From positions 1 through 40,383 of IMG/VR virus record IMGVR_UViG_3300032020_001001: a stretch of DNA of 40,383 nt, one strand, 5' to 3'. The notes beneath the pieces are model-generated. The model was not told where the DNA came from and searched no databases. It was given only the letters and a program-made list of their open reading frames with translations. The stretch comes from a virus. The position numbers and the translations under genes are program-made. Below are positions 1 to 40,383 of the stretch, piece by piece (the first letter of the stretch is position 1; every line of letters begins with the position of its first letter).

Positions 1-297
1 CTATCGGCCCGCTGCCTGCGTTCCCACGATGTCCAGATCCGCTTGCGCGGCCAGCCTGCGGATTTTCTCTTCGTCGCCGACCTCGAACCAGCACGGCACC
101 GATTCGCCGGTCGCGGGATCGCGCAATGTGGCCGCGATGCAGCCCGCCGGCAGGGTGACGCAGAGTGCTTCCTCTTCTCCGGCCGCCGCGCAGAACTTGC
201 TGATCTTGATCCCGAACCCAAACCCTGTTCGCCCGTCCCCGATGCCGCCGGAGATCGTCTCTTCATCGCATTCCTGGCAACCCTGTGCGCCCTGCAT
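1..297 (-). CDS. Hypothetical Cys-containing protein, 98 aa
   Basis: The ATG follows the previous TGA with no gap, and the TAG is the very first three bases of the window, so the gene is complete. Residues C7 and C10 (GCQEC) and four later Cys (36, 46, 53, 69) may bind metal. The middle is Gly-rich (ISGGIGDGRTGFGFGIKISK), followed by a strand-rich part (ALCVTLPAGCIAATLRDP) and an acidic helix. No family is recognised. Its translation probably depends on coupling, because no ribosome site precedes it. Confidence 0.58.
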   Translation of the reverse strand: MQGAQGCQECDEETISGGIGDGRTGFGFGIKISKFCAAAGEEEALCVTLPAGCIAATLRDPATGESVPCWFEVGDEEKIRRLAAQADLDIVGTQAAGR

Positions 298-708
298 TCA
301 TTTGCCGATTCGCCGACTGATTGATTCGTCCTCTTTCTCCGTGCGCGGAGCCTGTTGTTCTTCGGCCATCTCCCTGCGCCATTTCCGCACGGCATCGCGT
401 AGCGGCTTCAGCACCATCGCGCCGCCAGCAACCTGCCCTGCTTCGACGGCCCGCCACAGAATCTCAATCTGGTCGGCGGTCGCCGCGATCTCTGCCGGCT
501 TCCCGTCGCGCATTGCGGTGCCGATTGCACAACCGAGTTCATATGCCCAGGTGATTTCCTCACCGCCGCCACGCGATGCAGCCAGCGCGCCCTGCACCAT
601 GTCTCCGATCCGAAGCGGTTTTGCCTCGCGCCCCAGCGCCTGGGCCACCATAACGGGCGCACCCTCGAAATCGTTGATCGCTTCAAGCAAGTCCGACAGC
701 AGTATCAT
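298..708 (-). CDS. Hypothetical protein, 136 aa
   Basis: GGAGG lies eight bases before the ATG at 708, so this start is preferred over the ATG at 723, which would add five residues. The protein reads MILLSDLLEAINDFEGAPVM, then AWELGCA-type helical segments (ITWAYELGCAIGTAMRDGK, ATADQIEILWRAVEAGQVAG), and a basic C-terminus (LRDAVRKWRREMAEE). No family is recognised. The stop directly abuts the next ATG. Confidence 0.58.
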   Translation of the reverse strand: MILLSDLLEAINDFEGAPVMVAQALGREAKPLRIGDMVQGALAASRGGGEEITWAYELGCAIGTAMRDGKPAEIAATADQIEILWRAVEAGQVAGGAMVLKPLRDAVRKWRREMAEEQQAPRTEKEDESISRRIGK

Positions 709-709
709 C

Positions 710-973
710 TCACATTCCTCCATACTCTGCGCGATCGGGTTCCCAAGTCGCCAGGTTCGCGGGTAGGTTGCCCGCCGCCGCGACAATCAGCGTTCGTATC
801 GCCTGCCAGCGGGCGATAACCTCCGCCCTCTGCGGTGCGGTCAGGTTCATGTCGGCGTCCGCCAGCAAGTCTGCTGTGCGGGCGCAGAAACCGAATCCCC
901 TGCTCATCGGCTCCTCTACCACTATCAGCCGCCTTCGCAGGGCAGTGAGTTTCTGTTCAGGTGTCGCCGCCAT
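710..973 (-). CDS. Hypothetical small helical protein, 87 aa
   Basis: The start at 973 follows AGAGGAGAGAC, a good ribosome site; a longer frame begins at 1030 inside the upstream gene. The protein is helical: PEQKLTALRRRLIVVEEPMS, CARTADLLADADMNLTAPQR, AEVIARWQAIRTLIVAAAGN. It ends LATWEPDRAEYGGM; the codons for YGGM supply the GGAGG ribosome site of the next gene. No family is recognised. Confidence 0.58.
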   Translation of the reverse strand: MAATPEQKLTALRRRLIVVEEPMSRGFGFCARTADLLADADMNLTAPQRAEVIARWQAIRTLIVAAAGNLPANLATWEPDRAEYGGM

Positions 974-1385
974 GTCTCTCTCCTCTGTCCGCACTGCAAC
1001 GCGGACATGATTCTCTCGTATGTATCCCAAGGTAACGCGCCTGCAGGCACCGCCGCATCGCCACGACCTGCGCCTGCATGGTGTCCAGGTAGGCGCGGGA
1101 GCATCCGTCCTTCCGCGATAGGGCGTTCACGGACGACTCCTGCAGGTGCTCCTCAAGCGCCGCCAGGTGCTTGAACGCGCACCAGACTTCTTCCACGTCG
1201 GGACGGCTCGCGGCGGCTGCTCCGCTGCTCTGTGATTGTTTCGGCGTCGCCTGCGGCGGCAAGACCCGATACTGCAACATGTAGCCCTTCGGAAATATGC
1301 GGTTCGTAAGTTTCGCCACGGATACTCTGAACTGCTTGCCGAGACGCGCCATCTCCCGCTTTGTTATGGGCTTCTGCTTCATCAT
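957..1385 (-). CDS. Hypothetical protein, 142 aa
   Basis: The ATG overlaps the preceding TGA as ATGA. The N-terminus is basic (MMKQKPITKREMARLGKQFR, then VSVAKLTNRIFP). The middle is helical (VEEVWCAFKHLAALEEHLQE, YLDTMQAQVVAMRRCLQARY). A C-terminal HTRESCPRCSADRGERHGG carries one Cys pair. No family is recognised. It belongs to the row of small genes after the tail fibre, where phages often keep tail-associated or accessory genes. Confidence 0.58.
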   Translation of the reverse strand: MMKQKPITKREMARLGKQFRVSVAKLTNRIFPKGYMLQYRVLPPQATPKQSQSSGAAAASRPDVEEVWCAFKHLAALEEHLQESSVNALSRKDGCSRAYLDTMQAQVVAMRRCLQARYLGIHTRESCPRCSADRGERHGGDT

Positions 1386-1915
1386 CCCACCGTAATTGTG
1401 CCCGACGCGATGCTCACCTGGCTGCTCGCCGCGAAATTCATATCATTGCAGTCAAGGGTTCTCGCCGACACCACATTGATTTTCCCGCTCGCCTGCATAT
1501 CCACCTTCCCCGTTACCAGGATACTCCAGGGCATGTCGCCCCTGTCGTTGCTGATCTGCCAGTCGCCGTCGCAGGTGTCGCATCCAGCGCACAGGTCAGG
1601 GTCGCTAACGCCGCCACAGCCGGCCGCACACGACCCTTCACCGGCACCCAGAGAACACCCGCAAGACACACAATAGTCCGGTGTAACGTCGGTGCACAGT
1701 CGCGCACCGCAATACCCCAACATAAATATCCACCAGCAACAAGGATGCGCGTCACAAGCCTCCTTGCCCATGCCATAGCAAGCCGCCGTAACGCTGCCGG
1801 AGCAAACGCTAGGGCCGGGAGTCCAGTCGCAGCACTGGTCAGCCTCACAGAGAACCTCCGTGCCGTAAGCACAAGGCGACGTGGGCGCACCACTTATATT
1901 CCCGGTGCATGCCAA
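1382..1915 (-). CDS. Cysteine-rich tail-tip protein, 177 aa
   Basis: Twenty of its 21 Cys fall in the first 116 residues, including CC pairs (DQCCDW, HPCCWW) and CxC/CxxC pairs (CVSCGC, CAGCDTC). The pattern C-x7-C-x3-P-C-C-W-W (ACYGMGKEACDAHPCCWW) recalls small disulfide-rich extracellular domains. The last 50 residues switch to short fibre-like strands (DMQASGKINVVSA, ASSQVSIASGTITVG). There is no signal peptide. It lies right after the fibre gene and is coupled to the next gene by ATGA. A disulfide-rich adhesin on the tail tip is likely; no family is recognised. Confidence 0.65.
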   Translation of the reverse strand: MACTGNISGAPTSPCAYGTEVLCEADQCCDWTPGPSVCSGSVTAACYGMGKEACDAHPCCWWIFMLGYCGARLCTDVTPDYCVSCGCSLGAGEGSCAAGCGGVSDPDLCAGCDTCDGDWQISNDRGDMPWSILVTGKVDMQASGKINVVSARTLDCNDMNFAASSQVSIASGTITVG

Positions 1916-1918
1916 TTC

Positions 1919-3226
1919 TTACCTCGTGATGATGACTTTTCCCGACGCGCTATCATAGTACATACTCCCTTCTTGAGCGTTGCCCAGATAGATGCGCTTG
2001 TCCTGGGCTACGTAAATGTGGCCGAGTTCGTAGGTCGTGCTGCCCAGGTTCGTCGCGCCCACGGCTGTCGAGAGCAGGTTGCCCGCGAGCGTGATGTGCG
2101 ATGCTACCGATAACTGCCCCGCGCCCAGCGGCGCGGTGCCGACGCCGAAGCCGGCGACAGATGGCGGCGTGCTCGTGCCAATTTGTAGGCCCTGCCGAAT
2201 GGCCACCATACCAAGAGCACAAGCCATGTCAACTGTCCAGGAGGGCGCGCCCGCGCCAGAGGGAGACGAATAGAAGATAAATCCCTTAGAATAACTATCT
2301 ATTACTATAATGGCACATCCGTAACCGGTGTTGTATTTCGCGCATACCGACGCTGCCGTGAAGTAGGCGTTCGCAGCCAGATATATCCCTCCGGCTCCAG
2401 GTTCAGAAAAAATGCTTGCCCCCTGGCCGCTCGTGCCGCTCAGGAATTGCATGCCCTGGTAAGATACTGTAGGGGTGATGGTGAGGGGAATGGTTGCATC
2501 CGCCGCCGCGCCCAGGCCCATGCGCGCGAGTTGCGCCGTCGTGCTCCAGGAAGGGTCAGTCGCCCCGCTTATGAGAACCGACCCCACGGCCCCAGGGTTC
2601 GCCAGCAGCGACCAGACCGGCGTTGAATTGCCAACGAGGATGCTACCCCGCACCGCCGTCAGGCCCCAGGCCACATCGTTCGCGTCCGGCGTGGTCAGCA
2701 GCCTTCCCGCGCCGGGGTGCGCTAGCCGCGTCCACTTGGTGTTCGGCGCCGCGCCCTGCCCCGTGATGATCGCGCCGCGCGAAACATCTGCGCCTGCCGT
2801 ATCGTAAAAAAACGTGCCATTGAGAAGTCTGATGTTTCCAAGCCCCGTCGGGTCTATGTCCACCAGAACGTTGCCCGCATCATCCACCACCCGGTGATGT
2901 CCACCCGGCTCCGCCAGGTGATCGTGCGCTCCCAACCCCGTCATGTTGCTGCTGTCGCCCATCGAGGAGAGAAGCGGCAGCAAAGCCACGATCGAGTTCG
3001 GGGCGTCGTTCATGTATCCGAAAAGATACCGCTCGCCCACGCGCGGCCTCCACGCCGGACTGAATGGTATTCCCTCGATCAGATCTTCGGTGCCCTCGGC
3101 GTCGGTATCGAGGATTGCGGTGCAATAGAAACCCGACACGGCCCTGATGATGCCCGACCGGAAAAGTCTCTCGGACCGCCTTTCACTCGGCGAAGCCCTG
3201 CGCAGTATGTCCCCGATATTGCTCAT
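1919..3226 (-). CDS. Tail fibre/tip protein, 435 aa
   Basis: The ATG lies one base after the hub stop. The N-terminal 90 residues (GIIRAVSGFYCTAILDTD, RPRVGERYLFGYMND) look like an OB-like base domain that attaches fibres to the hub. The rest is Gly, Thr and Ser rich with repeated strand patterns (GRLLTTPDANDVAWGLTAV, ASHITLAGNLLSTAVGATNL) and a C-terminus typical of trimeric fibres (HIYVAQDKRIYLGN, MYYDSASGKVIIT). It is the best candidate for receptor binding. No chaperone domain is seen. Confidence 0.7.
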   Translation of the reverse strand: MSNIGDILRRASPSERRSERLFRSGIIRAVSGFYCTAILDTDAEGTEDLIEGIPFSPAWRPRVGERYLFGYMNDAPNSIVALLPLLSSMGDSSNMTGLGAHDHLAEPGGHHRVVDDAGNVLVDIDPTGLGNIRLLNGTFFYDTAGADVSRGAIITGQGAAPNTKWTRLAHPGAGRLLTTPDANDVAWGLTAVRGSILVGNSTPVWSLLANPGAVGSVLISGATDPSWSTTAQLARMGLGAAADATIPLTITPTVSYQGMQFLSGTSGQGASIFSEPGAGGIYLAANAYFTAASVCAKYNTGYGCAIIVIDSYSKGFIFYSSPSGAGAPSWTVDMACALGMVAIRQGLQIGTSTPPSVAGFGVGTAPLGAGQLSVASHITLAGNLLSTAVGATNLGSTTYELGHIYVAQDKRIYLGNAQEGSMYYDSASGKVIITR

Positions 3227-3227
3227 C

Positions 3228-5480
3228 TCATACCGCCGTCGTCACGATCCAGTTTGAGGGATCCGATTCCATGTTGTTGCGTGGCGCGAATGCCGCCACC
3301 CGGTAGTAGTACGTGCCGGGATCCTCCAAATAATCAGTCCAGAGGAATGTCAGCCAATTCCAATCTGGTGGGAACCGATGCGTGGCGGCGAGGAACGTAA
3401 CAACCACATCGGGCGTCGTCGTCGAAGGCGAAGACCGATAGACGTGGAACGAAGTCCACTGCCCCAACATCTTCATCGGAGAGGTTATCCGCAGTTGCCT
3501 GGCGCGGTTGCGCGTCACTCCCACCGGGCTGATGCTAGTCACGGTGGGCTGCCAGGCAGTCGCGCCGTAGCGCCACGCCTGGGGCCCGCCTAGTGCCGGC
3601 GTGACGTTGATCGGCCCGGCGCTTTTCCCTGCCGCGTCGTCCTGATCGGCGGCCCTCACGGTCAGCCAATACTCCAACCCGTTTGTGAGCGGCGAGCACG
3701 TTCCCGAGAAAACGTCCGTGCTCAAAAACAGACTCCCGATGCTGGTGGAACTGCGCGAGACGTAGCATCCGAAGTTCTTCCAATAGACCTGGTTCGGCGC
3801 GCCCCAGTCCATCTCCACGAATCCGCTGTTCGCTCTCGCGCGGATGCTGCTCACTACGCTCACGAATCTCGGCCTGATCCCCCGCAGCCGCAGGCTGGTC
3901 GTCCAATCCTTCGCACCCTCCTGCTTTTCCTCTAGCCGGTGCTCGAGTTGAGTGATCCGGAAAAGCGTGGTGGCCGCCATCGAGGTGTCGGAATCCACCA
4001 CGCTCACCACTTGTCCCGGATGCAGATACCCGTCGCCGTCGCCGCTTATCGTTCCCTCCAGAGCCACCGATCCGTAATCTTGCAGAACGGCGTTGGCAAG
4101 CGCGACCGCTACCTGGGCACTTGGAATCGCCGGGTCCTGTATGATGAAATACCGCTCCCCATAACGCGCGATGCTGTCACTGTCGCACATGGCCGGTATG
4201 GACCATTCCAGATTTTCTCCGTATTTGATCTTGACTTTGTTGCGCAGATCGCGCCCCGATGCGTTGAGAGTGAACTCTCGCCAGGGCCCGCGCCCAGTCT
4301 CGAGCACGCGCTCTCCGACCGTCAGGTCGTCGCGCAGCCAGCGGAAGAGAATCTTCCCCTGCATCGGATCCCAACCGTGCTCCCACGCGATCATGCGCGC
4401 CAGTTCGCAGGCCGACTTATAGACGCTCTGGTTCTGCGCTTTCCACCACGGCATGTTGAAACTCGCCACGTCCACCGCCATCTGCGTCGTCGAGACGCCC
4501 GCCCCTTTCGTGGAGTTCACGTAGAGATCGAACACGATGCTCGAGATGTCGGTGTCGTGATACTTCCTGGTGATCTCCAGGAACAGGTCGTCCATGCGCC
4601 GCATCCGGTCGCGAATCTGCTCCAGGTGAATGATTTTGTCGTCCGCCACTTCCATGCTGTCGCCGAGCCGCCCCGAGAACATGGTGTCGTAGTCGCTCAG
4701 ACTCTGGTCGGCTGCATAGACCTCCACCTCATCCACCTGGTATTGCCGCGCGCTCTGGGTGAACAATCGGAATTCAACCCACCGCGCCTGACAGTCGCGC
4801 ACCAGGTCGTGCGTGATGTCGTACGCCATCGGCCCGTGCGAATCCCGATAGATCGCCATCCCCGGCCCCGCCCACGTCGTGTAGGGCCCCGCCGCGCTCC
4901 CGATCGAGAGCGCGATCTGCACGCTGTCCGGCAGGTGGATGTTGTGCGCGCTCGCCACATCGGTCTGCCCCCTGAAGGCAACCCCTCTGATGGCCCTCTG
5001 GGTTCCGAGGTCCAGGCGGATGGTTATCTGCCCCACGTTTCCCCACCCCACCCAGGGCGTATCCGCAACGCTGTTCGCCCCAAAAATCCTGTCCGTCAGT
5101 TGCCCGGCAGTCCCCGACTGCGGCACCGTTACGGTGTTGACCGTCGCCCCGCTCGCCACGTTGATCCTGCATCTCGCCCCCATCTGGATATCAACGATCC
5201 GGTGATCGTCAATCAGCGGGTCCCACGCGCTCGATGTCCAGTTGAAACTGCTCACCAGATTCTTGGGATTGAGCAATCCGTCCGCATTGTCCAGGCTGAT
5301 CTCCGCGGTGGCGAATGCGTTCAGCGGCCTCGTCACTATCACCGGCAGCAGCAGTCTGTCGGTGATGTCGTATTGCGGGCTGCCGGTTCCTGCCCGGTAA
5401 TACGCGATTCGCCCCAGCGGCCTGCAGTCCTCCATCCGCAGGTTCGCAAGCATCGTCAGGCTGGAAACGGACGCGGGCAT
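3228..5480 (-). CDS. Tail hub/baseplate protein with inserted discoidin-like and fibronectin-like domains, 750 aa
   Basis: It follows the tape measure with one base between. The N-terminus (residues 1-105) and the middle (about 265-545) look like a siphovirus hub: FATAEISLDNADGLLNPKNL, FSGRLGDSMEV, GWDPMQGKILFRWLRDDLT, HPGQVVSVVDSDTS. Residues 105-260 resemble an F5/8 discoidin carbohydrate-binding fold: GQITIRLDLGTQRAIRGVAF, VQIALSIGSAAGPYTTW, ARWVEFRLF, QVDEVEVYA. Residues 555-750 contain fibronectin type III-like strands (YWLTVRAADQDDAAG, YYYRVAAFAPRNN). It may close the tube and bind host sugars. Confidence 0.7.
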   Translation of the reverse strand: MPASVSSLTMLANLRMEDCRPLGRIAYYRAGTGSPQYDITDRLLLPVIVTRPLNAFATAEISLDNADGLLNPKNLVSSFNWTSSAWDPLIDDHRIVDIQMGARCRINVASGATVNTVTVPQSGTAGQLTDRIFGANSVADTPWVGWGNVGQITIRLDLGTQRAIRGVAFRGQTDVASAHNIHLPDSVQIALSIGSAAGPYTTWAGPGMAIYRDSHGPMAYDITHDLVRDCQARWVEFRLFTQSARQYQVDEVEVYAADQSLSDYDTMFSGRLGDSMEVADDKIIHLEQIRDRMRRMDDLFLEITRKYHDTDISSIVFDLYVNSTKGAGVSTTQMAVDVASFNMPWWKAQNQSVYKSACELARMIAWEHGWDPMQGKILFRWLRDDLTVGERVLETGRGPWREFTLNASGRDLRNKVKIKYGENLEWSIPAMCDSDSIARYGERYFIIQDPAIPSAQVAVALANAVLQDYGSVALEGTISGDGDGYLHPGQVVSVVDSDTSMAATTLFRITQLEHRLEEKQEGAKDWTTSLRLRGIRPRFVSVVSSIRARANSGFVEMDWGAPNQVYWKNFGCYVSRSSTSIGSLFLSTDVFSGTCSPLTNGLEYWLTVRAADQDDAAGKSAGPINVTPALGGPQAWRYGATAWQPTVTSISPVGVTRNRARQLRITSPMKMLGQWTSFHVYRSSPSTTTPDVVVTFLAATHRFPPDWNWLTFLWTDYLEDPGTYYYRVAAFAPRNNMESDPSNWIVTTAV

Positions 5481-5481
5481 C

Positions 5482-8400
5482 TCACCAGGTCCCCGCCGCC
5501 CCCACTCTGGAAGCGTCCAACTGCATGTAATAGTCCAGTTGCCGATAGACCGCCTTCGCAGCTGCCCTCCCCTCCTTCCCGCTCGGCGCCTGCACCTGCA
5601 CGATCAACCTGCCGATGCTGATCTCGCTTCGGATCATCGTTGCCATCCCGGTTGCCATGTTCCCGCCCATGGGCATCACGACCGGGTTGTTCATCCAGTC
5701 AATCACCTGGTTAGCCCTGCTCTCCACCATCGAGGCAGACGGCATCCCTCCCCACCATCTCCGCAGGTTATACAGATATGCCTGGATCTCGAACTGCTCG
5801 GGCGCGTTGAACATCTGCCGGCCCGCCTGCTGCTTTTTCTTCTTGCGCCCGAAGAGACCGAGCACGCCCCCAATGACTGCAAGGGGCCAGGCCGCGGTGC
5901 CGAGCAGCGGCGCCAACTGCGCGAATCCCGCCGCCCCTCCCAGCACGTCCTGGATCGCCCCCGCCTGCTCCTCCCCCATGAAACTACTCAGCAGGCCGAC
6001 GACCATGGAGGCAGTGGCTAACTGCGATGTAAGCGCCGCTGCCTGGCCGCTGTATCTGGCCCTGGCATCTGGCTTGCCGCGTGCCGGGGGGGCAAACCCT
6101 GTCAGGTAGGCCAGCATACGCACATTCGCTTGCGCCGCCGCGCTCAACTGCGCCTGCGAAAAGGCCGCACTTGGTGGAATGGTAGCTAATGCGCCGACGC
6201 TAGGAGCCCCGACTCCTGGCTTCCGACCTGGCGCACCTCCGGTAACCGGTGCACCCGCGAAGATTCCCGCCGCCTGCAGCATCGTCGCCGCCGCCGGTGC
6301 AAAGATGTTGGCCGCGTTCACCATAGTGTTCCCGGCCAGCAGGTTCACCTCTTCCGGCGGCCTCGGCCCCAGTTTCATCGCGGTCAACTCGTCCAACGTC
6401 CTCTTCATCCCGCGCTTGAATCGCGCCGCCAGTTCCGCGCTCAACATCGCCCGCCCAAGCGACGTGATCGCCCCGAATCCCTCCGTCTGCAGATCGAGAA
6501 ATGCCCGCGTCCACATCTCCTCGAAATCCTGGCGCGACTTGTCCCAAATCTGCCGCTGCTTATCGGCGGCATCTTCCGCCTGCTTGACAAAGAACTTCCC
6601 CCACTGCAGATCCGCCCATTTGCGCTGCAAGTCTTCGGGCACGTCCATCATGTCCTTCAACGCATCGCGTATCCGTTGCGCCTCTTCCAGTTGCGGCCGC
6701 ATTTTCTCCGGCGTCACCAGCCATTGCTGTAGATCGTAAATCTCTTCTTCGATGCCAAGCGCCCGTGCCAGCATTCGCCCCCGGATTTGTTCCTGCTCCC
6801 GCAGGTCGTCGGTCTCCTGCTGAATCCAGCGGGCGATCTCGGCCTCATCCTGTAGCGGTCGCACCAGGCCCCTCGCCGCCTGAATCCCTCCCGGCAACTC
6901 GGCCAGGCGCTTGATCGCCGCCTCGTGCGCTTCCTTTGCTGCCTTCTCCCCCCGCAACCGTTCGTTGGTGATCTCACCGATCTGCTTTCGGATATTCTCC
7001 AATTCGCGCGGGGCCTCCGGCGCGAATTTGCGACCCGCCATCATCATCCCGCCCACGCCCGCCGGGGCGATGCCCCCCGGTGTTGGTGCCCACTCACGCG
7101 GTCCCTGTTTGGCCAATCGCATCCACTCTATCTGACGCTGCCGCCGCTGCAGATCGTAGAGCAGCTGATTGCGCGCGGCCCTCTCCTCCTGGCTGATCTG
7201 ATCCTCGGTCAACCTTCCCAAAAGCCGTCGCTCCTCTGTGATCAGCTTGGCAATTTCCAGCTCCGTTGCGCGCATTCCTAGCAGTCGGCTGACCGCCTCC
7301 TGTTGCGTCTCAATCCCCTTTTTGTATTCCGCAATCCGCTCATTTGCCAGGCGCGCATCCTCGGCCCCAAACTCTTTCCGCTTCCTGCGCTCGGCCTCCG
7401 CCCCACGCCGCTGCACCAACAGGTTCCGCTGATGCTGATCGTGCATCTTTTCGGTCGCCCGCATCTCCTCTTCCCGGGCCTTGCGCCCCGCCTCTGCAAT
7501 CACAGCAGAACGTTTACCAGATTCAGCCTCAAGTGCACGTGTCCGCCTTTGCCGCAGTAAAGCATCCTCCTCAGCAGGCGTCGGTGGTCGAAGTCGCTCT
7601 CTCCTTTCCGCAGGGCGCCGCCAGCCAGGGGGTAGTGCCTGCACTGCCCTCCAATGCTCTTCGGCTTCCGTCCTCCACAAGTCAGGTATGCCGCCTCCTC
7701 CCAAAAATTGCGCGATGCCAGTCATGAATTTCATAACTGGCGACAATCGTTCCGCCTTGAATGCCAGCCACGTATCATGCAACTGCTGAAGTGCCAGATG
7801 ATAATCTTTGACTTGCTGGGTCATCTGAGCCGTGAAGACATTCCGCAGGGGGCTCTTCTGGGATGCCTGCTCAAGTTCGCGCAACTCCTGAGTAGTCATC
7901 TCCATAATCTGCATCAGGTTGAGAGCGCCGCGACCGAACACTTGCTGGGCCACCGACGTCCGCCGCTGCGTATCCTCCATTCGTCCAAGCGCCTTGATGA
8001 TCCCCCAGAATCGCTCCTCGGCTGACTTCATCGTGCCGATGTTGATGCCCAGCGTCCCGAGCATCTGCTCCAACTTGTTCCCGGCTGCGCCAAGGTTCCG
8101 CTCCATGAAATAGACCGCGCGCGCGATCTGCGTCGCCTCCATTCCAATATCGTCGAGCGCGTCCACAAATCCCGCCGCCTCCTGGCTCGTCGCCCCCATG
8201 ATCGCCTGAACGCGCCACACCGTCATGCCGAACTGCTCTACCTGGCTCATCGCATTCCGCAGACCATAGACCAGCCCTGCGATCGCCCCTCCCGCTACCA
8301 GGCCCCTCATGCTCGTGGCGAAACTCCACACGCTTGAGGCCATCGCCCGAAATCCACCCGCCGCCGCAGGTGCTGTCGCAGCGATGGTGCGGTTCAGTTG

Positions 8401-8508
8401 CAGCGTCTCTTTCTCCGCTACCCCCAGGTTGCGCAGCGTCTGCTGTAACGCCGGGCTTGCCAGGTCCTGCAGGCGTATCCCGATCACTGTCTCGATGGCT
8501 CTTGGCAT
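5482..8508 (-). CDS. Tail tape measure protein, 1008 aa
   Basis: Sets tail length. The N-terminus (VIGIRLQDLASPALQQTLRN) is followed by a hydrophobic stretch MRGLVAGGAIAGLVYGLRNA near residues 68-87 and a long helical body with coiled coil (about 290-660: LEAESGKRSAVIAEAGRKAR, LLGMRATELEIAKLITEERR). A second hydrophobic region lies near 870-910 (ATASMVVGLLSSFMG, AAWPLAVIGGVLGLFG). At the usual ratio of 0.15 nm per residue the tail would be roughly 150 nm. It follows the chaperones directly. Confidence 0.87.
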   Translation of the reverse strand: MPRAIETVIGIRLQDLASPALQQTLRNLGVAEKETLQLNRTIAATAPAAAGGFRAMASSVWSFATSMRGLVAGGAIAGLVYGLRNAMSQVEQFGMTVWRVQAIMGATSQEAAGFVDALDDIGMEATQIARAVYFMERNLGAAGNKLEQMLGTLGINIGTMKSAEERFWGIIKALGRMEDTQRRTSVAQQVFGRGALNLMQIMEMTTQELRELEQASQKSPLRNVFTAQMTQQVKDYHLALQQLHDTWLAFKAERLSPVMKFMTGIAQFLGGGGIPDLWRTEAEEHWRAVQALPPGWRRPAERRERLRPPTPAEEDALLRQRRTRALEAESGKRSAVIAEAGRKAREEEMRATEKMHDQHQRNLLVQRRGAEAERRKRKEFGAEDARLANERIAEYKKGIETQQEAVSRLLGMRATELEIAKLITEERRLLGRLTEDQISQEERAARNQLLYDLQRRQRQIEWMRLAKQGPREWAPTPGGIAPAGVGGMMMAGRKFAPEAPRELENIRKQIGEITNERLRGEKAAKEAHEAAIKRLAELPGGIQAARGLVRPLQDEAEIARWIQQETDDLREQEQIRGRMLARALGIEEEIYDLQQWLVTPEKMRPQLEEAQRIRDALKDMMDVPEDLQRKWADLQWGKFFVKQAEDAADKQRQIWDKSRQDFEEMWTRAFLDLQTEGFGAITSLGRAMLSAELAARFKRGMKRTLDELTAMKLGPRPPEEVNLLAGNTMVNAANIFAPAAATMLQAAGIFAGAPVTGGAPGRKPGVGAPSVGALATIPPSAAFSQAQLSAAAQANVRMLAYLTGFAPPARGKPDARARYSGQAAALTSQLATASMVVGLLSSFMGEEQAGAIQDVLGGAAGFAQLAPLLGTAAWPLAVIGGVLGLFGRKKKKQQAGRQMFNAPEQFEIQAYLYNLRRWWGGMPSASMVESRANQVIDWMNNPVVMPMGGNMATGMATMIRSEISIGRLIVQVQAPSGKEGRAAAKAVYRQLDYYMQLDASRVGAAGTW

Positions 8509-8509
8509 T

Positions 8510-8803
8510 TCAGTGTCCTCTGCCGGCGCGATCCGCTCCCTGGCGGCTGCGCGCTAGCGCGCTCGCCCGCTGGTCGCGGATCCAGCGCTCGTATAACCCA
8601 GGATGTTTGCGAATGCGATCGGGTGCCCGAACTGTGGAACCTGATTGCGTCGGAATTGAAGCCGCAGCCTCATCCAGCGCCAGGATGTAGAGCGCCTCCT
8701 TCACGAACCACGGCATCCCCGCGATCGCCGGGTCGTCTGGCAGCAGGTGGAACTTCTCGCCCACCAGGCACGCTAGCCTGAAGTCGGAATTATCCGCGAT
8801 TCT
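8510..8803 (-). CDS. Frameshifted C-terminal extension of the tail chaperone (gpGT-like)
   Basis: Reached by -1 shift at 8803-8809. The extension reads RIADNSDFRLACLVGEKFHL and continues for 97 residues (LPDDPAIAGMPWFVKEALYI, then a basic end). The fused product would be 346 residues. The only in-frame starts are weak (GTG at 8764) and lack a good ribosome site, so frameshifting is the likely route of expression. The stop lies one base before the tape measure ATG. The conserved DDP...W..EAL pattern is common in such extensions. Confidence 0.75.
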   Translation of the reverse strand, partial: RIADNSDFRLACLVGEKFHLLPDDPAIAGMPWFVKEALYILALDEAAASIPTQSGSTVRAPDRIRKHPGLYERWIRDQRASALARSRQGADRAGRGH

Positions 8804-9549
8804 AAAGGGAGCGCCGCCTCCCCGTCCCCGGCATCCAGAGTCGCGTAGTCCTCGATCAGTTTCAAGCGCACGGCATCGGGCAATTTCTTCACCTGTTCCA
8901 AACCCGCGAAGTAGGGCCGACCTGAGTCATCGGCCTTGTGGCAAACCATCAGCAGCAGGTGCTCGTTGGAGACCTCGCTCGCCTTCCCCATCGCACGCTC
9001 GGTCATCCTGTTCTCGAGCAAGATCTCTACGAATTGGGCCAGTGTCGTGTCGGCGTATTTGGGCCGCGCCTCTGCCGCAATCTCCTCTGTCCTGCGCTCC
9101 CGCGCCTCTTTTGCCGCCTTCAACTCGCTCTCGTTTTGAGCCCTGCGCGCGTCGAATTCCGCCTCGGTTTCGTTCTGGTCCCGCTGCGGCATCACCGGAT
9201 CATGGATCTCGCGGTCCGCCTGTTCCGCAAATCTGTCACGCAGGCCCTGCATCGTCACTTCGGTCCGGTCCAGCGCGATGGCCTCGTCTATCAGGGCCTC
9301 ACGGGGCGTTGCCGTTATCTCCTCCCTGATCGAGGCCACCGTCTCCGGATCGCCTTTGATCCGGGCCATCTCGCGCGCCCACGCGTCCCGCGTGATCTGC
9401 CTCAACTTGCTGCGCGACCCCAGCACCCGCAGGCGCACCCGCGCCCGGCGCTTGCCGGCCTGCAGTTCCACCACCCGTTCCCGGATGGTCAGTTCCGCCA
9501 GGTCAACCTCTTGCGTTTCTTCCGATCCTGCGATCTCGTCACCAGCCAT
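8773..9549 (-). CDS. Tail assembly chaperone (gpG-like), 258 aa
   Basis: The chaperone made without frameshift. The start is the ATG at 9549, one base after the tail tube stop. The N-terminus is acidic (AGDEIAGSEETQEVDLAELT), then basic and helical (GKRRARVRLRVLGSR), then a long coiled coil (residues 110-175: QNETEAEFDARRAQNESELK). The end reads GEAALPLESRIIPTSG. At codons 248-249 lies a CCCTTTA slippery sequence that allows shift to the second chaperone frame. It binds the tape measure during tail assembly. Confidence 0.75.
   Translation of the reverse strand: MAGDEIAGSEETQEVDLAELTIRERVVELQAGKRRARVRLRVLGSRSKLRQITRDAWAREMARIKGDPETVASIREEITATPREALIDEAIALDRTEVTMQGLRDRFAEQADREIHDPVMPQRDQNETEAEFDARRAQNESELKAAKEARERRTEEIAAEARPKYADTTLAQFVEILLENRMTERAMGKASEVSNEHLLLMVCHKADDSGRPYFAGLEQVKKLPDAVRLKLIEDYATLDAGDGEAALPLESRIIPTSG
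8803..8809 (-). promoter_or_regulatory. Programmed -1 ribosomal frameshift site CCCTTTA
   Basis: In the chaperone frame the codons are CCT TTA preceded by C, giving C-CCT-TTA. This fits the X-XXY-YYZ pattern of -1 slippery sites exactly. After the shift the frame is open (AGA ATC GCG GAT) and continues into the next coding region without stop. The original frame stops 30 bases later, at 8773. The location at the chaperone end, before the tape measure, is the standard place for this in siphoviruses. Confidence 0.78.
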
Positions 9550-9550
9550 G

Positions 9551-10483
9551 TCAATACCCCGAGGTCGCATCTGTCAGCCGCACGTTTGGGCTCTTCCCGG
9601 TCACGGTCAGCCAGCGGAAGCCCACGTTCTCCTCCATCAAGCCCTCCGTTGGATCCGCGTCATACTCGCTGAAGTCGCTATTCGGTGACTGCATCACGCA
9701 CTTGAAACTGCCGACACTGAACTCGAACCCGATGTCCCTGCGGTCCCCCGCCCAGTAATCGGCGCGCCTGTCGGTGTTCTCGAAGATGCGCCGGAATCGC
9801 CCCTCCACCTCGAAGTTGCCCGCCACCACCTGCCCCACGCTCGCCAATCCCCCCGCCGTATGGCGGCGCTCCAGCAGGTTGCGGAACGTCATGCTGAACT
9901 GGTCGCAGAGCAGGTCCTCGGCCGAGTCCACGAAGAATTTGAACCCGGTGCGCGAGAAGGCGTCCTCTGTCGGGAACGTAGCCTGCGCCTTGGTGGTCGT
10001 CACGGCCGTCTTTCCAATGATGTCCACTTCGCAGGCCAGCACCGCTGTCGGGTCGGCGTCCAGGCTCAACGTGATCTCGTTCACGCGGCAGCCGGTGAAT
10101 CTGTTGCTCTGGATCGTCCCCCTATCCACCTCGATCGTCAGCGACGGGATGAACCCGCTCTGCACGTGGGTGAATGTGTGCGTCCACAGGCTTGAGCCGA
10201 CCACGCTTGTGGTCTGCACCCCGAAGGCGCTCAGCAGGAACATCCCCAGCACGGAATCGGGCCCCGCGTCGAATCCGATCCGGCCGCCTACCAGGTCAAC
10301 GCCCCTGCGCACCCGGCGCAAACCCCGAATCCCGACCGCAATGTGCGCCGGATATTCGATCGCAATGTCCCGGTCCAAAGCCAGGACGTTCGCCCTGTCC
10401 TCGAACAGCACCGGCGCCACCGCCACGCCCCACGAACTCACTTCCACGCCTGCGCCCAGTTGTGATAGCCTACCTGCTGGCAT
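9551..10483 (-). CDS. Major tail tube protein, 310 aa
   Basis: The subunit of the tail tube. The chain is strand-rich with tube-like stretches: VSSWGVAVAPVLFEDRANVL, VRRGVDLVGGRIGFDAGPDS, VLGMFLLSAFG, HTFTHVQSGFIPSLTIEVDR, NEITLSLDADPTAVLACEVD, FEVEGRFRRIFE, and a C-terminal FRWLTVTGKSPN. The G-x-x-L-D-x-D pattern of subunit contacts is seen in many siphovirus tube proteins. It is followed by the tail chaperone pair and the tape measure, the normal order. Confidence 0.78.
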   Translation of the reverse strand: MPAGRLSQLGAGVEVSSWGVAVAPVLFEDRANVLALDRDIAIEYPAHIAVGIRGLRRVRRGVDLVGGRIGFDAGPDSVLGMFLLSAFGVQTTSVVGSSLWTHTFTHVQSGFIPSLTIEVDRGTIQSNRFTGCRVNEITLSLDADPTAVLACEVDIIGKTAVTTTKAQATFPTEDAFSRTGFKFFVDSAEDLLCDQFSMTFRNLLERRHTAGGLASVGQVVAGNFEVEGRFRRIFENTDRRADYWAGDRRDIGFEFSVGSFKCVMQSPNSDFSEYDADPTEGLMEENVGFRWLTVTGKSPNVRLTDATSGY

Positions 10484-10826
10484 CGTCCTTCTCCCTGTCC
10501 TTGGCCTTCATCGGCCAGATTCTCAGACGCTTCAAAAGCGCCGCTGAGCAGTCGTCTGCTGCACCAGGCTCGCCGCCCGTCATGTTCCCGCCTTCGTCTT
10601 TCGCTACACCCGGGCTGTGGAATCCCCCGTTCGTGCACAACAGCCGCACCGTCTCGGGATCCTCGCCCACCACCAGTTCGCCCGTCTTCCATATCCTGTT
10701 CAGGGCCGAGACTTCCCGTCCGGGCCCCAGCCACACCACGCACGTCTTCGCCTCAGGCTGTGACGGCTTCGAGTTGCGATTCAGGTTGGGCTTCTTCTTC
10801 GGCTGGTTGTCCGTCATCTCGCTCAT
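10470..10826 (-). CDS. Small tail-region protein, up to 118 aa
   Basis: The ATG at 10826 lies inside the end of the fusion gene, an overlap of 74 bases in another frame. GTG codons at 10739 and 10736, just after that gene, are possible shorter starts. The better part of the protein reads TCVVWLGPGREVSALN, IWKTGELVVGEDPETVRLLC and ends in the basic KAKDREKDDASR. No family is recognised. Its stop overlaps the tail tube start. Its place suggests a tail assembly role. Confidence 0.5.
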   Translation of the reverse strand: MSEMTDNQPKKKPNLNRNSKPSQPEAKTCVVWLGPGREVSALNRIWKTGELVVGEDPETVRLLCTNGGFHSPGVAKDEGGNMTGGEPGAADDCSAALLKRLRIWPMKAKDREKDDASR

Positions 10827-13737
10827 CGAATGCGAACTCCTCGTTCTCCGCTGCCTTCGCCGCTGTGATTCCCTGCCTTATCATTTCCCCAAGGTATTGG
10901 TCCGCCTCCTCGATCGTCTCGAATCGCGCCCGCGCCCCCAGTTTGAAATCCTGCCCGGAACGCAGGAATTCCGCGGGCACGACCGCCATCTGCGCCTCCA
11001 CTTCGTAGCCGATTCCCAGCATCAAAAGCGCCTTCCCATACCACTCCAACGCCTGGTGATACCTGGGCTGGTTGGCCATCTGCGGGATCTTGCCGCGGAA
11101 CAATTCCACCGCCTCCACGAGCAGCGCATAGGGCTGGCTCCATGCCGGCGGCGGCAGCGGTATGTTCTGTGTTTCGCACAGGAACCGCGCCGACTGCACC
11201 AGGTCCCGCAGCACGAAATACACCCCCAGCGCCCTCTCCGGGTATTCCTGCCTATCGCGCTCCAGGTAGGGCAAGTTCCGAAAGAAACGTAGCCGCCGCG
11301 TCTTCTCGTCTCTGTAGCCGTCGTGCGCAATGATGACGTTCGAGAGTGTGCTATTCGGCTCGATGGAATGATTCAATTCCGTCTCCGGCTGCTCGTGTAT
11401 CACGCCGTAGAACCTGATGCCCCGACGATTGCGGAAACAACGGACTGGCGTGTCCACCACGGTCTCAGCGTCAACCATCATGTGCACCTGCCGGATCACG
11501 TAACCGAGATACACATTCTCACGCAGCCGGTGGCACAGCCGGTCCGGCCCCACCAGCACCTCGTCGTCGTCAATCCATAGAATCCAATCGCCTGTTGCCG
11601 GCGCGATGCTGATGTTACGCGCCTCGTCGAATCGGTTGGGCCACTGGTGTTCCTGCACGATGTCATCCCGACCAAGATATGGCCGCGCGATCTCCCTGGC
11701 GATCTGCGGCGCGTTGAAGAAGGTCAGGCAAATCTGGTCGGCGATCTCTCTCACCGATTCCAGAGTCCGCGCCAGGGTATGCCCTCCCCTCTCTCCCCCC
11801 ACGATCATGCAGACGCTCAAACTCTCCTGCGGCCGTTTGCGCAACTTTCTCTGCCACGAGAACCTGTGAATCGGCACCACCTTGTCCGGCTTGCAATACC
11901 AGACGGCGAACCAGCCCAGTTTCTCGCCCCTTGCCGTCGTGCCCGCCTCGGTCTGCAGTATCTCCGGGTGCCTGCCCTCCAGCATGTCCATCAGGTCGCG
12001 CGAGGAGAACGACCGCACGTGATAGACCGCCTGCTGCTCTGCGTCCGCACCCCGAACGCCGGAATCAGTGCTCGGCCACGATTGCGATTCCCACGGCCCG
12101 AACGGCACGGTCAGCAGCATCAGGCCGCCCGGCTTCAATATCTGCTCGAGTTGCTCAAGCAGGCCCCTCGGATCCGCCACGTGCTCCAGTATTTCGCCGG
12201 CCCACACAGCCTCGAACGGCCCGCCCTGCGCGTCCAGCGGCGACGCCGCAATCTGAACTCTCACCTTCTCGGCCAGGCCGCGCTCTGCGATGATCTGCTC
12301 GGCTTTCTCCCCATTCGCAGCGGCGCAATCAACCGCCACGACTTCCCAGCCCATCTCCGCAGCGATCACGGCGAACGCCCCCTGCTGACAGCCGAAATCG
12401 AGCAGCCTCTTCCCCGCGCCAACCTTGTCCCCGAACCCCTTCAACTGCTCCGCCAGCCATTTCCCCCGCGCGCTCTGCGCGATCTGGGCCACGTCGTCAA
12501 CGTAACCCTCCTTGGCCGCCGCCTTTTCGTAGTGCTGAAAATACGCTTTGCCCGATCGCAGAAAATCCAGCCCCTCGCGCGCGTCCGTCGAAAGGCCCGC
12601 CTGCACCAATGCCTCCCTGTCCCCATGCCGCCGCAGCGACCGCACCAGGTTCTTCTCGTCCCAGGCCAGCGCATCTGCGAACATCTCCAGCCACTCGCCC
12701 GCAATCCTGTCCCACGCATAGCGTTTGCTGTTCTGTTTGCCTGCCTCGCCCCATGTCGCGCGCTGCGCCCCGTCTGTCAGCGCGCGCACGGCCGCCGCCG
12801 CGAACTCCACCTGGTATTCCTCACTCGCCGGATCCCCTTTCACCAGCACTCCCGCCTCCGGGCTGACCGTCTCCTTCAACGCGCAGTAATCCCCCGCGAT
12901 CACGGGCAATCCGCACGCCTGTGCCTCGATTGCCGCGATGCACGAAACCTCGGGGAAGTGGGAAGGATAGACGAGCGCCGAGGCTCTTTTCAAGAGCGCG
13001 TAGAACTCCGGCTTGCTCAACCCGCCCACGCTCTCGACTCCCTCCAGGCCGCTCACCCGCTCGAATGGCATGAGGCATTCTGGCCGTTTATCTGCCGCGG
13101 GATGCAGATAGGTGCACAGCACCAACTTCGCCTCCGGCGCCTGCGCCCTGATGCGGGGCCATATCTCCGCCAGGTGAGAAAGGCCCCGCTCCGGGCGACT
13201 CGCGTAGATCAGCAACGGCTGACGGCCGTCGGGCTCAGGTTCGGCCGCCACCAGTTCAGCCGGGAATCCGTTTCGCGTCTCTGTTATGATCGGCTTCAGC
13301 GCCGGCACATGCCCCAGCCACTGGTCGGCGTGGAACTGGGATAAGAGCAGCATCCGGTCCATGAACGGCAGGAGTGCCTGCAGGTATTTGGCCGTCGCCA
13401 CGGTCAGGATGTCGTGGCCCCACAGGCACTGCAACTGGGCCACACCTTCGGCTGCCAGTAGGCCCGGGTCTCGCAGCAGCACCGCTACGTCGCACTCGAA
13501 AAAGCGTCTGAAGGTCTGCCACGACTGCAGGTTGTGATACCGGACTCCGAAATGCTCCCCCTCCTCCGTGCAGTTGCAGAACACTTGCACACGCGCCCCC
13601 AGGCGCGCCAGGGCCTCTGCCATGAATACGCACGCACTCTCGGAGCCGCCCAGGCTCGCAACCCGGGGCGTGCGCCCGTCGAAAGGCAGGGCCCCCGTCA
13701 CGAATACGATATCGAGAGGTAGGCTATTGCCGGGCAT
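10753..13737 (-). CDS. Three-domain glycosyltransferase-methyltransferase-glycosyltransferase fusion, 994 aa
   Basis: Residues 1-365 are a GT-B (GT4-like) glycosyltransferase: GGSESACVFMAEALARLGAR, LLIYASRPERGLSHL, and FPEVSCIAAIEAQACGLPVI with the E-x7-E-type acidic region. Residues 400-620 are a class I methyltransferase: RLLDFGCQQGAFAVIA (motif I, 445-460), WEVVAVDC, AVWAGEILEHVADP, LKPGGLMLLTVPFG. Residues 638-830 are a GT-A (GT2-like) glycosyltransferase: SVCMIVGGERGGHTLARTLE and GDWILWIDDDEVL with the metal-binding DDD. A helical region and an acidic tail follow. The target sugar is unknown. It lies between holin and tail genes, so virion or host glycan decoration is likely. Confidence 0.88.
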   Translation of the reverse strand: MPGNSLPLDIVFVTGALPFDGRTPRVASLGGSESACVFMAEALARLGARVQVFCNCTEEGEHFGVRYHNLQSWQTFRRFFECDVAVLLRDPGLLAAEGVAQLQCLWGHDILTVATAKYLQALLPFMDRMLLLSQFHADQWLGHVPALKPIITETRNGFPAELVAAEPEPDGRQPLLIYASRPERGLSHLAEIWPRIRAQAPEAKLVLCTYLHPAADKRPECLMPFERVSGLEGVESVGGLSKPEFYALLKRASALVYPSHFPEVSCIAAIEAQACGLPVIAGDYCALKETVSPEAGVLVKGDPASEEYQVEFAAAAVRALTDGAQRATWGEAGKQNSKRYAWDRIAGEWLEMFADALAWDEKNLVRSLRRHGDREALVQAGLSTDAREGLDFLRSGKAYFQHYEKAAAKEGYVDDVAQIAQSARGKWLAEQLKGFGDKVGAGKRLLDFGCQQGAFAVIAAEMGWEVVAVDCAAANGEKAEQIIAERGLAEKVRVQIAASPLDAQGGPFEAVWAGEILEHVADPRGLLEQLEQILKPGGLMLLTVPFGPWESQSWPSTDSGVRGADAEQQAVYHVRSFSSRDLMDMLEGRHPEILQTEAGTTARGEKLGWFAVWYCKPDKVVPIHRFSWQRKLRKRPQESLSVCMIVGGERGGHTLARTLESVREIADQICLTFFNAPQIAREIARPYLGRDDIVQEHQWPNRFDEARNISIAPATGDWILWIDDDEVLVGPDRLCHRLRENVYLGYVIRQVHMMVDAETVVDTPVRCFRNRRGIRFYGVIHEQPETELNHSIEPNSTLSNVIIAHDGYRDEKTRRLRFFRNLPYLERDRQEYPERALGVYFVLRDLVQSARFLCETQNIPLPPPAWSQPYALLVEAVELFRGKIPQMANQPRYHQALEWYGKALLMLGIGYEVEAQMAVVPAEFLRSGQDFKLGARARFETIEEADQYLGEMIRQGITAAKAAENEEFAFDERDDGQPAEEEAQPESQLEAVTA

Positions 13738-13743
13738 CGCAGG

Positions 13744-14094
13744 CTACATCGGCACCGGCTTGCGGTGCTTCAGCCAATTCTGCGCGGCGGCGATCACGAA
13801 CCCGAGGATTCCCCCTGCCGGAATCGCCCACAACGCCTTGTTCCCGTGGAGTAGTGTTACCCAGTCGCTCATCTTGGCGATGACAAGGGGCGCTACACCG
13901 GTGGCGGCTGCTGCGAGAACGCCTCCGAACCAGGACTTGCGCAACCACGTATTCCAGTTCATCTTCTCCTGGCTCTTCAACCAGGCCGATGCCGCCTTGC
14001 CAAACTCATCCAGCGCCTGCTTCGTGGCTGCATCGGCAGCCGCTGCCGCGCGATGCTGCACCTGCGCATCTATCCACTTGCTGATTGCGCTCAT
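13744..14094 (-). CDS. Two-helix membrane protein, holin candidate, 116 aa
   Basis: The ATG at 14094 follows GGAGGTTGAC, a strong ribosome site. An N-terminal charged helix (about residues 1-50) leads to two hydrophobic segments, WFGGVLAAAATGVAPLVIA (55-73) and LWAIPAGGILGFVIAAAQ (88-105), and a short basic tail WLKHRKPVPM. This is the shape of class II holins. The gene lies in the lysis block after the endolysin and the secreted protein. A longer open frame reaches upstream over those genes and is rejected as start. Confidence 0.68.
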   Translation of the reverse strand: MSAISKWIDAQVQHRAAAAADAATKQALDEFGKAASAWLKSQEKMNWNTWLRKSWFGGVLAAAATGVAPLVIAKMSDWVTLLHGNKALWAIPAGGILGFVIAAAQNWLKHRKPVPM

Positions 14095-14105
14095 GTCAAC
14101 CTCCG

Positions 14106-14552
14106 TCAGAACGTCTTTCGCAAGCCGCCGTAGAAGCCCACATTCTTTAGTTCCCAATTCCCGATGCGCGTCCCGCCATACGAATCCGGCGTCCAGGCCA
14201 CGCCAGCGAATACCTGTAGCCCGGAGTTGGCGATCACTTGCACGATGCTGTTGCCGCTTGCCTTGCTCACTTTCGCACCCAGCGATATGCCCGGCACGAC
14301 CCGAACGCTCGTGTCGGTATTGCTGGTGAGAACCCCGATGTCGAGATACACGGGGCCGACGAGTTGAAAGTTGATGGACGGCCCTATCGCTTGCGCCGTC
14401 CGTCCGTGCAGGAACATCATGCTTGAGCCGTCGGGATTCCCGACGAACCCCACCAGGTTCTGCAGGAAGTTGTCCGCTCCCGATACTGTCGGGACGGTCA
14501 GCAGCATGATCGCTGCCAATGCTACTATCAGAATCGTGCGTCTCATTTTCAT
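14106..14552 (-). CDS. Secreted beta-barrel-like (outer-membrane-like) protein, 148 aa
   Basis: GGAGGATATGAAA precedes the ATG. A clear signal peptide is visible, MKMRRTILIVALAAIMLLTV, with a likely cut near VSG-AD (residue 25-26). The mature chain is made of alternating strands rich in Gly, Ser and aromatic residues (GPSINFQLVGPVYLDIGVL, VRVVPGISLGAKVS, SGLQVFAGVAW, NVGFYGGLRKTF) and ends in Phe. A terminal aromatic residue and such strands are signs of outer-membrane barrels. It lies between endolysin and holin candidate. It may help disrupt or alter the outer membrane, or block superinfection. No family is recognised. Confidence 0.6.
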   Translation of the reverse strand: MKMRRTILIVALAAIMLLTVPTVSGADNFLQNLVGFVGNPDGSSMMFLHGRTAQAIGPSINFQLVGPVYLDIGVLTSNTDTSVRVVPGISLGAKVSKASGNSIVQVIANSGLQVFAGVAWTPDSYGGTRIGNWELKNVGFYGGLRKTF

Positions 14553-14567
14553 ATCCTCCTTTGGAAA

Positions 14568-15032
14568 TCACGCCATCTCCACGTGGCACTTGTCCCCAAG
14601 TTTCCAATCGCCGCCCCACGCCAACCCCCCTTCCATAGCCGCCGTCTTCCAGTCCGCCCACACGTGCGGCGGCCACTTCCATGACGGCTCGTATTCGTCG
14701 GTCTGTCCGCGCCGCTTGCACGGCACTACGTCCGCCGCGAATCCCCCGCTCCCGGGATAGCGCTCCTGGTGATTGCTCTTCCGCGCGTACCCATCCTTAT
14801 CCGTGACCGTGGATCCCGCTGGTGGCCACCGACGCCATTTCCCCAGAATGCACTTTCTGCCCTTTTGGTAAAGACCAGCCTGCTCCCGGGCCGTCCGTAG
14901 CCCCGACCAGATCACGGGCCGGTATCCCAACGCCTTCAGCCGCCCAATCATCTTGTCAACGCGCTCGCGGCAGGCCGGGTTCAGGGTCTGCAGCATCCGC
15001 CAGTTGCGCTCGTTGATCCCTGCGGCGGTCAT
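14568..15032 (-). CDS. Endolysin, M15/VanY-type peptidase, 154 aa
   Basis: A zinc peptidase that cuts peptidoglycan peptides. The family motifs are clear: IWSGLRTAREQAGLYQKGR (42-60), SNHQERYPGSGGFAADV with zinc ligands H88 and D101, and DKCHVEM with H150. This is a single catalytic domain without a cell-wall binding part and without a signal peptide, so it depends on a holin. The start ATG at 15032 overlaps the preceding TGA. The size fits M15 endolysins of phages of Gram-negative hosts. Confidence 0.88.
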   Translation of the reverse strand: MTAAGINERNWRMLQTLNPACRERVDKMIGRLKALGYRPVIWSGLRTAREQAGLYQKGRKCILGKWRRWPPAGSTVTDKDGYARKSNHQERYPGSGGFAADVVPCKRRGQTDEYEPSWKWPPHVWADWKTAAMEGGLAWGGDWKLGDKCHVEMA

Positions 15033-15298
15033 GGCCTTTTCTCCGCGCATTTCCGCGTGCTCTCAACCACCCTGTCCACGCTTGCCGTCAGGCTCTGCAT
15101 CGCGCCCATCTGCTGCGTCAGTACCTCGCTGTTGTGATTCAAGTGGTTCTGCACGATGTCGCTGAACCGGCGCTTGTCCTCTGCGTGGCTCTCCGCCATG
15201 CGCTTCTGGTTCTCCAGGGTGTTTTTCAGCAGCCACGCGAACGCCACCGCGATCACTCCCATGCCGCCCAGGTTCGCCCAACTCTCAAATCCGTTCAT
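15029..15298 (-). CDS. Membrane-anchored coiled-coil protein, holin or spanin candidate, 89 aa
   Basis: One N-terminal membrane helix (LGGMGVIAVAFAWLLKNTL, about residues 10-28) is followed by a long charged coiled coil (ENQKRMAESHAEDKRRF, and onward). The topology resembles i-spanins and BhlA/holin-like phage proteins. It lies just before the endolysin and its stop overlaps the endolysin ATG as ATGA, so a role in lysis is likely. Whether it acts as holin or spanin cannot be told from sequence. Confidence 0.62.
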   Translation of the reverse strand: MNGFESWANLGGMGVIAVAFAWLLKNTLENQKRMAESHAEDKRRFSDIVQNHLNHNSEVLTQQMGAMQSLTASVDRVVESTRKCAEKRP

Positions 15299-15314
15299 CT
15301 CGCTCTTGCTTTCC

Positions 15315-15776
15315 CTAAAGCTTCCGCGCCCGCGCCTCCAGCGTGATCACCCCGGCCGCAATGTAGGACGCCTGCTTGTCATCTCTCCCCATCAGCCACT
15401 CGGTAGTCTGCCCCCACGACTGGGTCACGGAGCCGCCCCAGGTCTGGTCCGACTGCAGGATGTTTTCGATCGCCTCCAGATATTGCAGCAGCGAGTCCTG
15501 GCAGGTCTGCGGGCTGGTCAGGTCCATCACCGCCACGTGTATCTCGAACCTGTAGTGGTAATCCCTGGTCCCGCCCGACAGGTTCCACGCCGCATCGCTG
15601 ATCTGGTCCGCCAGCACCACCGCGACGATCGGGAACGCCCCCGCCGATTGCACCTCCGCGAAACTGTGCAGTTCCTTGCACCATGTCACCACGGTGCTCA
15701 GATTCGCATGGTCGTGCAGCAGCGCGTACAGCGCGTCCCTGATTACTAGGTATCTCGTGCTCGCCGGCAGCGACAT
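15315..15776 (-). CDS. Tail terminator-like protein, 153 aa
   Basis: The protein begins STRYLVIRDALYALLHDH and has a mixed strand and helix pattern: FPIVAVVLADQISDAAWN, YHYRFEIHVAVMDLT, CQDSLLQYLEAIENIL. This matches the small proteins that cap the tail tube (lambda gpU-like and similar). It follows directly after the completion protein, and its product would normally be followed by the tail tube gene; here the lysis cassette comes first. There is no unique motif, so position carries much of the weight. Confidence 0.6.
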   Translation of the reverse strand: MSLPASTRYLVIRDALYALLHDHANLSTVVTWCKELHSFAEVQSAGAFPIVAVVLADQISDAAWNLSGGTRDYHYRFEIHVAVMDLTSPQTCQDSLLQYLEAIENILQSDQTWGGSVTQSWGQTTEWLMGRDDKQASYIAAGVITLEARARKL

Positions 15777-15777
15777 G

Positions 15778-16326
15778 CTAGGCGACTCCCCGGGCGTGCT
15801 GGATCACAAACTCGACGGCTTTGTGCATCGCCTGGTCGTCCTCCGGCAATTGGGTCAGGAACGGCCGCCTCGGAATGTTGCGCCGCGGATCTCCGAACTG
15901 ATGCGTCCGCCCGCGCGGCAATCCAGTCCCTATCTCAAGTAGGTCCCCGGTGATTCTATAAACTCCGCGCCCCGTGGCATCGCCCACCCCAGGCTGCCCC
16001 ACACTAGCCTTCATGATGCCTTCGTCCTGCAGAATCCTAACGCCGCGCATCATCGTGCCCCCGCGCTGCAGCAGGATGCTGCCCCGCGGCCCCTTCGTCT
16101 TCCGCCTGCCCGCGCGCGCTAGCAGCCGCCGCCGAATCGTCGTCCACTTCAGCGGTGCCCACCTCGCCGGCCTCCCCTCCGCGGCGAACGTCCTCATGCT
16201 CGACCGGATGATGATCTGCCCCAGCATCCCGAAGAGTTGATTGCGGTACACGTTGGGAGAGAGGTTTTCGAGCGCCATTTTGACGGGAGGGAGTCCCTGC
16301 CACTTGAACGTCAGCATGACGCCCAT
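15778..16326 (-). CDS. Phage virion morphogenesis protein (Mu gpG-like, tail completion), 182 aa
   Basis: The ATG at 16326 shares one base with the previous TGA. Features of the Mu G-like virion morphogenesis family are an N-terminal helix with IIIRSSMRTFAAEG, then RPARWAPLKWTTIRRR, SILLQRGGTMMRGVRI, and a C-terminal TGLPRGRTHQFG, RRNIPRRPFL. The protein helps join head and tail. The frame is open further upstream but overlaps the connector gene. The order connector, completion protein, terminator is the normal one. Confidence 0.75.
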   Translation of the reverse strand: MGVMLTFKWQGLPPVKMALENLSPNVYRNQLFGMLGQIIIRSSMRTFAAEGRPARWAPLKWTTIRRRLLARAGRRKTKGPRGSILLQRGGTMMRGVRILQDEGIMKASVGQPGVGDATGRGVYRITGDLLEIGTGLPRGRTHQFGDPRRNIPRRPFLTQLPEDDQAMHKAVEFVIQHARGVA

Positions 16327-16808
16327 CAGGCCACGCCCCTCGCCTGATCGTCCGTCTGGCTGCGCTGCCCCTTTGTCCCCCATGCAATCTCTGGTTGCGT
16401 CGAGAAGACGGGGTGCCCATATTGGCCCCCGAACTCGATCCTGCTCACCCGTTCCTGTGGCTCGGTCCGCCCCGCGCCTTCCAGGGCCAACTCGCCGTTA
16501 CGGATGCGCTCCAGCAATCCCCGCCCCTCCTCTGCCAGTTCGTTCGCCGCCGCCATGTGCTCCTCGTCCAACTTGGCAGTCGAGTGCATGGCGATTCGGG
16601 AGGCCGCGAGCAGCCGTGAAATGTTGGTGATGATGGGCGGCACCACCGAGAACGGCACCTGGCAGAGTCCTTGCAACGCCGCGTCAATCTCGGCATCCGC
16701 GTAAGAAATCTCATTCGCTACGCTGATCGAAGTGTTGCCTGACAATATCTGGGAAAGGAGCGGCAGCACCCCCTCGATGTCGGTCTGCGTGCAGTAGGCC
16801 ATCTGCAC
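16326..16808 (-). CDS. Head-tail connector, DUF1320/Mu gp36-like, 160 aa
   Basis: The N-terminus AYCTQTDIEGVLP matches the start of the DUF1320 group (Y-x-T-x-x-D-l). Residues 35-65 (SYADAEIDAALQGLCQVPFS) carry the family's acidic helix with a D-A-E-I-D pattern, and a later helical part reads RLLAASRIAMHST. These proteins sit under the portal as connector. The start may be the GTG at 16808 or, better spaced from AGGAAG, the ATG at 16802, giving 158 residues. The stop shares a base with the next ATG (TGATG). Confidence 0.7.
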   Translation of the reverse strand: MQMAYCTQTDIEGVLPLLSQILSGNTSISVANEISYADAEIDAALQGLCQVPFSVVPPIITNISRLLAASRIAMHSTAKLDEEHMAAANELAEEGRGLLERIRNGELALEGAGRTEPQERVSRIEFGGQYGHPVFSTQPEIAWGTKGQRSQTDDQARGVA

Positions 16809-17231
16809 CTACTTCCTGTGGGATTTGCTGCGAGTAGAGCGGCCCGGCGGGGTCTCCGGTTCGGGTTCATCTTGGGGTAGCGTCTCACGTTGCCGCTCCT
16901 GGGCTGGAACAGGAGCGTCGGCTGCCTCTGTCACCGCCGATTCGTCCGCCGGGCCCTCGGGTCCATTGCCGTTGCCATTGTCTGTGCTTTTTCCCGCCCC
17001 CTCGCGCTTCCAGGGCGCTTCGGGCATGAGGAATGTGGACCGGGCGCCCGCCATCTCCGCCCCCCGCTGACCTTTGACCAGTCGCTTCCCTTCCGCATAA
17101 TCGAGTGCAATCTGATCTGCGGAGGCCGGGGCTGAGGAGTCCTGGTTGTCCGGGATGTCAAACTCCTCGCCCTCGACCCTCACTTTGCCGGCAAGTGTCA
17201 ATCCCGGATAGAGATTGCGGATTCGAGGCAT
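16809..17231 (-). CDS. Head-region protein with a disordered acidic tail, 140 aa
   Basis: The first 45 residues (RIRNLYPGLTLAGKVRVEGE, FDIPDNQ) look like a small strand-rich domain. A helix follows (ADQIALDYAEGKRLVKGQRG). From about residue 75 on the chain is low-complexity, rich in Glu, Pro, Asn and Gly, and ends in the basic RSTRSKSHRK. No family is named. It lies between the paralogous pair and the gp36-like connector, so it is probably a minor head or neck component. Confidence 0.55.
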   Translation of the reverse strand: MPRIRNLYPGLTLAGKVRVEGEEFDIPDNQDSSAPASADQIALDYAEGKRLVKGQRGAEMAGARSTFLMPEAPWKREGAGKSTDNGNGNGPEGPADESAVTEAADAPVPAQERQRETLPQDEPEPETPPGRSTRSKSHRK

Positions 17232-17239
17232 CGGTGCCC

Positions 17240-17686
17240 CTAACTCGCCACGTGCGTGGCGCGCAAAACCAGCGAGACCGTCAGTCCAGCGCTTGCAGTT
17301 CCAGGCACCGCGTCAACATCCGCGCTGATAACGTTCCCGCTGCCGACGACCAGGGGCGCGCAACTCGGAACCTTTGTCAGGAAGAGGTTTGCAGCATTGT
17401 ACGCCAGGGAGAAAGGCGCCACCAGGATGGTGGCTGCATCGCTCCCCGGCGCCGTCGCCAGGTTCACGTCAACCGAGGTGGCCCCGCTGGTTCCTCCCAA
17501 TGACTGGACTGCCATGTCCAGGGTCTCCAGCACGCACGGGAACGGGGCGCGAAAGGCGCCAAACCCTGCCCGGGCGGCCAGCGTCCCGGTCTGCGACAGT
17601 ATCACTGTGAACCTGGCAGAGGCATTCGCCAGGTTCGTCAATCCCGCTGTGGATCCGCCCTTTCGGCGTTGCACGCTTGTCGGCAT
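17240..17686 (-). CDS. Capsid-adjacent protein, second of a tandem paralogous pair, 148 aa
   Basis: A full-length paralogue of the upstream gene product: MPTSVQRRKGGS, ARFTVILSQTGTLAARAGFG, RAPFPCVLETLDMAVQSLGG, TSVDVNLATAPGS, VGSGNVISADVDA and LVLRATHVAS. By eye well over half of the residues are shared. The start is the ATG at 17686 after GGAGAAGGAGAAACCGAG; an open frame extends 33 codons further but crosses into the neighbouring gene. Both copies keep their own ribosome site and the same length, so both are probably expressed. Confidence 0.75.
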   Translation of the reverse strand: MPTSVQRRKGGSTAGLTNLANASARFTVILSQTGTLAARAGFGAFRAPFPCVLETLDMAVQSLGGTSGATSVDVNLATAPGSDAATILVAPFSLAYNAANLFLTKVPSCAPLVVGSGNVISADVDAVPGTASAGLTVSLVLRATHVAS

Positions 17687-17718
17687 CTCGGTTTCTCCTT
17701 CTCCGTCTGCGGCCGCCG

Positions 17719-18165
17719 CTAACTGGCCACGTGGGTGCTGCGAAAGACCATTGCGAGTGTCAACCCAGCGGCCCCACTCGTGCAAATCGTGTCAACGTCG
17801 CCGCTGATCACGTTCCCGCTCCCCACCGCCAACGCCCCGCCGCTCGGCACTGCCGTCAGGTACGCATTGGCGGCGTCGTAGGCCAGGGAGAAGGGAGCAG
17901 TCAGCAGGGTCGCCGCCGCGCTGCCCGGTGCAATTGCCCGATTCACGTCAACCGAGGTCTCGCCCCCCGTCGCTCCCAGGGATTGGACCGCGATGTCCAG
18001 CGTCTCGAGCACACAGGGAAACGGCGCGCGCCACGCGCCAAATGCGGCGCGCACTGCGATCGCGCCCGTCTGCGATAGCACTACCACGAAGCGCGCAGAC
18101 GGTTTGGCCAGGTTTGTTATCCCTACTAGCGATCCGGCCTTCCTGCGCATTAGGCTTGTCGGCAT
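17719..18165 (-). CDS. Capsid-adjacent protein, first of a tandem paralogous pair, 148 aa
   Basis: The ATG at 18165 follows GGAGAGAGATTGAG. The protein begins MPTSLMRRKAGS and continues with ARFVVVLSQTGAIAVRAAFG, RAPFPCVLETLDIAVQSLGA, TSVDVNRAIAPGS, VGSGNVISGDVDT and ends in VFRSTHVAS. It is predicted to be all strands. The next gene encodes a protein of the same length that matches along its whole course. It has no known family that I can name. Position right after the major capsid suggests a decoration, head-fibre or neck protein. Confidence 0.72.
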   Translation of the reverse strand: MPTSLMRRKAGSLVGITNLAKPSARFVVVLSQTGAIAVRAAFGAWRAPFPCVLETLDIAVQSLGATGGETSVDVNRAIAPGSAAATLLTAPFSLAYDAANAYLTAVPSGGALAVGSGNVISGDVDTICTSGAAGLTLAMVFRSTHVAS

Positions 18166-18204
18166 CTCAATCTCTCTCCGCTTCCGCTGTCCTCGCTGCC
18201 GCCC

Positions 18205-19179
18205 TTACGGCACGATGTCGGCGTAAACCACTGCGTCCGGGACCTTGATAACCGGCATGAAGTACTGCTCCACCAGGCAGTGAATGCCGCTCGGGTCTTC
18301 CTCCATCCAGGTCTTGGAAAATAAGCCCGGGTTGTCGGCCGCCCGCACGTCTTCAGACTGCCCGGTCAGCATCTGCATACCCGCGTCTGCCGGGCGCGGC
18401 ACGATGATCACGTGCCCGGAGTCAATGAACTGCGTGAATGTCCCGCTCGCGTCGTAGCCCCCATTGTATTGCACCACGTCCAGTCCGCACAGGCGCGCGA
18501 GCCTTCCGTCCCGGATCAGGCTTCCGGCGTTCACGGGCTCCTTCATGTAGTTCTGGATCGTGGTGTTGTTGATCAGATACCCGGCCACGGTGTCGTCAAT
18601 CCAGAGCTCTGCGGGATCCTGCCCGGAATCCTGCTGCACGAGTTTTTTCCAGGTCATGATGTCGGCGATGATGTTCGTTGTCGTGGTCGCCCAGGTCACC
18701 CCCGCCGTGGGCTTGTGGGTCGTGGCGAACCCGAGGTCCACGGTCACCGTGGTCCCGTCCTCGTAGGTGATCACGTAACTGCCCGTCAGCGCCGACGCCC
18801 TGGCAAACTCCTTGGCAAACTCGATCTCGGCGGTCAGCGCAAACAACTTGTCGCGCACCGCAGCCATTCCATAGCGCTCGGTTTGGCTCCCGGGCATCAC
18901 GCCGAAGCGCATGTCCACTCCGGCTGCCAGGTCGCGCAATCGTATCCGCGCCATGGTGAAACTCTTCCGGCTGCGCACGATCGGGTTCCGGCGCGTAGCG
19001 GGTGAGCCTCCCACGGAGGCCGGTGGAACCGTCCGCGGCATCTTCAGCACGTCCCACTTTGCCGTGATGCTGCCCCGCACCGGCTCTTCGGGGAAAAGCC
19101 GCGCCATCAGGAAATTGCGGTTCTCGAACAGCCGCACGCTCTCGGTCGCCACATCGCTTTCAACGAGAAGTTCTGCCAT
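18205..19179 (-). CDS. Major capsid protein, lambda gpE-like family, 324 aa
   Basis: The main head shell protein. GGAGGATTGAG precedes the ATG. Family features of the lambda E type are visible: the TESVRLFENRNFLMARLFPE start, FTMARIRLRDLAAGVDM, an acidic helix EIEFAKEFARASALTGS, MTWKKLVQQDSGQDPAELWI, YMKEPVNAGSLIRDGRLARL and a late HVIIVPRP strand. Length is close to lambda E (341 residues). It follows the scaffold and decoration genes in the expected order. High expression is likely given the clean ribosome site and its own short leader. Confidence 0.88.
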   Translation of the reverse strand: MAELLVESDVATESVRLFENRNFLMARLFPEEPVRGSITAKWDVLKMPRTVPPASVGGSPATRRNPIVRSRKSFTMARIRLRDLAAGVDMRFGVMPGSQTERYGMAAVRDKLFALTAEIEFAKEFARASALTGSYVITYEDGTTVTVDLGFATTHKPTAGVTWATTTTNIIADIMTWKKLVQQDSGQDPAELWIDDTVAGYLINNTTIQNYMKEPVNAGSLIRDGRLARLCGLDVVQYNGGYDASGTFTQFIDSGHVIIVPRPADAGMQMLTGQSEDVRAADNPGLFSKTWMEEDPSGIHCLVEQYFMPVIKVPDAVVYADIVP

Positions 19180-19218
19180 CTCAATCCTCCGTCGGACTCG
19201 TTCCTACCGCGACCTTCC

Positions 19219-19842
19219 TCAGTCGAAGGAGAAGAAGTGCGGCGGCCCTTCCAATTCCTCTTGCGCCTTGCCATACAGGTTGCGCACTTCGCTGGAATCA
19301 ATCACGGCCAGTGCATCCGCGATGTCTCCCATCGCGTGCACCGCCGCGCCATATTCGTTCTTCAGGGTTACGTCGGTCATCAGGATCCCCGCCGCCACGT
19401 CCTGGTCGTAGTCCGTGGCCGGCGAAGCGCACACCCACGCGCTCTGCGCCACCGTCACGCTGAGCGCATTGGTCACGGTCAGGGCCCCGCCGCTCTTCGC
19501 GGTCACAGCCCCCAGGTCTTGCTCCGGGCTGGCCCCGTCGAACGGCACGATCTTCACGTTGTCACCGCTGTTGATCAGGGTGGCCGACGCGAGGACCACC
19601 TTCGTAGTCCCCACGTTGGTTGCCCCAGCGGTGTAGCCGCCCCGGATCACGTGCCAGCGGCCGGTGTTCGAGTTCTTGCCGATGATGTTCCCGGCCCGGA
19701 TGATGTGCGTGAATCCGGTGTGCGCCGGGTCCAGCGTCCCGCTGTCAATGAATCCCCCAATCACGTGCGGGTTGGAATTTCCCTTGATGAATGCCTTCCC
19801 CGAAACGTCCGGGTGGCTCGTCGCTCCTGCAATCTTCGGCAT
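19219..19842 (-). CDS. Probable head decoration protein, 207 aa
   Basis: The ATG at 19842 follows AGGAGGATCGAG, a strong ribosome site. The protein is rich in Gly, Thr, Val and Ala with a strand pattern (VIGGFIDSGTLD, FTHIIRAGNIIGK, GALTVTNALSVTVAQSAWV) and ends in a helical stretch. It lies between the scaffold and major capsid genes, the place of lambda gpD and similar decoration proteins. It is longer than gpD (110 residues). Length, fold type and position support the call, but there is no unique motif. Confidence 0.6.
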   Translation of the reverse strand: MPKIAGATSHPDVSGKAFIKGNSNPHVIGGFIDSGTLDPAHTGFTHIIRAGNIIGKNSNTGRWHVIRGGYTAGATNVGTTKVVLASATLINSGDNVKIVPFDGASPEQDLGAVTAKSGGALTVTNALSVTVAQSAWVCASPATDYDQDVAAGILMTDVTLKNEYGAAVHAMGDIADALAVIDSSEVRNLYGKAQEELEGPPHFFSFD

Positions 19843-19878
19843 CTCGATCCTCCTCGGCTAACCTTCTCGGCTCGCTGA

Positions 19879-20478
19879 CTACGCCAGCAACTTCATCTCC
19901 TGCAGGACCTTGGCCACTACGGACTCGGTCTTCGCCCGCTCCTTCAGCCCTGCGATGATCTCCGGGTTCTTCGATTCAGCCATCTTGCGCACGGCCACTT
20001 CCTTCGCTTCCGGCCTCTCCCCAGGCGTCGCCTGATAGGCGGCGTGTCCGCGCCCGCCCAGCGTCAGCACCACCCCCTGCGCTTCCACGAATCGCTTGAA
20101 GAGATCCGCGACCGCCAGGTCGGCCGCAGCCTTGTCCTTCTCGGCGAACTTCAGCGTGGTCTCCGCCGGCAGCGATAGGATCGCCTCCGCGAATGCAGAG
20201 GCCGCCGGCGCGATGATCCCCTTCTCGACGTATGCCTGCACGCTGTGCTTGGCGTCGGTGGCGCGCCGCTTCGCTGCTTCATCCGCCCGCTTCCCCACCT
20301 CCTCGGCCAACTGCTTACGGTCTGCCTCGCCCTTGTCCTCGAGACTCTTCAAGTCCGCTCGCAGTTTCTCGATCTCGGCGACGGCCGCAGGGTCGGGTTT
20401 GTCTTCGCCTTTGATCTCGGCCTCAGCGCCGGTAATCAGTTCCTTCATCTTCGCAAGCAAGTCGCTGAACTTCTTCAT
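19879..20478 (-). CDS. Nested scaffold protein from an internal start, 199 aa
   Basis: Inside the protease-scaffold gene, in the same frame, lies GGAGGAGCCGAAG followed by ATGAAGAAG at 20478. GGAGG at this spacing is among the best ribosome sites in the window. The product would be the last 199 residues: MKKFSDLLAKMKELITGAEA, a long charged helix (about residues 25-90), and an Ala-rich C-terminus. Lambda (C and Nu3) and Mu (I and Z) make their scaffold in this way from inside the protease gene. Translation of the nested form is inferred from the site. Confidence 0.65.
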   Translation of the reverse strand: MKKFSDLLAKMKELITGAEAEIKGEDKPDPAAVAEIEKLRADLKSLEDKGEADRKQLAEEVGKRADEAAKRRATDAKHSVQAYVEKGIIAPAASAFAEAILSLPAETTLKFAEKDKAAADLAVADLFKRFVEAQGVVLTLGGRGHAAYQATPGERPEAKEVAVRKMAESKNPEIIAGLKERAKTESVVAKVLQEMKLLA

Positions 20479-21381
20479 CTTCGGCTCCTCCGTCCTGCCC
20501 TTTCCATCGTCCGCTCTATTGCTTTCCCCAGGCCGGTTTTCGAGGGTCATCCACCGGTTCAAGTCAGCCCACAACTTGCTGGCCCGATCCGCATGTTCGC
20601 CCTTGTGCTTCGCCCACCAATCCTTTGCCTCTGCCACCGTCCACCCGCCCGGGTTATCATCGGTCTTCTTTGCGAACCGATATGCCTGCACGACCGCCGA
20701 GTTGGGATCATTGCCCTCAGGCACTTTGTCGGGTTTTAGACGGGCCACCACGATCGAGATCGCCTTTGCGCCCCCCTGTATCTCCTTGCGCCGGAACGTC
20801 TCGGGCTGGAAGTCATCCGGCTCTCGCACTCGGTGCCATATCTCGTTCTCCTTCTCGTCCCACACAAACCGCCGAATGTCCCAATCATCCTCGAATGCTC
20901 GGAATATCCCGTCCTCCGAATTGATCACCAGTGGTTGCAGCGATTTCACCTGCGGGATCGCCACCGCTGCGATCGCCCGCAGGACCGGCCCTATCACTGC
21001 TCCTGTGTCGTCCTGGCCCTCGGCGTTTATATCCACCGAGAGACGGCTCAGCAATCCGCGCCGGGCCCGCTCAATCGCATCGGCATCCAGAATCAGGAGG
21101 TCGGCATGCAGAACGTCCCCTTTGCGCCGCACGTCTGTGACATTCCCGATCACGCTCTGGACATCGCCGCTGTGGTCGAGGGTAAACGCCGGCGTGAATC
21201 CCCCGCGCCTCAGCCGTTGAAAGTTCCGAACGATCTTATCGAGATAACCCTGGTCGTAGGTGTCGCCCCGGAACGTCCCCACCCGGAATACCTGCACGTT
21301 GCGAACTACGAGTTGCTGGTCGCTGTCCTCGTCCGCAAACTCCAGTGCCTGCGGGAACGCCATGTAGCGCAGCAATTGCAT
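19879..21381 (-). CDS. Prohead protease fused to scaffold domain, 500 aa
   Basis: The N-terminal 150 residues look like a phage prohead serine protease: FRGDTYDQGYLDKIVRNFQR, TLDHSGD with the candidate catalytic His, and LLSRLSVDI with the candidate Ser. Residues 205-280 (AISIVVARLK, VVQAYRFAKK, WTVAEAKDWWAKH) resemble the XkdF-type segment found in related phage proteins. From residue 302 on, the chain is a charged coiled coil typical of scaffolds, with an internal start (see next entry). It would shape the prohead and then be cleaved. The C-terminus EVLQ-like end is VVAKVLQEMKLLA. Confidence 0.78.
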   Translation of the reverse strand: MQLLRYMAFPQALEFADEDSDQQLVVRNVQVFRVGTFRGDTYDQGYLDKIVRNFQRLRRGGFTPAFTLDHSGDVQSVIGNVTDVRRKGDVLHADLLILDADAIERARRGLLSRLSVDINAEGQDDTGAVIGPVLRAIAAVAIPQVKSLQPLVINSEDGIFRAFEDDWDIRRFVWDEKENEIWHRVREPDDFQPETFRRKEIQGGAKAISIVVARLKPDKVPEGNDPNSAVVQAYRFAKKTDDNPGGWTVAEAKDWWAKHKGEHADRASKLWADLNRWMTLENRPGESNRADDGKGRTEEPKMKKFSDLLAKMKELITGAEAEIKGEDKPDPAAVAEIEKLRADLKSLEDKGEADRKQLAEEVGKRADEAAKRRATDAKHSVQAYVEKGIIAPAASAFAEAILSLPAETTLKFAEKDKAAADLAVADLFKRFVEAQGVVLTLGGRGHAAYQATPGERPEAKEVAVRKMAESKNPEIIAGLKERAKTESVVAKVLQEMKLLA

Positions 21382-21390
21382 CGCACCATA

Positions 21391-21987
21391 TCATTTCCCC
21401 AAGGCCCTTTTTGCGCGTGCTTTCACGCCCCTCCGCATCCGCCTCCAATAGGCCGCCCGCACGTTCTCGTGATTCAATCCGTGCTCGCGCCGGAACCTCG
21501 CAAGCCGGACCCGGGCGAGCCGCGCTTCGTGGAATAACCGACAAGACTCGTCCAGCACCTGCGGCGCTGTGATATAGCGCACGGCACTGCCCAGTAGCCG
21601 CTTCCGCGAGTTGAACACAGCCTGCAGCGACCTGCCCAATCTTGCCGCCACGCGCTTCCCCCAACCTCGGCCCCTCCCGATCTCCTCTGCGAATACCTGC
21701 AGGTCGCCCGATGTCCAGAAGCGCCACCGGTTCGTGCTCTTCAGACCCTCGCCGAATCCGCACACCGAACTCGCGTCGTGGGGCTCAACTTCCTGCTGCG
21801 TGCCCGCAGGATGAAAGCAGACCCAGGTCGGCAGGTTTGCCGTGTCTCTCCCGTTGCCCAGAAACCGGCAGATGTGCTCCCCCTCGATGCACGCCTTGCG
21901 GGGGTGGGCCTGCAAATTCTTCAGCAGACCGTTCGCGTGGCGCTTGCCATTGGATCGGTGCGGCAGTTGCGGCTTCAGATCAGCCAT
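21391..21987 (-). CDS. Hypothetical head-region protein, 198 aa
   Basis: The ATG follows the previous TAA with no gap. The N-terminal half is mixed and has Cys and His residues (ACIEGEHICRF, TWVCFHPAG, SSVCGFG). The middle reads RWRFWTSGDLQVFAEEIGRG. The C-terminal half is strongly basic and helical (RVAARLGRSLQAVFNSRKRL, RRMRRGVKARAKRALGK), suggesting contact with DNA or RNA. No family is recognised. Position between head morphogenesis and protease genes suggests an assembly role. Confidence 0.6.
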   Translation of the reverse strand: MADLKPQLPHRSNGKRHANGLLKNLQAHPRKACIEGEHICRFLGNGRDTANLPTWVCFHPAGTQQEVEPHDASSVCGFGEGLKSTNRWRFWTSGDLQVFAEEIGRGRGWGKRVAARLGRSLQAVFNSRKRLLGSAVRYITAPQVLDESCRLFHEARLARVRLARFRREHGLNHENVRAAYWRRMRRGVKARAKRALGK

Positions 21988-22167
21988 TTACTTGCGCCGC
22001 GGGTAAATCACGCACGGCTCGCTTTGCACGTGCCACTCCGCCCCCCGGCTATCACGGTAACTCGCGTAGCAGACATTCACGATCGGCGCTGGCTTCGGGT
22101 TCCCCTTCGCCGGGGACCGCACCATCATCGCCATCGTGCCGCAAACTATGATCGTGACCGCGTCCAT
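21988..22167 (-). CDS. Small hypothetical protein, 59 aa
   Basis: The open frame extends further upstream over the head gene, so the start is uncertain; MDAVTIIVCGTMAMMV at 22167 is the first ATG after that gene ends. The protein has a hydrophobic N-terminus and a strand-rich C-terminus (VNVCYASYRDSRGAEWHVQS, EPCVIYPRRK). No clear ribosome site precedes the ATG. TAA is directly followed by the ATG of the next gene. It is kept because otherwise a 227-bp gap would stand in a very dense operon. Confidence 0.45.
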   Translation of the reverse strand: MDAVTIIVCGTMAMMVRSPAKGNPKPAPIVNVCYASYRDSRGAEWHVQSEPCVIYPRRK

Positions 22168-22214
22168 TCCTGGCGACCCGCCTTGCCAGTTGCTTTCCCT
22201 CCGAATGGAATTGG

Positions 22215-23147
22215 TCAGAACCTCGCAGGCATCACGACCCGCCCGAAGCCCGGCAGCGGCATCGCACCCGCAGGCAAGTTCCCCTCCCATTGCTCGAAGG
22301 AAAAGATTGCCGCGAGACAACATCGGCACGCGAAATGATAAGGCGGCGCATTCCCCTGCAACTGCCCCGCCGGGAACACTCGCCCCGCGTACAGCCTGCA
22401 GATTTCGCACAGCCGGAAGTCGGTGATGGAGTGCACTTCATACGCCGCCACCGCGTCCCCCAGGCCCTGGGTCTGCAGCAGCCGCCCCGCATTGTAAATC
22501 TTCATGCTCTCCGTGCGCGCGATCGTCTCCAGCCGCGACTTCGCAACGTCCAGCCGCTCGCCGATCAACTTCATCACGTCGTCGGTCGGCAATCCCTCCC
22601 GGACTCCCCGCGTAACCGCCGCCTTCACGTCATCGAGCACGCCCAGGTCTTGCACGCGCGCCAGCTTCAGCGCATACTGCCGATACCAGGCGAGCGCCTG
22701 CTCCGGCGGTCCGGGACTTGCCCCGATGAAACTCACCAGCCCGTTCAGGTCGTCGGCCGCGGGCGGCCCCGGCAACTTCACCGCGACCGCGAACGCGCGC
22801 ACTTCTTCAGCCTCAGAGTGCAGCTTGTGTTTCGCCCCCAGGGCTGCCAGGCAATCATTCGCCGAATCCCTCCAGCCCAGATGCAGCATCTCGCGCGCCA
22901 ACGCGATCAGCGCGTCCTCGAACCAGGCCCGGAATCCCAGGGTCATCAAACCAATGTGGGCAGGCTGCTGGAGTGACCAGTCAACCTGCCCACGCAATTC
23001 GAGGAGCAGGGCTTGGCGCCGCTGCGCCCAAGCCTGTGTGATCCGTTTCTCCCGCTTCAGGAAATCATTCAGCGCCCGACGCCTGTAGATGGCCGGCAGC
23101 CAGCGCGGCGGCGCACCATCCGCGTGCACGTGGTCACGCGCTACCAT
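22215..23147 (-). CDS. Mu F-like head morphogenesis protein (SPP1 gp7-like), 310 aa
   Basis: A minor head protein. The C-terminal domain is typical: RLETIARTESMKIYNAGRLL, then AYEVHSITDFRLCEICRLYA, AGRVFP, and PPYHFACRCC. The paired Cys and His residues (LCEIC, HFACRCC) are the expected metal site of this family. The N-terminal 180 residues are helical. In Mu-like and SPP1-like phages this protein joins the portal region of the prohead and may be injected with DNA. It follows the portal gene as usual. The start ATG at 23147 overlaps the end of the preceding small gene by 14 bases. Confidence 0.87.
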   Translation of the reverse strand: MVARDHVHADGAPPRWLPAIYRRRALNDFLKREKRITQAWAQRRQALLLELRGQVDWSLQQPAHIGLMTLGFRAWFEDALIALAREMLHLGWRDSANDCLAALGAKHKLHSEAEEVRAFAVAVKLPGPPAADDLNGLVSFIGASPGPPEQALAWYRQYALKLARVQDLGVLDDVKAAVTRGVREGLPTDDVMKLIGERLDVAKSRLETIARTESMKIYNAGRLLQTQGLGDAVAAYEVHSITDFRLCEICRLYAGRVFPAGQLQGNAPPYHFACRCCLAAIFSFEQWEGNLPAGAMPLPGFGRVVMPARF

Positions 23148-23421
23148 AGGGCTGCCCTGCCACCATCTCCAAGTTCCGCGTTATCTCCTTCACCCGCTTC
23201 AGGTGCAGTTCACACAGTCTCTTGTCCCGATAGATCATCGGCGGGTTGTGGCAACTCCATCTAGCCTGCGTCGCCCACATGCAGGCCATTCGTGTCGCTT
23301 CGTGCGGATTACGCATCTTCCGCAGCAAGCTGAACGACTCGTATCCGCGTCGCAAGTCCTTCAGCCAACCTGACGTATGAGGAAATTGCCTGCGCCAGAA
23401 ACCTTGAGGCAGCCGCTTCAT
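23134..23421 (-). CDS. Small Cys/His-containing protein after the portal, 95 aa
   Basis: The start is the ATG at 23419-23421, overlapping the portal TGA; a longer open frame in this phase reads back over the portal gene and is not used. The N-terminus is basic (MKRLPQGFWRRQF). A later part has Cys, His and Trp residues in ATRMACMWATQARWSCHN and RDKRLCELHLKRVKEI, compatible with one metal site. No family is recognised. The gene end overlaps the Mu F-like gene. Its place between portal and head morphogenesis protein suggests a structural or assembly role. Confidence 0.65.
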   Translation of the reverse strand: MKRLPQGFWRRQFPHTSGWLKDLRRGYESFSLLRKMRNPHEATRMACMWATQARWSCHNPPMIYRDKRLCELHLKRVKEITRNLEMVAGQPYGSA

Positions 23422-24665
23422 TGCGCCTCGCCCTCCGGCTCCGCCGCAGCAGGCAGGTGCAGCGTCTCGGCAACGAAGTCCCGGTGCGTCGGCTCCGCAG
23501 GCGACATGAAACCCGCGCTCGTCAACTTGAAGATCACGTCCGCCCACTGCGAAATATCGCTCTCGCTGATAGGCGCGAATCGCCACTCTCCATAGTCCGT
23601 CGGGTTCGCAAAGTTGATCTGGATCAGCCGCCTTATGATCCCCTCCTCGAGCACGGCCTTCAGAATCGCCAGGTAGTATTGCAGCCGCAGCATGAATGCC
23701 TCGAGGTGCACGGTCGCTTGGGCCCGCGTGCCCATCTGCGCTTCCTCTAGCACCAGGCGGGGAATTAGCATCCGCTTGAGTATCTCGCCGTCGTGATACC
23801 GGATCGACGTCAGATATTCGCCTGCATCTCCTCTGCGCGCTGGCTCCAGAAAATCCACGTGCGGCAGCGCGGCTTCCTGGTCTTGCCCCGGATCGGGACT
23901 CTTGGGGAGGACCAGCACCGCCTTGGTCAGTAACTGCTCCAGCACCTCCCGCAGTATGAGGGTATTGCTCTCTTCCTGGTTGTGGATCGGGCACAGCGAA
24001 TTCCCCGGCGGCGCCGCGCCCCGCAGGATCGGCATCGCATACCGCTCCAGAAATATCCCCCACACCCGGATCGCGAAGTCTTTCGTGAAGTAGTTTTTGT
24101 AAAAGGCGCGGAAGATGCTCGATCCCCACGGATTCCCGAACGCTGCGTCGTGACTCCACACGATCAGGTTCTCGCCCGGCAACTCGACGCTCTTGGCTCC
24201 CACCCTCTGGCTCACCGATTCGATCTGCCAGCCGTTGTCGCTCATCTTGAACCCGCGCGGCTGAATCGTCGCCGGGTCAATCGTGTGCAGCGCCTGGAAG
24301 CCGACCTTGCCTGCCCACTTGCCCTCCGTGATCGGCCTCAGCACCATCTCCGTAACGGAGACGCCGGCCCAGACGGCCGTGAAGATATCCGACAGCGTCA
24401 ACTCGAACGCACCGCTCAACCGGTCAATCTGCTCGCGCACGAACTCCTCGATCTCGGGATCCTCGGCGTTGGTGTATTCTCCCACCCGGCTCAACACCGT
24501 GAAGCGCAGGAAATCGTACCCGGCCGCCACGGTCGAATCGTTCAGCATCTCCTTGAACTTGCTGATCGAGAGGTCGTTCGGGCTGTAGGCCAGCGCCCCC
24601 AGGTCCCCGAAGGTCGAGGACAGGTAACTCACCAGGGCTCGCGCCGTCTCATTCGGCATTCGCAT
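23418..24665 (-). CDS. Portal protein, DUF935 (Mu gp29-like) family, 415 aa
   Basis: The dodecameric portal at one head vertex, through which DNA enters and leaves. Family features include ISKFKEMLNDSTVAAGYDFL, the TLSDIFTAVWAGVSVTEMVL stretch, FQALHTIDPATI, HDAAFGNPWGSS followed by IFRAFYKNYFTKDFAIRVWG, and the late MGTRAQATVHLEAF segment. Length is a little below the usual 430-520 residues for DUF935 portals. GGAGG lies three bases before the first ATG and nine before a second ATG two codons in (24659), so the second may be used. The stop overlaps the next ATG as ATGA. Confidence 0.88.
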   Translation of the reverse strand: MRMPNETARALVSYLSSTFGDLGALAYSPNDLSISKFKEMLNDSTVAAGYDFLRFTVLSRVGEYTNAEDPEIEEFVREQIDRLSGAFELTLSDIFTAVWAGVSVTEMVLRPITEGKWAGKVGFQALHTIDPATIQPRGFKMSDNGWQIESVSQRVGAKSVELPGENLIVWSHDAAFGNPWGSSIFRAFYKNYFTKDFAIRVWGIFLERYAMPILRGAAPPGNSLCPIHNQEESNTLILREVLEQLLTKAVLVLPKSPDPGQDQEAALPHVDFLEPARRGDAGEYLTSIRYHDGEILKRMLIPRLVLEEAQMGTRAQATVHLEAFMLRLQYYLAILKAVLEEGIIRRLIQINFANPTDYGEWRFAPISESDISQWADVIFKLTSAGFMSPAEPTHRDFVAETLHLPAAAEPEGEAQ

Positions 24666-24707
24666 CAGCCTCCGGCTTTACTTTCCCTCGTCGCCTGATT
24701 TGTGATT

Positions 24708-24737
24708 TTTCCGGTCATTTCCGGTCATTTCCGCTCA
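24708..24737. repeat. Three tandem 10-bp repeats between terminase and portal genes
   Basis: On the plus strand TTTCCGGTCA occurs at 24708-24717 and 24718-24727, and TTTCCGCTCA at 24728-24737. The last copy overlaps the terminase stop codon. The 69-bp gap is one of the few true gaps in the window. The 10-bp period puts each copy on about the same face of the helix, as expected for a protein-binding site. The ATTTCCG core is shared with the long repeats at 28.6 kb. Confidence 0.8.
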
Positions 24738-26126
24738 TCGTCCCATACTCGCCGCTTCGCTGCGCCCGCCGAGCGCGATCCCGCTCATGCTCCCGCCGCG
24801 CGTGTGCGCCGCCAAGTGCTTCAGTCCGTAAGCAAAGCAGTCCACCCAGTCGTTGTAGGCCGAAGCCGGGAAACTCACCAGTTCGTCTATCAGGTCGCGC
24901 GTCCAAATCTCTCCGCCCTTGATCTTCACCTTCCCCGCCTCACAGTGAAGCGCCACCGCCGATAGTCGGGACTCTTTGTCGTCCTTGCCCGGATGCACCG
25001 CGATCGTCGGGATGTTCGTCTGCGCTCGCATCTCGGCCAGTGCCACCAACCCCATCTGCGTCTCCTCGATCAGCACCGCCGCCGGCCTCCACTCGGCGAT
25101 GATGCGGGCCACCTGAACTCTGATCTCCGGCCATTCCCCTCGCCCCCGCCATGCGTCGCATACATACCACCGGTTCTCGTGGTCCGCCGCGAACACGATG
25201 CAAGCCGAGAACGATCCCCTCTCGGTTTTTTTCAACGCGAAATCCCAGATGCAAATCACGTGCTTGAAGGGCGGTGCATTGTCCCACAATCCCAGCCACT
25301 GCTCCTTCAGGATGTTGCCCCCGGGCGCAACCGGCGAGCACTGGTACAGGCACAGCCAATCGTTCGTGCTCATCCGCTTCCGCCGGTCCTCCAACACCAT
25401 CAGCGGGTAGTGTTCGGGCCACAATGCCTCGCCGAGCTCCGAGACTGCCGGGAAGATAGCCCTCTTCCACAGACCGCTCTTCAGGCATCGCCCTATCACA
25501 TCGTCGGTGTGCCACCGCGTCCCGATCACAGCCACTATGCCCCCCGGCGTCAGCCGCGTCTCGAGCAAGGTGGTGAAGTCCCTCCAAGCCCGGTCCCGGA
25601 GATGTTGCGTCGCAACAGATTCCTCGCCCTTCGCGGGGTCGTCGAACAGAATCAGATCGCCGCGCCGGCTGATTACGCTGCCGCCTATCCCACACCCTGC
25701 GCAAGACGGGTCCTTATCACCCGACCTCTTCGCCGTGAAACTCCAATGTGAATCTGCCCAGTCCCGACGCTTGTCCGGTTGCGCTCCCGGAAACACCCGC
25801 AACCATCGCTGACTGTCCTCCATCCTCTGCTTGATCGCTGCCGTGATCTGCACCGCGACTGCGTCGGTAACACTGGCGATGATCACGTGCTTGTCGGGGT
25901 TGTTCCCCGCCCACCACGAGGCCCATATCTGCGACACCCAGATCGTCTTGGCATGGCCAGGCGGTGCGCAGATGATGATTCTGTCCGCCCCCGACTGCAG
26001 CAGTTCCAGCCAGCGCCGATGATGAGCCGCCGCCTTGTAGCCCCACACATATCTGCCGAAGAGCGCTGGGTCCTCCCGCGCCCTCTCGATCACCACCTGC
26101 TCGGCGCGCGCGTGCTGATCAATCAC
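24735..26126 (-). CDS. terL: Terminase large subunit, 463 aa
   Basis: The packaging motor with ATPase and nuclease domains. Walker A is CAPPGHAKT (residues 53-61), Walker B LILFDDP (158-164), and the coupling motif GTRWHTDDVIG (202-212). The nuclease acidic residues are seen in WDFALKK (D295), IEETQMG (E354/355) and DWVDCFAYGL (D426/D429). It cuts concatemeric DNA and drives it through the portal into the prohead. The start is the GTG at 26126, which overlaps the HNH stop as GTGA; a longer frame begins at 26180. The 3' end touches a triple 10-bp repeat before the portal gene. Confidence 0.95.
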   Translation of the reverse strand: MIDQHARAEQVVIERAREDPALFGRYVWGYKAAAHHRRWLELLQSGADRIIICAPPGHAKTIWVSQIWASWWAGNNPDKHVIIASVTDAVAVQITAAIKQRMEDSQRWLRVFPGAQPDKRRDWADSHWSFTAKRSGDKDPSCAGCGIGGSVISRRGDLILFDDPAKGEESVATQHLRDRAWRDFTTLLETRLTPGGIVAVIGTRWHTDDVIGRCLKSGLWKRAIFPAVSELGEALWPEHYPLMVLEDRRKRMSTNDWLCLYQCSPVAPGGNILKEQWLGLWDNAPPFKHVICIWDFALKKTERGSFSACIVFAADHENRWYVCDAWRGRGEWPEIRVQVARIIAEWRPAAVLIEETQMGLVALAEMRAQTNIPTIAVHPGKDDKESRLSAVALHCEAGKVKIKGGEIWTRDLIDELVSFPASAYNDWVDCFAYGLKHLAAHTRGGSMSGIALGGRSEAASMGR

Positions 26127-26581
26127 GGCGCAACCTCCATCGGCTTTCTGCGATGTGCCTTCCTGTGGCAACGTCTGCATAGCGCCTCTAGATTATCGAG
26201 GTGGTGCATTTTTTCACCATGCCTGCCGTCCGTGTGATGAATCTCAAGCAATCGCGGATTTGGCCAGCCGTTCTGCTCCTGCACTTCTCTACAACGCTGA
26301 CAGGCATAGTGGCCATTTCGCGCAATCACCTGCCGCTTGAGCCAGTGAAGGCCAGCCCAGAAGCGCAGTCCGTATTCGAGGGCGCACTTACTGTAGTGCC
26401 ACCGGTAGGAGTCCACCACCCGCTCCTCTGGCGAGCAACAACCGAATCGCTTGCTGGTCAATGATTTCTGGCAAACTCGGCAGAACCCGCGCCGCCCGAT
26501 TTCTGGCCAACGCAGTAACACAAGTCCCCCATAAGCCTGCTGGTATTCGCCCATGCTCGGCCACTGGTCGGGGTCAAGCAT
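26123..26581 (-). CDS. HNH endonuclease between the terminase genes, 152 aa
   Basis: The start is the ATG at 26581, overlapping the end of the small terminase gene. An N-terminal Cys cluster (FCRVCQKS, CCSPEER) probably binds zinc. The nuclease part reads YACQRCREVQ, LLEIHHTDGRHG, LDNLEALCRRCHRKAH, a clear HNH motif. HNH enzymes next to terminase genes assist cos-site cutting in several phages, so a packaging role is plausible. The stop overlaps the large terminase GTG start as GTGA. A longer upstream frame is not used because it would overlap the small subunit more deeply. Confidence 0.85.
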   Translation of the reverse strand: MLDPDQWPSMGEYQQAYGGLVLLRWPEIGRRGFCRVCQKSLTSKRFGCCSPEERVVDSYRWHYSKCALEYGLRFWAGLHWLKRQVIARNGHYACQRCREVQEQNGWPNPRLLEIHHTDGRHGEKMHHLDNLEALCRRCHRKAHRRKPMEVAP

Positions 26582-27164
26582 CCGCAGTCTCGTCCGGCTG
26601 CAGCCCCGCCAACGCGTCCTCAAGCAGGTCGCGCATCTCGCGCACCGCCTTCAGTTGTTCGGCCTTGGGCAGTCCCCCGATGCCCGTAACATCGTGCCGG
26701 TCAGTCGGCTGCCCCGCGATCAATCGCTCCAGGCTCACGATCCGGTCAATCGCCCTCGCCGCATCCCCTTTCAAGGGCAGCGGCTTCTTCAGGTTCACAT
26801 CGCCTTTTGCGTCACGCTCAAACAAGCTCACGAAGACTGCAGCCCGCAGACCAGCCAGCAGTTCGAGATGGCTTTTGTCCATCTCCGCAAGCCGGTCACT
26901 CACTGTCTGCTCGAGTTTCTGCGCCGACAACATGTGCACTTTGACCTGCGCCTGATGCCAGCCGCCCTGCTTGGCCCACGTGTTGATGGTGGTGCGCCCC
27001 ACACCAGTCTGCCTCACAATCTCAACTAGGCGTTCGCCAGCCAGGAACCGCTGCTGCACCGCCCTCTTCACCCGAGCTGGCCACGCCTGATTTGTCGGCG
27101 TGCCCGCAGGCCGCGCCGTCCTCTTCCTGCCGACCGACTGCCTATGGTGATTCCGCCTGGTCAT
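26574..27164 (-). CDS. Probable terminase small subunit, 196 aa
   Basis: The start taken is the ATG at 27164 (MTRRNHHRQ), after GGAAAG. A basic N-terminal tail is followed by a helix-turn-helix: RFLAGERLVEIVRQ, TGVGRTTINTWAKQGGWH. This layout is typical of small terminase subunits that recognise the packaging site. The rest is helical (QKLEQTVSDRLAEMDKSHLE, DRIVSLERLIAGQ, EMRDLLEDALAG), fitting an oligomerisation domain. Its position, one gene before the large subunit, supports the call. The HNH gene starts within its last codons. Confidence 0.72.
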   Translation of the reverse strand: MTRRNHHRQSVGRKRTARPAGTPTNQAWPARVKRAVQQRFLAGERLVEIVRQTGVGRTTINTWAKQGGWHQAQVKVHMLSAQKLEQTVSDRLAEMDKSHLELLAGLRAAVFVSLFERDAKGDVNLKKPLPLKGDAARAIDRIVSLERLIAGQPTDRHDVTGIGGLPKAEQLKAVREMRDLLEDALAGLQPDETADA

Positions 27165-27690
27165 GCCATACTTTCTTTCCCCGCGCCGGCATCTCCGGCG
27201 ACCCCACATGCCGGCTCCCGGTCCTCCTGCGTCCCCGCGGCTTCTCTCTTTTGCCCTTGAGCGCCAGTAGGGCTATAGCCGCCGCGTCCATCAGGTGTTG
27301 ATCGCCGGGCTCTATCTGCACGAGGGCCATAACTGCCCGGGCAACCTGGTCCTTCGGCGCCGTCCTGCTGCAGCCCAGCGCGCACTTCACGCTGACGGGC
27401 TCGAAGTTCACGTAGGCAATCTGCATCGCCTGCGCAGACGCGCGGGCCAGGGAATCACACCTAGCCTGCGAAAGGCCGATGATCGCTCGCCCCCAATGCC
27501 CCGGCCTCTCGGCAGCCACGATGTCGGGCTTGTGCTCGCGCATCAGTCGGGCAATGCCGCGCTGATAGTCGTAGTCGTTGATTTTCACCGGGATCGTCAG
27601 CCGCGCAATGCATAAGGGCTTCCCCGCTGTGTAGTCTGTGAGCACGACGGCCGCGCCCGGCCGGCCCAAATCAATTCCCATCGCAATCAT
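27142..27690 (-). CDS. RuvC-like Holliday junction resolvase, 182 aa
   Basis: An RNase-H-fold nuclease. MGIDLGRPGAAVVL carries the first catalytic Asp (D7), VAAERPGHWG the Glu (E61), and HLMDAAAIALLAL the late Asp (D135), in the order and spacing expected for RuvC. Such enzymes cut branched DNA made during recombination and can clear junctions before packaging. The basic tail, from about residue 146 on, is probably flexible. The gene lies between replication and terminase genes, which fits preparing concatemers for packaging. The start overlaps the upstream TGA; the MGIDLG methionine at residue 4 is a possible alternative start. Confidence 0.78.
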   Translation of the reverse strand: MIAMGIDLGRPGAAVVLTDYTAGKPLCIARLTIPVKINDYDYQRGIARLMREHKPDIVAAERPGHWGRAIIGLSQARCDSLARASAQAMQIAYVNFEPVSVKCALGCSRTAPKDQVARAVMALVQIEPGDQHLMDAAAIALLALKGKREKPRGRRRTGSRHVGSPEMPARGKKVWHDQAESP

Positions 27691-28553
27691 TTCGGCATCC
27701 CCTGCGCGGCAGCGGCCACACGCCTCAAAGCCTGTCGCGCCTCCACGCGCTCACGGGAACGGCGCAGGCTTTCAGCAGACTGCAGGTCGCCGGTCTCTGT
27801 TGCTGGCACTATTCTAGGGCGTGCGGCATCAGCACCACCGCTGAACTCGTCAGCCTTCTGCATCCAGCGCCGAATTCGCTGACGTGGCCCCGACTGCCCC
27901 TTCAGGGGGAGCATATTCTTCGCAATCAGCCAGGCTTTGAGTTTTTGGAGTTCCTTGGCTAGGTCGAGTTGGCCGTAAGTGCCAGCGAGCGTGTCCAGGA
28001 GTTGGCGGTCTTTGCGTTCGCTGAAAGGGTAACCGGGAATGTCTTTTAGAAGTGCGCGTTCTGCAGGCCAGGAATCGCGCGTCGTGCCTTTAACCTCCTC
28101 CTTAACCTCATCCTCCTCCTCTAGCGGGCGAACTGGCTCCGAACTGCCTCCAGTCTGACTCCGAACCGATTCCAATCTGTCTCCAGGAGCAGGCGGAATC
28201 TCGGAGGCTACTAGACGGTCGGACTTCTGTGATGGCTGGTGCTTTCGCCAGTTTGGAAACCATCCATAACTGGTGCCGTCCATCTCGTATAACTCAATCA
28301 ATCCGTGTTGCTGCATAGCCTGGAGGTCAGCGCTAATGGCGGATTCGGTGCGTCGGTGCCAAGGCAGGCAGGTTGCTTTGATGATTCGCGCCTCCGCCAT
28401 GAAACGGCCTTGGTCATCAGCGTGAAGAATGAGCCTGTCAAAGAGCAGTCCTGCCCAAGGGCCACGGCCTTCAATCAGCGCCGCGATAGACCGGGATTCG
28501 CATATTCTCCTGCGTATGAACCTGCCGCGCAAAGCACGCCTAGCCTCGGCCAT
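27687..28553 (-). CDS. Phage replication initiation/replisome organiser protein, 288 aa
   Basis: The N-terminal 110 residues match the winged-helix domain common to phage replication proteins: RFIRRRICES, LLFDRLILHADDQGRF, KATCLPW, then ELYEMDGTSYGWFPNWRKHQ. Residues 120-165 are a Ser/Pro/Glu-rich linker. The C-terminus (ELQKLKAWLIAKN, RIRRWMQKADEF) resembles the helicase-loading end of DnaD-type proteins. Such proteins bind the phage origin and recruit the host helicase. The chosen ATG at 28553 is where homology begins; a longer frame would read through the direct repeats. The stop overlaps the RuvC-like gene as ATGA. Confidence 0.8.
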   Translation of the reverse strand: MAEARRALRGRFIRRRICESRSIAALIEGRGPWAGLLFDRLILHADDQGRFMAEARIIKATCLPWHRRTESAISADLQAMQQHGLIELYEMDGTSYGWFPNWRKHQPSQKSDRLVASEIPPAPGDRLESVRSQTGGSSEPVRPLEEEDEVKEEVKGTTRDSWPAERALLKDIPGYPFSERKDRQLLDTLAGTYGQLDLAKELQKLKAWLIAKNMLPLKGQSGPRQRIRRWMQKADEFSGGADAARPRIVPATETGDLQSAESLRRSRERVEARQALRRVAAAAQGMPK

Positions 28554-28590
28554 AATATCCACCCGTTCCTGTCCACGCTTTCTGCCAGCG

Positions 28591-28805
28591 CATTTCCGCG
28601 CGATCCCACCGGTAACAACAAGAACTTGTGTGAACTTCCGATAGATTTCCGCGCGATCCCATTGTAAATCACAACGACTTGTGTGAATTTCCGATTTTTT
28701 TTTGCACGACACCACCGGAATCTGAGCGAGTTGTGTGAATTTCCGAAAGATTTTTGCACGACACCACCGGAATCTGAGCGACTTGTGTGAATTTCCGATA
28801 GATTG
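28591..28805. repeat. Four 52-53 bp direct repeats upstream of the replication gene
   Basis: The box TTGTGTGAA[T/C]TTCCGA on the plus strand occurs at 28626-28641, 28679-28694, 28731-28746 and 28783-28798, spaced 53, 52 and 52 bp. The sequence between boxes is also repeated: the two right-hand units share GCACGACACCACCGGAATCT, and the two left-hand units share ATTTCCGCGCGATCCCA. The repeats occupy most of the 277-bp non-coding space between the HerA-like gene and the replication gene. On the minus strand the box reads TCGGAAATTCACACAA. Iteron-like origin or operator sites are the likely meaning. Confidence 0.85.
28657..28690 (-). promoter_or_regulatory. Weak promoter-like sequence within the repeat leader
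   Basis: On the minus strand one repeat box supplies TTCACA, followed after 15 bases by TACAAT. This resembles a sigma-70 type -35 and -10 pair with a short spacer, placed about 100 bp before the replication gene start. The -35 box differs from TTGACA and the 15-bp spacer is below the usual 17. It overlaps a repeat box, so a protein bound to the repeats could control it. Confidence 0.25.
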
Positions 28806-28830
28806 TCCTGCCCATCCTATGTCGCCTCAA

Positions 28831-30585
28831 TTATCCCGGAAATAGACTCTCCGACGCCCGCACCTCTTGCTCCCGTATCTCGATCAGGCCGTTGCGGCGC
28901 AGGATGGAAAAGTAATTGCCGAAGGTGCCGCCACTGGCTGTATAGCCTGACCTCTCACCCAGTGTGTCCTTAGTCATCCAATCCGGCCAGGACCCGATGA
29001 GAACGTCCAACATCTTTGCGGGTCCGGCCGGTAAATTGAGGCGCCACATATCCACGAGTTCCTCGTGTGTCTCCGGCGCCGGCGGAACTGCACCCGCATG
29101 ATCAATTCCTTCCTCGGTTGCAAACACGCCCTGCCTGTCCTCGGCGATCACCCCGGCCCTGCGCAGTTGGCTGAAGTAGTTGGAGAATGTCCCCCCGCCC
29201 GCGGTGTATCCGGCTAGGGTGCCGAGTTGTCTGCGGCTCAAACGAATCGGCGATCGCTGCGCCAGCACCTTCAGCATCTTCAGCGCACCTTTGCCGAGCG
29301 ATCCAGTATCTGCATCGGCCGATTGACGATTTGATAAATCTGTCAATTTATGTCTGGCCGCGGCACGTGGAGTCGGCAACGGCGCACTCGTCGGACGGGC
29401 CACACTCGCTCCCGCAATATTGCGAGGATCCGCGAGCCTTATGAAGGTATCCGCCGCATCCGAAGCCATCCTGGCAACCCGGCGCAGCACCGGGGCCATC
29501 TTTGCGATATCCGCCTGCACCCGCTGGCTAAAGGATTTGAATTGTCGGTCACAGTCACGGCGTGCCGCTTCCACGCTGCGCTTGATCTGCGCTGCGGTGT
29601 GAGCTTGCTCGGTCGGATTTGCCACGGCGCTGCGCTTAGCCAGCGCGGCCTCGTGCGTGAGTTCTCGGACGCGGCGTTGCAGGCTGGCCACAGTGCTCGC
29701 TTCCTGCTCCGCCTCTTTCGGCAGGTCGCTGAGTTTGGGGAGCATGGCAAGGACTCGCTCCGGCGGCGGCGGCGGGCCCAGCGCGACCTTGCCGGCGATC
29801 GCAACTTCCGGGTGATGCGTCTGGACAACACCGATCTCCGTCAGCGTGATCTCGCTCAAGATGGCACGGCCCAGACAGAAGAACTGACCCGGATCAAGCC
29901 GCATCATCTGGCGAACCATCTCGGCCTGCTTCTCCCGTGACAGACCGAGGGCTTGCACCGCTCGCTTGCAGTCAATGTCCAGCGTCGTCGGCCCGATCAG
30001 GATGTTCCCGCACTGCGCTGCTGCATCCTTGCTCAGACTGGCCAGCCGTTGCGTGGCCAGGACGGCGCAGAATCCGCGCTTGCGCCCGCGCTGGCAGAGG
30101 CTGATCACGGCGTCGCTGGACTCGGATTCTTTGCCCTCGGGGCAATATACATGTGATTCGTCGATCACGACCAGAACCGGATGCCAGAGGTTTTTCGGGC
30201 TGTTGATCAGGCCGTCCAGGAAGAGTTTCACGAACTCGCGCCGGTCGGCCATGCGCCGCATTTCGTAGAGGTCGAGCACTGCATTGGCCCTCAACTCGAG
30301 CAGACGCTGGGCGAGCAGTGCCGCGATGCGCGGCTCCGTGGCCACGTCGCCGCCTTTGCCAGCCACAACATACGGGAACTTCTCTCGGAGACTGGAGAAC
30401 TCGCCCTCGGGGTCAATGATCAGAATCTGGATCTTGCCGTCGGCCTGCTCCACGATGCGGCGCACCGTGTACGACTTCCCGCCGCCCGAGTTGGCCTGAA
30501 TCAGCAGGCGTGTGGCGACCAACCTCTCCAGGTCAATCCACACCCGCTGACCGCCGGCGACTGTCTGGCCGAGTTCAATCTTCAC
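28831..30585 (-). CDS. HerA-like (DUF87/FtsK-type) ATPase with two C-terminal winged-helix-like repeats, 584 aa
   Basis: Walker A is IQANSGGGKSYT (near residues 29-40), Walker B is VLVVIDESH (137-145), and a conserved GRKRGFCAVLATQR follows. These are features of HerA-type hexameric DNA-translocating ATPases. Residues 270-370 are helical and probably coiled coil. The C-terminus holds two copies of one module, residues 436-480 (KMLKVL...GYTAGGGTFSNYFSQLRR) and 524-570 (KMLDVL...GYTASGGTFGNYFSILRR), which look like winged helices. Archaeal HerA works with NurA, Mre11 and Rad50; the last two have homologues here, but no NurA is seen. The start is GTG, without a strong ribosome site. Confidence 0.85.
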   Translation of the reverse strand: MKIELGQTVAGGQRVWIDLERLVATRLLIQANSGGGKSYTVRRIVEQADGKIQILIIDPEGEFSSLREKFPYVVAGKGGDVATEPRIAALLAQRLLELRANAVLDLYEMRRMADRREFVKLFLDGLINSPKNLWHPVLVVIDESHVYCPEGKESESSDAVISLCQRGRKRGFCAVLATQRLASLSKDAAAQCGNILIGPTTLDIDCKRAVQALGLSREKQAEMVRQMMRLDPGQFFCLGRAILSEITLTEIGVVQTHHPEVAIAGKVALGPPPPPERVLAMLPKLSDLPKEAEQEASTVASLQRRVRELTHEAALAKRSAVANPTEQAHTAAQIKRSVEAARRDCDRQFKSFSQRVQADIAKMAPVLRRVARMASDAADTFIRLADPRNIAGASVARPTSAPLPTPRAAARHKLTDLSNRQSADADTGSLGKGALKMLKVLAQRSPIRLSRRQLGTLAGYTAGGGTFSNYFSQLRRAGVIAEDRQGVFATEEGIDHAGAVPPAPETHEELVDMWRLNLPAGPAKMLDVLIGSWPDWMTKDTLGERSGYTASGGTFGNYFSILRRNGLIEIREQEVRASESLFPG

Positions 30586-30587
30586 TG

Positions 30588-30635
30588 TTATCGTCTCTGG
30601 CCCGGGCAGCCGTTCTCATCCGCACGTGGCATCAT
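30588..30635 (-). CDS. Possible 15-residue leader peptide before the HerA-like gene
   Basis: An ATG at 30633-30635 overlaps the stop of the preceding gene as ATGA. It opens a 15-codon frame, MMPRADENGCPGQRR, that ends in TAA two bases before the GTG start of the HerA-like gene. That GTG has no clear ribosome site of its own, so passage of ribosomes through this short frame could supply it by re-initiation. The frame is short enough to arise by chance, so this is a weak call. Confidence 0.22.
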   Translation of the reverse strand: MMPRADENGCPGQRR

Positions 30636-31081
30636 ACTCTCCCTTCATCGAGGATGGCGAGAATGCGGAAGGCCAACTGCGCAGCCCGCACGTCCGCCAC
30701 CTCGTCTAGCAGGTTCTCGTCAATGTCCATTTTAGCGATGGGCTGGCATAGTATCCGCACCCGCTCAAGCCGCGCCTCGGCGGCAATCACCCGGTCGCGC
30801 AATCCTGCCCAACCATCCGCTACGTGCTTCTCCAGCAGAAGATTGCGCTCACGCCGGGCTTCTACATCCTGCTCGGCGGCCTCGGCACGGGCACGTTGAA
30901 ATCGATAGCAATTGTGGGGGTAGAACATCTTCCCGTCGGAGCACGCACAATGCAAATCAACCTTGACAACGGCGACCATACATTCTATCTCTCCAGGTCT
31001 GGTGCCATAATACTGGCACGGCGTTCTTGTCATCATCCTTCTCCCTTCGGGCCGGTGGCGGCATGCCGCGCCCGGATTCAT
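30632..31081 (-). CDS. Hypothetical protein with coiled-coil middle, 149 aa
   Basis: The ATG at 31081 overlaps the preceding TGA. A second possible start is the ATG pair at 31036, which has GGGAGAAGG just before it; the true protein may lack the first 15 residues. A short Cys-rich part (CQYYGTRPGEIEC, HCACSDG, HNCYRF) precedes a charged helical stretch (RARAEAAEQDVEARRERNLL) and a C-terminal helix ending AFRILAILDEGRV. The Cys/His part may bind metal. No family is recognised. Confidence 0.6.
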   Translation of the reverse strand: MNPGAACRHRPEGRRMMTRTPCQYYGTRPGEIECMVAVVKVDLHCACSDGKMFYPHNCYRFQRARAEAAEQDVEARRERNLLLEKHVADGWAGLRDRVIAAEARLERVRILCQPIAKMDIDENLLDEVADVRAAQLAFRILAILDEGRV

Positions 31082-31332
31082 TTCGCCCGCGCCTCTATCA
31101 TATTCGCGGCTGCACGAAGCCCTTCCACAAACAGCGCGCGGTCAGGGCCGCTCACGATGGTCGCAGACGGCTTGTCTCTGTTCGCTGCCATGCAAACCTC
31201 TTGGTTGAATAGTGCATCGTGTTTCCAACCGCGAAAGATCAGAGTTCCCTTTCTCCCAGGCCCGTCGGTAACAACGATTACGACTTCGTGCTTCCGCCCT
31301 CTCACGCATACATTTCCGCTCGACTTGTCCAT
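31078..31332 (-). CDS. Hypothetical phage protein, 84 aa
   Basis: The start at 31332 is preceded by AAAGGAGAATGGG, giving a good ribosome site. The protein has an N-terminal strand-rich half (VCVRGRKHEVVIVVTDGPGR, GTLIFRGWKHDALF) and a helical C-terminus (DRALFVEGLRAAANMIEARA). No family is recognised. The stop overlaps the next ATG as ATGA. This places it in the same coupled run as the HerA-like gene. Nothing in it points to a specific activity. Confidence 0.6.
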   Translation of the reverse strand: MDKSSGNVCVRGRKHEVVIVVTDGPGRKGTLIFRGWKHDALFNQEVCMAANRDKPSATIVSGPDRALFVEGLRAAANMIEARAK

Positions 31333-31353
31333 CCCATTCTCCTTTCACTTGAG

Positions 31354-31381
31354 CGAGGGCGGGCCGGATTTGAACCAGGCT
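31354..31381 (-). other. tRNA 3'-arm-like stretch in an intergenic gap
   Basis: On the minus strand the gap between two small genes reads CCTGGTTCAAATCCGGCC and then CGCCCTCGCTC. GGTTCAAATCC is a standard tRNA T-arm core, and the following C-rich run looks like a tRNA 3' acceptor strand. No matching 5' acceptor, D-arm or seven-base anticodon loop could be found upstream, so this is not a complete tRNA. It could be a remnant, an attachment-site-like tRNA end or chance. Confidence 0.3.
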
Positions 31382-31413
31382 CCAGCAATGCATCCGCGCC
31401 GGGGCCTGATAGC

Positions 31414-31725
31414 CTACTCTCCGATCTTGCCCGAGAGAATCTCCGGCTTCCGCTCTTTGCCTTTGCCCTTGCCACTCGGCTTCTGATCCGCCGCCGGTTT
31501 TTCCGGGAACAACTCGGCCTGCTCCAATGTCAGGTCCACCACCATCCGCTTGCCGACCTTGTCGCGCAGGTTCTCGCACAATTCGTGCGGGTCGAGATCC
31601 GACTCCGCGTCGCTGCGCAGTTGGAGCACCGCGACGGGGTCGCTTCCCACGACGTTGCCGTCGTCGTCCAGTCGCCTGACGTATCTGATACTCGGCACCT
31701 GCAATCTCATCACGAATCGCTCCAT
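31414..31725 (-). CDS. Hypothetical phage protein, 103 aa
   Basis: The start ATG at 31725 has a good ribosome site, GGAGAAGGTGAGCG before the ATG. The first 75 residues look like a compact fold with alternating strands (FVMRLQVPSIRYVRRLDDDG, AVLQLRS) and helices, then comes a Lys/Gly-rich tail, KPSGKGKGKERKP. No family is recognised. It begins after an 84-bp space without a clear gene and ends just before the tRNA-arm-like stretch. It is kept because of the ribosome site and the consistent strand. Confidence 0.6.
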   Translation of the reverse strand: MERFVMRLQVPSIRYVRRLDDDGNVVGSDPVAVLQLRSDAESDLDPHELCENLRDKVGKRMVVDLTLEQAELFPEKPAADQKPSGKGKGKERKPEILSGKIGE

Positions 31726-31809
31726 CGCTCACCTTCTCCTCTCCATGTTATTTCTCAGCGGCTGCCGCCGCCTGTCCGCCTGCTCCCGCGCCGCCGGGCG
31801 GAACGCGGT

Positions 31810-32415
31810 TCACGGCTTGCCCTTCGCAAACAGAATAGGTTGCATCCGGCGTCCCAGTTGTTGTTGTCGCCACTTTATGATGCGGAGCAGCGCCTGTCGT
31901 GCTGCGATGAGCGGTTGCCGGGCATCAGCTCGCTGCCGCGCCCACAACCGATGTTGTCGCCGTGTCTCCCGCGCATGGCATTGCCAGCACAAACTCAGAT
32001 AATTATCGAGGTCCCACCCGTGGCCGCCGTCGGCGACTGCGACCAAGTGGTGGGCCTCCCAGGCCGTGCGGTTCCATAGTCGCTCCAGACCCATCTGCCG
32101 CAGAAAATCCCGCCAGCGCTCGGAATACATCCCCATCCCATCCGATCCCCCGGCCACCCGCAGGCGGAATAACTCCGCTTCGAGTGCGTCGCAGTCGAGT
32201 CCGCACTCCCAGCACACGCCCTGGTCGCGCTCGAAGAGCCGTGAACGCACGACTGCCGGGCTGGCCAGCATCAGATACTGCTCGACGCATTCGTCGTGCC
32301 AAGTGCGGCGCGGTTTCGCAGTTGGCTCCCCGCACCACCGACAGATCCCCTTCGTCGTGGGCAGGCGCATCCGGGCGAGACGCTGCTCGATCGTTACCAC
32401 GGCATCTCGTCCCAC
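31810..32415 (-). CDS. HNH endonuclease, 201 aa
   Basis: Cys pairs near the N-terminus (CRWCGEP, HDECV) and before the active site (CWECG) suggest structural zinc. The nuclease core reads TAWEAHHLVAVADGG, then LDNYLSLCWQCHARET, which fits the H-H-N/H arrangement of HNH enzymes. The ATG at 32415 overlaps the end of the DUF5131 gene by 22 bases; a GTG at 32400 is an alternative start. The C-terminus is basic and helical. This is the second of three HNH genes in the window. Its role, DNA processing or homing, cannot be told from sequence. Confidence 0.82.
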   Translation of the reverse strand: MGRDAVVTIEQRLARMRLPTTKGICRWCGEPTAKPRRTWHDECVEQYLMLASPAVVRSRLFERDQGVCWECGLDCDALEAELFRLRVAGGSDGMGMYSERWRDFLRQMGLERLWNRTAWEAHHLVAVADGGHGWDLDNYLSLCWQCHARETRRQHRLWARQRADARQPLIAARQALLRIIKWRQQQLGRRMQPILFAKGKP

Positions 32416-33236
32416 GTGCGCCCCTCGAGGCGCCGGCCCGCGGCCTTCACACCCACCCGATAGACGACCCGCCCGTCTGGGAACTCGTGCCCGCGGGCCC
32501 GCCGGAATCGCTCCGGGTCATTACCCATGATAGCCCATTCGCCCCATCCCTTGAAGAAGAAGTCGACCCCGCCGTCCCAGCACTGATCGCGCGTGGACAG
32601 GACCCACGCGGGGTTCATGGGTCTCGCGCCCGGGCCGTTCTCCCCGCCCACCACCACCCAATCCAGCCGCGAAGTTCCCAGAGTCGTGTCGAGCACCAGA
32701 TCGCCCACGCCCTGCCCCCATTCCATCTCCAGGTCGACAGGCCCCAGCAGGGGTTCAAGGCTCACGAACCTGTGCGCCGCAGGCGTCTGGAGCAGAATCG
32801 GTATGCGCTCGTCGGCTGCCGCCTGGTTCTCGGCGCTGACGCCCAGCCAGACGTTGGACAGGGGCCAGACATGCAACTTCTCTAGCCAAGCAAGGCGCGC
32901 CTTCATCACGGCGGGCACCTTCGTCAAGAGCATGTAAAGATGGCGCGGTGTGTCCTGCATCACGCGGAAGACCTTGGGCAGGTAATCAGGGTGCAGACTC
33001 GGCTCGAACAATTCCCCCATCAGGCAGACCGCCACGCGACGCGGCTTCCCCCATCGGTAGGGTTCATTCAGCCGGTCGGGATGGAACGTCGGCCTGAACG
33101 GATCGTCCGCGGGATACCCGAAGCGCCCGCGCAGGCGCTGGGCCATGCGGCGCGCCCAGCAGTAGGTGCAGCCGCGAGTGCAGCCGGTTACGGGGTTCCA
33201 GGACGTATCCCACCAGAGGCTGGAATCGCCGCTCAT
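32394..33236 (-). CDS. DUF5131 (phage Gp37/Gp68) family protein, radical-SAM-like, 280 aa
   Basis: The N-terminus SLWWDTSWNPVTGCTRGCTY, followed by CWA, is typical of the Gp37/Gp68 phage family. Cys 19, 23 and 26 give the C-x3-C-x2-C pattern of radical SAM enzymes, which bind a 4Fe-4S cluster. Other family stretches are visible: LMGELFEP, YMLLTKVP, VWLGVSAENQ, RFVSLEPLLG, WVVVGGENG and FFFKGWGEW. The biological reaction is not known. The start overlaps the SbcC stop as ATGA, so it is co-translated with the recombination genes. The family call is strong; the catalytic role is open. Confidence 0.88.
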   Translation of the reverse strand: MSGDSSLWWDTSWNPVTGCTRGCTYCWARRMAQRLRGRFGYPADDPFRPTFHPDRLNEPYRWGKPRRVAVCLMGELFEPSLHPDYLPKVFRVMQDTPRHLYMLLTKVPAVMKARLAWLEKLHVWPLSNVWLGVSAENQAAADERIPILLQTPAAHRFVSLEPLLGPVDLEMEWGQGVGDLVLDTTLGTSRLDWVVVGGENGPGARPMNPAWVLSTRDQCWDGGVDFFFKGWGEWAIMGNDPERFRRARGHEFPDGRVVYRVGVKAAGRRLEGRTWDEMPW

Positions 33237-35527
33237 GCCGCGATCACCTCCGCATGGCTGCCGTTCGCGTCCTTGGTCACCTGGATCAGACAGGGAAAGG
33301 CATCCTTCAGGTCCTCGGTGTGTGTTATGCAGAGCACGGTAGCAAACCGGTCAGCGATGCGGCTCAGGCAGTCCACAAAAAGTGTTCTCCCTTCCATATC
33401 CAGCGGCGCGGCAACCTCGTCGAGACATAGCATCTCGCAGCGGGCGCCCGCCCGATGTGCGAGCAGAGTTGAGAGCCCCACCCGCAACGCCAGGTCCACA
33501 CGCATCGATTCCCCGCCTGAGAATGTTTCATACGCCCTCTCTGCATTCTCGTCCGCGATCAGCACATCCAGCGTCTCCTGGAGTGTGCCCGCCTTCGTCT
33601 CTCGCTGACTTTGCAGCCGCAGGCTCATCCGGCCGTCGGTCAGCACGGTCAGCACCTCGTTGGCCGCTGCCTCCAGATCGGGCACAGCGCGCTCGATCAG
33701 TAGCGCTGGCACTCCCGCTTTGCTGCAAGCCTGCGCCAGGATCTTGAGGGCGGTGATGCGACGGCCTGCCGCGTTGATTTCAACCGCGAGTTTCTGGGCC
33801 TGCTCCCCCGCCTGCTTCGCCGCCTCCAGGCGCGCCTGCGTCGCCCCGCGCTCTCGCCCGCAGCCCTGAATCATTTTCTGCAAGTCGCCGATCGCGCTGC
33901 GCACCGAACTGATCTGACGGTCTATGCAATCCAATAACCCCCGCCAATTCTTCTCGGGGCCCAGGGATGCAGCCAGTTCCTCGCATTGCTTGCCCAGATT
34001 CTCCCGTTCGGCTGATCGCGTCTCGACCGCTGCCTGTATCTCGGCGGTCTGCGCCCCGGCGCGTTCCGACTCGGTCAGCCGCTGCTGCAATCCGTTCATC
34101 CGCGCAGCCGCGGCCTTCAGTTCCTGGTGGGCCTGCGCGTCGTAGCCTAATGCCATGCGCTTCGCCTTGACACCATTCACCGCCCCCATGTGTTCTGCGC
34201 CGGGCTCCTGGCCGTGAAGTTCCTCCAGCCGCGTCTCGTCTTCGGCCCACGGCTGCTGCGCGAGCAGCCCCTTCAGTTTCTCTTCAAGTGCCGGCAGTGC
34301 CGCGGCGGCTTCTCGCGCCTGGGCGATCAGCGGGCACTTGTCTCGAATAGCGAAGAACGAGGGGCGCGTGGCCTCGTCAACCGGATTGGCGCACGGCACC
34401 TGGTCGAGAACTTCACTCTGCTTCCGCAGCCCCTGGATCGCCGATTCGCAGTCAGCGACTTCGCGCCCATGATTTCGCTGCGCGTCCGCTATCCGGCGAG
34501 TCAGAGTTTCGACTTCCCCCCTGTGCTCGCGGAATGCCGCCTCGTATTTCTGTTGCGTCAGGTCCGCCTCGTGTTTCAGCCGGTCGTCTTCCTGCCGCGT
34601 CCCCTCCATCGCCTCGGCCTGGGTCTGTGCTTCCTCGACTTCTGCGATCGCCGCCTTGACCTCCTCGACCTCTCCGGCCTTTTGCTGCAGCGCCGCGATG
34701 CGCCCCTTGCCCTCTGCGATTGCCTGTTCCGCCGTGGCCAACTGCTTCCTGATGTCCGCCAACTGGGACCGCCGGGCGCGGTCGGCTGCTTCGTCGCGCA
34801 CGATGTTCTCGCGCGCACTCTGTCCTTCCGCGAGTTCTGTTTCCTTGGCCGCAACGCTGCTCTGATGAGTCTGCTGTTGGGCTTCGAGTCTGGTCATCTC
34901 ATCTGCTATCGCCTCTGCCTGCGCTGCCTGCTGTTCGTATTCTACAAGCCGCGCCCGGTCGTTCTCTGTCTTGCCCGCCAGGTCGGACTGCATCTGCCGC
35001 GCGATCTGCGCGCGCTTCTCCCATGCCTCCAGGTTCAGGATCTCGGCCAGCACCTGCTTTCGCTGCGCCGGCTTCGCCTGTGAAAAGGCGGCCGCATTCC
35101 CCTGGTTTGCACAGGCCGTCATGACGAAGAGGTCATCGCCCATGCGCAGCAGATTCTCGATGCGCGCCTGGGTTTCGACTGCGCTCTTGCCGTCCAGAAT
35201 CCGCCAGCCGTCGCCGGTGTTGGTCTGGAATGAGAGCAGGGTGCTCCCACTCCCCTTCCGGCTGCGCTGCCGGCTCACGAGATACGTCTCGTCGCCCAGG
35301 GCGAAAGTGAACTCGACCCGGCACCTGTCCTGCCCCCGCGTGATGATTGAATCCAGCGGACCGCGCGTGGTTCCGAACAAGGCGAACCTGATGCTGTCCA
35401 CGCTGAGCGTTGACTTGCCCGCGCCGTTAGGACCGGACAGTACCGCGAGATTCACACCAGAGAGATCTATATCGTGATCTCCCTGAAAGGACCCGAAATT
35501 CTCAAGTACAATCCTAAGTGGCCGCAT
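33233..35527 (-). CDS. sbcC: SbcC/Rad50-type ATPase, 764 aa
   Basis: An SMC-like ATPase. The N-terminus MRPLRIVLENFGSF leads to Walker A GPNGAGKST (about residues 32-40). A long coiled coil fills roughly residues 165-620. Near its middle VPCANP and DKCPLI (Cys 379 and 398) mark a zinc-hook-like tip. The C-terminus has the ABC signature FSGGES (near 669) and Walker B MLCLDE (near 699-704). It would work with SbcD as a DNA-end clamp and nuclease. It is shorter than E. coli SbcC (over 1,000 residues). The start is the ATG at 35527 inside the HNH gene end; an upstream ATG would add 26 unlikely residues. Confidence 0.92.
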   Translation of the reverse strand: MRPLRIVLENFGSFQGDHDIDLSGVNLAVLSGPNGAGKSTLSVDSIRFALFGTTRGPLDSIITRGQDRCRVEFTFALGDETYLVSRQRSRKGSGSTLLSFQTNTGDGWRILDGKSAVETQARIENLLRMGDDLFVMTACANQGNAAAFSQAKPAQRKQVLAEILNLEAWEKRAQIARQMQSDLAGKTENDRARLVEYEQQAAQAEAIADEMTRLEAQQQTHQSSVAAKETELAEGQSARENIVRDEAADRARRSQLADIRKQLATAEQAIAEGKGRIAALQQKAGEVEEVKAAIAEVEEAQTQAEAMEGTRQEDDRLKHEADLTQQKYEAAFREHRGEVETLTRRIADAQRNHGREVADCESAIQGLRKQSEVLDQVPCANPVDEATRPSFFAIRDKCPLIAQAREAAAALPALEEKLKGLLAQQPWAEDETRLEELHGQEPGAEHMGAVNGVKAKRMALGYDAQAHQELKAAAARMNGLQQRLTESERAGAQTAEIQAAVETRSAERENLGKQCEELAASLGPEKNWRGLLDCIDRQISSVRSAIGDLQKMIQGCGRERGATQARLEAAKQAGEQAQKLAVEINAAGRRITALKILAQACSKAGVPALLIERAVPDLEAAANEVLTVLTDGRMSLRLQSQRETKAGTLQETLDVLIADENAERAYETFSGGESMRVDLALRVGLSTLLAHRAGARCEMLCLDEVAAPLDMEGRTLFVDCLSRIADRFATVLCITHTEDLKDAFPCLIQVTKDANGSHAEVIAA

Positions 35528-36068
35528 GGTTTGCGCTCCTATCCATCGCTTGGTGGCGTTTTCGATGGCAACTGCGGCAGAGAGAAACGAGATTCGAGAG
35601 GTCATTATTTGAGGCTAGGCCGGTACTGTGACCAGTCCCGTCCACGTGATGGACATCCAACCGGTCCCCGTGGGCAGTTCCCTGCCGGTCGCCACAGTCC
35701 ATACAGCGGTAGTCGTCGCGTTGCAATGTCAACAAATCCCGGCCCCCGAAGTGGTGACGGGAATGATGCACGCGATTCTGCCTCTTGAGGGAGTCACGGC
35801 GCCGATCGCGGGACCGAGCAGCAGTCGCGAGTACCCGCTGGCGAAATTCTGGAACCTCTCGTGCCCGCCGTCGCTTGTAGCACGCCTGGCACAACCCCTT
35901 AGCATGAGCACTCCGGTGCCCACATTCAGAGCAAGGATTGTCGGCGCAGGTCCGCATCCCGCGACTGTGGCATCCTTTGCTGCAGTATCGCGCTCCGCGG
36001 GCGATGAGGGCCGCCCCGCGCTGAAACTGGCGACTGCACATCGGGCACGTGAGGGTGAGTGATCTCAT
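35514..36068 (-). CDS. HNH endonuclease with N-terminal zinc fingers, 184 aa
   Basis: The start is the ATG at 36068, which overlaps the preceding TGA. The N-terminal third carries several Cys pairs (CPMC, YCSKGC, CSECG, LCQACYKRRR) that look like zinc fingers. The C-terminal third is an HNH nuclease: YRCMDCG, LDVHHVDG, then NDLSNLVSLCRSCHRKRH. HNH enzymes cut DNA using a metal held by the His and Asn residues. It sits between SbcD and SbcC, whose products act together, so it may be either a mobile homing-type gene or a functional part of the set. The next gene starts inside its 3' end. Confidence 0.85.
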   Translation of the reverse strand: MRSLTLTCPMCSRQFQRGAALIARGARYCSKGCHSRGMRTCADNPCSECGHRSAHAKGLCQACYKRRRAREVPEFRQRVLATAARSRDRRRDSLKRQNRVHHSRHHFGGRDLLTLQRDDYRCMDCGDRQGTAHGDRLDVHHVDGTGHSTGLASNNDLSNLVSLCRSCHRKRHQAMDRSANHAAT

Positions 36069-36328
36069 CCGTCCACCTCGCTCTCGAACTCGCACTGCTC
36101 ATTCCAGCACGTGACCTTGTGCTTGTGCGCCACGTCAGGATCATGATCCGCCTGCTCCATGACTTCCGATCCGCACTTTGGGCAAGGGTGCTCGGTGTGG
36201 ATCAGTCGTAGGCTGAGATGCATTCTGTAATTGCGACCAGCAGTTGCCTGGCGTTCGCGACCTTCCTGATATTCGCGCCACTCTCCAAGGCGTTCCTCGC
36301 AAGTCTTCTGCTTTGTGGTCTTTCTCAT
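36065..36328 (-). CDS. Small zinc-ribbon protein, 87 aa
   Basis: An 87-residue protein with a polar, charged N-terminus and one four-cysteine cluster: CPKC near residues 49-52 and C-x4-C near residues 74-79 (CWNEQC). Between the pairs lies an acidic and His-rich stretch, ADHDPDVAHKHKVT. This is the layout of a zinc ribbon, which usually binds nucleic acid or protein. It is coupled by ATGA to SbcD upstream and to the HNH gene downstream, so it may be an accessory factor for DNA processing, but this is inferred from position only. Confidence 0.65.
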   Translation of the reverse strand: MRKTTKQKTCEERLGEWREYQEGRERQATAGRNYRMHLSLRLIHTEHPCPKCGSEVMEQADHDPDVAHKHKVTCWNEQCEFESEVDG

Positions 36329-37575
36329 GTTGGGCCCCCTCCGTTCATCGCTCCTTCAACTCTCTCCGCTTCCGCCATGACATCGGCCGTCAGCAACGCG
36401 AAGTCCGGGTGCTCCTGCAGCCAGACCTTGATTGCGTCCGCCGCTTGCATCTGCTCCGAGATCTCGACCGTGCGCCTGGGCGCAGCCGCCTCTCGCACCA
36501 CTTCAATCCGGACTTCACGTGCGCCAGCCTGCTCCAATCGCTTCGTGATTTCCGCAACCTCATGGGCCTCGCCCTCCGATATGCGCACCCGCACGATCGC
36601 CTGCCCAACGCCCCAATCCTCGAACGGCATGTGGGGATTGAACGGCTCCGCCATGGTGAATTCCAGCGTCAGAAAGTTCGTGTGCGGCGTCGGCACTCGC
36701 TCGAATGAAACCGCGCCGTGCTCGTCAATCTCGATCATGCAGAAGGACTTCTCCTCAGTCTCCTCACCGAAGCCCATCGCCTCGGGGGAACCGCAGTAGA
36801 GAATTGGTGCGCCTTCCGGCGACCATTCCTGCGGCTTGTGGATGTGCCCGAGAAGTATCGCATCGAAGTCCAATCCCTGCAGTTCGTGCAGCGGCAGCGT
36901 CCAATCTCCGCCGAGGACCATCAATCTCCCCTCGCTCCCGGCCGCCGCCGTGTCAACCGAAAAGTGGCCCAGTAGAATCGAGGGGACTCCCGGAACCCGC
37001 GCCTGTGCCAGCGCGCCCGCGCACTCCAGCATCTTGCGGCTCACAGCCTGGTTGAGTTCGCCAGGCGATAGCCGCCGGTATTCCTCCATCCCGAGCAGGA
37101 GTTGTTTATTGGGCCAGGGCAGGCAGGCGATCTGGAAGCCTGGGTTCATATCCTCGGTGGTCTCCAGCCCCGGCGGCCCAAGGATAACGCCTTCGTCGGT
37201 GCGCCAGGCGCTCACTAAGGACGGCTGGTCAATAATCCGAATTCCCTCAATGTCGCGCAGCAAGTCCAGCGCGTGCTTCTCACTCGGTGATCGAGGTGCT
37301 TCGTGGTTGCCCAACAGCACGAGCGTCGGCCAATGTCGGGCTGCCCTCTCCAGAATGTCTCGCGCAAGCCGAACCTCGCTCGGAGTCGGCCTGCAGGAAT
37401 CACAAACATCGCCCCCGATCAGAAAGAGATCAGCATTCCTCCTGATCCCCTCCTCGACGACGAACCGTGCGCATTCCGCGCGCCGGACGAGGGCGGCATT
37501 CAATCCGGTCTCGGGATCTATCCGGTTCCCGGCGGCCCCGATATGGAAATCTGCGGAGAAGGCAATTCGAATCAT
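36325..37575 (-). CDS. sbcD: SbcD/Mre11-type DNA nuclease (metallophosphoesterase), 416 aa
   Basis: A calcineurin-like metallophosphoesterase. The metal-binding motifs are all present in order: D9-x-H11 (FSADFHIG), GGD56, GNH91E, GH204FS and GH244IH246. Mre11/SbcD nucleases cut DNA ends together with the Rad50/SbcC ATPase, whose gene lies two genes downstream. Length is close to bacterial SbcD. The start chosen is the ATG at 37575, because it overlaps the preceding TGA and MIRIAFSADFHIG is the usual family N-terminus; a longer open frame begins at 37737 but its first 54 residues lie over the membrane-protein gene. The stop overlaps the zinc-ribbon gene as ATGA. Confidence 0.92.
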   Translation of the reverse strand: MIRIAFSADFHIGAAGNRIDPETGLNAALVRRAECARFVVEEGIRRNADLFLIGGDVCDSCRPTPSEVRLARDILERAARHWPTLVLLGNHEAPRSPSEKHALDLLRDIEGIRIIDQPSLVSAWRTDEGVILGPPGLETTEDMNPGFQIACLPWPNKQLLLGMEEYRRLSPGELNQAVSRKMLECAGALAQARVPGVPSILLGHFSVDTAAAGSEGRLMVLGGDWTLPLHELQGLDFDAILLGHIHKPQEWSPEGAPILYCGSPEAMGFGEETEEKSFCMIEIDEHGAVSFERVPTPHTNFLTLEFTMAEPFNPHMPFEDWGVGQAIVRVRISEGEAHEVAEITKRLEQAGAREVRIEVVREAAAPRRTVEISEQMQAADAIKVWLQEHPDFALLTADVMAEAERVEGAMNGGGPT

Positions 37576-37748
37576 CGCAGCCTCCTCCCCGCCCGCTCGC
37601 CGAACCACCAGGCAAGACTGTAAAGCGCGAATGCGATCGCGCCTGCCGCCACGCCCCACATCGTCGGCGCATAACCCAGCCGGTGATCGAGATACGCTCC
37701 CATCGCGCTCCCCGCGATCATCCCGAAACAGAACCACCAGCCGCTCAT
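37572..37748 (-). CDS. Small two-helix membrane protein, 58 aa
   Basis: Read directly from the sequence: it starts with the ATG at 37746-37748, which overlaps the upstream TGA, and ends with a TGA at 37572-37574, which overlaps the ATG of the nuclease gene. Two hydrophobic segments are visible, WWFCFGMIAGSAMGAYL near residues 4-20 and MWGVAAGAIAFALYSLAWW near 30-48, with a basic tail GERAGRRLR. It looks like a hairpin inner-membrane protein. It is wedged between the annealing-protein candidate and SbcD with ATGA on both sides, so it is very probably translated. Function unknown. Confidence 0.65.
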   Translation of the reverse strand: MSGWWFCFGMIAGSAMGAYLDHRLGYAPTMWGVAAGAIAFALYSLAWWFGERAGRRLR

Positions 37749-38848
37749 GCCCCGCCCCCCTTCACGCCCGCTCCGGCCATGCCCTGGTGTTTCCAGCAGT
37801 ATGATTTGCCCGAAAACTTCTTCTGCCCGACCGGCCCCTGGCAGTAGGCGACTATCCGATCAGTGAGAACCTCCCCGCACCCCTGCCAGTCGCATACCAC
37901 TCCGCTTCCCCCGGCCGGCAGTTCGGACTGCGCACCGTCTGGCGGCGACTGCTCTTCAGCCGCCTCGTCGGTAGAGGCACCACCCGCTGGCTCCCCTGAA
38001 TTTCCGTTCTCATCCTCAGCGCCGGCCGCCGCCTCCGTCGCCCTCGAGAAATCCGGCGCCGGCAGTCCCGCAGGCAGACCCGGCAACTGCATCTCCGCCC
38101 CGAATATCTCCCGCGCGCTCAACATGCCCCGCCGCCGCGCCTCTTCGATGCTGATGTCCGGTTCCACGTGCACGGCCAGGAATGGCTTCGCCAACTCCCC
38201 CGGCAGATACGCGGCTTTCAGGCCGAGTTGCCGCACCACGCGCAGCATCGCTTTCGTCTCGACCAATGTGAACCGGTCGCGGAATCGCTTCTGGAATTCA
38301 TCCTGCACGCGCGAGTCGAACTCCGCTTCGGTGATTTTCCCGTCGCGCAGTTGCTTCCGATAGACGCGCTGCACTTCGGCCAATTCCTCGTCCCACGACC
38401 AGTAGCGCGTCGCGCAGTGCACCTCCCATTGCCCCATCGCGTTCAGCCACGCGCCGACCGCCTTGAATCCCATGTTGTGCGCGCAGAACGGCGGCCGCCC
38501 CAGCCGCTGCCCCGTCTCCACGCACGCGATGCACGGAGGCGCATCGCTCATCATCTTCGATCCCACCGGGTCCCAGATGATTCCGTGCGCGCTTGCGATT
38601 TTCAGGAGGCCGTTCTTGGCAAGCGCCACCTTCCCCTGGCCGCTCGGTGCCGGATACACGTCCCCATCCTCCACCTTTGGGCTGATCTGCACGGCCACCG
38701 CCCGCATTCGCATCCCCGCCCCTGCGTAGATCACGCCGCAGGACCCCAGCACGTTGTATTTCTGACTCGCCGCCGTCAGGTCCAGCACAACCACGGCCTG
38801 GTTCAGCGGTATGGGGGCGAGTTTGCCCCCCGATCCTTGTGCGCTCAT
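37745..38848 (-). CDS. Putative RecT-like single-strand DNA annealing protein, 367 aa
   Basis: The 367-residue frame is preceded by AAAGGAG six bases before the ATG at 38848; a GTG one codon earlier is less well spaced. Parts resemble phage annealing proteins of the RecT/Erf type: a central ALAKNGLLKIASAHGI stretch, an aromatic CATRYWSWDEEL segment, and VETKAMLRVVRQLGLK followed by ELAKPFLAV, where this family often has an ETKA...R.lG...eL.kPF pattern. Residues 260-310 are acidic and low-complexity. The end has Cys and His (CDWQGCG, YCQG, YCWKHQG) that could bind zinc. The gene lies directly before the SbcD/SbcC genes, which fits recombination. The family call is tentative because it rests on short patterns only. 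Confidence 0.45.
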   Translation of the reverse strand: MSAQGSGGKLAPIPLNQAVVVLDLTAASQKYNVLGSCGVIYAGAGMRMRAVAVQISPKVEDGDVYPAPSGQGKVALAKNGLLKIASAHGIIWDPVGSKMMSDAPPCIACVETGQRLGRPPFCAHNMGFKAVGAWLNAMGQWEVHCATRYWSWDEELAEVQRVYRKQLRDGKITEAEFDSRVQDEFQKRFRDRFTLVETKAMLRVVRQLGLKAAYLPGELAKPFLAVHVEPDISIEEARRRGMLSAREIFGAEMQLPGLPAGLPAPDFSRATEAAAGAEDENGNSGEPAGGASTDEAAEEQSPPDGAQSELPAGGSGVVCDWQGCGEVLTDRIVAYCQGPVGQKKFSGKSYCWKHQGMAGAGVKGGGA

Positions 38849-38874
38849 CACAGACTCCTTTCTGTTCCTTTCGG

Positions 38875-39354
38875 TTAGGCCCGGGGACCCCGGCCTTCTC
38901 GGGCCAGGGTTCGAACCCGGCGAGTCTCGACCGGACCCCGGGCCATAGACTCTGACGCTGCCTTTACAACTCTGGGAACTACGTCAACATCAGATTCGCA
39001 GTATTCCCCTCCTTCGCGGACATCCCCGGCATCAGCCTCCACGCCCGCTTGTGTGATCTCCCAGCCACAGGCCCGAAGGGCCCGCTGTAGGACATCCTCG
39101 AATCCCTCCCCGGCACACACATAACCGATCAGCCTGTCCCCCTCGAAAACGGGAGACAACGGGGCTCCGGCGATGCTGGCCCCGTTCCGCACGGAACCGG
39201 GGCTGGTCTGCTCGTCTGCTGCCACAGGAGGAGAGTGCATCGGCGCTGTCCGGAGCCCCGCATCTTGGCCCCCAGGGGACATCGCAGCCACGCTCGCTGG
39301 CCGCGACGGGGGGGACTCCGCCCGGGGGCCGTAGTTTCTCCCATCCACCATCAT
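38875..39354 (-). CDS. Hypothetical phage protein, 159 aa
   Basis: The ATG at 39354 overlaps the preceding TGA as ATGA; a second ATG follows at once. The N-terminal half is rich in Pro, Ser and Ala and is probably disordered. A more ordered part near residues 68-105 reads FEGDRLIGYVCAGEGFEDVL and RALRACGWEI. The tail is basic. No family is recognised. A TTCGAAC sequence in its 3' end resembles a tRNA T-loop but is simply coding sequence here. A 23-bp gap with a clear ribosome site follows, so this gene ends the run of coupled small genes at the right of the window. Confidence 0.5.
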   Translation of the reverse strand: MMVDGRNYGPRAESPPSRPASVAAMSPGGQDAGLRTAPMHSPPVAADEQTSPGSVRNGASIAGAPLSPVFEGDRLIGYVCAGEGFEDVLQRALRACGWEITQAGVEADAGDVREGGEYCESDVDVVPRVVKAASESMARGPVETRRVRTLAREGRGPRA

Positions 39355-39854
39355 GCAACTGCCTGTTTTCGCGTAAATTGGCCTTCGCTAGGCACTTTGC
39401 GGCGACGTACAAGGGAGGCTGCGGTCGCCAAGCAGTCCCGGCGAATCTGGGCCTCACTTCTTTTGTGTTTGGCCTGCTTCCCCGGCCCCTCCCAGGGGCG
39501 CAGCGGGTAGAACGCGCAGTCGGTGCCGCCGCAGTCGCTAGTGTCTCCAGGCTGGCAAGCGTGCCGGCAATACTGCTCGATCAGGGCCTTGGTCGCCCGC
39601 CGCCTGGACTTCGCATCTGCCTCGCGCTGCCGGTTGGCCCATTCCGCGTCGGATTCGGCCGCCAGAGCCACCCACTCGGGATCCGACTTGTCCACCGGCG
39701 GCCGCTTGCTCTTCGGCATCGGCTTGCCCCTGAATGGGTGCGCCGGGTAAAGCGAGCAAATCTGCGACAGGCAGTCGAAAGCCCCGCCCGCCTTGGTAGC
39801 GCCCACGCAGGCCAGACAATATTCTCGGACTGCCTTGTGCGGGGTCGTTTTCAT
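39351..39854 (-). CDS. Protein with two copies of a Cys-rich putative metal-binding motif, 167 aa
   Basis: Two related Cys motifs occur in one chain. The first, near residues 10-43, contains YCLACVGA, DCLSQICSLYP and HPFRG. The second, near residues 92-123, contains YCRHACQPG, DCGGTDCAFYPLRP and WEG. Each has the pattern Y-C-x2/3-C, then D-C-x3/4-C-x-[L/F]-Y-P, then [R/W]xG, which suggests two zinc-binding units from an internal duplication. Single copies of such motifs are common in small phage proteins of unknown role. The linker is basic and rich in Lys, Arg and Glu. The start and stop are both coupled by ATGA. Function unknown; nucleic-acid binding is an inference. Confidence 0.7.
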   Translation of the reverse strand: MKTTPHKAVREYCLACVGATKAGGAFDCLSQICSLYPAHPFRGKPMPKSKRPPVDKSDPEWVALAAESDAEWANRQREADAKSRRRATKALIEQYCRHACQPGDTSDCGGTDCAFYPLRPWEGPGKQAKHKRSEAQIRRDCLATAASLVRRRKVPSEGQFTRKQAVA

Positions 39855-39991
39855 GGCAGCCCCGCGAAGTGTGCGAAGGCCCGGCCCACAGCCCGGGGCG
39901 CGTAGTCCATCAACTGCGGCAGCCGCCAGGCCGCGATCACCAGCGCGGCGATCAGAAAAAGCAGCGGCCCCATCCAGTCAATCCGTCTCAT
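39851..39991 (-). CDS. Tiny single-pass membrane protein, 46 aa
   Basis: A 46-residue frame read directly from the sequence. It starts with the ATG at 39989-39991, which overlaps the TGA of the upstream gene, and ends with a TGA at 39851-39853, which overlaps the next ATG. After MRRIDWMG comes one strongly hydrophobic segment (PLLFLIAALVIAAWRL, about residues 9-24), then a short polar tail. It has the size and shape of phage one-helix inner-membrane proteins such as pinholin-like or anti-holin-like products. It lies far from the endolysin, so a lysis role is only a guess. Confidence 0.6.
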   Translation of the reverse strand: MRRIDWMGPLLFLIAALVIAAWRLPQLMDYAPRAVGRAFAHFAGLP

Positions 39992-40227
39992 GCCCCCTCC
40001 AGCGCCTCAGTCTCTGCGCTCACTTCCCGCACCAGGTCCGCCACCCCGAAGGCCAGATTCCCCTTCTCACGCTCCTCGTCCATCGCGGACAAAGCCAGCG
40101 CCATAGCCGAGTACACCAACTTGTCCAAAAGCGCCAGGGGGAACAGCACCTGGCAACCGCCCAGCGTCCTGTGCCGGCGCACTATGTACGGCTTGAAGGG
40201 ACTGATCGGGGAGGGGGTGCGCCTCAT
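39988..40227 (-). CDS. Small phage protein of unknown function, 79 aa
   Basis: A 79-residue protein whose ATG overlaps the upstream TGA and whose TGA overlaps the next ATG, both as ATGA. It has a basic N-terminus ([20 protein letters not shown]), a hydrophobic middle (LLDKLVYSAMALALSAM) and an acidic C-terminus. The middle is too short and polar to be called a membrane helix with confidence. I do not recognise a family. It is kept as a real gene because of the tight coupling on both sides and because it fits the one-strand gene order. Confidence 0.6.
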   Translation of the reverse strand: MRRTPSPISPFKPYIVRRHRTLGGCQVLFPLALLDKLVYSAMALALSAMDEEREKGNLAFGVADLVREVSAETEALEGA

Positions 40228-40383
40228 GGTTTTGGCCTGCTCTTCCGAAACGCAGACATCGCCATGCGGGTTAGCAATTGCCCGAAACGTGCTCTGGCGG
40301 CGTCCCAGGCGGCGTTCCTGGCGGCGTTCCTGGCGGCGTCCCAGGCGGCGTCCCAGGCGGCGTTCCTGGCGGCGTTCCTGGCG
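40224..40383 (-). CDS. Partial protein with A-A-[R/W]-[N/D] tetrapeptide repeats, cut by the right edge
   Basis: An open frame enters from the right edge and ends at a TGA at 40224-40226 that overlaps the next ATG as ATGA. The visible 52 residues begin with about seven copies of a four-residue unit, Ala-Ala followed by Arg-Asn or Trp-Asp, encoded by 12-bp DNA repeats. A basic tail, [19 protein letters not shown], closes the protein. Such Ala-rich short-period repeats are expected to form helix. The start and any N-terminal domain lie outside the window, so no function can be given. The frame is supported by the in-phase repeats, which keep an open frame, and by the ATGA coupling to the next gene. 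Confidence 0.6.
40296..40383. repeat. 12-bp tandem repeat array (at least 7 units)
   Basis: On the plus strand the unit is GGCGGCG followed by TCCCA or TTCCT. Seven full units run from 40296 to 40379 in the order A-B-B-A-A-B-B, and a partial unit reaches the edge. The unit length is a multiple of three, so copy-number change would keep the reading frame of the gene it lies in. The array is cut by the window edge, so its true length is unknown. Confidence 0.9.

Follow-up and report, generated by a model that had tools for sequence, protein, structure and literature searches.

We describe a three-enzyme fusion that is tied, with strikingly regular linkage, to one capsid lineage of uncultured tailed phages. 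In this protein a GT4-type glycosyltransferase, a SAM-dependent methyltransferase (MT) and a GT2-type glycosyltransferase share a single chain, and wherever a related capsid gene could be examined, the fusion lay next to it. Virion glycosylation as such is known in a few cultured phages, and no published description of a GT4-MT-GT2 fusion was found in the open-licence PMC literature. As a standing part of the capsid-and-tail block, the fusion suggests that these phages give their own virions a coat of methylated sugar. On our reading, which we hold with a probability of about 0.7, the protein is a soluble, one-chain glycan synthase of the late operon that modifies a structural protein of the phage itself with a short O- or S-linked glycan bearing a methyl cap; the major capsid protein (MCP) and the tail tube protein are the likeliest acceptors.

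The gene (P0001) was studied in a window, by which we mean the whole stretch analysed, a 40,383-bp IMG/VR virus record. It occupies 10753..13737 and encodes 994 aa in a reading frame that runs from an ATG at 13737 to 10753 with no internal stop. The coordinates given in an earlier, sequence-only reading stand, with the correction that the gene lies on the minus strand, as do its domains and the neighbouring genes placed below. The AlphaFold2 model, built from a 75-member alignment (A4), is the structure prediction that had been proposed as a check, and it is confident (mean pLDDT 90.5, pTM 0.90), the low-confidence parts being the last ~20 residues (pLDDT <50 at 976-994) and a loop at 555-564.

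The N-terminal domain (residues ~8-360; 12658..13716) is assigned from Pfam PF00534, Foldseek and conservation. Glycos_transf_1 matches at residues 170-335 (5.7e-16, 59 bits against a curated cut-off of 26.4), the EX7E pair is E263/E271, and the SLGGSE and RPERG motifs are near-invariant. Position 263 is E or D in 76/76 alignment rows, E271 is kept in 74/76 and R181-R184 in 76/76. Foldseek matched this part to the GT-B enzymes PimA, BshA, HepE and sucrose-phosphate synthase; the Pfam score, GT-B fold and EX7E pair together place it among GT-B enzymes of the CAZy GT4-like type. The Foldseek search also gave matches to the GT-A peptide glycosyltransferases SunS and ThuS. The central domain (residues ~420-620; 11878..12480; PF13489 and conservation) matches Methyltransf_23 at 429-588 (8e-19, above the curated cut-off) and has the glycine-rich SAM motif after strand 1 that marks class I SAM-dependent methyltransferases. 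In this motif, DFGCQQG, the key residues are D447, G449 and G453, joined further on by E518-H519; D447 is kept in 70 of the 72 rows with a residue there and E518/H519 in 70-71 of 71. Its nearest solved structures are mixed, comprising D-glucose O-MT, MitM, UbiG and N-methyltransferases. The GT-A domain of GT2 type (residues ~630-810; 11308..11850; PF00535, profile match and conservation) matches Glycos_transf_2 at 641-727 (2.3e-6, above the curated cut-off), and the DXD pair D723/D725, E726, H781-E782 and H805 are invariant in 76/76 rows. The sequence-only reading had proposed three enzymes with intact active sites, quoting ACGLPVI, DFGCQQG and WIDDDE; these motifs are present, all three domains pass their Pfam cut-offs, and the active-site residues are conserved. 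Beyond GT2, DSSP of the model assigns a four-helix region (811-907; 11017..11307), which on this model is possibly TPR-like, and the chain ends in a modelled beta/helix element with an acidic disordered tail (908-994; 10756..11016). The chain contains no membrane-spanning segment and no hydrophobic stretch long enough to form one. Recent acquisition of the fusion from a host was considered and rejected, as composition shows no break over 10.7-13.7 kb and matches the rest of the genome.

In transcription order, the head side of the window runs through terminase, portal, minor head protein, protease, MCP (18205..19179; phrog_29, 9.4e-43), head-tail adaptor (16326..16808; phrog_195), tail completion/neck protein (15778..16383; phrog_26) and a tail terminator-like gene (15315..15776; phrog_4204). 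The adaptor and neck proteins are homologous to the fusion-adjacent clusters C02 and C04, respectively. There follow a holin-like gene, an endolysin (14568..15050; PHROG 465/2649), a 148-aa ORF, and a holin-like membrane protein of 116 aa with two hydrophobic segments (13744..14094), which stops 6 nt short of the fusion's ATG. After the fusion come a 118-aa ORF of unknown function that overlaps its 3' end (10470..10826), the tail tube gene (9551..10483; PF18906, 1.4e-18; phrog_290), an unknown gene, and the tape measure and tail genes. The placement between holin and tail tube genes that had been read from the letters is thus accurate, with the endolysin also upstream. A promoter and terminator scan near the fusion gene gave chance-level results. 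Elsewhere, the window carries a HerA-like ATPase (28831-30585), a DUF5131 protein (32394-33236) and an SbcC-like/SbcD-like pair (33233-35605 and 36325-37737).

Far from being an oddity of one phage, as first thought, the fusion belongs to the regular gene set of a large phage lineage. P0001 used as a single-protein query over viral contigs found no relative; relatives came to light when its GT2 segment, followed by alignments, served as the query. The GT2 segment gave 12 loci in IMG/VR, of which 8 encode the whole three-domain chain in one ORF, and the alignment scan returned 274 stretches with some relative, of which the best 80 were used. A scan of 84,980 species genomes added further full-length members, whose readable flanks are mostly phage-like. 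Together, the best 80 of the 274 stretches and the species genomes yield ~95 IMG/VR and MAG loci with a full-length GT4-MT-GT2 in one ORF, nearly all of 940-1100 aa, forming roughly 70 clusters at 85% identity. An assembly chimera, the case that would have undone the original observation, is rejected because dozens of assemblies made independently contain the fusion at full length. For the pairs computed, dN/dS is 0.03-0.25 in every domain, hence purifying selection acts on all three. Distance matrices of the domains are correlated (Spearman 0.44-0.63), as expected if the three mostly travel together. Among 50,697 phage genomes, no record covered 80% of P0001 and no cultured phage carried the fusion. 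The terminase, used as an anchor, retrieved distant relatives only, and a scan with the window-type tail tube gave three loci only, showing that the clade to which the window belongs is sparsely sampled.

The proposed search for the same fusion and its neighbours in other phages thus found it, linked to capsid and tail genes. Across non-redundant loci, neighbour clustering gives a repeated order of portal, protease, a head protein of ~125 aa, MCP (phrog_1005), fusion, head-tail adaptor and neck, continuing into a terminator-like gene, tail tube and tape measure. In every locus where MCP and tail tube were both found (31/31), the fusion lies between the two, and it shares its strand with the MCP in 47/50. 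Even in L024, L059 and L077, where its orientation is opposite to that of the virion genes, it remains in the slot between MCP and adaptor. When IMG/VR was scanned from the MCP instead, the fusion was present in 44/44 loci with at least 4.5 kb downstream among the best 80 hits, a count biased towards the fusion lineage because loci with the fusion supplied the MCP profile. Within the same best 80 hits, it was present in 34/34 loci that did not overlap those of the fusion scan and in 36/36 distinct MCP clusters, at a median gap of 414 bp. The scan describes the fusion-associated MCP lineage rather than all its relatives. The cultured Roseobacter phages RDJL Phi 1 and CRP-6, whose MCPs are ~28% identical, have the slot without the fusion, which is therefore not needed for this capsid fold. 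The fusion is a phage-encoded glycosyltransferase linked to virion genes, which is the genetic part of what defines phage virion glycosylation.

A second MCP family (phrog_1328) precedes the fusion in L034, L099, L103, L104, L111 and L122; its alignment was too divergent to serve as a scan query. The window's MCP (phrog_29) represents a third type, and here the fusion has shifted, within the MCP-tail tube interval, to the tail side. Its distance of ~4.5 kb from the MCP, with the tail tube gene as its neighbour, means that the acceptor in the window could differ from that elsewhere. In nine related loci (L024, L037, L039, L048, L066, L068, L082, L089 and L094), an HNH endonuclease gene (~176 aa) directly precedes the fusion, as if the two could move together.

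How the chain might work is suggested mainly by its GT2 domain, whose best PDB matches by profile are GmaR (1.3e-38), SunS (2.6e-28) and ThuS (3.3e-26); with its GT-A fold and DXD motif, the domain falls in the GmaR/SunS type. SunS and ThuS are glycocin S-glycosyltransferases that put sugar directly on bacteriocin peptides. GT2 enzymes can extend glycans too, and a nearest solved relative that acts on protein is no proof of a protein acceptor. GmaR attaches O-GlcNAc to flagellin (PMC9638930). Since these closest relatives place sugars directly on protein or peptide, the C-terminal GT2 would act first, putting a sugar on a side chain of a virion protein; the N-terminal GT4 would add a second sugar, and the central MT would O-methylate the glycan as a cap, all while the particle is being made. 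We infer the acceptor, sugars, linkage and step order, as well as the benefit to the phage, which may be shielding, stability or adsorption.

An unlikely but credible variant keeps the virion target, and so overlaps our main reading, while reversing the steps, with GT4 acting first and GT2 as extender. It would follow the N-to-C order of the domains, and GT4 enzymes are able to act on proteins too. The similarity of GT2 to GmaR, SunS and ThuS is, however, far stronger than any GT4 match to an enzyme with a protein acceptor, the best structural hits of GT4 use sugar, lipid or small-molecule acceptors, and both glycosyltransferases are kept in relatives that lack the MT.

These same relatives indicate that METHYLTRANSFERASE is optional in the GT4-MT-GT2 chain. 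The members closest to P0001 are L121, L122 and L126 (39-42% identity in GT4, 47-48% in GT2), and in these, as in L128, GT4 is joined to GT2 without an MT. In a tree of GT4 and GT2, the MT-less relatives group with the MT-bearing P0001 and L034 (support 0.991), and this group is nested inside a wider group of triple fusions. The simplest reading of the tree, which is midpoint-rooted, is that the MT was probably lost in relatives on the P0001/L034 branch, a gain being the less simple alternative; L127, outside that branch, also has no recognisable MT. The order first proposed for the glycan, namely sugar, methyl group, sugar, is unsupported, because the closest relatives do without the MT and because GT2, nearest to the protein glycosyltransferases, is likelier to act first.

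As to the acceptor, virion proteins and host surface glycan had both been suggested. The former is by far the best supported, given that the fusion's place between MCP and tail tube is conserved, and the latter is less likely. MCP and tail tube are the most likely acceptors because both bracket the gene wherever both are seen. A glycan on the tail fibres or on some other minor virion protein, made by the same enzyme to tune adsorption, seems to us improbable. The fusion does adjoin tail genes in the window, and the MCP is not singled out by the position of the fusion, which varies with respect to the adaptor and neck genes. Yet the genes that constantly flank it are the MCP on the upstream side and, on the downstream side, those for adaptor, neck and tail tube; fibre genes are not among them. 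Neither the MCP nor the tail tube protein of the window has a conspicuous Ser/Thr-rich tail. Some Ser/Asn columns (L031 MCP positions 75, 82 and 131-134) are conserved among the MCPs that accompany the fusion, and two cultured relatives differ there; as candidate glycosylation sites, these alignment columns are too thin to claim.

Modification of a host surface polysaccharide (LPS, capsule or teichoic acid) during infection or lysogeny, resulting in a superinfection block or serotype change, is a common job of phage glycosyltransferases, and L117 and L128 sit prophage-like in long MAG contigs or chromosomes. We nevertheless judge it highly unlikely for the fusion, which has no transmembrane segment, is set in a late virion operon and is constantly linked to the MCP. 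No flippase, lipid-carrier partner or GtrA/GtrB-like partner was recognised among the window genes scanned, and with no transmembrane window either, the fusion falls outside the Gtr serotype-conversion type. The least probable target by our estimate, and a very unlikely one, is phage DNA, its bases glycosylated and methylated to guard the genome from restriction: virus-encoded DNA-hypermodifying glycosyltransferases are known (Pyle et al. 2024, as cited in PMC12619734), but the window genes scanned (a subset of its ORFs) included none recognised as coding for a base hydroxylase, a TET-like enzyme or a hydroxymethylase, so that the fusion lacks the co-encoded base-modifying enzyme of that type in this set, GT2 is closest to protein glycosyltransferases, and the linkage is to capsid rather than replication genes.

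Several known systems resemble a virion-directed glycan synthase in part. In mycobacteriophages, glycans have been reported at the C-terminal ends of the capsid and tail tube proteins (Freeman et al. 2023, as cited in PMC12619734 and PMC12691614). As far as these citing accounts describe them, they are alike in having phage-encoded glycosyltransferases and in bearing glycans on capsid and tail tube, the candidate acceptors here; they differ, in this comparison by description, from one conserved MT-bearing three-domain chain in a fixed MCP-tail slot of an uncultured lineage. Chlorovirus PBCV-1 protein A064R joins two glycosyltransferases and one MT, and extends and methyl-caps a capsid-protein glycan (PMC7826918), so a viral chain of this make-up is capable of the extending and capping steps proposed here, again likened by description. 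A064R differs in belonging to a eukaryotic virus, in its 638-aa length and GT-GT-MT order, and in using two rhamnosyltransferases on an existing N-glycan (PMC7826918); P0001, with its order GT-MT-GT instead of two glycosyltransferases and a C-terminal MT, is not of the A064R type. GmaR of Listeria and SunS and ThuS of Bacillus, the nearest solved relatives of the fusion's GT2, are cellular or prophage-borne, have no GT4 or MT and target flagellin or glycocins, and GmaR is an antirepressor as well. A plasmid protein of Planctomyces sp. SH-PL62 (WP_082859083) has GT-B, MT and GT2 in the same order in one chain of 1336 aa, and is about 30% identical to P0001, mainly in MT and GT2. It is cellular, unlike P0001, and has an extra GT2, a long TPR tail and a GT-B of another family (PF13524). 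Podovirus ctKR88 from Manatee Spring (MW202524) likewise has a fused GT2 and GT4 shortly after a phrog_1328-like capsid gene (UOF78238.1, 'beta4glucosyltransferase'), in reversed order, with TPR between the two glycosyltransferases and no MT in the chain.

If the particle is decorated, glycan-coated capsids would be a common feature of environmental tailed phages and would bear on how stable the particles are, how they adsorb and how immune systems recognise them. The fusion also offers one soluble enzyme that might make a defined, methylated, protein-bound glycan. A wider picture, which we offer tentatively and would not quite back, is that an uncultured siphovirus lineage has fixed capsid glycosylation in its morphogenesis, the dedicated one-chain enzyme, whose gene directly follows that of the MCP, decorating each subunit of the capsid (or of the tail tube) with a methyl-capped glycan, while extra GT4 and radical-SAM/methyltransferase genes diversify the coat in sublineages.

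Further enzymes accompany the capsid genes in some loci. Radical SAM proteins of ~240 aa, one or two per capsid cassette, occur in L031:272-2569, L052, L071, L086, L092, L100, L105 and L157, often between portal and protease and sometimes flanking a methyltransferase or FkbM-type methyltransferase; these are possible further virion tailoring enzymes. Some sublineages have extra GT4 paralogues (~320-360 aa) or a GT4-MT (~615 aa) between MCP and fusion (L028:2938-4782, L032:2886-4745, L025, L029, L117, L196, L217 and L230). In the Manatee Spring siphovirus ctf1B273 (L003:5616-7184), a GroEL-like chaperonin gene stands amid glycosyltransferase and methyltransferase genes in the terminase-portal interval.
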